DNA of 64,000 bases from Amanita rubescens (lineage: Eukaryota; Basidiomycota; Agaricomycetes; Agaricales; Amanitaceae), in the NCBI GenBank assembly GCA_015039365.1, contig WION01000001.1, positions 1 to 64,000 on the forward strand. The letters are read 5' to 3'. Within the stretch, counting starts at the first letter, position 1. Each line of letters starts with the position of its first letter. This document shows, one piece after another, positions 1 to 64,000 of the stretch. The notes beneath the pieces are model-generated. The model was not told the DNA's origin. It saw only the letters and a program-made list of their open reading frames with translations, and did no database searches. The position numbers were made by a program, and so were the translations under genes.

Positions 1-1023
1 CGTAGCGGGCAAAGCACAGATAATGGACCTCCAACTTCCGCCGACTCGGGCTCTTCGACTATAATTTCAACGGTGGGTCCGCAATCATCGGCTAGATCTT
101 TAACCAGAAAAAAGGCTTCTAAATCGTGAAGAAAGGTTTGCGAGAGACAAGAATGATCATCTAGATCTTCTGGTTGAGTGTGGACGGCACTGTCATTGCC
201 TGAAAAATTTGGCCCATTGGACTCCAACCGCGAACTCCAAGGCGACGACTGCAAGCGGATGATACCCAGTCCGTCAAAAATGTGTGAGGGGTCCTCTTGA
301 CGTTTAAGGCCGTATATGCCCAGACCAATCGGCAGACTAGGCTCGTCGATAGTTTTACCGTTCGTAAGCCCAACATAGAACCGAGAAGCCTCTTCATCCA
401 AAGTGGAACGGGTCATAAGTAGCAGAGGCGAAAGCGGCTCTGACGGAAGGTCAGGTGTGAGATTAAACTTGAACGCGTCGAGGTCGCCAGATTCTAGTAG
501 TGTGGTTGTCATATCCAGAGTGAGACTGGGTGAATCATCCGAGACGAGGGGAGCTCGGTCAACCACATGGTCGCCGGAAACAGCAGACGGTTCAATTCCC
601 TCGCTGGACGGCAATGCCGTTTGTTCTGGGAACTCGCTCAACGAGAAAATTGACGAGGACCTTGGAATAGGTGTAGTACACTCTCTAGATGTCTATCGTG
701 CACAAATTATAAGGCCAAAACGATTAAGTAAAGCCAAGCGGCGAACACACCTCCAGCTCGTGGTCTTCGGGGCCATTCCAAACCCAATACTCCGTGCTTC
801 CCGCACTTCCGGTTCGCTCATGATGACAGTACGATATCCTCGTAGCGCCCGCCCACATTTGCCAGAGCCCTGGATTATTGCTTCGTGGTTCCGCATGCTG
901 ACAAGAATTTTGCTCATTAGGTTGATGCTGTTGAGGATTTGCATTTGACGTATTGAGATTGGCGTATGCGTTGATTATTCTGGATGAAAAACCGCTCAAA
1001 ATGGTAGTGATAAACGAGTGCAT
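1..1023 (-). CDS. Partial unknown gene, 5' part, runs off left edge
   Basis: Read on the minus strand, an ATG at 1023 opens about 91 codons (Asn/Gln-rich, beginning MHSFITTILSGF) to roughly 750. After an apparent intron of about 70 nt, a second frame stays open from about 680 to base 1, more than 215 codons without a stop. That length and its Ser/Pro/Leu-rich, protein-like composition are the evidence for coding. The splice junction is uncertain: several donors near 745-751 and acceptors near 660-680 are possible, and only some keep the frame. I do not recognise the product and see no catalytic motif. The 3' end lies outside the window. Confidence 0.45.
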
Positions 1024-1924
1024 GGTAGATGAGATCTATGAGACAGGATAGGATGCGAAGTCTAGGATTAGATCACGCATACTATGACGTTAGTATTACC
1101 ATTAAATCCGCGCCTTTCGGCTATGATGTAACAGTATGTCCCTTTGTCCCCTTTTGGGTTCCCTTCCCGCTGCTAACCTCCGTTACTAGCTGACCTTTCA
1201 TACACTGGAGCTTGTAAATATATGATCGCCAGGCAACCCTTCCCGAACCATATAACACTTTGACACCCACCTTGATAGCTCGGAGAGGCCGATTGGCTTC
1301 GACCAAACATGCGACGTTCGAGGAGTTTTATAAAAGGTTTCCGAGTGACGATTAAGGTAATTTCTAGTGAACTCAAACATTTTGCCCTATCTAGTATCTA
1401 CGCAAAGGAACAGAGTTCACACGTGTTAGGGTCATGCTCTCCGAAATAACAAACATGCATAGGTCACATCTGATGTTCGATGTGTACCAATATGGTATTC
1501 TCGTAGGATGCCCGCCTGAAGTAACAACAAATTCCATGGTTCAGCCAAATCTATGGGCATCAGTACTGATCCACGTGCCTTCAAGCTTCAATGCCAACAT
1601 CACCGGTACCGAGCACTCTCAGTATGAATGAACATCCTCATGGCTTCGTATTTCACCTGGCGTCTTACATTCACTCGGCAAACCTATTTACTAACTGACA
1701 TTCTAGTTTCTCTCCGCTTTACAAGGAAGTTTTCCAATTTTACATTGAATGGCTGTTGCGACTAACATTGCTTGACCAGCTAGGCAGTTCAAGCAGGGAA
1801 TCTAGGGCTCAGACACTGAACCACACCAAATCGGCGTGGCACGAAGTTGTTATCGTCGCATAGCATACATTGTCCCCCACCTCGTCACCTTGGGTTTAGC
1901 TTGTTGCAGAAGAGCAAACACACG
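1024..1924. other. Gene-poor stretch upstream of paralogue 1
   Basis: No coding frame with a convincing structure was found. About 60 bases at 1681-1740 resemble 6040-6100 (shared ACATTCTAG and TACAAGGAAGTT words), so part of this is duplicated upstream sequence. The 5' flank of the gene at 1925 lies here. Confidence 0.5.
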
Positions 1925-2932
1925 ATGCAGACCAACTCTACGACCTATAATATGCCGGTGTTATACGTGTCTTATAAGGTGTCATTCTATTCCCGCTTGC
2001 TCAACACTCTCAACGCTATGACTACCAGTTTCCTTGGAATCCCGTTGAAGTCCCGGAGCACAAATCCGCAAGAGGCTCCCGAAATCAAACCAATCAATCA
2101 TGGCCACCGCTACCTCGAGAGCTACCGCGATCGCTTGTGTTCCTTATACACAGAGCCTGCATATGTCCATCTTAGCTTCGAGCGATGGCGGGTATCTGAA
2201 ATTCGTACATACAAGGATCAAGGAAGCCAACTCAAACACGAATACCTCGTCGCCACAGTTCATGATGAAAACAACGTGGAAATTCTTCTCCGCATTGAGC
2301 GGCGCGTTCAGGATGCAGACACGAGCGAACCAAATGGTCAAAGCAGCCTCTCATCGAGCAAGAAAGTGGCCTGCGACCAGGTTACTCTATTGCAGCCCTC
2401 TACCTTCAATGATGACCAGCTCCCGGTTAGCCTTTACCAGTTCCACGACGGCCATCACGTTCCATTACCCAACTTGATTGTGCTCGCTTGCACGGTCAAC
2501 GAATGCAGCAGAATCTACAACGCCGTATTTCATAACTGCTACTGGTTTTGCCACGTGACGTGCGAAGCGCTTAGGAATGTGTTCAATGCCACAGTTGTAA
2601 CCGTTGAGGGCAGCAGCCAACAAGGTTGCCTATACTTTCTCCCATTACGTGGCACTATAGACATAAAAGATGTTGTGAAGAAATATCGCAAAGCTTGGGA
2701 TGAATTCGTACAAAAGGTACGTTGCCCATTTTAACAATAGCCATTTATCCCTGACCCGTGCCTATGACAGATTAACGAGATTAAGAACAATCCAAATAAC
2801 GAGCACGCCATCGCAGCTAGGAAGTCCGCAGAGAATGAGAGACGTCGTGCTGATATTGCGACGAAGCGTGCTGAGGATGCCGAGCAGGAAAACAGAGAGC
2901 TCAGGGCTATGCTCGGGATTGTGAACAGGTGA
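1925..2932 (+). CDS. NCYWFC-family protein, paralogue 1 (two exons, shortened coiled coil)
   Basis: Exons 1925-2716 and 2771-2932, with a clean GTACGT...ACAG intron in phase 0, encode about 317 residues. The start MQTNSTTYNMP is the first ATG before the conserved SYKV-F---LL segment. Conserved with the copies at 7.5 and 9.3 kb, in order: YRDRLCSLYTE, H-SFERWRV, a KHEYLVAT strand, GHHVPLP--IVLA, HNCYWFC and a KAWDEFVQK end. The second exon is a short charged coiled coil. The H...H...NC pattern is reminiscent of LRAT/NlpC-type cysteine enzymes, which is only inference. The stop TGA at 2930-2932 interrupts a coiled coil that continues in frame for 27 more codons to a TGA at 3014, so this copy may be truncated. 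Confidence 0.75.
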
Positions 2933-4379
2933 CGAGCCGCGGAGGAGAATCAGCGCGCTGTCAATCTCGAGCGGGAGCTCAGAGCCAAGCATGGCTATGA
3001 TGACATGGACAGGTGACAAAATCCACAAGAAACATGTACTTACGTCCCCATTTTTACGATTAGGTTTCCCAGCGAGATTGTTATGCCTGTATTTATCTAG
3101 CGAGATTGTTATGCCCACACTTATCTTACGCACTGTCGTCCCTCACCTTAGAGCACAGTAGATTTTATTCACCGATGACCATCTGTCTAATATGTTGAAG
3201 TCGTGCCATGTACGAACGTCCAAAAATACCAGTCGAGACTCTAATCATACATGCTACTAACGCCCTTATTATTACGAGTGCAGATCAAACCACTTTTCCA
3301 AGGGAGAATGTGGTCAACATGGGCTTGAAACAGCCGAGTCAATTTCTGGCCGCCTTCTACTACGACAGAGCCCCCCGCACTCTGTTTTTGGCGAAATTCC
3401 CGGCTATCATGCTTCTGATTACTTTGTGGCTGACGTATGTTCCGAAGCGGCGCTCCCAATTATCTGCACCTTGCAAACGACTCCACGCCAAACCTACCAC
3501 AATGTCAGGTCCCGATGAGATGAAGACAGGAGGAAATCCTTAAAATATAATCCCAATCATTGCCTTTTTTTTCAAATGGCCGCAGGGTTCTGAATAATTC
3601 GGATTTACCCTGTGACCGGTGACCTCTGACGAGACCTTGCATGTTTAGAAATGCATCTCTTGGAACATGGACATGTTCGGTATCGCATTCATGGTCAAGC
3701 GCATCTTTCCGAACCATCTAGTTCTAAACTAAGATGGCTTAGATAGGGGCAGAGTGGCGAGCTATTTGTAACTCCTCAAAGGTTTATCATTAGGATGATA
3801 CTAAACCAGGAACGCAGCAAAGGCAAATCCAATCGTAAACGTCGATGAGCGAGGTGATCTCAACACGCCAAACTTCTCAGACCTAATCTCACTCAACATG
3901 AAAGATGTTCAGCTAGCCTACTTTCAGCACTTTTCTTTTTCATGATCTATGATCACCGTTGCAAGTATGCCATCCTTTGATGAGTAGCCTCTCCCGGAAC
4001 TATGAAGAACTATAGATTCCGGAATGGATGAGCTGGAGAAAATGTATCAACAGTTGGCTGATATACCTATACTTGCCTTTCACCAAGGGACATCTGAATC
4101 ATCGGGTGAAAATAATTGCGTCTCGGGGTGTTTGCTGCGTGTGCGGTGGCCGCTTACTTCGACACTAGCTCTCGCCCAACTTCAACAAATTTGAATAACA
4201 CGAGCCTCATACTAGTAGTGAGGCTACTTGCATTTGGACGTTGCTTGGACCAGCCAAGTTGCGTATTAAATCACTGGACTCTCTGGATGGTGACTGGGGA
4301 CGAAGAGAAAGATGGGAAAGTACGTCACACCGTGACGGATCTCACCTTCCGAGCTCTCTTCCAACAATCGTAGGTTTCG
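2933..4379. other. Gene-poor stretch
   Basis: The first 84 bases (to 3016) are the in-frame continuation of the preceding coiled coil beyond its stop. The rest has only short, stop-interrupted frames. No tRNA, repeat array or splice-consistent gene was seen. Confidence 0.5.
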
Positions 4380-5140
4380 TCCGCTTTGAGCGATAGATGA
4401 TTCTTCTTCAAGTTCGTATATGAGAGTGGTTGAAGCATCGCCCAGAATAGATGGACCTCTCGGCATATAACTATCCCGTTGACAGCTGCTCGAAGTTTGG
4501 GGGACTCATGACTATAAATATCAAGATTCTGGAACTATTACTATCATGTTTTCTCTTCACGTGTGTCGTACATGCTCTCATCTCGCTTCCGCCCTATCTT
4601 GCGACAGCCGATGTAGAATCGGACCTCATTATTATCGCTGATCAGCATCAAGGTTCCCATCCTTGACCGGAGTAAGTAAATGTATTATTGTCTCCCTCGT
4701 GCCCCAATTACTCAATATCATTTGTTGTCCTTATCTGCATTCGGCGAAACAAGTAGTGCGTCTAATGTATCTCATAACTATTCGAGCATGGTCTTGATGG
4801 GTCACAGGGTATTTTGTGGGTGTTTTGATGCGCATTCGTGTTTGCGTCATTTATGCGTTGCATACCTGGTTAAGAGTTTACAAAAGAGGAAGCCTGAACC
4901 GAAGATTACGGGCTGGGGTGTGAATGCGGTGAGAGGGGCTGTCATGATCACCCACTACAGTGGGGTCATTTTTGCAGCACAACGTTTGCTTCATGGGCTT
5001 TGTAAGTCGTGGTAATTTAACTTCTGCTTCAGGATGGGCTCCCATGAAGTTGCAGTGTTCGATCACCCCGACATCACGATCGGATCCGATGTCCAAACTG
5101 CAGCCCTCAAAGTCCGGGTTTGACCACCGTCCAAGCCCTT
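4380..5140 (+). pseudogene. Decayed copy of the 5' half of the SAMHD1-like gene
   Basis: The stretch matches the intact gene at 14.5-15.1 kb in order. Near 4650-4680 the words AAGGTTCCCATCC and GGAGTAAGTAAATG correspond to 14630-14663, the DPIH exon end and its donor. Near 4855-4930 VAYL---LQK--PE-KIT matches [20 protein letters not shown]. The metal-binding CHDLGHG segment of the intact gene is lost (the copy reads MITHYSG), and no continuous spliced frame remains. It is therefore an old segmental duplicate about 10 kb from its source in the same orientation, not a working HD enzyme. Confidence 0.7.
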
Positions 5141-7407
5141 TCGGCTAACGAATGAAATGTACTTGAGGTTCTTGAGGTTCTCATCAATCTATTCTGATTA
5201 CATGTGGCGCGGTTGCACTTGACCCAGGGAAGCGATTGCATTAGAGACGCAGTCAGTCGCTCATTATCTGGTTATGAGACAGTCACACACCGGTTGGATG
5301 GAGTGCGAGATTGCCTTCGTTGTGCGAAAAACGACGCCTTTCTTAACCTCTTTGTTCGCATCCGTTTTGTCCCCATTCAACTAATTAAGGACGGCCAGGC
5401 CGCAAAGAAAGGTGCCGGAGGCGAGAATGTTGTTTGTTCTATAAAACAAGTTGCTCACGCAGTATGATCTTGTTTTTGACTTCGGAGAACAAAGCTCGAC
5501 GGTGAGTTTAGAGTTTCAGATGCGATAACTCCGGGCTTATTTCGGTACAGGGGATGTCGACAACATCGGAGAAGGGCGAAGCGCCATATAGTATAATTCG
5601 GACAATTTCACCGAGAGCATAAGGTTACCTCGTAAGCATAACAACGCATGCAATAATGAGGTTAGAAATATCAATCCGTGCCTTCAAATCAACGTACTAT
5701 CGATCTGCAGCCCGCTGGTTGACACGTTGGAAGAACTTCATAGCAGTACCCGGTGCACGCGCCTCCGGTTCACCAGTTGCCGAGTCGCAATCAGGGTTTT
5801 AATGAACTCGACTGCCAAAAAAAGCATGTGCAGGTATGGTACTGGTATGCATAAACGCATCCCTCCACGACCCGGATGTTGCGCAAAATATCAAGTTTCG
5901 AAAGCAGATGCTTCAGGGGATAGAAGTCTTGCGGTCATCAAGCGGTCCACAAACCTTAGTTCCAAATGACGAACGTGGACAACCACGGTTAGTATACGAT
6001 AACATATCGCTCACATGTTTTCGAAACTGCTCGCAAAAAACTGGCATTTTAATTGACATTCTAGTAAGTCTTTTCCGCTCTACAAGGAAGTTGTCAGCCA
6101 CAGTTTCGGAATCTTATCATGATCAGTTTAACAATTCGGCGGCGCCCACTGCCCATATTCATATGTGTTGCTCATACCATTATTGTGGGTATGGCGAGTA
6201 CAGGCTTAATTTGACTTTTCAATATGCCGCGGACTGAAACCAGTAACTACTTTCGAATATCCGTTCATTATTCAGTGATTTGCGGAGGTATTTACACTCC
6301 GCGAAATTGGACACGCATCAAATTCCACTGCTTATGCCAGTACGTCAGCTTCATCGATGCCTTCGGATGAAGCTTGGCCGCTGTAAAACAATGCCCGGCC
6401 TCCCTTCCCCCGAGATGAAACTTGGAAGGAACTAGAGCTTTAAATTCCTTGCATCACCAGGCACTGGGGCATTCCGAGTGTCGGGTTGGGCAAGACGTCT
6501 CCCAGATTTGTTCTAGTGGTCTTGAACGAGAATGTTCGATGAGTTGCCTTTTCTGGGAGTCTATCATAATGTCCGTAAATGCTATCTATCCCTTTAAGAC
6601 GCGTACGGACAACTTCGGCATCCATAAAGGGCCCCCAGTGTCTCTTCGCACAGAACCTTCTTGATACAGCAAGATAAGGTCGCTGATGTCATGTAGATGG
6701 ACATTTCCGACGAGAGAAACTTTGAACAACAAATTCGAAGGTGGGTCTAGCAGCTGCCTGTTGGGTGTTCGTCTTCGATGAAAGAAAATTTGAAGACCTT
6801 GCTCGTAAGCCTCGCATCTCGAACAGACGTTTCCCATTGATCGATCCTCAAGGTCTCTGAAAAATAATTTTTTGGCATATTCCTGCGTAACAATGCAAAT
6901 CCAGATGCTACTAAGTGATCTTTCGGATTCACAGGGATATGCTGGTAACACGTTTTGGAATCAAGATCATCATCCTCAATTCAATAGCAGAAGCCCAAGG
7001 CAGTTGTCACAACGTGGCTTGAGTTGCCAGGAACATGTCAAACTGCTGTGAGCTCGGGCAGATTATGACTCTGTGAGTGATTGTGCCATTGTTGTCTTTT
7101 ACAGAAATTCATCTGCTCGGAACTTCACATCCTCATGACGTGAAGGTTGACTTGGGCATGGAATCACCAGGCACCCTGATGAACACTTTTAATTTAATAC
7201 GTATTGCTCCGCAAGGAAGTTAATGGTGAGTTGGATGAATATCTGTAGAAGACGACAATATTCGGGATGTTGAAACACCCCCTGCGACCCTGTGTGGCGT
7301 TGAAGTTCATCATGCAGTGTCTTGCCACCTTCGGTTGAACTCGTTTCGGAAGGGCAACTTCATGATTGAGGGAGTGGCGACATGATGCAGCCTCAGGCCT
7401 GGAGGCG
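5141..7407. other. Gene-poor stretch with duplicated fragment
   Basis: No gene with consistent exons was found. Bases about 6040-6100 repeat the sequence at 1681-1740. Short frames on both strands lack splice sites that extend them. It precedes paralogue 2. Confidence 0.45.
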
Positions 7408-7517
7408 ATGGTACACGCCGTGGATTATAAGGACTATATCATGCCTCTTTCACACGTATCCTGCCAAGTACCCGTCTGTACTCCCTCTTCGCTACCGACA
7501 CCATCGCCCGAGTTATC

Positions 7518-8544
7518 ATGCAAGCGTCAGAGTGGAATCCTGGTGACGAAGGGGAGTTCGAACCATTCCAGGATGGCCAACGTTCCCTTAACCACTACCG
7601 GGACTCCCTGTGCATCTTGTACACGGCAGAAGCCGACAGTTACGAGCTCAGATTCGAACGCTGGAAAGTGTTCAAGATACGTACTTACAAGGACCGGGGA
7701 ACGCTAGCCAAGCACGAATACCTCGTTGCCACTCTCTGCAATGGGGATGGTCGCGAGCTCGAGCTTCGTATGGAACGCCGAGTCCAGGAGTCATCTGCCA
7801 TTAATCTCATCACGAAAAGCCTTAGCGTCCTTGGAAGCACTTCTCCCCGCGCAGCAGCAGCAGATGTAACCACATCGACTGGTACGCAGGCCAAGGATGA
7901 TAAATTCAGGAAATGGGCGGCCGACGGGATCTCTGTATGCTCATCCAGCACCTTCGGTGACAACCAAGTCCAGGTCGACCATTTCAGGTTGAAACACGGC
8001 CACCATGTACCACTCCCACGGCTAGTGGTGCTCGCTTGCGCGATTAACGAATACTGTGCGACATACCACATTACTCTCAGCAACTGTTATTGGTTCTGCG
8101 ATGTCGCTTCGAGAGCCCTTAAGAAGCGCTTCGATCATACGCCTGAGCCCGTCGACGACAGCGGCGAATTAGGGCATTGGCACGGAATACCGATTTGCCC
8201 GAGCAATGATATCGAAACAGTGGTGACGGAAGTGCTTGAGAACTATGACAAATCATGGGATAAATTTTGTAGTAAGGTATCCTGATTCGCTTCAGAACGT
8301 ATTCAATACGACTTATGTCATGTGGTGCGAGCAGGTTGACCAGATCGTTAATAATCCTCGCAACAAGCACACGATAGATGCTCTGCAGGCGGTAGAGAGA
8401 GAGACCCTTCGAGCAAACCAGGAGAGTGACCGCGCCGACAGGGAGGAGGAGAGAAGGAAATCAGTGGAGCGTCAACTCGAGTTGTACCAAGCTGCTTTCA
8501 GGCTCGGCCAGAACACCATTGTCGGGGAACCCCTCACCCAATAA
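7518..8544 (+). CDS. NCYWFC-family protein, paralogue 2 (N-terminus frameshifted)
   Basis: Exons 7518-8276 and 8335-8544 (GTATCC...GCAG intron, phase 0) encode about 322 residues from the ATG at 7518. It keeps the FERWKV, KHEYLVAT, GHHVPLPRLVVLA and SNCYWFC blocks and the charged coiled-coil exon. The N-terminal segment of the other copies is still visible upstream, but split. MPLSHVSCQVPV is in one frame after an ATG at 7408, while YSLFATDTIARVI, which aligns with the LFCAANSFARFL of paralogue 3, runs into the ATG at 7518 in another. A small indel near 7475-7480 probably moved the usable start downstream. The cellular role is unknown. Confidence 0.75.
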
Positions 8545-9275
8545 TCATCTGCTTCCCCCGATATCAATTCACAAGTTTCACTTTCGTGCTAATGTACCCA
8601 ATATACTATTATATAGTTCTGTTGACTTGCATCCTATTACTATTAGTTCTTACGTACTGTTAGCCTTTGCAATACTACAGAAGGCGATTGAATGTGCGTG
8701 GATTTCGTCGCGTAGACACACAGTAACGCCGCGGAGTTCCGAATCGAACTCTAATCCGTTCGGCTCTAAGCGAGGGCAGACACGGTCTGCGGTAGAAGGG
8801 AACCCAAAAGGGGAAAAGAAGTTAGCCATTGCCAGTACAAGGAGGTACAAGTTGTACAAGGTGGCGATGCATAAACCTTAATCGTGCACCCTTATGGCAA
8901 TGTGATCTTACAGATCATAGATATGAGATCGATATCGGATCCTCTGTATTATTAGACCATCAACCCCTGCCGTCACATGCCATACTACTTTCAATGGATT
9001 CATTGGAGTTCATGAGGAAAACACGCTGTAAAAATGGTACTGTCCAGCCATCAACCCAACCATCCTTCTAACCGCTGTGTTGCCTTGTACGTGGGCTGGA
9101 CTGCTCGACAGTAGATTGTGACTGAAGTCTAATCTCAGCGAACCTTCCTCTGCGCTAAAAATTGGTTTTTCTTCTCACCGCGTTTTGGTCAAAGACACAC
9201 AGGTCGAGGTCTGTATGTGTTCCAGTCAAGAGCCGCTGAGTTGTGCAAAGCTTATACTTTTGCAGCACTACATCT
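8545..9275. other. Intergenic stretch between paralogues 2 and 3
   Basis: AT-rich 3' flank followed by short unconvincing frames. A T-loop-like GTTCCGAATCGAAC near 8735 does not sit in a foldable cloverleaf that I could find. Confidence 0.4.
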
Positions 9276-10395
9276 ATGATGGATGCATTATCCGGCTCAC
9301 CATCTGAGTCTGTTGTACCACCATCGCATGAACAAGTGTTCAATAACGGGGCACCTGCATTGCTCATTTCGTATAAGGTTCCCTTTCAAACTCGTCTTTT
9401 CTGCGCTGCCAACTCCTTTGCTCGGTTTCTTCGTATAACGCAGAGAACATATACAAATCCTGAGGATGCGGAAGAGTTTGTTCCGATGAAAAACGGCTAT
9501 CGTTACATCGACAATTACCGTGACCGACTGTGCTCCATATATACGGAGCCAGAGATGCATCATCTTGACTTTGAACGCTGGCGAACATCCGAAGTTTACA
9601 CGTACTACAAGGGTCGAGGAACGACGGTTGGACATGAATTCCTTATTGCTACTCTTCACGATGCGGAAAACAGGGAGATCCTCCTCCGCCTTGAACGTGG
9701 AATCCAAGCATCTTCGACGCATGCCCACGTTGTCAAAGGTGGGAACGCTTGGGGTGGAGCCCAGCAAGGCGGTGCAAGGGCGGAGAGCCCAGGGAGATGG
9801 TTAAGCGAGATCTCTGTATTTCTATCTTCTGCTTTCAATGACGACTCCGGGCCGCCAGTGGATCATTTTAGGTTTAACGACAATCACCACGTTTCACTGC
9901 CGCAGCTAGTTGTCCTTGCTTCCACCATCAATGAATACCTCGGGACGCGCCGATTCCACCATAACTGTTATTGGTTCTGTCGCGTTGTTTCAGAGGCGCT
10001 CAAGAAGCGCTTCAGTCATAAACTTCTGTCCGCTGATGGCGGATTCCACCACTGGCATAACATGCCGGTATCCCAAAACGTTGATATCGACAAAGTGCTA
10101 GATTTGTATGACAAATCATGGAATAAATTCGTTCAGAAGGTATTCTTTTTGCTTCGAGCGTGGTTATTAGTATCATTTGTTGTCCCAGATTGATATGATC
10201 ATCAACAATCCGAACAATAGAGATACCCGGATGGCAAGGCAACAAGCAGAGGAACACAGACGGCGGGCAGATAAGGAGAAGAAACGCGCAGATGAGGAGG
10301 CACGTAGAAGGAGGGATGCAGAGAGCGAGCTAGCGGAGGTCAAGGCTTTACTTGCACAGCGAACAGGTAAATCTCTGACTGCCACAGGATTTTGA
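9276..10395 (+). CDS. NCYWFC-family protein, paralogue 3
   Basis: Exons 9276-10139 and 10189-10395 (GTATTC...CCCAG intron, phase 0) give about 356 residues, the fullest member. The start is the ATG pair MMDALSGSPSES at 9276. It shows the complete order: SYKVPFQTRLF, YIDNYRDRLCSIYTE, HHLDFERWRTSE, a GHEFLIATLHD strand, a variable Gly/Ala linker, NHHVSLPQLVVLAS, HHNCYWFC and SWNKFVQK. A coiled-coil exon rich in Arg, Glu and Ala follows. Intron position and phase are identical in all three copies, so they arose by duplication of a spliced gene. There is no signal peptide or membrane segment. Enzymatic function is not established. Confidence 0.8.
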
Positions 10396-12699
10396 TGTCA
10401 ATCACTCAAAACATTTTTCTTCAAAGACACCAAATATGTCACGATATAAATCCCCAAACAAAAGATGGCATCCTTTCGCTTTTGAACGATATGCCCATAT
10501 CCTAACTTCAAAGTCTGTTTGTAATGGATAACGCAATTTGATTGCCTTCTGACGTCGAATCAGAGCCATTCTCCCAGAGCGTGAGAGAATGACAGTCAAC
10601 TTGTGCAAAACCTACTCCGCGACATGTCAAAAATCGCTGAGTTCAAATTTCAATTTAAGGTATGCAAGTAGATCCCGATAATAGAATAACGTGTTCTATC
10701 GGACACCGCCGATATTCCCCTTAAGTTATAGTTAGCCCTATCTTGCCCTATACTTTCCTTTCTTGGCAGTTGGCACCAGGCAATGCCGTCCACTTTCATA
10801 ATTTCCAAAGGAAGGGCCGTGTGTCATGACGTCTTCAATAGTGACTGGTGACTATCTTCATTGACTGCGGTAGTAAGTGGACTTGACGTTACACAACTAC
10901 TTAAGTAAATATTATGAATTCTTATCGTATCCTTAATTGCAGCCGAGTTTACTGATGGTGCCATGAAATATAATAGGCTAGCATTGTAATTCGTCCACGT
11001 ACTGACGCCGAGACTACCAAGTTACTTTGGTTTCTTTCACCGCTGTTATACGCGGAGCGGATGCGTGCGGATGTCTACAGTCCTTTATACCACATAAAGC
11101 CCCGTTTTACCTGACGATGCGGTTGGAACTGGAGGTCGGATCTTCAGGTCTAAGTGAGAACGAAAATTACCTAAGTTTTCTGTGTGAAAGACTCGGTGGT
11201 TACTTCCTTCCGATGACTAAGCTCTAAAACACCTGAGGCCTGAGTAATTGTGTACTAGCCTGTTCAAATTGAGGTTATAACTAGATACCGTTGACAACGA
11301 AATGGTATATTGTACTTCGCACAGAAAGAATACGCAAGAACAATGCGTAGGATGGTAATCTTCGGGCGTGGCAACGAGGGCGGCATGAGCTTATATTTAA
11401 ATTGCGGCGCCCTGTGGTTAGCGCCGGCGGAGGTACTGGTGCTCTCGTTATGCAGCCAGATTTTGCGGCCTGGATCTCACGCCTCTCAGCGAGAATTATT
11501 CCGCCCGATTTACGAGCGGGGATATGTCCATAGTTAGTTTGGTGACACCGCAGTGAAACTGGTCCTCTGCGTAGCTTTTGTTGTACCTTAAATATATGTA
11601 ATCAGCATCGTGTTCAACACGATGAAAGTGTGAGGAATGATTCAGGCTGCGCACGAACCTGGATTGGAAATTGTTCCCCTTACCCTGGATGGGCCGTGAC
11701 ACTGGCTCGGCCCAGATGGGAAACATTTTTTCTCCATTCTGCTCTTTGCCTAGTTGATTCAGCGCTGCGAGATGGAAGATTATGGTCATACGATCTCGGT
11801 TCTGATACCAATGCAGGTTTACAGCTAAGATTCCATCGAGAATGGTGAATTACAGACATTACAGGCAGCGGCCTCGTTATTTATTGTTTTCCATCATGAT
11901 ACTACTCCCTTCGTCTATATGTAGAACTGCTAATACTGATGAGTGCTTCCGTGCCTAGTATTGGTTTCATTTTACCTCGGAGCCTAATACGACGCTAGGG
12001 CACTCTGGCGTTTGCGCGTGTGAGTGGCACAACATTTATTTGAAGTTGTGGAAAGCGGGAGTGCATCCACTAAAACTGCTTCCTGGGCGTCAAATGGGGC
12101 CGACGTGCGAGGATGTTTTACTGGCAGACTACGTCATTACTCCTTGTAAAGGAGCAGCCACATAATGATTGGAGAGACCTAGTAGAGGCGCGAGATTGGT
12201 TGTTATATTCAAATTTACTAATAGTAATAAATGCACGTTACATGATTTTCAGCGATAATCGAGCAACCGTAAGCGCGTCAGCTGCAGAGAACGTATCGCA
12301 AGCACATACGTGGACCCACAAGGATGCCGCTGAAGGTAGGGATCAGGGTGAAGCTGCGGTGCGAGTTCCGGGAACTTCCATAGTGACCGATAACTGGTCC
12401 ATAGAATTCCCGCGTTACCTTCTACGCCGACATGCCTCGTGGCTCTTTTTGCCTTTTAGGACCATCATTTGCCCGGCACAAGTTTATGGTGCTTTGAAAC
12501 TCGTATCCGATGGTGCACATGAGGCAAGTCCGAACTTGCGGCGCTTCACAATGTTTGACAATGAATATCTTTTTATGACAATGAACTGTCCACAATGAAT
12601 TGTCCGTCTCTTTGACGGCTTAGTCTTGTTCGATGCTCAAAATATGACCGTTAAGTGCCAAGATGCTAGGTCCTAGGATGATCCGAGAATAAGAGAATG
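10396..12699. other. Gene-poor stretch
   Basis: Several frames of 60-160 codons occur (for example 12113-12598 on the plus strand), but none has splice-supported extension, domain motifs or a related copy nearby. I see nothing I can call a gene. Confidence 0.4.
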
Positions 12700-13510
12700 T
12701 GTCCGCTTTCTCTGCTAGGCAACACACCGCCTGTCGTGGTCTGGCTACAGCACAACGCTTTGCGCTAACTTGGCGAAAATTCCCTTCTCGGTTCATGTGA
12801 TGCTTATCGACACGCGTGGTTGCTATTGGACATTAACGCTTCCAGTGCTGCACCCCTTTGATGATGTATTCAAACGCATCAACCGACTCGCATATTCCTT
12901 TTCTCTTCGAACTCATTTCGGCTCTATGTATCGTGTTTTCCGATATCCTGATCCTGAGTCTTAAAGGGATGCTGCATGGTACAGAGGTGCTTGCTGCTTT
13001 TCAGAGTTGTGGGGTCAAAAGGCAAACACGTGTACTGTACTCCCGTATTCACAGGGCGTTTCCTGGTCCTGGCATCCTAATTAGGCAACATTCCGCCTCT
13101 ATGCGTGCGTCATAGCGCGGCGCTTGACGCTAACTTGGCAATAATTGCCTTTTTAGTGCGTGCTCTTATGGTCAACCAACTCGTGGCTGTTTATGCTGTG
13201 ATTGGTCCATCAACACTTCTGTACACCCTTTGATGTTTGTTGTTACTTGCGCATCAAACGGCGAACGCATCAAAAAACTCGGGGGTTCGACTATGGCCTT
13301 CGGCTTCATTCTGGTTCTATGTGGCTACGCGAGTTTCTCTGATCTCCGCATTGTTCTCTACTTACGCGCGCGCATTATCCCGAGCCTTAAAGGAATGCTG
13401 CACGTATGTCGCTTTTCAGCGTTCTATGGTCCAAAGACAACACGTGTTCTCCTTGGTTAATCACACAAATCACTGCGTACTTCCTGGCATCCTAATCAAG
13501 CAGGTCCTGT
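12700..13510. repeat. Diverged tandem repeat, about 0.4 kb unit
   Basis: Two adjacent units can be aligned by eye. AGGCAACA--CCGCCT, then CGCTAACTTGGC near 12717-12775, recurs at 13083-13140. CTTAAAGGGATGCTGCA near 12960 recurs as CTTAAAGGAATGCTGCA near 13388. CCTGGCATCCTAATTAGGCA near 13070 recurs as CCTGGCATCCTAATCAAGCA near 13483. A partial third unit may follow. The divergence indicates an old duplication. No coding capacity is shared between the units. Confidence 0.6.
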
Positions 13511-14558
13511 GCTGACCAATGAAAGCCCGAGCCGTTTGCTCACTGCTTGATTGCTGTTATCTTTGTGTCCCAAGTCTATCCGAAATGGGCGTTCAATGGT
13601 GCAAATGCGACGCTTTGCTCGACTCTTTCAGACCAACTCTGCGCCTCTGTTATGCGACATCCCTCAACGACGAAAGGAATAAATGCGTCGGGAGATGCAC
13701 TCAAGCGCTACATTCTCCTCCGCCTTGCTTTCTTGTCTGTGGCTCTCTGCATAAAATCGCGAAGCTGAACAATGGCGACATACAATACCATGCATTATAT
13801 AAATGCGCAGAATATGGGACTTGGAAGCAGCTCCCTAATGCAAGCCGACCAGTGCACCTCCATACCTTTCGAGACCCGTCACCGTCGCGGTCTTTGCTTC
13901 GCTGATATAAATGTGCGAGGAGTTCTCGTGCATGAAAACTGGCAACCCTTCAGAAATGATGTCATGCCAAAACGACACATTGAAGTGCTGCTCAAAGTTT
14001 GTACATTCGTTATTTGGTCTGTATCATTTCTGATTGAACGCATTTAGTGGCCAAGCAGTTACGATGGTATTCACTGCAAGATTAATATTAGCCCATCGAT
14101 GACTCTCGCGGAACTGGCTCTTGCACTTGTCGCTGAACTGCGAAGATATTATAAAAACGTGAGATATTTAGTTCTGTAATATTGTCACGGACTGACATGT
14201 GAATAGCCGCGATATAACTTTGCATTCCCAAGAGCGAGCTACGCGGTTAACAATGCGGTATTGATCTCATTGAACAGAGATCGTAATGGACTATGGATAC
14301 CTGAGCTCGAACTACCGTGATACTACTACGGCCAACTTTCATATTTGAGTACCCTTACATTATTACGTATGTTTATTTTAGACTGGGTGATGGATCTTGC
14401 ATGAGCAGGAGTGCGGACTTTCCCTATTGGGCTATTTGTTACTATTTGAATATTCCATTAATAGATTTGTCATGAAGCGAATTTGCGCCAGTAAAGAACG
14501 TTTCGTTCCATGAAGTTCTTTGCTGTCTTCTCGATTCTTACCCGTTCCACTACCTGAT
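13511..14558. other. Stretch before the SAMHD1-like gene
   Basis: No supported gene. The last 100 bases are the 5' flank of the gene at 14559. The frame of that gene is open back to about 14514, so an upstream leader exon cannot be excluded. Confidence 0.4.
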
Positions 14559-16854
14559 ATGCTCCGCCTTGGTGACGAATTAGAAGAATCGGCCATTGAC
14601 ACTCCCGCATCTATACCTAATTCTGCCATGAAGGATCCCATTCATGACCAGAGTAAGTAAACGTGTTACTGTAACCATCGCTCTTCGATTACTCACCTAC
14701 ATACATAGTCCCCGTCAGCCCTAAACTTAAATCGTTCATTGACACGTAAGAACAACTTGCGAAGCGCATATATGAATGTTAAACTTCCTCCAAGGCCTCA
14801 ATATCAACGTCTGCGTGATATCAAGCAGCTCGGAGTCTCGTATTATGTGTGGCCCGGCGCATCTCATAACCGGTTTGAGCACGGTCTTGGTGAGTGATAT
14901 AACGAAAAAAATTACGGATTTTTGAGAGATAAGGCGCATTTGTGCTATTCAGGTGTTGCATACCTTGGACGACTACTGGCCGAGCATTTACAAAAGAGTC
15001 AACCTGAGCTGAAGATCACAGACCGCGATGTGGATTGCGTTGAGATAGCGGGTTTGTGCCATGACCTTGGTCATGGGCCTTGGAGTCATTTCTGGGACGC
15101 CATGTTCATTCCACGCGTTTTGTGAGTCATCATGATCAACCGAACGTCTTTAAGGTTTTGACGTTGTCCCGCTAGGAAGGATTCTGATTGGAAGCATGAA
15201 GATGCGTCTGAAATGATGTTTGATTACCTCGTGGAAGATAACAACGTCACCATTGACCCCGAGGATGTCCGATTCATTAAGGCGTTAATTGCCGGGGACC
15301 CTTCAAAGTGCAGGTTAGACCAGCCTCGGTGACCTTGTCTTTGTCTTCTGATGATCTCTTTTTAGCCCGGAGGAAAAACAGTTCTTCTTTGATATTATCT
15401 CTAACAAACGCAATGGGCTGGACGTTGACAAGTAAGGTTATTTCCATCGGCTAAGTTGTGGGCTTAATTTAGACGTAGGTTTGATTACATTCAACGTGAT
15501 TCGCACATGATTGGAGAGCCGACGCACATCTCGCTTCGCCGGTAATCAGAATTATTCCCCACGCTCTCCCTTATTGACGCACATATGCGTTTCCAGTATT
15601 ATCTCCTCGGCTAGAGTGCTTAATAATCAAATATGCTATGACATCAAAGACGCTAATCAACTCTATGAAATATGCGCTACGAGGTTCAAATTGCACAAAA
15701 TAGTGTACAATCACAAAACTGGCAAGTCGCCTGTTTAAATATGTGTCATACTATTAACGAAAGTACGCAGCTAAAGCAATTGAATACATGATGCTGGACT
15801 TTCTTCTCTCTGCAAATCGATACATGCATTTCGCCGAAGATATGAAAGATCCTCATAGATATATTTTCTTGAACGATTCTCTGATCAATCGCATCGAAAT
15901 GTCTAAGGAACCTGTATGTCATTGCCCTCGCGTCTCGATTAGCTCGATTTTAAATTGTTTTTGATAGGAACTTGAGGAGGCGCGAGCCATCATCAAGCGT
16001 ATTCGCATTCGTGATCTCTACAAATGCGTAGACTTTATGGTGTTTGATTGGCCACATCGCGACATGTTCCGTGAGAACGTCACGCCTGAACGTATTGTTG
16101 TTGAAGCAAAGAAGGCGGCCCAAGCCCTTTTGAAGGAATCGATCAATAGGGCTATCGAACGGCGAGGCCCAGATGATAACGCCGACCACGAAGATTCATT
16201 TTCAATGGCCGACTTTCAATCTATAACGTCAAACGACGTGATTGTTGACTTCTCCACGATGCATTATGGAATGAAGGACAAGAATCCCTTGAACTCTGTC
16301 GAATTCTACTCCAAGCGCCATCCAAATAGTATTTAAACTCATTACGTTTTCACTAATCATGACTGACCCAAATTGCTATAGAGAGTGCCAAGGCAGAGCG
16401 AGGAAACTATTCCAACGTCATGCCCAACTGTTTTGCAGAAGTGGTTCTCAGGGTCTATACCAAGAATACCAACTACTTTGGGATCGTTCAGGCCGGTTAC
16501 CGAGCGGTTCTAGTTCAAATGAACGCGATGCACGAAGACGATAGCGCTGACAGCGCATTTGAGAATTCATTCCCATTGCCGGTTATCACCAACGCGGACC
16601 AAACACCGACTGCAACCGAGGGGCCTTCCACGCCTCGTCCGTTTTCGCGTAATAATAGTAGTATGACGTTTGGGACTGCGCCGTTTACCAATAATAGCTT
16701 CACCACTGTATCCCCGACGTTCAGACCTCCCAGTCCCAGTGCTGCGCATAAGAAACCGAAGAGCAAGAAACGGAGTAGAGAAAATGAAGATAAAACATCA
16801 TCGGACGACGGAGGAGCGGCATCGGTAAGAAGATCAAAAAGGGTGAGGGGGTAA
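14559..16854 (+). CDS. SAMHD1-like HD-domain dNTP triphosphohydrolase
   Basis: Eleven exons join in frame to 587 residues: 14559-14652, 14709-14745, 14795-14889, 14953-15121, 15176-15313, 15366-15431, 15479-15541, 15597-15721, 15771-15913, 15968-16328 and 16382-16854. In order they carry [38 protein letters not shown], the metal site [31 protein letters not shown], and [13 protein letters not shown]. These match the catalytic core of vertebrate SAMHD1, which cuts dNTPs to nucleoside and triphosphate. His, HD and Asp metal ligands are all present. The N-terminal SAM domain is absent. The Ser/Pro/Lys-rich tail ends [10 protein letters not shown], a likely nuclear signal. The intron after KTA uses a GC donor (15722). 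A poly-T run follows the stop at 16881-16897. Confidence 0.88.
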
Positions 16855-17087
16855 ACACTCTACCTTCCATTTCCACGGACTTTTTTTTTTTTTTTTTCGC
16901 AATCCACTTTGCACGTACATTCGTTCATTCTGACTGGCATTAGATTCCGGATGCACCGTCTGTAGCATACATTTCCGTCTGTTCTGCATTTATATATTAC
17001 CAAAAGTATGCTGGCTAATCGATATCCTTTCCGTGACTCCATTTCATAAACTATCAGCTAATATACACTTATACGTAAACGGCCCTA

Positions 17088-19378
17088 TTAAACAACTTGT
17101 CTAATCCGCATAGGTAGAAAAGCTCCAGATGCCCCTTCCAATTTCGGTCGAGGCAAGATCGCAACGTGCTTTCCCAGCTTTGTATCCGGCCCTTCAGGCA
17201 ACTCGAACCAGAAATTTCGAACCAGAACCGAAAGCGAAGCCTGTGATTGTTTTTTTAAAAAAAACGAGCGTTCATGAAAGCACAACCCCTCACCTTCAAC
17301 TCTGCCAATGCGAAACCTCTACCTAAACACATCCTCTGTCCATCAGAGAACGTGTACAAATGCCTATACCCGTGAAGATCTTTCGCGGGGTATGAGAGAT
17401 CGCTGAGCCATCGTTCCGGATTGAACTGTCTCGAATCTGGGCCCCAGAAAGCTTCTGAACGGTTGAAGAACATGAGGGGTAAGCCAATAATAGTTCCTTT
17501 TGGGATAAACAAAGAGTCGATTAGCTGTCCTGAGGCGGTTGGGATTGGTGAGCTCAGAGGGACTACGTCGTCTTCCGCTGCCTAGATCGGGATGAGTAAG
17601 ATTAGAGGGATGTTGAGGGATTGGGAACATACGAGTCTGGAGGATTCTTCTAGGGGTGGATGCATTCGCAATATTTCGTGTACGAATGCGTCGAGGTAAG
17701 GCAGTTCGGACCTTAGCTGTTCCCAAGATGGGTCGTCATGGGCGAATTGGCGAAGTTCCTCTCTAAGTTTGTGTTGGATTTTGGGATTACGAGCCAGTTC
17801 GACAAGAGACCACTGTTTTTTTGGTAGCATTAGCAAGGAGGTAGAGTTGACGAAGCTGTCTTACGCACTGAGAGACCGACTATACAGTTATCAATAACGT
17901 GTTAGCGTGGGTATAGAGAGGGAGGGTAATCGCGTGATTACCGGCTGTCGTTTCGTATCCTGGAACAAGTTGTGAGTAAGCGCTGATGATTGAAGTTCTA
18001 TAACGTTCTTTACCTGCTAGTAGGAACAGGTTCTGTTCGGGAAAAGTTGAACGTGTTTCAAACACAAGGAAGTTAGCGTTGTTCACTCACGATCTACACG
18101 TTCGTCAGGTCAAGTCGTCGCGATGGCAACGAAAGAAGGCTCACCTGCGCCACCACTTCATCCCGTGTTAGTTTCAGATCCGTATCAGACGACTCTCCCT
18201 TCACTAAGATACAAAGTTGCGTTATAAACGGTGTGAGGGAGACATCTAGGCTTACCGAGCATGCCGATGATTGAGCGATCCTTCATATCACCCGAACCTT
18301 GCTTCTCACTTCTAGAGTTGTCGAACAATTCGTTGGCTATCTCCGTAGTAACCTCATTCAACTTTGCGAACAACCTCATTCTTTTGATAGGGAGATTGAC
18401 AACTTGTGGAAATAGAGCACCCAAGGCGAACGTCAATCTTGATATGAATCCAGTGCCTGCACCGCCAAAAGCGCTGAATGCTTCCAAGACGGGAGATTGT
18501 TCACCATCTATGGACTTGAAATCGTGACCGAAACCGGCGATACCAATAGAGTCGAGTCTGCAAGGGTAATTTTTGAGAACGCTGTGCAACGGAATTTTGG
18601 TTTACTAACGTAATTCGGTTGAGCCTGTGGCAGTCAGAAACACATTGGTATTAATCACAAAACGAGTTAGACGCACCATTGGTGGATCTCAATGGTAACT
18701 TCAGAGTTTGATTCGAGAAGCGCATCCCAACAGGCTTTGACCTATGTTAAGCGTTAAGACACTAACGAGCAGACGAAATATGATAGGCGTGAACCTTGTA
18801 TGTCGAGTCGTAAAACACGCTGGTTACTCCGCTTAATGCAGCGTTGCTGAACGCAGGAGACGTAGTTCGCCGCTGTCTTTAGTTCGAATCAGGATAGACA
18901 CTTGGGACAAAATCCAGTCGAAACCCACCGCTTATGATCATCACCTTCAGACACTAACATATTCGGTCCAAACTAGTAGGATTGAGTTCAGCACAGAATG
19001 TTGCAGGATAAGACTCACGAATTTTGTCATCAGTTTCCTAAACAACGGCACTCCGACATACGTATACGTATCTTTAGCAAGGATGTGAGACATGGCTTTT
19101 GGGTCACAAATGACAACGCGGGTTCCGCTCATTGCTGTTGGGATTTTGTAGACGGCTCCATATTGGTTTGCCCATTGTTCATAAACTGCTGAACGATCGA
19201 ATGATTTGATAATTTCCGTAGATCTGCCGAAGAGTATGCTGGTATTGGATGGACCCTTGAGTGTAGCGAGGCGGGAAGTGGGCCGGTATAGTAGATATTG
19301 AATGAGCTTGGCTGAAGCGAGAAGGATGAAAGCGATGAGGACAATGTCATACGCTCGCAGTTTCGGTATGTCGGTCAT
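17088..19378 (-). CDS. Membrane-anchored cytochrome P450 monooxygenase
   Basis: Thirteen exons on the minus strand join in frame to about 531 residues: 19378-19019, 18972-18929, 18876-18795, 18741-18677, 18624-18610, 18557-18256, 18203-18145, 18032-18014, 17959-17942, 17879-17869, 17812-17633, 17581-17294 and 17240-17088. An N-terminal membrane helix (about residues 9-28, YDIVLIAFILLASAKLI) anchors it in the ER. The I-helix reads AGYETTA, the K-helix ExxR is EILR, then NPERW, then the haem loop FSDGQRMCLG with its thiolate Cys. HKRQRR is the usual helix-C region. Four internal exons are only 11-19 nt, clustered around the I-helix. The gene is intact. Substrate cannot be read from sequence; the class fits fungal secondary or xenobiotic metabolism. 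Confidence 0.92.
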
Positions 19379-19738
19379 TGCTAGCGCTGCGACCTACGTG
19401 GTGATTACAGCTCAATGAGCAGTTGATAATCATCTAGGCTGTGGGCCAAGTCTACTATGCCGCGTTACGCAATCGGCAGGCTTGGGAAGTCGGCAGTGCT
19501 CCCCCACTTTGTACCACTTCCTAAACTGATTTAGTACTTGATTACCATATCCACACACTTCATAAACTGATTTAGTACCTGATTAAAGATATTTCGAAGT
19601 TGAACGGGCCAGGTAAACGGCGAGATAGTCAAAAAGCTGAATGTCACGCCTAATGTCACTTTCTTGTCCTATTCATTTACGTAAACCGAAAAGACAATAT
19701 CTAAAGCTTTCCCACGATATTTCTGTACGCACATCGCA
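19379..19738. promoter_or_regulatory. Divergent promoter region between the P450 and URB1
   Basis: About 360 bases separate two genes transcribed away from each other, so both promoters must lie here. A near-direct repeat, AAACTGATTTAGTACYTGATTA, occurs at about 19523-19545 and 19564-19585. No other element is identifiable. Confidence 0.5.
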
Positions 19739-22700
19739 ATGAAAAGGTCGGCAAATGATGAACAAGAACGACCAAAAAAGCGCACAAAACTTCCATCGAC
19801 GAGCTCTTCTCAAACCACACAAAAATTTACCAATGCCGACTCAATCCGAACCACTTTGCGGGCACAGAATCTAGCACAAGGTACGAATGCATTGTCTGTA
19901 TACTTTCCAGTCTGATGCTATCATCCACGCAGGGTTGACTAATTTGAGAAATCAACTCACCATAAAACATAACGAGGCACTAATATCCTCACAAGATGAA
20001 CGGCTTTTACTCGTTCAGCAATGGCTAGGGGAAGAAGGCAGAGGTGCACAGGATATTTTTGATATCTGGGAGAAAACGAGCTCAGTACGTGAATTCAGAA
20101 CTGGATGCATGCGTGTCTGATACATGGGCAGAAAGATGCTACGTTGAACGCGTTGATAATCTCATTACTATCAGCTGTATTGTCACTAACGACTGTACAT
20201 TATACCTACCACGCCGTCGGTCATCCAATCTTGAAGACATTATTGTCGCCAACGTACATCCGCCGGCTGAACTCTTACATTGGTGGATTGAACAACGAGC
20301 TAATACTCGTATCGCTCAAATTGTACAATTGCTCGTCGACCTTCGCCGGAGGACGAGAGAGAAAGGCTGTCTTGGACGCTTTCCCTTGGGAATTAAAAGT
20401 ACGTGTCATTTACTTTCCCCGCCAACGCGTTATTGACATTCGGTAGTCCTTACCGAAGCTACTTAACATGCGACGTAGGGGCAAGTCTCCGGAAGCCGAC
20501 CCATTCATAAGACCAGGGTAAGGAATCACATTAAGCTTGTAATGCGGTCACTGATGTAGTACAGACATTAGAACGTTGTACATCACTTTCCTTCTCAGCT
20601 TCATACACGAAGATTCGTCCTCCAATATCAAAATATCATTCTTGGAGCATCACAGGGATGCGCTTCCGTCGCTTTTCAGAGGTCTTCAGCAAGATCACTA
20701 TGTGTTAATCAAAAAAATCCTGGAAGTTTGTTGGACGGGATTGTGGTCCGACCCAAAGATCAAAAGGACAGTTGAAAATCGGTCTATTCAACGAGATTAC
20801 TATAGGTCACGTAAGTTTATCTCGCTCCTGAGCTCTCCACACGGCTTCGACACTTTCTGACCAGCATCCGGCAGCTTATGAAACTTTACGACCGTGATAG
20901 GGCGGAAGACGAAGATTCCCTCATGCATCCCAGCAGACCTTGTACACCACTTTCTCCTCGGTATCTGTTCACGCCCGGGATTCGGAATATGTTTCAAGGA
21001 TAACGGTTGGTATCCCCGTGAGCAAGACCCCGACGAAAAAGTCACAAATGACTGATCCCGACTTTCCTGTCCAAAAAGGCAGCAAAATCTACAATAAAAT
21101 ACTCTCCAACGTGTTGAAGACCCTCAAGGTTAACGAGGACCCAAGACAACAAGAGTTAGCGCTAAGGATCATAGCCTCATGTCCAGAACTAGTAGCAGGG
21201 TGAATAATCTATGCCCAGCAACCCTTAACGTCATTTGCTCATAACATCTAAAACAGCTATTGGTCTGCAGCCGCTTTGACACTTGAGCCTCGACTTTCAT
21301 CCAAATGGCTAGCTAATATTGCCTTTTTCGGAAGTATCATATCACTTCCCGTACCCACGTCATCCTTCCTGTTGCTCACGGAGGATTCCCGGTCGTCGGG
21401 TTCATATCAACCCACGCCCCCAGCCTCTCCACGCAATTCTCGAAAACATCTTACCATCCGTAAACACAAAATCAAACTTCACCAAAGGGCTACAATCACC
21501 ATCATCCGGATTGGTACAACATTGCACCGCCCTCGCATTAACGAAATGTTTAATGAAATACGATCATGTCTTACAAACGTTCCGCAAGGTTGGTGCGGAG
21601 CTTGAAGAAGATGAAGAGGAAGGTCAATGGTTTAGGCGAATTAGGGATTTGGAAAAAGAAATTCGCCGGCGGGTGCCTGAGTTCCAGGTTATCGTGGCGT
21701 ATTCAACACGGTTCGGTTCATGATGCTGCTGCTGCTGCTGCTGCGGCCGCGGTTAATATTCAGGGCACGGATCAATTGAAAAAACCCCTGAATGCCACGA
21801 GGACCGCATTGCTTTCGGAGAGTGCCTTGAGACTGTTATGGATGTATCACCGTTGTTTACCGGCTTTGGTGGCTGAAGCGCGGTTTGATGTTGGGAAGTT
21901 GTTGCAACGGTTTTCCAAGGTCCCTTCACGGTCAGACGAAGATGAGGGAGAAGAAGCTGAAGAAGTTCCGAGGAGGATGCGGTGGAGAGACTTGGCCGAG
22001 TACGGCGTTTACATGTTCTTCGGCTGTTGAAAGAGAGTGATCAATTTACATGGACGGGCAAGCTATCAGGTAAGGATCATCTACACACGGCAGGTATATA
22101 TGTATCTGACTGACCGTCACAGTCGTAGGATCGTCGTCGTCTCAAAGTTACTTCCATATTCTGCTCAAATCTTTTGCAACTGCGGACATTACCGCAGAAC
22201 GAGGCGCGCTGTATGAACTTTTACAGCATATTCTTTCGCAAACTATTCTATGTCAAGAAGATGTTGACGAACCGTCTTTATGGTTGTCAGCTCTCCCGAC
22301 GACTCGCAGATCGACTGGCTCTATCTCACCCGATGGAGCGCTTTTGACAGACGAGGCTGAATCCGTCATTACCTTCCTCGATGACTGTGTCCAAAGATGC
22401 ATGAAGACACCTTATCGGTACATAGAAGAGTTGCAAGGAGTCGTAAAAGATGACACTGCCAATGACCACTTGGATCTTTACCCAAGTCCGCTACTCATGA
22501 CTGTCGTAGAACAGTTGAACGCAAAAGTAGGCGCTAAACTGCTCTCGCCATCGGACGTACTATCGCTCGCATCTTTCGTCCGCAAGCTCATCGTCAATCT
22601 CTCCATGAAAGTGTTCAACCTATCCCTTCTCCAATCCCTGTCCCTCAAAATTGACGGGATTCTTGCCAAAGATCGGCTTTTCTCCGAATATCCCACTCTC

Positions 22701-25700
22701 ACTGCTGCCGTTAGGCGTGAAGTTGGGATCTTGGAATCGTGTTTATTGCGGTTGGCGCGGGACGATTCTGAACGTATGCATGACTCGGTCTCTGTTTCGG
22801 GAGAGGTAGCAGACTTCCTTCGTGAAGTAGCCCAACTGTCTCCTCGTAAGCCCTCTTTTTTTTGATGTTTATGGAATTGAGTTCCTGATGTAGATGATTA
22901 TCTCTAGCGTCTTCTCCGATTGCATGCGCCAATGGGGCTTACGAACTTGTCGATTGGGTGAGGTTGGTTGGGGAGCCAATAGGCTTGGACGAAGTCAATT
23001 GTATCGTTGATGTCATCAAGGACTTCTATTCGCCCGCCATCTCTGCTGTCCATTGAAAATCTGGACCCGGCTGAACACAGCATATGGGGAGCAATCGATG
23101 TTGAAGAATACATGACGCAATTTCCTGGCTCGTAAGTGTCTTTATAGCGATATTGATCGATGTGCTCATCGGCTATCAGAATCTCGTTCCAGCTCTTGTA
23201 TCTCCATGCTGACAGGTCTGCGCTCTTGGACGAAGAACCGCGCACTCTCATTTCCCGAGCCTTGATGGGTTCCCCAACATTACCCAATATCAAGAGAGCG
23301 GTGGCATTTGATATCCCATGGATTAAAGTCGACAGCCTCAAAAGACGAAATGTGTTGCGCGTTGCTTTTACTTCTTACGAAGATTATGGAAGACGTATCG
23401 CACGTCTTATCGGCCAACGATATTGACGCGCTGAGAGAACAAATCTTCGCACAAGATGGGAATCTGAAGAGTTTGCATGTTATGCGGGACATCGCGGACT
23501 CGACTAGGGAAGGTAAGCCATTCCTCTCGCCAAAAGACATTCGGAAGTGCTTAAACACGATATAGCATTGAAGCAACTGGTACGGGTATCTCTTGAGCCG
23601 GTAACTGAGCGTAACAAAACGATCTCGTCTGATATATGCAAGTACTGGTTGAATGTGGTCAGAAACAGTTCGGATCTGTGTGATGCGGAGGTTTGTAGGG
23701 CGCTACTTTCCACCAAGGGCATTCTGTGATTAACAAAATCTCACTAGGTTCAAGCGGCCGCCATTTGGATTAACTACTTTCCGACATCGGAGCTTCTCGA
23801 CCTTGTGGATTATCTTGGTCGATCAGTGGAAGAAGTCCCTTCCCCAACGTGCATACATCTTCTCAATTATGTCCTTTCCGCTCTTCAACGGAACTGTGTT
23901 AACGATATCGGCCTTGCTGTTCATCTGAGAAAGAGGCTACCGCTACTATTCGCATTACTAGACGTCCTACAGGATCGCACGGCTTTGGACGACCTTATCG
24001 CGGCCGCTGTCGGGGGTTCATTGCCGCTCTATTCTCAATCTTTTCCTGATGCTAGTGATTCAACAACGCCTCTCGCGTCTATTGTTCGGATATCTGAGAG
24101 TCAATGGCGTCACGTCAGGGTATCTCTTCCGGATACCAGGGTCATCCAACATTTTCTCCGGCGAGAGACTTGGACAAGGTCCACCGTCACTATTCTATGC
24201 GCATTCTGCTATGAACGGGCTATCCGTCAAGAAACTTTTGCAGCGTGGCTCAAGACTGAAAAATGCAAGAAAGGGTCCCTCGAAGAATATCTTCCTGTTC
24301 TTGCTTCCCTTTTGGACAAAATGCAGGCAGATGGCGAAGAAATTTCGGATTCACACATTGATACGTTTGTTAGCTTATTTGGACCTCTCGTTCAGACTGT
24401 TCTGGACGCAGATTCTTCCTTTCACTATCGATCGACAGCTGCAAGATGTGCAGCATTGATGATCGAGCTAATCCCCGCGAAACTGGCAGATCTCTTATCC
24501 CATATATTGGACTTGGTTGAATCGTCGGACACCCGGGCTCTTACGCCTGACATACTTTCGCTGGCATCGAAAATTCATGAAAGGGCTCCTACCGCTGCTA
24601 AACGGACTATAACGGCTCTAGTGGAACGCGGCATGCAATATCTTGTTAGACAACTGAGCGACGACGATTATCTGTCAGGACCAATCGTCAAACAGCTTTG
24701 TAAGTCGGTCACTAAATCATGAAGGATATCTAATAATTCTATCAAGCTTCTTTGGTCAAGGTTGCTAAAGACGTCAAGGGACAATATCTGGAGACGCTGC
24801 TCAGCGTCGTCATTCAAAGCCATCTGAAGGACCGAGAAATTGTAGGTCTAGGTAACGTCGGCTTTGTCTTCGACTCATTTGAAGGTGAGTTCGTGGTCAC
24901 TCTTTTTGAAGCCTGTCGTTGATTTTGAATAGCCAGTGATCGTGAACCGATACTTGCAAAGCATCTTGCAGCATCCACAATTTCCCAGGTTGTGTGCTGT
25001 AAGTGGGGATAACGAGACGCGGGATGCGATCATAGATCTGCTGTTCGCTCTTTTCAATCTTCATCCATCGAACACATGTCAAGTGACGCATGTAGAACCA
25101 TTGGTTGACATCTATCGAGCTATGCTATCACCCTCAGATATAAAGCTTTATTCCATATTCCGGCTTTTCGAAGCAGAGCGGAAGTTATCGGTGACAGCCC
25201 TGTTCAGCAGGTGGTCGTCGAGCCCTTCAGCACCTTCGTCAAGTTTCCTTGAAGCCGTCCAGAGTTTGGATCCAAACATCGTCATGCGAACATGTCTTCG
25301 TTTTCCCAGCTGGCGCAAGTTGGAAGAGAAGCCGAAAACGGTCATCGACAATCACGATGCTCAACTGTATGATCCCCTGTTCCTGATTCTTATCTTTGGT
25401 AACATGATCTCCATGAATCCCCCCTCGACGGCAATCGCTTGGGTCGAGATGTTTCGGACGAACATAGTTAGCCTGCTAGTTCGATCCCTCTCATCTAAAG
25501 ATGCTAGCATACGAGAAATTACTCTCTGTCACCTAGCAGCACTGTGGAAATCGCTGCAAGTTAAGTCATCCAACTGATCCTGGGCTCGGGTACTTATGTC
25601 GTTTTAGGCCGTAGACATGCAGGAAAAGCCTTACGTTCTCTATATATTGGGTTTACTCAAGGATACGTATGCTCAACCTTCGGATGAGCAGCCCCAACGT

Positions 25701-26806
25701 CTACCTTCCTACACCACTCTGATTATCTCACATGCGCTAAGAGGCGTATTCCACCCTTCCTACTTCATATATCCCTTAACATCCCGCTTTCTCCTTCAAC
25801 GTCCTGAATTGGACATAACAGATGTTCCGATGCTCTACGGGATGTTGTACAGCAGTTCTGACGAGTGGAAGAAGGAACGTGGATGGATCGTCCGAATGCT
25901 GGCTGACGGCGCTATGAGTTCAGATGATTGGCGAGTTCTCAAGAGGCGACATACATGGGATCTGCTAGCAAGCTTATACCAGACGTCAAATGCCGATCAT
26001 ACCTTACAAAAAGGTATTCTCGAGGTTTGTCCTCTGCCGCTCTCGGTACAATAAAATGCTGAATATGCTTTCATGATCAGGTTCTTTCCAACCTTACTTG
26101 CAACGCGCAGGCTGCCAGGTCCCTGGTCCTGAAATCTTCTTTGTTGACCTGGATCCAGATGCAGCTACAGGTGCCTTCCAACAGGGAGGACGTGGCGTGG
26201 GCGAAGATCCTGGCGAATATAATCTTCATCGATGATGCAGAGAAATTAGAGAATGCTACCAACGGTGAATGGCGCAAGATCGTTTGCCGTTGTCTTTCTA
26301 TTCTGGTCGACCCAAGTCGATGCAGTAAGTTTCATTTACCGTACGAATTGAGCTCTATTGAGGCTAATCATCTTGGACGTACAGTAGACGCTCCTGCGTT
26401 ATTAACAGTCGTCTCGCCCACAATCCTTAAACTTAGCAGCTTACCGGGTACTCCGGTATTTGATGAACTGCAGAAGGTTTTGGACAATACGCTTACTTGT
26501 CTCGCGATAATGGAAGCAAAAATCGATATTCCGTCGATACCTCAAAAAGACGTTCGCAATGGGCTGCCTCCTCACAGAGCCTGCAGATTACACGACATAC
26601 AGGAACAACATGATCCATTCTCTACTTGGGGTAAATCGGTAGAAATGTTATGGCAAGTCGCCATGAACTTCGATATCAGGCCACGTAGTTGGGATGCGCT
26701 TACCACTAGAGTTCTTACATGGAGACGCATCGTGGGCGCAGATGAAAGTAGTGTCGGAGAATGGGCGCGAATATCAGTACTACGAAGCCTAGATAATATA
26801 CAATGA
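19739..26806 (+). CDS. URB1: URB1/NPA1-like 60S ribosome biogenesis protein, with multiple frame breaks
   Basis: About 18 exons with good GT-AG introns run from ATG 19739 to TGA 26804, for example 19739-19880, 19933-20084, 20132-20398, 22123-22845, 23748-24699, 24933-25559, 25608-26024, 26081-26324 and 26385-26806. The N-terminus is basic and nuclear-like. HYTYHAVGHPILKTLL, AGGRERKAVL, DIRTLYITFLLSFI and LEVCWTGLWSDPKIKRT fit the N-terminal domain of Urb1/Npa1, a large helical nucleolar factor of early 60S assembly. LVLKSSLLTWIQ and GEWRKIVCRC lie in the C-terminal part. The reading frame changes by one base near 20771, 20925, 21417, 21717, 21972, 23035, 23307 and 24851, with family-like sequence on both sides. 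A single intact product therefore cannot be read. It is either decaying or mis-sequenced. Confidence 0.72.
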
Positions 26807-26859
26807 AGAGTCATTTTGCTAATTGAAACCCAACGTGCTGGAATTCGCACGTCCAAACT

Positions 26860-26965
26860 TCTCGTGCTTCACCTATTGGAATCTATCGTTCCTTTAGCAA
26901 GCTAAGTCTTTGGTTTTACAACCCACCGACGCAATGTACGCATAGTCAGCGCATCTTGGATGTAA
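26860..26965 (-). pseudogene. Remnant of an alpha/beta hydrolase 3' end
   Basis: Bases 26861-26960 align in the same orientation with 35505-35660, the 3' end of the hydrolase gene. The shared words are GGAATCTATCGTT, TTAGCAA and GCATCTTG. About 20 bases coding the DPASGRR part are missing. It lies just after the URB1 stop and cannot encode a product. Confidence 0.55.
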
Positions 26966-27454
26966 GAACTTGGAAAGTATCAAAAAAAGTTGAACAAGCA
27001 TAGCGAAACGGTTGATGATGATCAAAGACTGCCCAATCGCCAAGAAGAAAGGCAAGCGCCCAGCGCCTGGGCACCGACTGAAGAAGATCGAGGTGGTAGA
27101 CAAAACCCAGAAGATGCTGATGGCACCCTCGCCGATGAAGGAGAGGTAGAGGAGATTCAGGAAGGAGACAAGTAGGTGCCATACCTGTCTCCCACTCCCG
27201 GTGTTTCTGCACAAAGCGTGTTTCTTGTACAGTAAAAGCCGTATTTCAATCCATGGCTAGTTCATCTGCTCAGAAACACAAGGCACAACCATCAGTATTG
27301 ACACGTTCAACACCGTCACCGCTATCTCGTCATCCGGAGTTGACTTTGCTCCCAATCGCTCCGAGTCATAACACTGCCACATTTGATCAGTTTGTCAGGC
27401 GTCTACCTGATCAGATGAATTCGATTTTTCCATAGAAGCACATTGGAAGGCTAC
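26966..27454. other. Stretch between URB1 and the APH-type gene
   Basis: A plus-strand frame from 27020 begins MIKDCPIAKKKGKRPAPGHR and stays basic to a TAG at about 27151, which looks protein-like. A second frame (26990-27175) is acidic. Neither could be joined to a full gene. This may be a small gene or a remnant. Confidence 0.3.
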
Positions 27455-29295
27455 TCAAGACAGAAAGAAGGAGAACGATCCATCTTCGTAAGGAAACGGA
27501 CCACCGTTCGCTTCATCATCCCAATTGGCCTTTCGCTCTTTCAACGTAGTCATTGCCCTTGAGAACTCATCTTCGGGCACCCAACCATCACCTCCACAGC
27601 CAAGATCGTTATCCAAAGAAGCAATAGATTCCTGGTATTTGGTATACCGCTGCAATTCCTGCTCGTGCTTCTGAACCTCATCGTCCGTAAAATGTATCGG
27701 ACACTGAGTGCCCTCATGAGCATAGGTGTCCCAAACATCTCGGAGGTGCAAGAGCGCTTGTCGGAGTGGTACCAGGCTGTCACTCCAGGATCTGAGAACA
27801 TGGTACGGCAAAAGCGCCAGCTCCGTGGAGAAAGGCATCGCACACGCGATCATCCTCCTCTCGTTCTCCGTCACGATCTTCTGTTCATACACTTTGTGTC
27901 TCATCGCGAGCTTCAAATGTAAAAGATACGGCACTTGCTGGTCTGGGTTCAACGTCGACACGTGGCTGGGCAGCTTAGGCGCGACACGACCCACCGGGAT
28001 GTCGATCAGGCCACCGTCGTAGGTAAAAATAGAGGGAAATGTGGCCTGCATGCAATAAGGAGCTATGATGCTATGCTGCCAATCAATAAGTCCTTGGACC
28101 ACCGCCGGACCCGTCTCAGCAACAAATAAATTTGAATGACTAATGTCGGCATGCCAGAGAGTTGGGCTGCTCAGTATGAGTGGCGGTATTATGTGCGGAA
28201 TCGCGAGGGCAAGCACATCCAAAAGTTCAAGGTGGGCAACAGGGTTGTAAAACGGAAAACGACGAAACCTTGAGGTCGTGTTCTGCGAAGCATGGTGACG
28301 AATCCAAGTACGTTCTGAATCCACAGCAGCAAGAAGGAAGGAGCCCATGTCAGGCCCTGCCGATGAGTTGAACAGTCAGCTAATGTCCATGTCCACGGCA
28401 TACAAGGGGAACTCACATGGACCATGATCATATGTCACTTGGGCTCGTTCCGATCGCCACCATTGACGATCTGCGATTGGGCCAATACGATATTTGTCCT
28501 TCGCTGCATCGAGCCTTCTATGCAGCTCGGTATCGTCCTCTGGGAGGGAACCTGGACGAAACAGCGGGCGGTCCTGTAAATCGGCTCGTACATCATCCCT
28601 GAAGTAGAGGCTGCCTATCTGCGAGAAGGGCGCACCCTCGAAGCTATGCTCTATATCGAAGACACCGTCCAAAAGTGGAAAGACTTCAGGTGCTTTCGCA
28701 ATATGCGTCCAGCGATGATGGGATTCTACGCCAGAGATCTTCTCCATGATGATATATTCGGTACCGACAGTATTTGCAGTAGCATCAGCGCTCCATGCGA
28801 ATACTCGCGGTGCACGTATGCCAAGAACTTCTCGCACGAACTCCAGCGTAGCAACTTCACTCGCCGTGGTGAAGAAAGGGGCTCCAGCAAGGCCAGTTGG
28901 AAGGCGTGCGATTGCCTCCACCCCGTTATCAAAGTTAAGGGCAAAAACCTTGTTGTAAGATCCTATAGAACATGTCAGATGACATAAATACACAGAACGC
29001 GAAGTACATACCTTCACCTAGTTTCTTGAACATGACGCAACGTCGAGCTCCGACTGCCGCACAGGCTACATGTTGTATCTCATCAACGTTGAATTCGACA
29101 TATCGTGGTGCGGTTTCTAACACCTGATCGTATTCAGAACAATTGAGGAACAAGGCTGAATCACCCACGTTCTTTCTCGTTATATAACCACCGCCCACTA
29201 GTGTACTTGAAGAGCTCTCTTTGTTCAGACCTTGTGAATGGGACAGTACGGGAGAGACCCGATAGCTTCTGAGCGGTCTTAAAAATTCGTTGCAT
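27455..29295 (-). CDS. APH/AIM9-type protein-kinase-fold phosphotransferase
   Basis: Four exons, 29295-29169, 29116-29012, 28962-28417 and 28356-27455, join in frame to about 559 residues. The start MQRIFKTAQKLSG is the first ATG before the family motif YTSGRWLYNEK. Then come YVEFNVDEI, SYNKVFALNFDNG (nucleotide-binding strand), ASEVATLEFVREVLGI, EYIIMEKISG, the catalytic loop LWHADISHSNLFV (HxDxxxxN) and the metal-binding GLIDWQHS. This is the fungal aminoglycoside-phosphotransferase-like family that includes yeast Aim9, often mitochondrial; the N-terminal 20 residues are basic and could be a presequence. The C-terminus is acidic and charged. The gene is intact, with no frame breaks. The physiological substrate is unknown. 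Confidence 0.85.
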
Positions 29296-29543
29296 GGGGT
29301 TTGAGTACTAAGTAGTTTACATCAGGTTTTCGGCATTCCGCCGGCCGCTCATCTGCTTTGATCGCCGCGAGATGAGAATTCCGGGAGAATTCCCAAATGG
29401 GGTAAATAGGGCAAGGAACTCCCCGGCGGACCCTCATGGCAGTCGCCCCTTACTTTCCGCTCTAGTGGATCTCTCTCACCCTTTCACCCGGCGTCGTGCT
29501 CTTCGAGCCCCGATTGCAAGCCCAATATCTTCGATCCCCCAGC
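29296..29543. promoter_or_regulatory. Divergent promoter between the APH-type gene and the micro-exon gene
   Basis: These 248 bases lie between two ATGs pointing away from each other. It is GC-balanced and not part of the AT-rich island, which begins at about 29740. No TATA box is obvious. Confidence 0.4.
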
Positions 29544-32500
29544 ATGCCCTCCCTAGGCAACCTCCTAGCACAAGCATTAAAGAAGACAGGCATTTCTGGT
29601 GAACCTCGTACGTCCAAGATGCATCACAACTTGATCAATACTGATAGATATTATCTGACAGGCATTGCTGGTGTAACTAGTACGTCACAAGATGGATCAC
29701 AACTGGATCAATGCTCATATATAGTTTATAACCTGTGCAGATGTAGATGATGCCAAACGGGTTACACTGCGCAGGGAGCAATACAAATGCCCTTATTTCC
29801 GTATTCTTGTCATGGGAAGAGCTAATGCAGGCAAGACAACAATTCTGGAGAAGGTTTGTGGGGTAGCAAGAGGAACACAGCCAATCATCATATATGATAT
29901 GAGTAGTAAGTCATTCATTGATGCACAATCCATTTTTTCATCCCAACTGTCTCTTAGATGAAGAGATCAATCCTAATGAAACCCATATGATACCATCAAT
30001 TGAGGTGAGTTGAATAATTAAACATGGATTGCTTGCTGATTTGCATTAAATTGTAAGAGAGGCATACATGACATTGAGCATCAGATGACATACAAGGGAT
30101 GCAATTTCATCTTCCATGATTCTCAAGGTTTTGAAGTCTGGTGCAAGGGATGAGTTAGAGATTGTTCAGAACTTCATTGCAAAGCGATCTGCCTGCAGCT
30201 CAGTTAAAGGATCAGTTGCATGCAATTTGGTATCCAGTTTGCATTATACTTTATGTATATGAATAATTGATTTGAATTTTCATAGGTACTGTATACCTAT
30301 GGACAGTGCTCGCCCTGTCCTGCCTACAGAACTAGAGTTTTTTGATAAAGGAACAGGGAAAGGCAAGTCCTGAATCCAACCAATATTATTGATGAAATAC
30401 AGTACATTGATGAGTGAATATCATCTCTGCAGTTCCTTTGGTGGTTGTATTCACCAAATTTGATGGTCAAATAATTCAAGAAGGTGGAAAATTAGATGAT
30501 ATAGAGGAGGATGGAGTTAAGTGGGATATGGCCAAGAAGAATGCTGAAATCACATTTCAAAGAGTTTATCTTCCTAAAATCTTTGATACTAAACATCCTC
30601 CAAGAGCATATGTACGATTGGAAGGTAGGATGGTACAATTTACCACTTTAAACTTGGAATAATATTCTAATAGATATGGACCTGCCAGAGAAGAACTGTC
30701 CTGAACTGACTGAGAAGACTGCTGATGCAATTGATGATTCTAGTCTACAAGAACTGTTTGTCTTGACTCAAAGGAACAATATTGGTCTTTGTGTTAAAGC
30801 TGGACTTCGGTGAGTATCACAATAGACTGCTCACTTCAGATATGAATTTTGCAGACATATCTTGTATCCAAAGGGAACTTCTGAAATCCCACTGGAAATC
30901 TCATTTATTGCAATCCTCAGCAAGTTTCCACATTATTGGGTAAATGCTTGAGCAAACTTACATGACAGAAAGCTGAGTTGAAAACAGGTTGGCAGGGAAG
31001 TGAGTGTATTTGCTTATTAACAGTAATGGCATTTTTGAAAAATATTCAAGGAAAATGTCAGTGCAATAATTTACATTCCTTTGCTAATATTTAATCTGAA
31101 CAAAATGATGATCAGGATGTCTGTTGCACTTTATTTTTCACAAAGTCCTGCATTCACAATACAATGTTACCAAGAAACACAATGAAGTTGATGTGAGTGG
31201 TGACACAGCCATGTTTTTGCAAGTAGATTTCTAATACCTCAAACAATAGTGGGCAAGTGATTCTGAAATAATCATAGTGTAGATTCAATATCCAACTGAT
31301 GCCATACTAGTTTGTGAGTGATGCTGAACATTTTGAGCCTGAGAGTCTAACAATAAAATGATAGGAAGTGAGTGATACAGTGTGCCTTCTCTGAAAGGTA
31401 GTCCTCTCATGTCTTATGATAAACAGAGTGTAAGTTACATTTTTTGGAGAAACAGTTGAATTATATCAAGTTATCACATGACCAATAGGCAGTAAGCAAT
31501 AACACTGAGGAAATTGAGTTATGTGACATTTAGCTTATGCCTCACAGGATGTGAGTGGCACAATCATATTCTTGATGACAAGCAATTTTATCTCATCCCA
31601 TGACTAACAGAATGTGTGTGACATTTATTGCTTGATGCTAGTCCAGATCTCACACCAATAAACAGGCTGTAAGTAACAGTCTCTGACTCTGTGCTGAGTA
31701 ATCTTGAACCTCACACCATGGCTAACAGGCAGTCAGTAGCTCTGCACTCAATTCTTACAGTACCATCATCTTGTTTTGTTCACAGGCAGTAAGTGATGTT
31801 GCAAGTTATCCACATGAATTTCTCAGAATTGTATAACTGGCAGAAAGTGAGGTGCAATGTATATGTATACCTCTCTACTTAATTTCATCATGGCCAACAG
31901 GAAGTAAGTTATGTTGAACTTCTTGTTTAATAACTTCCCCAACATATGCAATCCAACAGAGAGTAAGCAGTTGCATCATTTCATGTCGAGCTACATCAGA
32001 TCTGTTACTGCCAGCAAGTATGTGGCATTGCTTTGATTCTAGAAAAACTCATTGCATGTCATCTTATGCCTAACAGTATGTGAGTAATGTGCAGCCTGTC
32101 ATAGCTATTACATCTCATACAACCGACAGTATGTAAGTGACACTGCAATTTCTCATGAGTAGCATCACCACATCTCATTCATACCAACCAACTTGAACAG
32201 GATGTCAGTGCTTTCTCCAGCTGTTCCATACATTTCTCATGCCATGACCAACAGGATGTGAGCAAGATACTTCTTAAGTTCTATGTAGTTTCATCACACC
32301 TTGTCTTGTGATTAACAGGGGGCAAGTGGCACCACTTTTTTTCAGGTGGATTCATCAGATCACCTCCAACAGGTTGTGAGTGAGACTGCATTTGCTCAAG
32401 AAGTCTGATAACTTTCATGACATGTCCAGCATGTGAGTGTTGCTTCATCTTTTACCATGTGGTTTCAGAGTCATATGTATGTATCTCATAAATAATAGAG

Positions 32501-34498
32501 CTGTGAGTCACTCTATATTTCCTTTGCTGGGCAGCTAGTCACATTCCATGTAGGCAGTGAGTAATCCTCTTTTCTTTCCTTCTTTTCCATGCAGTCTCAC
32601 TGCATCATACCACTCACCAGGGAGTGAGTGACCTGGCATAACTTTTCCTCAAAAAGTTTTCTCATCACATCTGATGAACAGTATGTGAGTGCCACCTTCA
32701 TTTTCTCTTTCAGACAGCCTCTTTATATCTTTGCTATGATCATAGGGGGTATGTAACACTAGAGCCTATTCTTTTCTGGGCAATCTCATCATGTTCCTTA
32801 TGATAAACAGTATGTGAGTGACACTGCACTTTTTCTTCACAATGTGTTCTTATCATATCACATACCATCACCAACAGTATGTAAGTAACATTGCATTTTT
32901 TCTTTGCTGGGTGGTTTCATCATATCACATGCAGGGAGTGAGTGGTTTTTTTTCTTTTTCTTCATATCACATCTCATCATATGGGCTGACAGGGGGTAAG
33001 TCATGCCACCTTTCCCCCTCTGCCAGGTGCTCTCATCATGTGTTGAACAGGAGGTAGGTGGCATTGCACTTATTTTGCTAGGTAGTCCATTGATCACATG
33101 AGCAATAGAAAGTAAGGGGCACTTCTTTCTAAAAAATGTTATCACTCATCTCATAACCTGCAGATTGTGAGTCTTGCTGACTTTTCCACCAAGGCAGTTT
33201 CATTGATCCCATGACAAATAGAGTGTGAGAGACTGTCTGTTTCCCTTTCACAGGCAGGCTGAACACATACATATTGTCCTATAACTGACAGGAAGTAAGT
33301 GTCACATAATTATTTTTGTTAAAGGTCCCATGACACCTGATCCCATGATGAACAGAAGGTGAGTGACACTGACACTTTCAACCACACAGCCCTATCATGC
33401 CTTATCTCACAACAGGAGGTGAGTATCATTTTGATTTGCCATCACCAGGCATCATCTTATGTATCTCATGGCCAACAGAGAGTTAGTTATTCTTCCTCTC
33501 AGAATATATTAGCACATCTCAGTGATCTCATATCATGTTCAACAGGATGTAAGTGATGCATCATATTCCCCCAAATAATCACATGTCATATTCATGCCCA
33601 AATAGAAGGTGAGTGGATTTTCACATTTATTTCAAGCAGTCATACCACATTATGGACCATAGAGAGTGAGTGCTACTATTACACCAGGCAGCCTCATCTC
33701 AACCACTCCCACGGCTAATAGAAAGTGAGTACAAGTACAAAACTTTTTTTGGGAAGTAGTCATCCTGATCCTTGTATGAACCACAGGATGTGAGTGATAC
33801 TCTTGTCATCTGTGAGGTAGCCTGCAACAACTTGTGGTCAACAGTTTGTAAGTTACACTGTATGGTCTAAACCCATTTTGTCTCATGCTTTCTTCTCTTA
33901 TCATTTAGGTTGTGAGTGACACCAAAGCATTTGCCACCCTGCTATAAACATGTTATTTGCTTGACCAATAGGAAGTTAGTGACATTGAACTTTCCTTTGC
34001 AAAATTTATTCACTTATGAATACAGAGAGTGGGTGGAATTAACATTTGTCCCAACATCTAACATCCATTTATGAATTTGGCAGGAAGTGAGTGAACATCC
34101 ATTTTTTTCCTATGCTCAATTTACAATCTGATCCATCTTTACATACAGATTGTAAGATGAGCTTCTTGGATTTCCTTCTTGCTGAAAACTGTGTTTTCTA
34201 GGTAAGTGATGGCCATGCATACATTATCAATGGACATGCTAATTGCATTCAGCTTGTATGTCTTCTACTTTGAACTTGATAGTTTCCCTGTTCCCATTTT
34301 TTCAATCAGCCATGAACTTCTCTCATTGTTTGAAGCAACAAAATTCACTGTGTTTTCAGCAACTGTAAGGACTTTGATCTTACCTGTTTGACATTAGAAT
34401 TGGCCATTGATGCCCCTTTCCTCCTTAACCAGGCTATGGAATGTCAGCTTGTAGTTGGTAATGATGCACCCCACGCTGTTACCTTCTTTGAAAGCTAA
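29544..34498 (+). CDS. P-loop GTPase-like protein encoded by about 63 exons, most of them 3 nt
   Basis: Ordinary exons: 29544-29598, 29662-29670, 29741-29905, 29958-30004, 30058-30229, 30286-30362, 30433-30624, 30674-30809, 30855-30939, 30996-30999 (4 nt) and 31116-31192. Then come the micro-exons of 31250-34255, then 34310-34364 and 34433-34498 (TAA). Visible motifs are the P-loop GRANAGKTT, IFHDSQGFE (G3-like), QLHAIWYCIPMD, VVVFTKFD (G4-like), HPPRAYVRLE and FPHYW. These match a GTPase-like family expanded in Agaricomycetes. After the array the frame reads HELLSLFEATKFTVFSAT and ends AVTFFES. Total is about 428 residues if two apparent extra bases (near 30146 and 30210) are errors or decay. 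The function of the family is not known to me. Confidence 0.7.
29591..29740 (+). repeat. Tandemly duplicated intron with 9-nt exon
   Basis: The exon end GCATTTCTG plus its intron (to 29661) and the 9-nt exon GCATTGCTG (29662-29670) plus its intron (to 29740) are similar to each other. Shared intron words include GTACGTC, AAGATG, ATCACAACT and GATCAAT. The unit intron + mini-exon was duplicated once here. Confidence 0.65.
31193..34309 (+). other. Array of 50 micro-exons (49 of 3 nt, one of 2 nt) separated by 50-68 nt introns
   Basis: Exon starts (3 nt each): 31250, 31311, 31365, 31427, 31489, 31548, 31611, 31666, 31729, 31786, 31844, 31901, 31960, 32015, 32077, 32130, 32201, 32255, 32319, 32373, 32430, then CT at 32501-32502, then 32554, 32621, 32682, 32746, 32811, 32878, 32935, 32993, 33051, 33109, 33164, 33222, 33292, 33356, 33416, 33479, 33546, 33606, 33663, 33722, 33787, 33845, 33909, 33972, 34026, 34084, 34149 and 34253. 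Each follows CAG or TAG and precedes GTRAGT or a close variant; two donors are GCAAGT. Concatenated they give 149 nt. With the preceding GAT and following C they read openly: WFESADNAAAKERQ first, then LQDMGIMEGRKLVK and REIREKILLKEKFF. No splice evidence exists beyond the sequence itself. Confidence 0.75.
34194..34210 (+). other. Zero-length exon (recursive-type splice site)
   Basis: TTTTCTAG is directly followed by GTAAGTGAT at 34202, an acceptor abutting a perfect donor. It splits the 34152-34252 interval into 50 and 51 nt, the size of the other array introns. It would be a position where the array unit carries no codon. Confidence 0.55.
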
Positions 34499-35560
34499 AA
34501 TTTTAAAGCAATCATTATAATTGCAAAACTTATCATTTTGGACTAAAGAAGAATCCATCTACTAAATCAATCACTGCTGGGGTATCACATCAGGAAATGC
34601 AGCCATTTGAGCAATCAATCATACAGGGTTTTGACCAGTTCAAAAGAGAATGGTTATGCAAACAAAGTGAAAGTTTGCATTATCCCAGAATCTTTGCCTT
34701 CTCGGGATGAAGGAAATACATTACTTGCACATTCTTGTATAACCAGATTGAACATATCTGAAGGTATGCTTTATCAACAATTTACTCTGTATTTTGGTCC
34801 ATGTCCATGTAGCTAAAATTTACTCTAGCACCAGGGAAACTTACACCCAATTCTCCCACCAGTTCCTGTCACATTATAGATATCAACTTATGCCACTTCA
34901 TTTCCTTTACTATGCCTTCCTTTCAATGTGTATCAGCACCTCCTTGAACCTCCTTCTGCTTAACTGTAGTCTGTGTCTCCAGTGTTCAATTTGACAGATC
35001 ATTTTCTGTTTTCCCTTATGAAATTTAGCTAGAGTGTGTACAAATTGCCAATATTGTTGAAGCTGAAATGTAAGATGTTCCTGATCTTATTATACTGTTA
35101 ATGAAACAGGTAACTATGCATCCACCCTGCAATCTACTACATGGTACAAATCCTTCACTTTTCTAGATCCAGTAGTCCTAGTCATAATTATAAACCTAGT
35201 GTTGGCAACCACTTTCCAAGCCCCAGCTGCAACTTCCTCAACTGCTCCGCAAGATGTTCATGATAAAAATCTGGCACTGCCCCCTCATGGAGCCAGCAGG
35301 TTGCACAACAAGTGAGAACAGAAATCATTATCAACACAAAGTAGTAGCTGAGTAAACTATAGCACGACATCATCAGTTCGTACCAAACATATCAGCACTG
35401 CAAAGTGTACATTCTGTACAGTGAAGGAATAATCATAACACATTTTTATATTACAGCCTTGATTTCTGCTGAATGAGACCCAGTGTATCAAAAATGGCAA
35501 GTCCTAATTCATCGGGCTTCACTTGTGGAATCTATCGTTTCATTAGCAAAGCTTGGTATT
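34499..35560. other. AT-rich 3' part of the island with possible exons
   Basis: After the TAA at 34496 the AT-rich composition continues to about 35450. A plus-strand frame near 34597-34720 reads EMQPFEQSIIQGFDQFKREW and ends at a TGA. Another candidate exon near 35030-35071 (after AATTTAG, before GTAAGA) reads LECVQIANIVEAE. They may be 3' exons of an alternative form or of a second gene. I could not assemble them. Confidence 0.3.
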
Positions 35561-36808
35561 TCAACGTATTCCACCCCAACTGACCAAGTGCCCGGCATCA
35601 TCAATGTATTTCGTGCTCGCATAACGCCTGCCAGAGGCAGGATCGAACAGTGCATCTTGCATATCAGCAGAACTTATAGAAAAAATGTCAAGAACGACGA
35701 AAGGCATAGCGAAACAACAATATAACTTGCATAACATCATGTTTCCGCCCGAGAATCAGATGCACGGGTAAGAACGTGCACACATAATTGAGCATTTCAA
35801 CAGGTTCCGTCGCCCCTTCCGCGTCTCGGTACATTGCCTGAAAACCAGCTGGTGTCAGACATTATCGAACAAAATGAGGCTAACTAACAGCTTCCTGCTC
35901 GCGCGTGCAAGCCAAAGTTACTCCATTGAATGGTGCGTCGGCCCATTTGCCAGCCGGATGAGGTCGAAGACCGTGTTCCTTCCATGTCAACGTTAGCACT
36001 AGGCCGGCAGAGCGCAAACACTGGAACAGCTCACGACATATAAATTAGTTACTCGCACGTCCCAGTCGCATCGCTTCATCTTGAAGTGGCGTCTTGCTTC
36101 GTCCCTCGACCGCCAGACGTCGTGGCGCAGGTAAGCAGTTTGGACCATTTCCCGCCTGAGTGTAGCCACGTGTGATGAGCCCTTGGGGACTCACCATAGG
36201 CTCGACTATCACAAGGGATATAAATGGTATCCGCGGTTCGTATCGATGCGTGAGGAGTCTGTGTACAAGTGACAATCAGATATCACCATCCGAATGACCA
36301 AGTTGGAGAACGAACAAAGCGTTAGCCCCCAACGAATGACCTATTCCGACCAGCCTACGACTTGCAAAGTCTACTTTGGCGCCCTCGTTGATACCGGCAG
36401 TAAGGAAGCTATGGACAGCGCAGGCGTATTTTTGGCATGTGACTGATACCAATATCAGGTCAATTTCGACGTTAAACAGACAGAAGGAATCGACCTACAG
36501 ACTTCTGCATGCTCGTCCTGGCGTAGGACGTGTTCGTTGTACAACACAGCTTCACCGTGGTTCGGGCTGTCGAGCGCCCATGCTTCACGCAGTTTTACAC
36601 CAGAGCCAGGTCGGCACATTAGTTTAAAGACTTGATCGAGCGTTGGCTCCCATGTTTCTTTGTGAAAGCTCGTCGAATGGAGCAAGATCAAGGTGAGTGC
36701 ATCAGGGTCGCCTTGATTAGCTACAAATTCGGGCAGCCAGTAACGTTTGGCTGTCGTATGGAATGGGCATCCTGCTCGTGGTGGGCAAACAACGCGTTCT
36801 GTCAGCAT
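35561..36808 (-). CDS. Alpha/beta hydrolase-fold protein
   Basis: Starts at ATG 36808. Exon 1 (36808-36495) gives LILLHSTSFHKETWEP and AWALDSPNHGEA, the usual first strands and DSPNHG loop. After an 86-nt intron, SFLTAGINEGAKVDF leads to the nucleophile elbow GIGHSLGAN (catalytic Ser). LVIVEPMVSP and DEARRHFKMKRCDWDVRV follow, then EHGLRPHPAGKW and NGVTLACTREQEA. The last intron uses a GC donor. The final exon (35672-35561) holds DPASGRRYAST and the catalytic His in DAGHLV. Exon borders between about 36300 and 36150 are uncertain, and a one-base shift near 36155 is possible. The 3' end is duplicated as a remnant at 26.86 kb. Substrate unknown. Confidence 0.7.
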
Positions 36809-37016
36809 GACAGTGGAATTGACCTATGTCTAGTTGCAGGGACGGCCCAAGAGAGAGCTGAAGAATCCTGGGACGTCCGAAGCACATGCCAGTGCCAGAT
36901 TTGCTCACAGTGGGAACTTTGGAACGCTTCTGCAAGCAAGGTTTCTGGAGCCGAATTAAACCATGCTACTAGATCGGCGATACCACATTCACGATTACGT
37001 CAATCCGAGGACAAAT

Positions 37017-39007
37017 TTAAGCCTTTCCTTTGAGCACGTATTCCTCCCAACCGATCTCTTCCAATCTCCCGACCTTTCCCATTACCTCCCTCTCCATCCT
37101 ATTCATGTACTCCTGCATTTCATCAACTAATCTCGGCAGTCCCGCAGACAAAATCCTAACGGCCAACAACGCCGCATTAGTGCTGTTATTGATTGCAACA
37201 GTCGCTACGGGTATTCCACGCTATTCAAATCAAGGGTTACCAAAGTCCTCTTGAAAAATGCGACGACATTACCGGCATCTGGACAATGCTATACAACGAA
37301 TCCACCCCTTCTACGCCTCCACTGCCTTGCACTCGAACTGGAACACCGATGACAGGCAACGGTGTAACAGCAGCTACCATTCCAGGAAGGTGAGCGGCCC
37401 CACCAGCTGCTGCGACGATTACTCTGACTCCCCTTGGAGCGGCTTCCTTGGCGAATTTCATCAGGCGATCTGGTGTACGATGCGCCGAGACAATCGTAAG
37501 CTCGTACGGTAAGCGGAACTGGTCTAGTATCCTAGCGCACGGAAGGAGCGTCGGTAGATCGGAATCGGAACCCATGACGACGCTAACGAGGGGAAAGGGA
37601 GATGACCGACCAGATCCGGGAATAGGTTGGAGCGGCGCATAGAGATCAACTTCTTCCTGTGTCTGGGACGGAAGCGATTCGAGTAAAGGTCGCAGTCGTA
37701 AACGGAGCTGGGCATCGGACTCTGCAACGATCGTGATGTGTCCCATTTTCCTGCCCTTTCGGCATTCATTTTTCCCGTATAGATGGACACTGGCTCCGGG
37801 GGTCGTCAATGCTCTATTCACGGTCTCTAGTATCTCTTGCATGGATGACGAGTGGCCGATGAGGTTTAGCATAGCGGCGGAAGGAACTTTGAGAGCTGTA
37901 GACCCCAAAGGGAGACCGAGAATTGCACGAAGATGATTTTCGTATTGAGATGTTTCGCAAGCTTCTATGGTATAGTGACCTGAATTGTGCGGTCGTGGTG
38001 CAATTTCGTTGATATAAATTGTGCCTGCACGGTCCCGTTAGTCAACTGAGATACAAATAAAAAATCGGACTGCTTACCATCCTCCATGAGGAACATTTCA
38101 ACGCCAAATACACCCGCGCCTTCAAATGTTTCGACCGCAGCCTCTGCAACTTCACGTGCTCTTTTTCCCAGTGTCGCTATCTCCGCTTCTGAGTGGAGCA
38201 AAAACGAGGTGGCAGATGTTATCCTTGTGGACAGTCTCCACCGCAGGGTACGACCTCACTTCCCCATCCGCTCCCTTAACCACCATGACTGCGATCTCCT
38301 TCTTGAAAGTTACCCACTTCTCAGCATATAGTGCTCTGGTACCGTCTCCAAGAGCTGATAACGCGGAACTGATTTGGTCAACATGCATGGATAGCATAGT
38401 TTCCTCGACCGTCATATGCCAGCGTTCGGCTCTTGAGCATGAGCGGGATACCCAATTTAAGCACAGCGCTTTCGATTGACGTTATGGGTAGCTGTCGTAT
38501 CAATTGGCAGATATTCCGATACTGGACATTGATTTTGCGAAAGATGTTCTTTTTGTTTGAATTTATCTTGAATGATGCTAATCGTCTTCGGGCTGGGATG
38601 AATTTCCAACTTTGCCTCGCTCGACTCGGCTTTGATTTGTCCCAAAGCGCCAGCAGTCAACGTGTTCTATCTCGACGGTTAATACATCGACTTTTTCGGC
38701 GAGTTCTTTGATTTTGATCGAATCTGCAAAAGAACCGTCTACATGTTCCAAGTCGCGAGAGAGGGGTTTGATAACCTGTTTCGCTGGAGAGTCCGTGCCA
38801 ACGTCTAAGATCACCACTGGTACGTTGAGAAGGGACGCCGCAGAAGCTAGCATGCGACCGAGTTGGCCGCCACCTGAGAGTGTCACATTTTACTTAGCCG
38901 TGCGCCATCAAAACTTGCAAAATCTGGATATTTCATGGTTATCGAGGACCGTCGACGGCAAGAAGTGACGCACGCCTACCAAGGATCCCCACAGTCTTTT
39001 TCTTCAT
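37017..39007 (-). CDS. ADE2: Phosphoribosylaminoimidazole carboxylase (ADE2), with apparent frame breaks
   Basis: Exon 1 (39007-38980) encodes [10 protein letters not shown] and splices into GGQLGRML at 38873, the PurK-type ATP-grasp start. [82 protein letters not shown] and [18 protein letters not shown] follow in family order. The PurE domain shows [20 protein letters not shown] and [11 protein letters not shown], and ends [15 protein letters not shown] plus a charged tail to the TAA at 37017. It converts AIR to CAIR in purine synthesis. The frame changes by one base near 38656, 38490, 38390 and 38197, all in the PurK half; the PurE half is clean. Either these are sequence errors or the allele is dead. 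Confidence 0.85.
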
Positions 39008-39202
39008 CGAGGATCAAGAGATTGCAGCAGGTCCTAATAGGTCCTAACCCTAAATTAGGGTACTAGTAAATTCCCGGGACCCGGCGACGATGGTCTCTAC
39101 GAAACTATCATGCATCATGATACGAAACAACCGATGTTGCCGTTAAAGTTAAATACTCCTGCTCTCGATACCAATTCTTAACCAGGCTGGTCCTGCAAAA
39201 AA
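39008..39202. other. Flank upstream of the secreted-protein cluster
   Basis: Contains the TATA-like TTAAATACT at about 39148 and the CAGGCTGGTCCTG leader word at 39183-39195, both shared with the cluster genes. A lone CCCTAAATTAGGG near 39048 is not a telomere repeat. Confidence 0.45.
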
Positions 39203-39857
39203 ATGTGGCTACTCTTTCATCGTTGTCCTCTTTATTGCCTTCTCCATCGTATGCGCTTTCCCCGTGCCATCTGGTGAAGAGGCCAGAGAAAATGTACATT
39301 TCTGTGCGTACATAAAGTTGCTCTTGTGCGCGCTATCGAAACCATGTTTCAGAAACGATGGCCTCCCCTTAATCATCTCCAGGCTAAAGTTGAACCTCGG
39401 GCTTTCCCTGTATGCTTTATTAACCTTTTGCACGCTATTTGCCCTAACGTCATTTTTTTTGTTGAAATAAAAGGACCACCTAGGCCGCCCACATGCGGTC
39501 CAGGTAATGATAGCCGCTAGAGACATAGGAAAGGACGAAAAGAAAAAAGAAGCAATTATCAAACTATTCAAAGAACATTCCAAAGAAGCTCAGAAGACGG
39601 ATTTGGGGCTCAGAATCCATGAAAAAGTCTATGAGAAGCCTTCTTGGATTGAGTACGTCCAGGGGGTCCGCGGCAGAGAAGCGATGGAGGCTTTTAATTT
39701 AAAGCTCGAAGATCTCGAGAACGACAATCTCAGGCTATTGCGGTGGTGGTGGTTTACAGAGAAGGGCGCAGAGGGTTACATCATTTATTACGATCTGGAG
39801 CATGGAACTGAACCACCGAGCAAAAAGAGACGAATTAAGCGGGGAGCCACTGCATAA
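39203..39857 (+). pseudogene. Secreted-protein family copy A, start codon out of frame
   Basis: After the family leader CAGGCTGGTCCTG, the ATG at 39203 reads MWLLFHRC. The signal-peptide frame (YSFIVVLFIAFSIVCAFPVP) lies in another frame, so the start has been damaged by a small indel. A downstream exon, open from about 39507 to the stop at 39857, gives LKLEDLENDNLRLLRW and GYIIYYDLEHG, the family's C-terminal W...YIV pattern, then a basic tail. Other short candidate exons lie between 39300 and 39480. Without a working start the copy is probably not secreted. Confidence 0.5.
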
Positions 39858-40321
39858 ATATAAACCTTATGCACCATCCATTTTGCCGCTGTCTTCGCCC
39901 GTGTTCTTCAATCGGGCGCGCTCTCAGCTAGTTTGAATGTATCATCGACATCATCATCATCATCATCGCTTAGAAACGAGATGGCCGAGTTGAAAGTTCA
40001 GCACAGCCCACGTCAGGTGCTGTCATCTGCGCTCGCGCCTTTCCGGATCCAAAGATTGTAAGTTGATGATTTGGTGACATCGTCTAGCAGCTGCAGTGCA
40101 TAAGCCCGCTCTGGGACCATTCTTGCATCTAGTACGCGCCATTTGCTTATGCGCCACGCTATACAGACTACACCTGCTTACTGGCTCTTACTGGTCTGTA
40201 CATCAACATTGATGCTTCGTATCCATCGACCTTATTCCTTCAAACCCGTAGCAGTCGATACGGTGCTGTCACATAAGGACGGAAGCTGTGCACAGATTCC
40301 AAACAGGCTGCTCCTGATGAT
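39858..40321. other. Intergenic, with short trinucleotide repeat
   Basis: Holds an ATC/CAT microsatellite at about 39944-39967 and the promoter and leader of copy B (CAGGCTGCTCCTG at 40304). No gene. Confidence 0.5.
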
Positions 40322-41183
40322 ATGCGTCTTTCTTTCATTGCCATCCTCTTCATCGCTTTCTCCAATGTATACGCTTTGTCCGCAATTATCGATGATCGAT
40401 CTACAAATCAACCCTTGACCATCTCTGTACGTATATTCTGTTCACTAACGTGTACGCCCGCGCTGTCTGGCCAACGATTAACGTCGATTTTCCTCAGAAA
40501 CGGAAGTTTACTTTGGGTTCCCTGTGCGTGCCACAGATTACGCCAGACTACAGAAGATTCCTTCCCCAGATGCCTAATGATCCAGGAATTGAAAGGCGAT
40601 TTGATAAAGGGAAGCCGAGGAGTCCTGGAGCAGTGGATGCAGAATTCAACGGGCTTCCTGTTGTAATCGAGCACTCTTATTGGGTTGGGAGGGGGCATGA
40701 ATTTAATTCTAAGCTCAAGAAACTTGAGCAGGAACAACAATTGGTGGCATGGCAATTGCTGCGTCGGACGTCCGATGGTTACGTTGTTAAACTCCCTCCT
40801 CGTGATCAGGTACGTACATGTTATTGTACGGCTTTTATGTATCTAACGTCAATGGTTGTTTTTAGCAGGAGCACGAAAACCCCTCCTTGGCGAGTCCTCC
40901 TCGACAAGATACATTTATTTATAGAAAAGCATTCACCGACGCGGAGGAGCAAGAAATTGAAAATCAGTTCAAAGCAGGGAAAAAAAGGAAGGGAAAGTTC
41001 GGACCAAAGGTCGTCACGGAATTCCAAGGGTTACCTGTTGTGATCAAGCACTTCGAAAAAGAATTCGAAGATAGTGAGGAAAAGTGGAATTACTTCACCT
41101 CTGCGCTCAAAAATTACGAGCAGGAACACAAATTGGTACGCTGGACCAGCACCTATTACATCGTAAAATTCCGAAAATGGTGA
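40322..41183 (+). CDS. Secreted protein, family copy B (two-domain)
   Basis: Exons 40322-40426, 40498-40809 and 40869-41183 all join in phase 0 to about 243 residues. MRLSFIAILFIAFSNVYALS is a clear signal peptide. The mature part has two related modules. In the first, AEFNGLPVVIEH is followed by KLEQEQQLVAW and GYVVKLP; in the second, EFQGLPVVIKH by NYEQEHKLVRW and YYIVKF. Each module is one exon, so the second arose by exon duplication. It is charged and Lys-rich, with few cysteines. It is the best preserved large member of the cluster. The function is unknown; small, duplicated, secreted and fast-diverging fits an effector or self-recognition role, but that is inference. Confidence 0.75.
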
Positions 41184-41391
41184 CCTCATGATATTGATGT
41201 TTCCTTGGGCCTGGCTGCGTTATAACGTGATAATCCGATACTTTTGAATTCGTTGCGGTCTGGTTTGGATTGAGTGCTTAACGTTTAACCCGGAAGGGCA
41301 GCCTTTAACTAGCTGCAAGGTGCGGGATTGGTTGCAACGGTGCTGTTGAACGCTCGTGTCTGATAAACCAGTTACCCTGCAAAAAACAAAT

Positions 41392-41680
41392 ATGCGTCTT
41401 TATCGCCTTGTCCACCACATGCACTTTCCCCGTACTGATAATGAGGCTCCCGGTCGTCCTCCGGCCGATTTTTTGCTATCGTTCGCTATAAACTCCCATC
41501 GTACTCTTTTTGCGTCAATCCCATTTCAGCATGTCTCGCCAACTCGTGCCTTGGCTATTTTTAATCAATGCCGATCACTGTTTTTTCCAAAAATCCGAGA
41601 TCCCCGACTCCAGCATATACACCGCACTGACATCAGAGGCTACACATTATGGATCCTGAAGCGGACACGTTCATGATTTG
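41392..41680 (+). pseudogene. Decayed secreted-protein family copy
   Basis: A leader-like CCAGTTACCCTGCAAAAAACAA precedes an ATG at 41392, but about 18 bases of the signal-peptide core are missing and the frame shifts (MRLYRLVHHMHFPR). Downstream sequence keeps no family module that I can follow. Confidence 0.5.
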
Positions 41681-41924
41681 AATCGTCAATCAGCTGCAGC
41701 GCACCTGGTTCGCCTCCGCATCAGAGCCTTCCTTTGAAGTTGCAACCCTACTGAACCATTGGCTCGTGCATCAATATGGTGGCCCTCTACGGAACCCTAC
41801 CTGATACAGGAGGAATCACAGAGTGTAATGTTGATGCTTCGCTACCATCAGCCTTATTCCCTCAATACCCGTAGCGGTTGTTAAATACCAGCGCTCAAGA
41901 CAGGCTGGTCCTGGCAATAAGTAT

Positions 41925-42796
41925 ATGCATCTTTCTTTCTTTCGCCATCCTCTTTATCGCCTTCCCTACTGTATACGCCGTCGTCGAGTCGTCGAGAAAC
42001 AATGATGATCGGGCTACAGCTTCTCCCTTGACAACCCTCGTACGTACACATCGTTTTGTTTGCACGCCAACGCCATTAATAAGACTGATTCCTTAAGGGA
42101 AAACCTTTGAAACGCACAGTGAAATCTTTGCCAGAGGTTTCGAACCATAGAAGCCGAAAACCTGCTTTGAACCCCCCAGTCAAATGTTTTCCAGACATTT
42201 CGGACTATAGAAGGGCCACTTTAGAAGGAGGTAAAAGGATTAAAAGACGCTTTGAGAAGGGAAAACCGAGGGAAGACGAGCGAGCGGTTGATGCGGAGTT
42301 CAACGAAATTCCTGTCGTGATCCAACAAATTGAGGGCGAAGAAATGGAATTCAAGTATGTGCTTGCGCGCCTCGAGCAAAAACACCAACTCTTGGCATGG
42401 ACGCCTGGCTATATCGTTGAACTCGCCCATCCGGTACGTACACATGGTAATTGTGCACGCCAATATGCTAATGCCCGCTTTCTGTAGAAATCAAATTATA
42501 ACACGAACCATGACTACTTCTACTCTAGAAAAGCATTCACCGTTGAAGAGGAGGAAGAGATCAGGAAAATGTACATTGCAGCCAGAGGGAAGAGCCTGTT
42601 CAGAGTGGAGGTTAACGCGAAATTATGGGGGTTACCAGTTGTGATCTCTCTCTTTGAAGATGGAAAGCAAAAGCGAGATCAATTCGAGTCTATGCTCACT
42701 TTTCTTGAGATGAAACACATATTGGTAAAATGGACGAGGTCCTATTACGTCGTTACAGTCGCTTCCGAAGTCGTATACCATTGTGGAGCCTTTTAA
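41925..42796 (+). pseudogene. Secreted-protein family copy C (two-domain), frameshifted signal peptide
   Basis: Exons to 42039, 42098-42433 and 42488-42796 join in phase 0 and resemble copy B. The first module is EFNEIPVVIQQ ... RLEQKHQLLAWTPGYIVEL; the second is LWGLPVVISLFEDG ... FLEMKHILVKWTRSYYVV. Two KCFPDISDYRR-like and SLPEVSNHRSR segments are also repeated. The ATG at 41925 is one base out of frame with the signal peptide (LSFAILFIAFPTVYA), because of an extra base in a CTTT run. No in-frame ATG replaces it. The body is otherwise open, so the break is recent or a sequence error. Confidence 0.6.
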
Positions 42797-43851
42797 TCTA
42801 AATCCACAGCCAATTCAGGTGTGCGTTCCTAAATTAAACCACAGGCACGAGATTCAATTGTGAGGGATAAATACTGCAGGCCGGGTATTGGCTTGAACAC
42901 GACAATATTATATTCTTGAATTCTCATGCCGGTAAAACCTGTTACATAAAGGAAGGAACAGTTGCAAAAATGAATGGAGGACGTATGTAAATGGTGCCGC
43001 GTTGCACTAAAATTGACCCAGATTGACCCTCCTCAACGCTTCGTCCTGCAAGATCCGCACCGACGGATAAAGGTGCATGATCAAGAGAGAGCGTGACGCA
43101 TTGAATTATCGCATCGTGACGTGACCATGTCAGCAGAACACTCGCATTCGACTCGAGTCTCGGATCCTACGGGTGGCCTATAACAGCTAGCGGTTCTACG
43201 GAACTATCCATAATCTTGGCAGCCATCAGCTCATCAGCGGTTGCCTCCGAATCGCTGCGTTGGGAGTTACTTAACGGTGGTTGCTAAATTTCTAGCATAT
43301 CTTCGGTTCAGCAATGTATCTCCGAGAATCTGCACACTCGATGTTCTTCTGGGTTCAACGTGTAAACTTTAGAGGGCGCCCACTTCTAAATGTATCGTTA
43401 CACTTTTCCCTTAGAAACGAGATTCTAAGACCGGAAAGGCCCGCAGTGTATTCAATCTGCCAGAATGTAACGGACAAACATCAAGTCTGAAGCACTCTGC
43501 TATCACTTTGTCCTGCGAAACTCTGTGGCCGGCGCAATACGGTGCATTGAAGAAATGTGAATTCTCGATATCGAAATTGTACGTTGGGCGTCCTCTAACA
43601 GCGCATCTAAATTGTACAATTCATACCCTTTCCATTCCAGCTCCCTTCGAACTGCGCTGTTACTACACCAACTTAGTGGTCCATATGGAACCATGTGGGA
43701 GGCATGAAAAATTAATGCCTTGGCATCTGGTAGTCATCAATCTTGTCATGGTTCCGAGTCCCTTATACCCGTTGCAGTCCATTCTGGCGATATAAAATGC
43801 CCTATGGGCTCTACTGCAGATTCTAAACAGGCTGGTCCTGCAAAAACGAAT
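42797..43851. other. Gene-free spacer
   Basis: No supported gene. Promoter elements of copy D sit at the end: TATAAAAT at about 43791 and CAGGCTGGTCCTG at 43828. Confidence 0.5.
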
Positions 43852-44235
43852 ATGCGTCTTTCTCTTATTTCCATCCTTCTTATCAGCTTCTCCGCCGTAT
43901 CCGCTCTACCTGTGCCCACTAGTGATCATACTCATCCAAGTAATCCTGGCGTCGATGAAAAGATTGTATGTGCATACCGCCTATTACACCTGCGCATGCT
44001 ATTAACGCCGATCGTAATTTTTTATAGAAAGAAGAAACTACCCTGCATCCTGCTCAACCTAAGGTTCAGAACCCAATTAGTGGGGAAAGCTCCACCGCCA
44101 AAGTAAACAAAGAAACCACAGAACTCCAGTCGGCCATCCCTGTAGTATGTACATACTTTTATTATGCGCTCTATCAACACCAACGGATTTCATCGTCAGG
44201 ATCATCATCATTTGCCTGGCTGGTGGGAAGGGTGA
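43852..44235 (+). CDS. Secreted protein, family copy D (short)
   Basis: Exons 43852-43965, 44028-44144 and 44200-44235 join in phase 0 to about 88 residues. MRLSLISILLISFSAVSALP is the signal peptide, followed by a hydrophilic stretch (KEETTLHPAQPKVQN) and an end DHHHLPGWWEG. It lacks the C-terminal VVIEH/YIV module. A decayed version of that module lies just downstream (44.42-44.72 kb), so this gene was probably truncated by a splice or frame change. Confidence 0.5.
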
Positions 44236-44419
44236 TATTTACTAGCACACGTCATGAAGACCGTGAATACGGATGTAGTATGTGTAATAAATATTTCTTC
44301 TTCGTTTCCAGGTGTAGCTGAATGCCATTGCGCATGCAATACTTACTTATTTGATATATGAGTACGTTGAGTTATATATTATTCTAGTATGCGTTCCCCA
44401 CCGTGTGATATCGAACTGC

Positions 44420-44715
44420 AGAAGTTAGAAACATGTCACGTAACCTCGCCGATGTTGCTTTTGATCCCCCCAGAGTCTTTGTTTTCAAGGTAGGATCGGG
44501 GAGAATCACTTTTACGACAACAGGTTGCGTACGGTGTCTGGAACTGTCCTGATCGAGCCCACCACTGTCATGCACCCTCATGAAATTGACCGCCTCGAGG
44601 AGGAAAAAAATTGGTGGGCAAGTTCGGCGATTACATCGTTTATTTCCCCCCTCCGAGCGAAGTCGTGAATCACCCTGGCTCGGGCACGAAAGAGGAAGAT
44701 TTGAATGTATGTCTA
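44420..44715 (+). pseudogene. Remnant of a secreted-family C-terminal module
   Basis: IEPTTVMHPHEIDRLEEEK in one frame, then KFGDYIVYFPPPSEVV in another, parallel the IERIPHDK ... WW ... YIVYSP part of copy G. The frames do not join, and no start is present. Confidence 0.5.
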
Positions 44716-45712
44716 ACGCAGCGTAGTGTCGTCCCCTTGAATGTATAATGAGAAGGATGCGCAGCGCCGTAGCCAAATACTGTTGCACGTGTTATACTGA
44801 GATATATATTATACGCATTCCCTGGGGGATGATATCGATTTGCAAACCCGAAGATACGCAAGTGTAACTTCGCCGACGTTGCTTTTTCTTAATTTCGTGA
44901 TAAAAGGATTGCCATGATTGTTATTGCGCAGCAATCAACTGACCCGCTGGTGAAGATCCACTTCGAATCCGTTCCAGATTGGCTTTGTAACCTCAGCAAC
45001 CGATGCTGTCCAAATTTCTCCCCCATCTCTTTAATTCTCATACTAAAGGGAATTAGGGAAAGATTAATGGGGTCCTGAGGCCTAAGAGGTGGAGAAAGCC
45101 GGCAGGCGCTTTGCCTTAGTGGTCAAATTTCAATCTCAAATGGAGAACATCCATCATGATCGTGATTGGGTTCGTGGAGTCCAGCATGGCAGCCCCCAGC
45201 CTGTGCAATCGCCAGGCGAGCAGACAAGTAAGAAGTTCCGATTCCTTTCTATGAGACTCTACGAGCTGGCTGCTGCTGGCAATATAGCGAATCGAAGAAG
45301 TGACCTGGAGGCAGGTAGTAGGATCTCCGCTTGAAAGTAGGAAAAATATATCCAAAAACAGCTGGCCTAAAAATATCCTGGTCAGCCGATCCACCCAGTT
45401 CTTCTACCATCCTTGGGCCAGCACCGGTACCAGTTCATCGACATACACGTCTGCGCCGCTCGAATATCCACTACCAGAATAATTTTCAAGCAGTACATAT
45501 TTGCTGACGCACTCGACTACACTCACCACCCCATACAGGCACCATCAAGCTCCCAGCACCACACCACGGGCCGGCTGGTCTCTACGGGACCATACATGAT
45601 GCGTGATGACACAGGAGGTATGTCCGTCACACCCGCGAAAGTCGATGGTGCTGATATTTAAACACTCGCGTTACTGCACAGGTCCCAAGTAGGCTGGTCC
45701 TCGAAACCGAAC
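44716..45712. other. Spacer
   Basis: No supported gene. It ends with TATTTAAAC near 45655 and the leader TAGGCTGGTCCTC at about 45690, upstream of copy E. Confidence 0.45.
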
Positions 45713-46096
45713 ATGCGTCTGTCTTATATTGCCATCCTCTTTATCGCATTCTCTACCGCCTCCGCTTTACCCATGCCTATTCCTGAGTCTGATACCGACA
45801 CGGTATGTACCTTATTGTTATTGTCATTGATGACAGTGGTTGATTTTCTTTGGGAACGCAAGGCGGCTTGCGAACATGTGCTCGCCCAGATGCTCACTCC
45901 AGCCGAAATCGCGCAGGTCGAAGGTGCCGCGAAACCCGGTCACAATAGCATCACGATTCCTAACGTCAAGCCTGGGATTGATGTCGAGGTATTCCTGAAA
46001 GGTACCCCTCCAGCAGTGATCGAGCATCGCAAAACGCAGCTCGGGCATTCATTGTTGGATAGTTCATGCCGGTTGCTCGCTTTCAGACATGTCTAG
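45713..46096 (+). CDS. Secreted protein, family copy E
   Basis: The reading frame is open for 127 residues from ATG 45713. The signal peptide is MRLSYIAILFIAFSTASALP, with a mature start near PMPIPESDTDT. A GTATGT donor follows at 45804 with an acceptor near 45861 (AACGCAAG), as in the other copies. The spliced and unspliced forms both stay open. The C-terminal part, ITIPNVKPGIDVEVF and PPAVIEHRKTQLGHS, keeps the family's VIEH core, but the YIV ending is replaced by LLAFRHV. Whether the intron is used cannot be decided here. Confidence 0.6.
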   Translation: MRLSYIAILFIAFSTASALPMPIPESDTDTVCTLLLLSLMTVVDFLWERKAACEHVLAQMLTPAEIAQVEGAAKPGHNSITIPNVKPGIDVEVFLKGTPPAVIEHRKTQLGHSLLDSSCRLLAFRHV

Positions 46097-47025
46097 CACG
46101 CGTCAGCCTCTTGATGTACAGTTGAACATCGTAACTGACTTGTTTGACGGGATAGGGTACATATGGTATATGTAACATCTGTCTTCTATTAAATTTACTG
46201 TACTGGTAATGTCTAGTAGTAGGCAGGGAGCATGGGCCCTTTCCGTGCCAACTTAGTTCGGTCCAAATTGCAAGAGCAGCTAGACAGCTCACCACGGACA
46301 ACGGCAAGATACAGATAAAATGTGTCTATACTTCGGCGTGGGTCCGCGGATTCCCTTACAACTGGCCGGAATTGTTCTGGGAGGTTCATACGCTTATAGT
46401 ACAATAGATCGACTAGTCACTACTAATCAATTAATCATCTGTGTATTAGGTCAAGAGACTAACTCAGCTCAGGCGTGTTGGAATTTCGGCGTAATCATTC
46501 ACTCACTCACTTTATCAGGGATGTGCAACTTCTGCTTCATCAACGACATTCGATCTTCTAATTCTGCCATACGGCGTATGGCGCCGTGGTCCCCGCTGAC
46601 TTGATGTTTTTCGGGTTTCAGGGTACCCTGGCACAGCGTACCGCGAGTGCATTCAAGTGATGATCATATTTGTCAATCCATCGATTAGAAGCAATAAAGC
46701 GCAAGACCAGAAATGAAACACTTGAAATTTCGTCTTCTGACTCCAAAATACTACCGATTGCAAAGCTGCACTGGTGATCTATGTACATCCAGATTCCACG
46801 CACTACTGTCAGGTTGAGAAAGCATGTTATCACTCAAGTTTCCTATACAGAACCGTGCAAGATCCGGGAGGCACTGTGGCGAGGCACGAGATCGTTGCAT
46901 AGTAGCCATCAACCTTTTGCTCTTACACTCGTTACTCGTACTAGCGGTCGAGGGGCCGTTAAATACCTGACCATCCCCTACACAGATTCCCAACAGAAAC
47001 AGGCTGGCCCTGCGAAACAGATAGT
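46097..47025. other. Spacer with family 3' flank word
   Basis: CGGGTTTCAGGGTACCC near 46611 recurs in the spacers at about 47680, 48562 and 49524 (TTTCAGGGT or GTTCAGGGT contexts), so the tandem unit includes 3' flank. Promoter elements of copy F lie at the end (TTAAATACC near 46961). Confidence 0.45.
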
Positions 47026-47635
47026 ATGCGCCCTTCTTTTATCGCCTTCCTCTTTATCGCCTTCTCCGCCGTATGCGCATTGCCTGTGCCCACCAGCGAA
47101 GATCATCGCCCGAACTTGGTATGAGCATATTCTCACCGCGCACTCCATGCGCTTTTAACGGTCAATTTTCTATTGCGACAGTTTGCGCACGAAATCCCCG
47201 TTCCCCTAGCCAAGGCTCTTTAACACCTGCGGTGTTAGCTAAACGAATAGACGAGCCATTGGACCGGCAGAGATATCTAGACATTTTCAGGAAAGGCCTA
47301 CACGAAGGCAAAGCAAAACACACAGTATATGGATTCAAGGTTGCCAGTTCCCACCGAAGCCGGACAAATGCCTCTTGACATTGAGCGGATTCCCATGCAC
47401 CGGGTCGTCTTGGGTTCCACTTCCGAAGACCGGGAGATCAAGCCGATGTCTGAAGACGAATTTCGACCGTTGGCTCGATCGTTTAGACAAGGAAGAACAA
47501 TTAAATGGTTGGTGGATAGGGCACGATGGCGAGCGTTACATCGTTTCAATCCCGTACTACAAAGCTGGCAGTGCCAGCCAACCACAGCATCACCTGACAA
47601 ATACGAAGGGTTAATGAATACTACTTATGTATAAC
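47026..47635 (+). pseudogene. Secreted-protein family copy F, frameshifted
   Basis: Exon 1 (47026-47118) is intact: MRPSFIAFLFIAFSAVCALP then VPTSEDHRPNL, with a GTATGA donor. The following exon (from about 47182) reaches a stop after FAHEIPVPLAKAL. Shifted by one base it continues LTPAVLAKRIDEPLDRQ to VYGFKV, and shifted again DIERIPMHR, then LDKEEQLNGWWIGHDGER and YIVSIPY. These parallel copy G throughout. At least two or three indels separate the pieces. Confidence 0.6.
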
Positions 47636-48897
47636 ACTTACAGGTTCAGAGTTGTATGTGCGTTGGCGATGTTCATTGGTGTTCAGGGTGCGGCCCTACG
47701 ATGATTTTGAGCATATCGTTGTCTATTGGTTTTCCTTTGGATGCGTCGAATTGATGAGGGAAACAGTAAAGTCAGACATAGTCTTTGTTAAGTAATAGAT
47801 AATAGCGCATTGACAAGGATGAGATATGATGGTCAGTGAACTCATGTGCTGGCAGTAGCGCGTGGAATGCGTTGTCCCTGGGCGCGAAATCGAATAACAA
47901 TGTCAGGGGACTAGTAAGGACCGGTCTACGTCTCGAGTGTTCATGCTAAGGAGGAAGGGCAGACGGCACAGTTGCTAGAGGGTTGATTGTACTATTTATA
48001 GAAACAGAAGTCTCACGTGGAAATGCCATTACGTCATACTACTAATCGTTCACTTCAGTCTCAAGCGCTAGCGAAGCCAAATGGACGATCCCAAGTTCCC
48101 AACCAGTGCCATGTAGCAAGGCTCTGCGCCCAGTCCTTTGCAATATCAAGTGGTTGGGATCATGTCTTGCATCCGAATCGATGATCACAAGCGTGGCCCA
48201 ACTTGGACGGGACGAAACGGACAGCAAGCGGCAGTGATCTCCACGAAACCATTCAAGGATGGCGAAAGATGTCACGATATGGTGTAAGATGAGCGACAAA
48301 TCGCAATGTTGACGTCGGGTAGCCCAGGCCGTAAATCGTTGCCTCCGAATATGTATCTGGCGCATCGCTCGACAATGTTGTTGAAATTTCTAGCGTCGTT
48401 TTACACTCTACTTCTGTCCGGCATGTGAAATTGCTTCAACGGTGTATACACTCTCATTTTATCAGGTATAGAGCTAGAGTATCCCACTGTTTCATTATCA
48501 GCGTGCAATCTTCTTCGTTGCCATTCCTCCACGTGTCATATGCTCCTACCTGATGTTCATCGGGTTTCAGGGTGCTTTTGGAATGTTTCTTTTTAATGTT
48601 TACCGAGTCTGACACAGCCTGACACAGCCCGCATTGAAGCGATATCTATCATCGATATTATACGCTTCGTTATGGATTCCCGCCATCAGATGAGTGCATC
48701 ATAATTCTACCATCCAAATGACCCACATGGAACTGGAAGCATACATGATAGGCATGATGCAAGATTGTTGCGACTTGCCTCGCAGCCATCAATTCCAACT
48801 CTTACCCTCATACCCGTAGCGGTGAGATGGTTCCTTTAAATACCCATACCGTCCTCTACTACACCAATTCCAAGCAGGCTGGTCCTGAGAAACAGAT
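47636..48897. other. Spacer
   Basis: No supported gene. A family 3' flank word recurs (near 47680 and 48562). The promoter and leader of copy G are at 48834-48887. Confidence 0.45.
48834..48887 (+). promoter_or_regulatory. Conserved core promoter and leader of the secreted-protein cluster
   Basis: TTTAAATACC (48834) lies 64 nt before the ATG and CAGGCTGGTCCTG (48875-48887) 23 nt before it. Equivalent pairs precede copies A (about 39148, 39183), C (41881, 41901), D (43791, 43828), E (45655, 45690) and F (46961, 47000). Copies B (40304) and H (50241) share the leader word. The first element is TATA-like; the second is probably 5' UTR. Confidence 0.55.
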
Positions 48898-49441
48898 ATG
48901 CGCCTTTCTTTCATCGCCACCCTCTTTATCGCCTTCTTCACCGTATGCGCTTTGCCCATGCCTGCCGGCGATCAGGCTCCCAGTCATTCCCCTGTACGTA
49001 CATATTTTCACCTCACCGGCGACCGCGCACACTCTTTTAACGGTCAAACTTTTGTTGTAACAGTCTACCCTAGCCCATATCCCCCCTGCAAAGGCGGAAA
49101 CCTTGACAGCAGAAGTGATGACTAAAGTATTACACGATTCTACAAAGCAGGCCTTTTATTCGAAGCTGTACCTCAATGGCGATAAAAAACCCACCGGATT
49201 TGGGTTCAGGGTTGCCGTAACAATCGAAAAAGAGTCGTTTTTGATTGAGCGCATTCCGCACGACAAGTTGCAGAATCCTTCCACATTCATGTCTAAGCTC
49301 GTTCTTCTCCAGAGTGTAGGACAATTAAATGTTTGGTGGAATGAGTTTGACGCTCGTTATATCGTTTATTCCCCTGTTGGAGGTGGCGAAAAAGGGGCGG
49401 GTGCACCGGCCGCTGGGAGTGCCAGCGAGCCACGGAATTAA
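48898..49441 (+). CDS. Secreted protein, family copy G
   Basis: Exons 48898-48993 and 49064-49441 join in phase 0 to about 157 residues. MRLSFIATLFIAFFTVCALP is the signal peptide. The mature protein has GFGFRVAVTIEKESFLIERI, a helical TFMSKLVLLQSVGQL stretch, NVWWNEFDARYIVYSPVGG and a Gly/Ala-rich end. This is the intact counterpart of the broken copy F. There are no cysteine pairs, so it does not look like a disulphide-rich effector. Function unknown. Confidence 0.75.
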
Positions 49442-50264
49442 AAAATGCAAGGAGTCAATAATTGGTGCCGAAGGTTCATTTATCCGTCGACCTGTATGCG
49501 TGACGCTGATGTTCTTTAGTTTTCAGGGTATGGGGCTACGTCATTGTTTTGATTTTGAATCGTTAGCTACACACACCATGATCTATGAAAGTCTATTACG
49601 CACCGACGTGATAATGAAGTTGTCTACCTCTTGCCTGCCCCTACGCCGATTCTAACAGGCCCAATCCATATATATGCATCTTTCTATCATTGCCATCTAA
49701 TGGGCCTGGTAAGCATGATGCAAGATGATGCAGCTCATATTGTTATTTGCGCCACACGCTATCATGACGCCGACGGTTGATTTTCTCAGCCTCCCCCGAA
49801 TCTGATATCACGCCAAGAATGTGTAAAAGATGCCAAGAGAAACGGAGGCCTCGACGGCTCGTTGCTATTGTCGTTGTAATCAGCCCGAGGCGGTGTAAAA
49901 GAAAACGTACGAGATGGCCGACAGGCTGGCACAGTGGCAACGGCATGAGTCAGCCGAAAGTGCATCATTGAAGCTGTGTACATTTCGTCTGTGAAAAATC
50001 TGTATGAGTACGACTTGGCTGCTGCTTGCAGTATATGCAGCGCACTGAATAAATCTCTTACATGGTCTAATGCACTCGGAGTTGAAACAGTATAGTGGTA
50101 GCAGGTTCAACGCGTGCCAGGTTGCTGCCTTAAGATGCCATCAATCAAGTTATTTAAGATCCCCATAGCAGTCGATCATGCCTTCAATACATAAGTAAGA
50201 AGCCGAACGATAAATGCTTGTGCTCAGCACAAATCTCTTCCAGGCTGGTCCTGCAAAAACTAAA
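49442..50264. other. Spacer containing a minimal decayed copy
   Basis: Apart from the tiny signal-peptide remnant listed at 49674, the sequence has no supported gene. The leader of copy H is at 50241-50253. Confidence 0.45.
49674..49700 (+). pseudogene. Secreted-family signal-peptide stub
   Basis: ATG at 49674 reads MHLSIIAI then TAA, recognisably the family's signal-peptide start with a premature stop. A degenerate leader (AACAGGCCCAATCC) precedes it. Confidence 0.55.
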
Positions 50265-50728
50265 ATGCGTCTTGCTTTCATTTCCATCCTCTTTATTGTC
50301 TTCTCCACCGCATATGCCTTGCCCTCAGGATGGAGTCGATTCAAGGAGTCAGTTCTCCCAGGTCATTCAAATCCCTACGTATATCCATATTTCTGTTGTG
50401 CCCATGTACATTCATTGCTAACGCCGTAAATGGTTGATTTTAGGAAAAAGAACCTCCCCCCCTTCCTGCCTGCGGCGATGGCCAGACGCCTTGCGATCCT
50501 AAGGAATTCAAACAAGTTGCAAATCTGTATACAAATAAGGCTGGGAAGCGCTTTGACCGTGATACAGTTATGCTCCAATTCAATGGCGGGAAGCTGATGA
50601 TCGAACACTTATTCCTGCCGGCGGAAAAGGAGAACTTGCGCAAAATGTACAAGGGAAAGGTATCAAAAAACCTACGATTATTCGCCAATGGGCAAGGGGA
50701 GGATGTATATGTCGTTCATTATTATTGA
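50265..50728 (+). CDS. Secreted protein, family copy H
   Basis: Exons 50265-50378 and 50444-50728 join in phase 0 to about 132 residues. MRLAFISILFIVFSTAYALP is the signal peptide. The mature part starts SGWSRFKESVLPGHSNPY. Exon 2 has PACGDGQTPCDPKEF (two cysteines), TVMLQFNGGKLMIEHLFL (the FNG..VIEH core), EKENLRKMYKGK and a VYVVHYY end, matching the family's YIV terminus. It is the last member of the tandem cluster and is intact. Confidence 0.72.
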
Positions 50729-50979
50729 AATTAGCAAGCGTAGTAGAAATTCTTAGGATAGTACATAATGGTAATACCTGTTAGTCCACAATTATTATGC
50801 GTCCGCCATGGCTAGCCCGTGAAGAAATGGGAGCCTATTCGCGAGAGAATAAGCGGGAGTCTATATCATGCAATTATTTAAAGATCGACTTGTACTGCAT
50901 TACGCATGACATACCGATAACCGAACGAAGAAGTCGAAAAAAATGAGTGTTATTCGTAGTAAGCCAGTACACAAGGGCT

Positions 50980-51695
50980 TCAGCTAAGAATGACTTCAAC
51001 CTCATCGACACCCCCGGGCCCTTTTCCCGTCGTCATCTTCATCTCCGAGGTAAACACATCAGCGCCCGATGCCAATGAATCAATAAGCATTGCCAGTTTT
51101 GTAGTGTTCATATTCGGCTCCTAGTTACCAAAATCGCATCAGACACAGGCCGTACTAAACGTTGCATCTGAACACTCACCTTTTGAATATGTTCCAGATC
51201 ATCTTTGAAACCCTCTGCAACTGACGCCATCCAAAATTTTCGAAATCGCTCCCGCAGTTCTTGAGTTTTCATACCAGTGGGATCTTCATCTGTTGAAGGA
51301 AGAAAAGACGGTATTGTTACAGGAGGTGGAGAGGGAGAGGGAGAGGGACGTGTAGTGCGAATATTTTGCTTTACGGTGGATGAGGCGCGTAACTCGCCTT
51401 GGGGAGGCCCGGAGTGGTTATGATGATTCTTAGTGGCTTGTTGTGCAACGACTGGACTCTCTACATCTGTACCCGAGTCCGAGTCCGAGTCCGATTCTGA
51501 ATCCGAATCAGACGAAGATGAGCTCGAGGAAGCCTCAACGGCAACCTCTGCAGTTTTTGGTGCGGGCTGCTTCTGTTCCTCTGCCTCAGAAGAAGTGGAA
51601 TCTGAAGACGAAGAAGACGAAGAAAGAGAGGCCGCGCGACGCTTTCTCTTGCGATTTCGTTTTCTGGTAGAAGTCGCGGTTTTGGCAGCGGGCAT
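50980..51695 (-). CDS. RSA3: Ribosome assembly protein 3 (RSA3)
   Basis: Exons 51695-51180 and 51120-50980 join in phase 0 to about 218 residues. The start MPAAKTATSTRKRN is chosen because the upstream in-frame ATG would add an unrelated stretch. A basic KRNRKRKRR signal and long Ser/Asp/Glu-rich tracts precede the conserved C-terminal domain: ELRERFRKFWMASVAEGF, KDDLEHIQKEPNMNT, KLAMLIDSLASGADVF. That domain is diagnostic of Rsa3, a nucleolar factor associated with early 60S particles. Together with URB1 at 20-27 kb, the window holds two 60S-biogenesis genes, not adjacent. Confidence 0.87.
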
Positions 51696-51867
51696 GATTA
51701 GCACAGCCACATCTGAAGTAGCAGAAGAATCGTATTCGTACACATCCGAGTAACAATACACTGCCATCATTGTAGCTATCAAATGAAACCATAGTCGATA
51801 ATAAGCCTAACGAATAGTCACAGTGAGAACGGGAATTTTTGCCAAGAAAAATACGACCTAGAGCTTG

Positions 51868-53159
51868 TCAGTACAGTAGATTATCATAAGAGGCGCTACT
51901 TTTCAGCAAGAGAAGCACACCTGAATCCTCTCCTACGTTATATGATTCCAATGTTTCATCATCATCCATATCATCTCCACGGAAACGCAATCGCTGCTGA
52001 TAAGGCGGTATATCCTGTTCGCTTTGAATCATAGCCTTCAACGTTCCTACAGTAGCACTCAGGTTTATTTTGATCCCTATTGTCCAGCCCGTCCAAGTGA
52101 TAACAAAAATACGGATAAGAGGTTCCGATTGCGCCTTGGACTGGGAACAGTTGCAAATGTGCTGAGATGTTTCTCCTTCTGCCTCAATCCACAGACAAGT
52201 GATAAATTGCCGCATGTGAGGCCACACCACTGCGTCAACCTCCACAAGCTCATCATTATCATCAATTTTTGCATGAAATCTGAGTTGCGCCTCGGGTGGA
52301 CAATTGAAACGCTGCCTGGCAACCTCTTCGATGCCCTATAGTATTGAAGATTTGTTGAGAACCAAAACCAAAAAACTTGGATTCACACGTACAGAGAGCG
52401 ATTCTCCCTTGATTACTGCTACTGGGTTGCGCTCTCCATGGCGAAGAAGCAGAACATTTGGGTTCGGAGAATATGCGGGCGATCTAGGAGGACCATTACT
52501 AGGACTGGTAGTATCTTGTTGTTGGGGATAGGGATAGTGGGTGAAGAAGGGATATGATGAGGGAGTTGGCGGCGATTGGGTAGACTGATTAGATGAGGCG
52601 TGCGAAGGGAGGGGCGACGGTCGGGCAGGAGACGAAGCGTCGTTGGGCGTTGACGGGGTTGGTGGCTGCGAAGATGAATGTTGGAAAAACCTGCGTATGT
52701 CCACTTTTGGTTTCGAAGGTGTCGCCGCGGCAGGAATTGAGGTGGACGAGGGCGATGGGTCTGCAGTAGAGCGGGAAGCCTCGCCGTTGACATGGGTATT
52801 GGGCAACGAACCGAAAGATTTGACGCCTTCGGACTTGACTTGAGGTGTAGAAGCAGGCGAGGGGGAAATCGGGGCAGAAACGTCATCTATTGAACCAAAC
52901 GTCACTGGAGCGCCTGCGAGGAAAAGGGTTGATACGGGTGAGAAAATGAAGAGATTAAAAACGTGCCTTGATTGACGGCCCCTACGCTGTTCCGTAGAAC
53001 GCTGACGCCATCTTTCACTGGGACACGTGTGGGCTGGGGTTGGGTGCCAGAAGGTGGAGGCGACTCTGAACGAGAGGGCGCAGACCAGCTCTGAGGCGGT
53101 CCTTTGGACCAGGCAGACCTTGAAGGCTGCGCGTTGATCTTTGGTGCGGATCTGCTCAT
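51868..53159 (-). CDS. Chimera: eIF4G-like N-terminus fused to a ubiquitin-like domain protein
   Basis: Exons 53159-52967, 52913-52387 and 52335-51868 join in frame to 395 residues. The first intron has a GC donor (GCACGT). Residues 1-220 (MSRSAPKINAQPSRSAWSKG, PVKDGVSVLRNSVG, VTFGSIDDVSAPISPSPA, SEGVKSFGS, KVDIRRFFQ) resemble the disordered N-terminus of basidiomycete eIF4G, as I recall it. From NPNVLLLRHGERNPVAVIKG onward the protein matches the stand-alone gene at 53.4-54.1 kb. Exon 3 ends in a ubiquitin fold: IRIFVITWTGWTIGIKI, TVGTLKAMIQ, IPPYQQRLRF, ETLESYNVGEDSGVLLLL, with no terminal GG. No MIF4G domain is present. The join looks like a duplication-born fusion. Confidence 0.72.
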
Positions 53160-53395
53160 TCTGGCGGTAAAAAGGGGGACGTACAAAAACTGGATTCACG
53201 GGCGGAGGGTTGTGAATAAAACCTTTGTACGATACAGAAGACGAGCTGAGCCTTACAAACAAATACAACAACGTTCGAACTAAGTATAGCTATTAGTAAC
53301 AGTACACTGTAACTATCAAAACATGTACACTTGACCCTAATGAATAGTCACAGTGAGAACGTAAATTTTTTCTAAGGAAAAATACGACCTGGAGC

Positions 53396-54084
53396 CTACT
53401 TGGACTCCTCGGAGCCCGAGTCAGCCTCTTCCTCATGGTCAATATCATGGGAGGCACCATTCTTCAGCAAGAGAACCACACCTGAATCCTCTCCTACGTT
53501 GTATGACTCTAATGTTTCGTCATCATCCATATCATCTTTATGGAAACGCAATCGCTGTTGATCAGGCGGTATGCGCTTTTTGCTTTGAATCATAGCCTTC
53601 AACGTTCCGACAGTGGCGCCGGGATTTATCCTGATTCCTATCGTCCAGCCTATCCAAGTGATAACGAAAATACGGATAAGCGGTTCCGATTGCGCCTTGG
53701 AATGAGAACAATTGCAAGTGGGCCGGTGCGTCGCTCCTTCTGCCTCGATCCAGAGAGAAGTGATGGTTTTCAGCATGTGCGGCCACACTGCTGCATTAAC
53801 CTCCACAAGTTCATTATCATCAATTTTTGCATGAAATCTGAGTTGCGCCTCGGGAAGATAATTGAAACGCTGCCTGGCAACCTCCTCGATGCCCTATAGT
53901 ATTCAAGATTCGTTGAGAATCAAAACCAGCACCATTGGAATTTTACACGTACAGAGAACGATTCCCCCTTGATTACTGCCACTGGTATGTGCTCCCCATG
54001 ACGAAGAAACAGAACATTTGGGTTCGGTTGAGGAGCAATAGCAGAGGTAGATCGTTTCATCAATGATGTCGTGGAAAGAGACAT
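53396..54084 (-). CDS. Ubiquitin-like domain protein, stand-alone copy
   Basis: Exons 54084-53947 and 53893-53396 join in phase 0 to about 211 residues. The start is MSLSTTSLMKRSTSAIAPQP. NPNVLFLRHGEHIPVAVIKG, the intron position after SFSVR, EEVARQRFNYLPEAQLRFHA, DELVEV-like and AAVWPHMLKTITSLWIEAEG all parallel the chimera next door. The C-terminal beta-grasp part reads IRIFVITWIGWTIGIRI, TVGTLKAMIQ, IPPDQQRLRFH, ETLESYNVGEDSGVVLLL, then an acidic tail ending GSEESK. It lacks a GG end, so it is a ubiquitin-like domain and not a conjugatable modifier. The function of the first half is not recognised. Confidence 0.75.
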
Positions 54085-54459
54085 CTGGACTTGATAGACT
54101 GCGCTTTCACGTCTTACCTATAAATGAGCCTACTGCGAGGCGACTGGGATCGACCACGGTTAGTGCGGACACGAGGAAGAAGAAAGGATTATGTCAGCTC
54201 CGTACTATGAATCGAACACTGGGCGGCGTGATCTGGTACTGTCACAACCATCTCTGATACCACTAAAAAGTCAAAGTCTTGTATCCATTTTACGGTAAGG
54301 CAAGATATAAAGTAAGTTCTCTTTCATTTCTAAATGTCACACAAATTTCCAACAGTTTCCGAAATATTATTCATGTATAGCATACGCTTCCTCCAACAGA
54401 CTCGTGGCAATTAAATATCTGTGGTATTGAAGTTCTAAGTGCACATATAATATTCAAAA
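54085..54459. other. Intergenic
   Basis: 5' flank of the ubiquitin-like gene and 3' flank of the next gene. AT-rich in its second half. Nothing else seen. Confidence 0.45.
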
Positions 54460-55103
54460 TCAGCCCATGACCATACCAATGTCAACGGCAATCATAACTT
54501 GCCACCATTCTTCCTCCTTGTCTTCTTCGCACGAAGTTTTGTCTAAACTGATCAGAACGAACTGATCAAACGAGACAGGATACCTCGTCGGCAAGTCATC
54601 TTCAATATATGGGTTTTCGTCTTTCAACTCCTGCCAGTTAGTGTCAGTTTCTCCACGTGTGTATTACTACTGCTGTATGAAACTTACATTTACGATGTCT
54701 GCGAAAAGTTTTGCAGCTTCAATGGCCAGTCCGGTGCGATCATGACATTTCTCTCCTGCACCGATTTCTTTAGTCCACGCTTTGCGTGGATACTCGGGCC
54801 ACTTTGAATCCGTCAACACATGGCGCTTATTGTTTTCGACGACTAATTACTCACCGTGGCGGTAAGAACGATCTTCCCTTCGCAAGTTATTTTTCTGTCA
54901 GCTTCCCCCAATATTTCTTGGAGTTCTGATCTGCTTTTGTCTATCAGCAGGAACATGGGAATACCCTCTTCACCGCACGGAGTCCTAAACAAGATCCTTT
55001 CTCTCGTCAGGCCGGAATTGGAATCAGTTAACCAGATGTTCAAGAATTGCTTGCTGTCTGGGTAATAAATTCGCTGAGGCCTAAAGATTCTTTGTTTCGG
55101 CAT
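54460..55103 (-). CDS. Unknown small protein, paralogue a of a pair
   Basis: Exons 55103-54855, 54801-54688 and 54630-54460 join in phase 0 to about 177 residues. The start is MPKQRIFRPQRIYYPDSKQF. Conserved with the gene at 56.1-56.7 kb: the IYYPDS---IW start, ILFRTPCGEEGIPMFLLID, LQEILGEADRKI, then AIEAAKLFADIV at the second exon end, then YPVSFDQFVLISLD and WWQVMIAVDI. Both introns fall at the same places. There is no signal peptide or enzyme motif. I do not recognise the family. Confidence 0.7.
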
Positions 55104-56081
55104 AGTTCAAGCAGCGGAATGAAACAGGTGTTGTGGCATTTTTATACGTGGTTAGTACTGTGTTGTAATGTGCTGTGTCGGCGGAAACTAACGTAAGACA
55201 CCAAGACATCATATGGATCACGAAATGCACTTCTGGGCCTGGATATGACAGCTCGCTCGATCACAGTTTCCGATATAATTGGCGGCTTAGCGTAGTCCAC
55301 CACCATGTGGTACATTTGCAGGGCTGCTCGAGGATAGCGTTCCATGGTTTGCAAATCGCAAGGGTTGCGACCTCGAATTCCAGGGTCCCCCGGGAGTCCG
55401 CGAGGATATCGGTATAGGGTCGATGAAAGTTGGAAAATAGGTGACGACAACTTTAGCTGACGTTTAACACCGCGTGTGTTGTAGCTATTAATTTGGTCTA
55501 GGAGGGCGTCCATGTGAACGACGAAGGCGCTAGACAGATGCTGGCCCGCCCAAGGCTGAGTAACGTGCGCTGAAGTACGTCCCGAAATCAGAGCAGATGT
55601 GGCAGTCCTACTTGCAATGATAAGCGTACGCTCAGTTATCTGCTTAAACTCCGACACAGAAGTTGACGCTCACACTGTGCACCCGCCTAAAACACACCGC
55701 GGACCCGCCCTGTGTGCCTTCATCTCGGCTACACAGACAAGTCTTTGTTTGTCCGTTACGTTGCCTAGCAGCGCTTACGCTTTAGCGATGTCTCTCTGGG
55801 CAGATGGGCAGATCGTTGCCGGATACTAACAGATCGCTTCAAAAGGTAAGGTCCCATAAGCGCTGATTATACGATTCCGACCAGGTTTCCGACTCGGTCG
55901 CTTCTGACAAACTGATAAATGTTGTAAATATGCGACCCGTGACTATAATCGTATAACCTAAAACATAATACAAGGGAAACTGAAGTAGGTGACTGGGGGA
56001 TAACAAAGGTTTACACAGCAATGCGTGTTTGCGTACTCAGGTTCCTCCATATCCCATCCAAGACAACCACTAGACACTTGC
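55104..56081. other. Spacer with one unconvincing minus-strand frame
   Basis: A minus-strand frame of 171 codons (55657-55142) has no ATG at its start and no recognisable motif. It includes RYPRAALQMYHMVVDYA. It could be a remnant exon. Nothing else is seen. Confidence 0.3.
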
Positions 56082-56713
56082 TCAATCCAGAGCATACACG
56101 GCTTGCCAGGTCCTCTTAGTCTCCTCCTCCATACAATCCATGCTAGCGAGAAGCATGCGCTCGAACGGGACAGGGTGTCCCAAATCAGGATATTCACTAA
56201 AGGATGGGGCCATTGGGCCGAACTCGTTTCGTATACCCTGTAAAGGTATGAGCATTTCTCGTTTTGATCATTTAATAGAGGAGTGCTAACGTCGTAATAA
56301 TCTTTGACGAGTTTTGCGCAACGCAGGGCAAGCTCTCCGCGAGTAATGTTATTCGCCTCAATTTCTATTTCGATATCCAAAGGCGATTTTGCCTTGTATT
56401 CCTCTGTCGGCTGCCCGTGCGCTCGTCAGTACAAGGAACCAGGAAAACTTCTGGAGCATACGGAAACATAGAGCCTCATCTTCATTAAGTTCATTTCTTT
56501 GGCCATATCTTGTAGTATTTTTTCGCCTGCCCCTTCCAACATACTGCTCAAGTTTTGTTGGTTTTCCAATATTTTGTGCACGTGTATCCCATTCTCGTTG
56601 TTGAAGGTGATCCTTTTTACGACCTTTAGGGTACCATTATTCCAAACCCTAGTGACCGCATCGTCATCCGGGCAACAGACGCGTTGATCAATGCGCTTCA
56701 TTCGAGTCATCAT
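56082..56713 (-). CDS. Unknown small protein, paralogue b of a pair
   Basis: Exons 56713-56462, 56401-56291 and 56237-56082 join in phase 0 to about 172 residues. The start is MMTRMKRIDQRVCCPDDDAV. It aligns with paralogue a: ITFNNENGIHVHKILE, LSSMLEGAGEKILQDMAKEM, ALRCAKLVKDYYD (exon 2 end), HPVPFERMLLASMD and TWQAVYALD at the end. Intron positions agree. The pair is about 1 kb apart in the same orientation, a tandem duplication with strong divergence. Function unknown. Confidence 0.68.
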
Positions 56714-57415
56714 CGAAATGCTGAAGGGTGGTGAAGAAACTCGGAGCGGTCGCTCTCTTTATAGCGGGGATCCACTGGAGGGGAAAATGGCCGGTTGCGC
56801 TGTTTACTGAATATAGTTTTACAGGAGCCACTCCAGTTATTGAACCAGCTCATGATCAAATACAGGTCATGGCCATATTCGGTTTCGAATGCTACAGCCG
56901 CTGAGTTCACTCGATGACTGACTCGGAGTCCGATCGAACACATAGGCGGATCACACGATACTTTCCTTGCTGGACTCACAACGGAGATGACATAGTAGGT
57001 GTTCCCTACTTTGCTGTGAGGTGTAGTCAAAGCTGTACACGCGGAACGGGAGGCAGGACGCGCCGGAGGTTGGTGGACCAAGGTCGACTTTGAAAGAACA
57101 ATGCATATTCATTGTTCGTCGGTCTGCATTTTCGGAAGGTGTTTTCAACATTCTTGACTCGGAACTCTCTCGACACAGCAAGATAAATATGGCATTGCTA
57201 GATGATTAACATTTTTATAAACGGGCGACAAAACGAAAGAGAGAATGGAAAAGTTTTTGTCTACTTGCGGGCCAGCCAGCCAAGCAGTTTCGCCAATTAG
57301 ACAACTATTAGGGAATCATTATTCTAGAAATGATATCAAGAAACGGGGTAAATAAAATGATTGTCATCACGTCGTTATATCTTCATTGCCTTGTGCCCTT
57401 TGCCCAGGCATTGCT
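56714..57415. other. Spacer with a possible minus-strand remnant
   Basis: A minus-strand frame of 123 codons ends at 56710 but starts without ATG. AT-rich 3' flank of the SH3/RA gene lies at 57.18-57.41 kb. No supported gene. Confidence 0.35.
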
Positions 57416-60400
57416 TTAATGCACACCAATACCCAATGCCTCGTCCAATAGCTAAGAGTCCTCGTATTAGCACGTGACTCGGAGAATGAAAATACGACAT
57501 ACCTTATCAAGGTCCTCTAACAGCTTGAAACCGCCGACGTAGATATCCCCTACGCGAGGATGCAGACTTTCGAGGTTTATAGGCCTTCCAAACAAGATCT
57601 CATCGGCGGGTTCGAGAGGCGGTAAAGATGTTGGATTATACGTTTGTGATGCGCTCTGTCCTTGTAATGTCATAAGCGCTGCCCTGCATTCAATCACCGC
57701 CATCATATGTTCGATTCCAAAATCATCTTTTATAATGGGGCGCCTCGCCGGTTGCAATTGCGATTTAGACCGGGAGGGGTGATGGTTGTGCTGGTACTGC
57801 CCCTGACGAGACGATGCTTGTGACCTGCTAAAAGGGTTTGGCAACGGGCTGGCGCTAAATGTGGGCGTATTCTTCCCCGTCGATGGTTCCGAAACCACAG
57901 AGGCGATTGAAGGGTTACGTCTTGAAGTGGGTCCGGGAGACGCTTTGCCCGTGGGGGTAGTCGTTCCTGAAGAGGCAACAGTGGCATTGTTGCCAGTCGG
58001 GGTGGCTGTTCCAGGTCTGCCGCTAATTCCATGCATCCGCTCGTCGCTCATGTAACTCAAAGCAGAGCCAGCTCTGGCATGAGTTGGTTTGTGTTGAGGA
58101 GCAGTAGACCCAGGAGTCGCTGGCCTATCCGTGTCCGAATACTCCGAAGGAGACATAGAGCGCAACGAGTCGGCCGCTGACATGCTGCGTGCCGCCAAGC
58201 TATTCATCCCGCTGTCCATGCTCATCAGAGACCTCATATCCGCGCTCCCGCTGGCATTGTGCCCAGCCGCGGCCCTAGCCTTTTTCTCCCTCTCCCTCTC
58301 CTTAATCTTCCCATTCCTAATCTTGTGGAGCACCCGGTCCAACTTTTCACTATCCACCGTACTTCTGTTCTTCCCAACAACGCCAGCCAAAACATCCTGC
58401 CTGCCATGCTCCCTCCACTCTTCCGCAACGATATCGCTGATATCATAAGACTCTCCATCAGGCTCAACATAGGAATAACGCAACCGATCCGACGAATCGA
58501 AACGCCCACTTCTAAGAACGGCGTTATTCGGAAGCAATACATCCATCCCGCGCACCGAATTGGTTTGCGCAGAGAGAATCGCGCGCTGGTTTGCCCGCAT
58601 CACAGCACGCTGGGCGGCAATAATCTCCTGGCGGGACGGCGGTGTCCTCGACTTGCCCGACACAACTTCCTCGCCAGCATCGGACCCGGCGCTAGACGCA
58701 GTAGAGTCACGCTGATGATGTAATTGTTGTAACGCGATCTCATCCAGAGGCGCTGACATCCGATGTCTGGAAGTCGAATTGCGATACGATGTGGCGCGGC
58801 GTAGAATAAAAATGGGATCGTCCGGGGATACGTCCTCTGGATTACCCAGTAAGTGTGTCGCGTCGATAGAACGGCGCTTGGAATTGGGCGCCAGGCTCTT
58901 GTACGCAGGCGGACGGAGATACGCATCAATAACTTTGCTTGATGGTGGCAGTTCCCTCTCTAAAATAAAATGATAAGCATCGCCCTGGCACTGAAATCAC
59001 ATGCGGACATACCTGGTCCATGTCCAATGTCGATATGCAAACCATACCGCACTCTGGACGAACTTCTCCTCTTGACCAGTTTATCCTCAACTTCATCCCC
59101 TCCATCCACAACCCCCTCCAAGATCCCAAACCTCTCCAACCCTAGCTCAATCACCTCTGCCACCGTCACATTCTTCGGGAACATAAACACCTTGCGTCTA
59201 AACGACGCTGAAGGACTTGTAGGGCCTGGAGAAGTCACGGAGAGCGTATCTTTGGGAACGATAGCCTCTGTAAAAGGATGGAACACCATATCGTCCGGAA
59301 GATCGTTGGGATGGATAACCAACTGCAGAGCAAACCGAAGACTGGGAGAGCTAAACCTCTCCGGGGTGACGTTGGCCATGATGGCCGCGATACCGAGGTA
59401 CCGTCCGTCCTTGCTGAACATCGAAGCAATGTCGTTCCCCGCAGACGAGGAGGAGGTGATGGACACGTCTCCCTCCCCGCCAACCTCGTCTTGAGACAAC
59501 TCCGCAATGAGGGTGTGCTCCTCCATCTCATCATCGTCACCAAACAACCGATACCGCAAACTGCCACCATCACTGCTCTCCCCGTCACCTCCAGACCAAC
59601 CACCACCACTAGCCAACAACCCACCAATACTCGTCGCACCCGCACTATCCCGCTCGCCGCTCGTCGTCCTATTCAAATAAAACTTGACCGCCGAATCATC
59701 CGTAAAATCATTCATAGGCAGCTTCCTAATCGCAGGGTGCATCGACAAATTGCTCGCGACGCTGCTGATGCTGAGAATACTACTCCGCTTGACTCTAGGA
59801 GGGAGATTCTCAGCGGCGTCCATGGCTTCGTCTTGGAGCGCTTGAAGAACGAGAGACTCAAACACGACGAGAGGCTTTTCGTGTGATCGGAGAATGGCAG
59901 AGGCGCCCCCCTCGACGCGCTTGACGGTGAGGTAATACTCGCTTCCCCCGCTCGCTCCACCACCGCCGCCACCACCTGCTGCTGCTGCAGGTGCTGCGAC
60001 GCTCTCCAATGCACCCCCTATACCCATCCCACCACTTCCCTCACCACCGCCGCCACCACCACCACCGCTCGCCTCAGGCAACCTAAACCGCTGAATCGCC
60101 TGCTTCACCAACTCCGCCGCCGTCGTACTCGAACTAAGCAACACCGTCTTAAACGTCGCCTCCGTCTGCAAATTACGCCCCGCAAAGACTCGCATAACGC
60201 TTAGATCAGGGAGACCCTGTCCCCCACCGGGTTGGCCGTCGATACCTGCCATACCGGGAATGAGGATGAGCGAGCCGGGCCGTGGACGCACGGTGGGTGT
60301 GGACGTGGACGTGGACGTCGGAGGGGGAGCTAGATTAGGGTGTGTGGAGTTGGCGTTGGTATGGAGAGTAGTAGCGGGGTTGGCGTTGTGAGCTAAGCTG

Positions 60401-62445
60401 GCTGCATTGGATCCGGTAACCGCGGGCGGGGTTACAGCGGGGCCGGGTGAACCGCGGAATGTTGAGCTGGATACGAGAGCCGAAGCGGATTGGAGTCCGT
60501 AAGAGGGTTGTGTTTCGGGCCCAGAGGACGGGGACCGGTTGAGGTACTGTTGGTAGAGAGCTTGCTGCTGTTGATCACGTTGACGGAGTTGGGTGGCGTG
60601 ACTCGAGATTGCGGTGGGTCGTTCAGGAGTCGAATACTGTAATTGCGATTGCTGCTGCTGTTGATACTGCTGCTGGGGAGAAGGAGATTGAGCTTGAGAT
60701 TGTGGGGACAGCCGTTGTTGAGGTGGTTGTTGTTGCTGGATGACGATGTCTACAGATCCGGATATCGATCCGGTGTTCCGGTGCCCGAATCCGTGCCCAC
60801 TGCGACTCGACTCTTCCGAGAGACGACTGCTGGAGTCTTTCTCGGTGCTGTCCTGGGAAATGAAGGACCCGAGGGAACCAATCGATCCGCCGCGTTCCAC
60901 CTTGTTTTTGTCCTTGTCCTTGTCTCTCTTGCTGAATATCCGGAAGATCCCGCCCTTCTTTTTGGTGCTACTCCCGCTTTCCTCGCTGTCTGTATCCCTG
61001 GACTTGTCCTTATCTTTGGACGAGGGGTCTTTTCTTAGTTTGCCACTAGAAGCATGAGAACTTGAACTAGAAACGGGGCTAGCGGCCCTCGCCGAAGCGT
61101 CCTTGGTGGAGGAGGACTTGGAGCGTTTTTTAGCCTCCTCGGCAGCAGCGGCATCCTCCTCTGCACGTCGTTTCGCACGAAGAACCACTTCTTCCTGTTG
61201 CTGCTGCTGGTGTCTCTCCCTCTCCAGGTTCGCGTTCGTGAGGAAGGGGTTATTGCTACCGAGAGAGAGAGGACCCACAGCGCCTTCATCTCCGCGCGCG
61301 ACGGAAGGAGTCATGGAAACTTTGCGCGTCTCTTGCGCTTCTAAGGGATCCATCAGCTTCATCCTTTCCCGAGAGGAAGAATGATGCAAAATATGTTGCT
61401 CTGGTGGTGATTGCTGCAGTATTTGCAAAGTAGGCTGTGGAGATACACCACCGGGATGGAATGCAGCGGGAACCGGAGTACCGCGATACTGTTGTTGCTG
61501 GTGGAGCTGTCTTGCTCTTGCATGGGCCTGCATCTCCTCGAGAGTCATGTTCGGATTCCACTGCCCTGCATCTTCCATTGACGTATCTGGGCTTCTTGAA
61601 ACGCCAAGTGCCTCCACAGCAGCCATCTCCCGTTCTCGCTCTTCATCCGCCAGAGCTGGGTCTTCACCAATGTACGGCACGTCATCCCATTCCAAACCAT
61701 CGTCTTCTTCCTCATCTTCATTCCAGACTGCAGGGAGGTACCGATGAACGGGGAAAGAAGAGTTGAACTGGACAGATTTGGACTTGGTCAGGCGGGACCG
61801 TGACCGGTTGAAGTCGTTTGAGTCTGGGGATGGTGTTTTATTATTATCTCTCTCGCCAGCGGGAGAGCGTGAGTTTTCTTCTTCCCGCTCATGCTCAGTC
61901 GCCGATGCTAACTGCACATTTTGTTCATCAGGATCGTGTAACGCCGGAAGAAAATGAATAGGTCTACTCACATCGACATTCCGGTGTTTGTTGAGCCTCG
62001 CGAGACGCTCAAAGGGCGTTTCGATGTTCTCCGCAGGGATATAGCCTACTTCTTGTGTTTTGAGCACTTTGACGAGCCACCAGTAGCTGTTGCTGTCGTC
62101 CATGAGAATGAGACTGTCCCCCTTGACGACATTGGCCTGGCCCTCCACGGTTGCTGCGAAACTATGCAGGGAGTAGACGAGGTCAAAATTGATGGACTCG
62201 TCCGGGATTGAGAGCTCGGAAGACAAGTCGTCTTCGTACATGGCTTCGTCGCGGTCTTCCCCGTCCGAGTCGTGATCCATGATGGAGTACCCCTCCTCGT
62301 CCTCTGCTCCGGAGTAAGGGTCATAATGACCAGCGGCAGCGTCGGCGTGGGCTTGCATTTGTGTCTGGGAAGAATCTGGAGAAATTTGTTCCCGCAAGTC
62401 GAAAGTGTCTTGTCTGTATGGCCTGTGTTGATCTCTTCCTTGCAT
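57416..62445 (-). CDS. SH3- and RA-domain cell-polarity scaffold (BUD14/Tea4-like)
   Basis: Exons 62445-59013, 58959-57503 and 57451-57416 join in frame to about 1641 residues. The ATG at 62445 (MQGRDQHRPYRQDTFDLREQ) is preferred, but the frame is open to an ATG at 62637. The SH3 domain (about residues 85-145) reads FDLVYSLHSFAATVEGQA, KGDSLILMDDSNSYWWLV and VGYIPAENIETPFERLARL, matching Bud14/Tea4-type proteins that link formins, PP1 and microtubule ends at sites of growth. Long low-complexity tracts follow (Gln, Ser, Gly). A Ras-association-like domain (VMRVFAGRNLQTEATFKTVL, AIQRFRLP) and a second one (KVFMFPKNVTVAEVIELGLE) come next. The end is EDLDKLLDEALGIGVH, split by the last intron, whose final exon has 12 codons including the stop. 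Intact. Confidence 0.82.
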
Positions 62446-63532
62446 AAACGAACGACTAGTTTTTTGCTGAAATTGAAGATTAGTGAAAATGAGGGACTCG
62501 AAGACGTCTTGGCCGTGAGTTGGCAGGAGCTTTGTTTGGCAACCGCCTTGAAGACAAACAATGGAATGGGCAGTGCGTGGCTGCATCATTGCAGATTCCT
62601 CGGCTAATAATTGATTTCTTATTTCTAGGACACTCATGTACTTCTATTCTTGCATATCCGGATCTCTCAGAGATGCGGGGAGGCGTACGGATCATAGTAT
62701 TCACCCGTAACGACCTTCAAGCGTGTTTTACGCAGGAGTTACCACGCGATGTGGCTGTGCTGCCATCATTTAAACACGTTTCCTTCTTCATTTGAACTTT
62801 CCTGGCACTTACGTGCTTCGACAGGAGCACAGGCCCGTACATGGAATCACCAAAGATAACGAGATTAACATTTAGTGATCGCGAATACCTTATCCCTTCG
62901 GTATTCCACCTGACCGCACCTCCATTGGCTGTTGATTATTATCACCGCAATTATGGATGACATGATGACATGGCACGTACATAAGTATTCTTATCGCCAC
63001 TTGAAACACAGCTTCTGATCAATCTGTCACCGCAGACTCAACTGCTTGTTCCTTCCCCTCACCTCCCCCACGTGCTTCACGGATGGATCACCGCTCAGCG
63101 CTCACCCTTCGAACAGGAATATCTGTCTCAAAAAAGCCTGTGATAAGGCTATTGGACGGCACACGCCACCATCTGCCCAAACGGGCCATAACTTTCTCGA
63201 AACGGATTTCATCAGCTTAGGTCTAACGAAAGGCCGACTTTATAAATGCACGGTGATCGTGGGAGGATCGGTAACAACAGTAAGCAACTCCGTAATGGTA
63301 TGGAACGCCCATATACTTATACCTGGCTACCGAAGTAATCCTACCCCACCATACACTCCTCCTCTCCATATACCTCTCAACTTGTGGGGGCCAGGAGCTG
63401 AGTCCCGGCATTTGACAACTACAATCTACCTGTCACTTTGACAAGCTTACCAATTACCAATCACATCCGTACCTCTCGTCTACGACGCTCCTTCCTTCCC
63501 TTCCCTTCCCTTCAAATCCTCAAAACAACAAT
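62446..63532. promoter_or_regulatory. Divergent intergenic region
   Basis: About 1.1 kb between the minus-strand SH3/RA gene and the plus-strand gene at 63533. A pyrimidine tract (CTCCTTCCTTCCC-type) at 63488-63512 just before the second ATG is typical of fungal transcription start regions. A plus-strand frame 63046-63441 lacks an ATG and is not accepted as a gene. Confidence 0.5.
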
Positions 63533-64000
63533 ATGTTCAGAATACTCCGAGTCGAACCACAGGTAAGTTTCGTTTACCTCGCATTAAACTTCGAATTGCA
63601 TTCTTCCCACTGTATGAAACGCACACTCACTCGTTACCCAGGGTAACTTTCGTAAAACCGGAACTCCACCTGTCTGGCTCGAATCTGGTCAATACACCTT
63701 TACCAAAGCCGTACGTCCCATCGTTGCTGTTATGCTGTTGTCACCATAGCCTAACCTTTGGACCTTTCTGCTCTTTCGATTTTCTCACCAAAAAACCAGA
63801 ACAAATCCAAATCCCTCGAAACAGATGGATTCAACGCAGTATCCCGAGGTCGTCCGGTTCGTACTTTCCATTCTCCCCGGACAATCTCGGTCGTCTGACA
63901 TTCGGGGTTTGATTTGGAATGACAGGCGGACATGCTCGACGACGATAATGTGGCGTGGAGCAAGCCAATCAAGCCGAAGAAGCCAAAGCAGGAAGTTAGG
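63533..64000 (+). CDS. Partial unknown gene, 5' part, runs off right edge
   Basis: Exons 63533-63562, 63642-63710, 63800-63856 and 63926-64000 (edge) join in phase 0. The start is MFRILRVEPQ, then GNFRKTGTPPVWLESGQYTF, a short Lys/Ser exon, and ADMLDDDNVAWSKPIKPKKP. All introns are GT-AG of about 70-90 nt. The short first exons and pyrimidine-rich leader are typical of a well-expressed fungal gene. I do not recognise the product. Confidence 0.65.

What the first reader, a model, noticed from the sequence alone, without database searches (positions are those of the whole stretch)
31193..34309. A run of 50 micro-exons, 49 of them exactly 3 nt: a gene spelled one codon-length at a time
Every 53-71 nt an acceptor (CAG or TAG) is followed by exactly three variable bases and then a donor (GTRAGT or close). 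All intervening introns are 50-68 nt, the normal size for this genome. Flanks are conserved and the three bases are not. None of the in-phase codons is a stop. The concatenated 149 nt plus one base join a GAT-ending exon at 31192 to an exon at 34310 in frame, then reach a TAA at 34496. The deduced stretch is non-repetitive and charged, like a real helix. I know of micro-exons and recursive splice sites, but not of a run of this kind.
Basis: partly seen in the sequence, partly recalled or inferred. Interest (0 to 1): 0.97.

Follow-up and report, generated by a model that had tools for sequence, protein, structure and literature searches.

The report
Mushroom genes spelled codon by codon
In the mushroom Amanita rubescens, a gene for a GTPase-like protein holds a run of 49 predicted exons of about one codon each, separated by 50-68-base introns, and their joined codons match 41 of 49 residues of an uninterrupted relative in a public database, so the cell likely splices this stretch together one amino acid at a time; thousands of such paired sites in the same genome point to a gene architecture for which our literature searches found no precedent.

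Summary
The window is from Amanita rubescens; the gene is a P-loop GTPase-like gene starting at 29544. From 31250 to 34151 lie 49 predicted single-codon exons (unit 22 reads 4 nt in the assembly); GAT (31116) and CTT (34253) make 51, with a zero-length exon at 34202. Decisive: two intron-free database ORFs, taken to be transcripts. P0046 (478 codons, 1,486-nt contig) matches the joined window codons at 41/49 residues without a gap (shuffles: max 14). P0122 threads onto another A. rubescens array (C328) in 54 exons, 40 of them 3 nt, 224/230 codons identical; its one array mismatch equals the other haplotype's codon. Genome-wide, paired 3-nt sites number 5,614 (control 0) against 8 for 4 nt (control 33). 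Of 802 triplets in 17 arrays none is a stop (50.6 expected). Four further, unrelated intron families form such arrays, one behind an NPHP3_N/NACHT-like ORF. In the youngest arrays introns are nearly identical (L034: 2 differences in 3,240 nt) while triplets vary (10 kinds before the same intron). Splicing is strongly supported; how arrays arise and what the protein does are inferred. Ten literature searches listed nothing comparable.

The parts
29544..30999 (+). 5' part of host gene: ordinary exons 29544-29607, 29662-29679, 29741-29905, 29958-30004, 30058-30229, 30286-30362, 30433-30624, 30674-30809, 30855-30939 and a 12-nt exon 30988-30999; encodes the GTPase-like domain (RANAGKTT, FHDSQGFE, VFTKFD)
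   Evidence: threading of P0046 and P0090; motifs
31051..31056 (+). 6-nt exon GAAAAT (less certain)
   Evidence: threading of P0046
31116..31118 (+). single-codon exon GAT (D), upstream of the main run
31175..31192 (+). 18-nt exon KHNEVD (P0046: KHNEID)
31250..34151 (+). main array: 49 predicted single-codon exons separated by introns of 50-68 nt
31250..31252 (+). micro-exon 1 TGG W
31311..31313 (+). micro-exon 2 TTT F
31365..31367 (+). micro-exon 3 GAA E
31427..31429 (+). micro-exon 4 AGT S
31489..31491 (+). micro-exon 5 GCA A
31548..31550 (+). micro-exon 6 GAT D
31611..31613 (+). micro-exon 7 AAT N
31666..31668 (+). micro-exon 8 GCT A
31729..31731 (+). micro-exon 9 GCA A
31786..31788 (+). 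micro-exon 10 GCA A
31844..31846 (+). micro-exon 11 AAA K
31901..31903 (+). micro-exon 12 GAA E
31960..31962 (+). micro-exon 13 AGA R
32015..32017 (+). micro-exon 14 CAA Q
32077..32079 (+). micro-exon 15 TAT Y
32130..32132 (+). micro-exon 16 TAT Y
32201..32203 (+). micro-exon 17 GAT D
32255..32257 (+). micro-exon 18 GAT D
32319..32321 (+). micro-exon 19 GGG G
32373..32375 (+). micro-exon 20 GTT V
32430..32432 (+). micro-exon 21 CAT H
32499..32502 (+). micro-exon 22, reads 4 nt (AGCT) in the assembly; P0046 has S here; skipped by the threading
32554..32556 (+). micro-exon 23 GCA A
32621..32623 (+). micro-exon 24 GGA G
32682..32684 (+). micro-exon 25 TAT Y
32746..32748 (+). micro-exon 26 GGG G
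32811..32813 (+). micro-exon 27 TAT Y
32878..32880 (+). micro-exon 28 TAT Y
32935..32937 (+). micro-exon 29 GGA G
32993..32995 (+). micro-exon 30 GGG G
33051..33053 (+). micro-exon 31 GAG E
33109..33111 (+). micro-exon 32 AAA K
33164..33166 (+). micro-exon 33 ATT I
33222..33224 (+). micro-exon 34 AGT S
33292..33294 (+). micro-exon 35 GAA E
33356..33358 (+). micro-exon 36 AAG K
33416..33418 (+). micro-exon 37 GAG E
33479..33481 (+). micro-exon 38 AGA R
33546..33548 (+). micro-exon 39 GAT D
33606..33608 (+). micro-exon 40 AAG K
33663..33665 (+). micro-exon 41 AGA R
33722..33724 (+). micro-exon 42 AAA K
33787..33789 (+). micro-exon 43 GAT D
33845..33847 (+). micro-exon 44 TTT F
33909..33911 (+). 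micro-exon 45 GTT V
33972..33974 (+). micro-exon 46 GAA E
34026..34028 (+). micro-exon 47 AGA R
34084..34086 (+). micro-exon 48 GAA E
34149..34151 (+). micro-exon 49 ATT I
34199..34207 (+). zero-length exon / recursive splice site tag|gtaagt (junction before 34202); 18 ATT + zero-exon pairs in the genome
34253..34255 (+). single-codon exon CTT (L), after the zero-length exon
34310..34758 (+). 3' exons 34310-34364, 34433-34457 and one from 34509 on (its alignment has several frame and codon skips, end uncertain): C-terminal helical part
   Evidence: threading of P0046; AF2 model of P0046

Best explanation
A segment of about 50 residues of an Amanita rubescens GTPase-like protein is most likely spliced together from exons of a single codon each, so that every splicing step would add one amino acid. 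Shown directly: the array itself, the 3-nt rule, the lack of stop triplets, and the codon-by-codon match to intron-free ORFs in the database. Inferred: those ORFs come from spliced mRNA; the introns (50-68 nt here) are recognised by intron definition; they are removed one after another, since a 3-nt exon can hardly hold two spliceosomes at once, each ligation placing the next GTRAGT at the end of the growing 5' exon (a recursive-splicing-like ratchet). Inferred for evolution: arrays grow by gain of codon-plus-intron units, only frame-keeping units persist, introns are homogenised within an array, and the codons diversify quickly, giving a hypervariable insert between the GTPase domain and the C-terminal helices.
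For: P0046, an uninterrupted 478-codon ORF on a 1,486-nt JGI contig, has 49 residues where the window has 49 single-codon exons: 41/49 identical, no gap; 10,000 shuffles mean 4.5, max 14. P0122 (285 codons, 1,099-nt contig) threads onto C328 (L029) in 54 exons, 40 of 3 nt, with 6-, 9-, 12-, 15-nt and zero-length exons too; 224 of 230 codons identical. Array residues identical 51/52, 200 shuffles max 25; for window/P0046 the same threading gives 40/49, max 23. P0122's single array mismatch (Q/R) equals the codon of the C23 haplotype. Genome: 5,614 paired 3-nt sites, control 0; 4-nt pairs 8, control 33; 6-then-3 pairs 61, control 1, against 4-then-3 pairs 22, control 4; first triplet TAA or TGA in 4 pairs (TAG not searched); 0 stops in 802 triplets, 50.6 expected from base frequencies. 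A GTG unit of about 66 nt is present in one haplotype only.
Against: The DNA contigs behind P0046 and P0122 were not seen; that they are cDNA is inferred from ORF length against contig length. P0046 is a homologue, not the window allele, so its own gene could lack these introns. Of 12 transcript-like proteins threaded on 14 loci, only P0046 (window) and P0122 (C328 and its allele C23) matched closely, and no transcript-like protein exact over the window array was found. The assembled window gene has several one-base frame shifts, unit 22 is 4 nt, and no second haplotype copy was found, so this copy could be damaged. Some young arrays contain 2- or 4-nt exons (17 of 209) and one a TAA triplet (C605), so not every array need be functional. 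In C23/C328 the micro-exons (5 of 156 sites) are not clearly more conserved than introns (107 of 2,237). The order of splicing was not tested.
Confidence: 0.92

Rival explanations
1. The region is one long non-coding intron or an intronic minisatellite; the AG-NNN-GT sites are recursive splice sites and the triplets are never kept in mRNA.
For: A zero-length (ratchet-like) site exists at 34202, and the unit is a tandem DNA repeat in young arrays.
Against: Codon-by-codon match to P0046 and P0122; 0 stops of 802; 3-nt specificity.
Confidence: 0.02
2. The transcript-like ORFs come from relatives whose exon is contiguous; the window array is an intron-invaded, perhaps dead copy whose codons are relics.
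For: P0046 is a homologue, not identical; the assembled window gene has frame shifts.
Against: P0122 matches an A. rubescens locus at 224/230 codons and its array mismatch is explained by the other haplotype; splice sites in C23/C328 differ less (1.5-2.3%) than intron interiors (4.8%); no stops among 802 triplets.
Confidence: 0.05
3. Origin by introner-like insertion: copies of a mobile intron inserted between codons of an older contiguous exon, rather than growth by codon-plus-intron units.
For: The same 62-nt intron consensus recurs at three paralogous loci (C1:104k, C1:137k, C207/C278) and at C13; in most arrays adjacent units are no more alike than distant ones, and some introns differing by only 2-3% carry unrelated codons; 790 matches to its first 21 nt plus CAACAG.
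Against: Insertion alone does not explain why the spacing is 3 nt almost everywhere (802/850); array-specific intron variants (53 nt in L032, 60-68 nt in L033-L036) and repeated units or blocks in several arrays point to local tandem growth.
Confidence: 0.3
4. Assembly artefact: collapsed or invented repeats.
For: Frame shifts in the window gene; 2- and 4-nt exons in near-identical arrays.
Against: In the window array the introns are diverged, so it is not a repeat artefact; other arrays are found on separate contigs of both haplotypes (three pairs fetched and aligned).
Confidence: 0.02

Closest known systems
Micro-exons and micro-exon genes (schistosome MEGs, aphid bicycle and megacycle genes, plant micro-exons)
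   Same: Runs of very small exons; rapidly evolving proteins; easily missed by annotation. PMC9168663 (passages read): an aphid gene with more than 100 micro-exons. PMC8831610 (passages read): 1-nt micro-exons in plants.
   Different: Here nearly every exon of the run is exactly one codon, the introns form near-identical families, and the arrays recur across one genome; the passages I read describe no run of single-codon exons. MEG details beyond these passages are recalled.
3-nt and 1-nt exons (Drosophila homothorax 3-bp exon, Arabidopsis APC11 1-nt exon)
   Same: Exons this small can be spliced; PMC4674806 (passages read) proposes intron definition combined with recursive splicing; PMC5639578 (passage read) notes two 3-nt exons in a fungal lipS gene; PMC7392893 (abstract start in a listing) reports the homothorax exon.
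   Different: One or two such exons, not tens in a row.
Recursive splicing / ratchet points, stwintrons (search listings only)
   Same: Stepwise removal regenerating a 5' splice site; one zero-length exon at 34202.
   Different: The array exons are 3 nt and add residues; introns are short.
Introner-like elements of fungi (PMC4457414, abstract and outline read)
   Same: Near-identical spliceosomal introns multiplied in one genome.
   Different: Here packed in tandem with 3-nt spacing, with several unrelated families.
Immunity-related GTPases (IRG: IIGP1/Irga6, Irgb6, Irgb10, GM4951; that GM4951 is an IRG is recalled)
   Same: Most of the best Foldseek matches of the P0046 model, from E 1.6e-5; dynamin-like BDLP and IniA are also among the top rows.
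   Different: TM-score by target only 0.36-0.44 for the IRG rows, 9-13% identity; no Pfam family for P0046.

Membership tests
Micro-exon gene | many internal exons of a few nt that are included in mRNA | tested here: met
   mRNA status of the ORFs inferred
Micro-exon gene | exon lengths are multiples of 3 | tested here: met
   of 850 called exons 802 are 3 nt, 23 are 6-15 nt, 4 zero, 21 not multiples (17 of those 21 in the youngest arrays)
Micro-exon gene (schistosome MEG / bicycle type) | encodes a secreted protein with signal peptide (recalled) | not tested
   the host is a GTPase-like protein; no signal-peptide tool used
Recursive splicing (zero-length exon) | juxtaposed acceptor and donor with no exon between | tested here: inconclusive
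   met at 34202; not met by the 49 array units, which keep 3 nt
Stwintron | internal intron interrupts a splice motif of an external intron | tested here: not met
   each array intron carries its own donor and acceptor
Introner-like element | near-identical introns at many positions | tested here: met
Introner-like element | dispersed in unrelated genes as single insertions | tested here: inconclusive
Immunity-related GTPase (IRG) | GTPase fold with IRG-type helical domain | tested here: inconclusive
   top hits but low TM; Pfam none for P0046; some relatives carry PF01926 in the precomputed column

The most novel reading that the evidence does not exclude
Amanita rubescens has a codon-cassette system: tandem arrays in which the intron is copied almost perfectly while the single-codon exon between copies is hypervariable. 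Arrays in GTPase genes, and behind at least one NACHT-like (NLR-like) gene, would thereby keep changing one recognition segment residue by residue, a built-in diversity generator for fungal self/non-self or immune proteins, read out by splicing one amino acid at a time.
Probability: 0.35. Interest if true: 0.98.

Novelty: categorically new. Interest (0 to 1): 0.96.

Why it matters
If true, a eukaryotic gene can be built of dozens of exons of one codon, testing the limits of splice-site recognition and annotation; the public model of the window gene stops before the array (P0121, 328 aa). It makes the old question of how introns arise and multiply directly testable, because arrays of different ages, and a haplotype difference of one unit, sit in one genome. 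The contrast between near-identical introns and variable codons points to an unknown copying or diversification process, in genes that resemble immune GTPases and, in one case, NLRs.

Tried and rejected
Rejected: a chance run; a general tolerance for short exons (4-nt pairs stay below control); non-coding recursive sites only. The count of 3-nt exons found by threading is not evidence in itself: mismatched protein/locus pairs also give many, so identity in the array against shuffled arrays was used.

C90 (L030) was fetched hoping to match P0036, P0044 or P0169; it did not. The third homologue search, for an exact window transcript, found none across the array (26 proteins, best P0169 and P0122). 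Pfam gave no family for P0046, P0122, P0036, P0044. Neighbour and block tests were mixed: excess of identical neighbours in L031, L033, L034, C207 (p 0.018 or less), not in L032, L035, L036, C1:104k; a repeated mixed block beyond shuffles in L032 (p 0.004), borderline in L031 (p 0.058). The allelic partners C278, C124 and C23 were dropped before the stop count. The intron-difference counts use only introns of the commonest length with at most 6 differences (L031 47 of 48, L033 29 of 37, L034 54 of 56, L035 14 of 19, L036 18 of 29; totals), so indel-bearing introns, common in L035 and L036, are left out.

Literature: ten searches of an open-licence library; the listed titles and abstract starts show no run of single-codon exons, but several listings were capped. 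Seen: passages of PMC4674806, PMC5639578, PMC9168663, PMC8831610; abstract and outline of PMC4457414; search listings only for the rest, including PMC7392893 and PMC11121469.


Full report
WHERE IT IS. The window is the start of contig C1 (1,667,397 bases) of a 75.7-Mb assembly. Homology places it in Amanita rubescens: proteins labelled Amanita rubescens come from a contig of exactly that length, and P0121 (F5887DRAFT_912399, 328 aa) is the public model of the window gene. For other arrays, haplotypes lie on separate contigs, so genome counts are not counts of independent loci; for the window gene no second haplotype copy was found.

THE ARRAY. Between 31193 and 34309 an acceptor, three bases and a donor recur at every step. 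Strict sites number 31 in the window, 1.43 expected. One search lists 49 units from TGG at 31250 to ATT at 34151, introns 50-68 nt; unit 22 reads 4 nt in the assembly. Threading adds GAT at 31116, a zero-length exon at 34202 and CTT at 34253. Joined in phase 0 the 49 triplets read WFESADNAAAKERQYYDDGVHSAGYGYYGGEKISEKERDKRKDFVEREI; of the two other phases one has stops and one has none.

IS IT SPLICED? P0046 is an uninterrupted ORF of 478 codons on a contig of 1,486 nt, although the genomic relatives I threaded are cut by many introns, so I take it as RNA (inferred). It carries WFESADDAAGKEREYYDDGIHSGGYGYYGGKKISEKERDHRRDFVEREI, 41 of 49 identical without a gap; 10,000 shuffles reach at most 14. 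With a spliced aligner that may choose any site, the figures are 40 of 49 against at most 23 in 200 shuffles; the aligner leaves out unit 22. Of 14 threaded loci the window fits P0046 best by far, 390 of 458 codons. In the genome-wide protein search, window exons gave the highest identities listed, 86 and 90%, though longer matches at 70% ranked first by E-value.

A SECOND, SAME-SPECIES CASE. P0122 (285 codons, 1,099-nt contig) threads onto C328 in 54 exons: 40 of 3 nt, three of 6, one each of 9, 12 and 15, one of zero length, and seven longer; 224 of 230 codons are identical, one residue is skipped; in the array 51 of 52 against at most 25 in 200 shuffles. The only mismatch in the array is Q for R, and the C23 haplotype has the R codon there. 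This makes A. rubescens itself the likely source. Of 12 transcript-like proteins threaded on 14 loci, only P0046 with the window and P0122 with C328 and C23 matched closely.

THE REST OF THE WINDOW GENE. P0090 equals it at 233 of 233 aligned codons, with the frame of the assembled DNA moving by one at two places; further shifts lie downstream. An intact version of that part therefore exists. No amino-acid difference beside the shifts argues for assembly errors rather than decay, but this is not proven.

GENOME-WIDE. Paired 3-nt sites: 3,008 + 2,606, reversed-pattern control 0. Paired 4-nt sites: 8, control 33. A 6-nt exon before a 3-nt exon: 61, control 1; a 4-nt one: 22, control 4. Pairs whose first triplet is TAA or TGA: 4. 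The conserved start TGG-TTT: 126 matches, of which a few of those listed lie inside arrays; ends with ATT and a zero-length exon: 18. In 17 arrays (three allelic partners dropped) 802 of 850 called exons are 3 nt, 23 are 6-15 nt, 4 zero and 21 not multiples of three; among the 802 there is no stop, 50.6 expected from base frequencies. The third base is C in two of 802.

INTRONS AND CODONS EVOLVE APART. In the allelic pair C23/C328 intron interiors differ at 4.8% (107 of 2,237), micro-exon bases at 3.2% (5 of 156), donors at 1.5%, acceptors at 2.3% and large exons at 2.0%. Among units of one array, introns differ by 20-28% in four young arrays (two of them alleles), 39% in C3 and 52-63% in five older ones (two allelic pairs among them), while codons are near saturation (58-73%) in all ten; in most arrays neighbours are no more alike than distant units, C3 being the clearest exception; some introns 2-3% apart carry unrelated codons. 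In the youngest arrays: L031 has 6 intron differences in 2,914 nt but 33 of 129 codon bases off consensus; L034 2 in 3,240 against 69 of 138, with 10 different triplets, and 6 kinds of exon of other length, before the same exact intron. L033, L035 and L036, each with its own unrelated intron, show the same contrast with fewer units (5, 3 and 5 triplets before the commonest intron). Unit gain is visible: one GTG unit differs between haplotypes C207 and C278 (the alignment beyond it was not examined); L032 repeats blocks. Young arrays also hold 2- and 4-nt exons, 17 of 209; the older set has 4 (1- or 4-nt) of 580, as if selection removed frame breakers later (inferred).

HOST GENES. The window family is GTPase-like: motifs RANAGKTT, FHDSQGFE, VFTKFD and PF01926 in the precomputed column of some relatives, though Pfam gives nothing for P0046 itself. 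The AlphaFold model of P0046 (34 sequences; mean pLDDT 81.5) puts the array-coded residues 327-375 in a low-confidence helix and loop followed by the start of a confident helix, between the GTPase domain and the C-terminal helices. Foldseek's top PDB matches are mostly immunity-related GTPases, E from 1.6e-5, with low TM-scores, beside dynamin-like proteins: a lead, not membership. L031 and L036 carry GTPase-family matches; ORFs upstream of L034 show GTPase motifs by eye; L033 follows an ORF with NPHP3_N (E 4.4e-7) and a sub-threshold NACHT hit (E 0.0016); L035 lies downstream of ORFs with a ULD_2 domain on the same strand. For L033 and L035 it was not shown that array and ORF are one gene.

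MECHANISM. Shown: arrays, the 3-nt rule, absence of stops, codon-by-codon agreement with intron-free ORFs. Inferred: introns are recognised singly and removed in succession, each step extending the 5' exon by one codon. Why introns are kept alike while codons vary is open; candidates are intron-only copying through excised introns, insertion with a 3-nt ruler, filler at duplication joints, and local hypermutation.

NOVELTY. Micro-exon genes, 1- and 3-nt exons, recursive splicing and introner-like elements are known. None of the ten searches listed a run of single-codon exons; the library holds open-licence papers only and several listings were capped.

Noticed in passing
window 29585-29723: Two tandem copies (73-nt period) cover a small exon and its intron near the start of the same gene: exon-plus-intron duplication on a larger scale.
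   Followed up: no
L033 (C321:96501-101500): An array with a 68-nt intron family of its own follows an NPHP3_N/NACHT-like ORF; three consecutive 4-nt exons occur in it.
   Followed up: partly
L034 (C408), L031 (C13): Youngest arrays: introns nearly identical, triplets of many kinds, plus exons of 2 and 4 nt that may be frame breaks or assembly errors.
   Followed up: partly
window 29544-34758: The assembled window gene is out of frame by one at several places although a transcript-like protein (P0090), identical where aligned, has an intact frame over the first two.
   Followed up: partly
P0111, P0117 (JGI proteins, source unknown): E/R/H/N-rich low-complexity stretches sit after the GTPase domain, about where the array lies; similar arrays may exist in other fungi.
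   Followed up: no
P0036 and P0044: Two transcript-like proteins nearly identical over much of their length but different in sequence and length in the array segment.
   Followed up: no
contig C1, 29-138 kb: Five array-bearing GTPase-like paralogues lie within about 110 kb on both strands.
   Followed up: partly
window 30001-36000: GC is 37-41% here against about 47% in most of the window.
   Followed up: no
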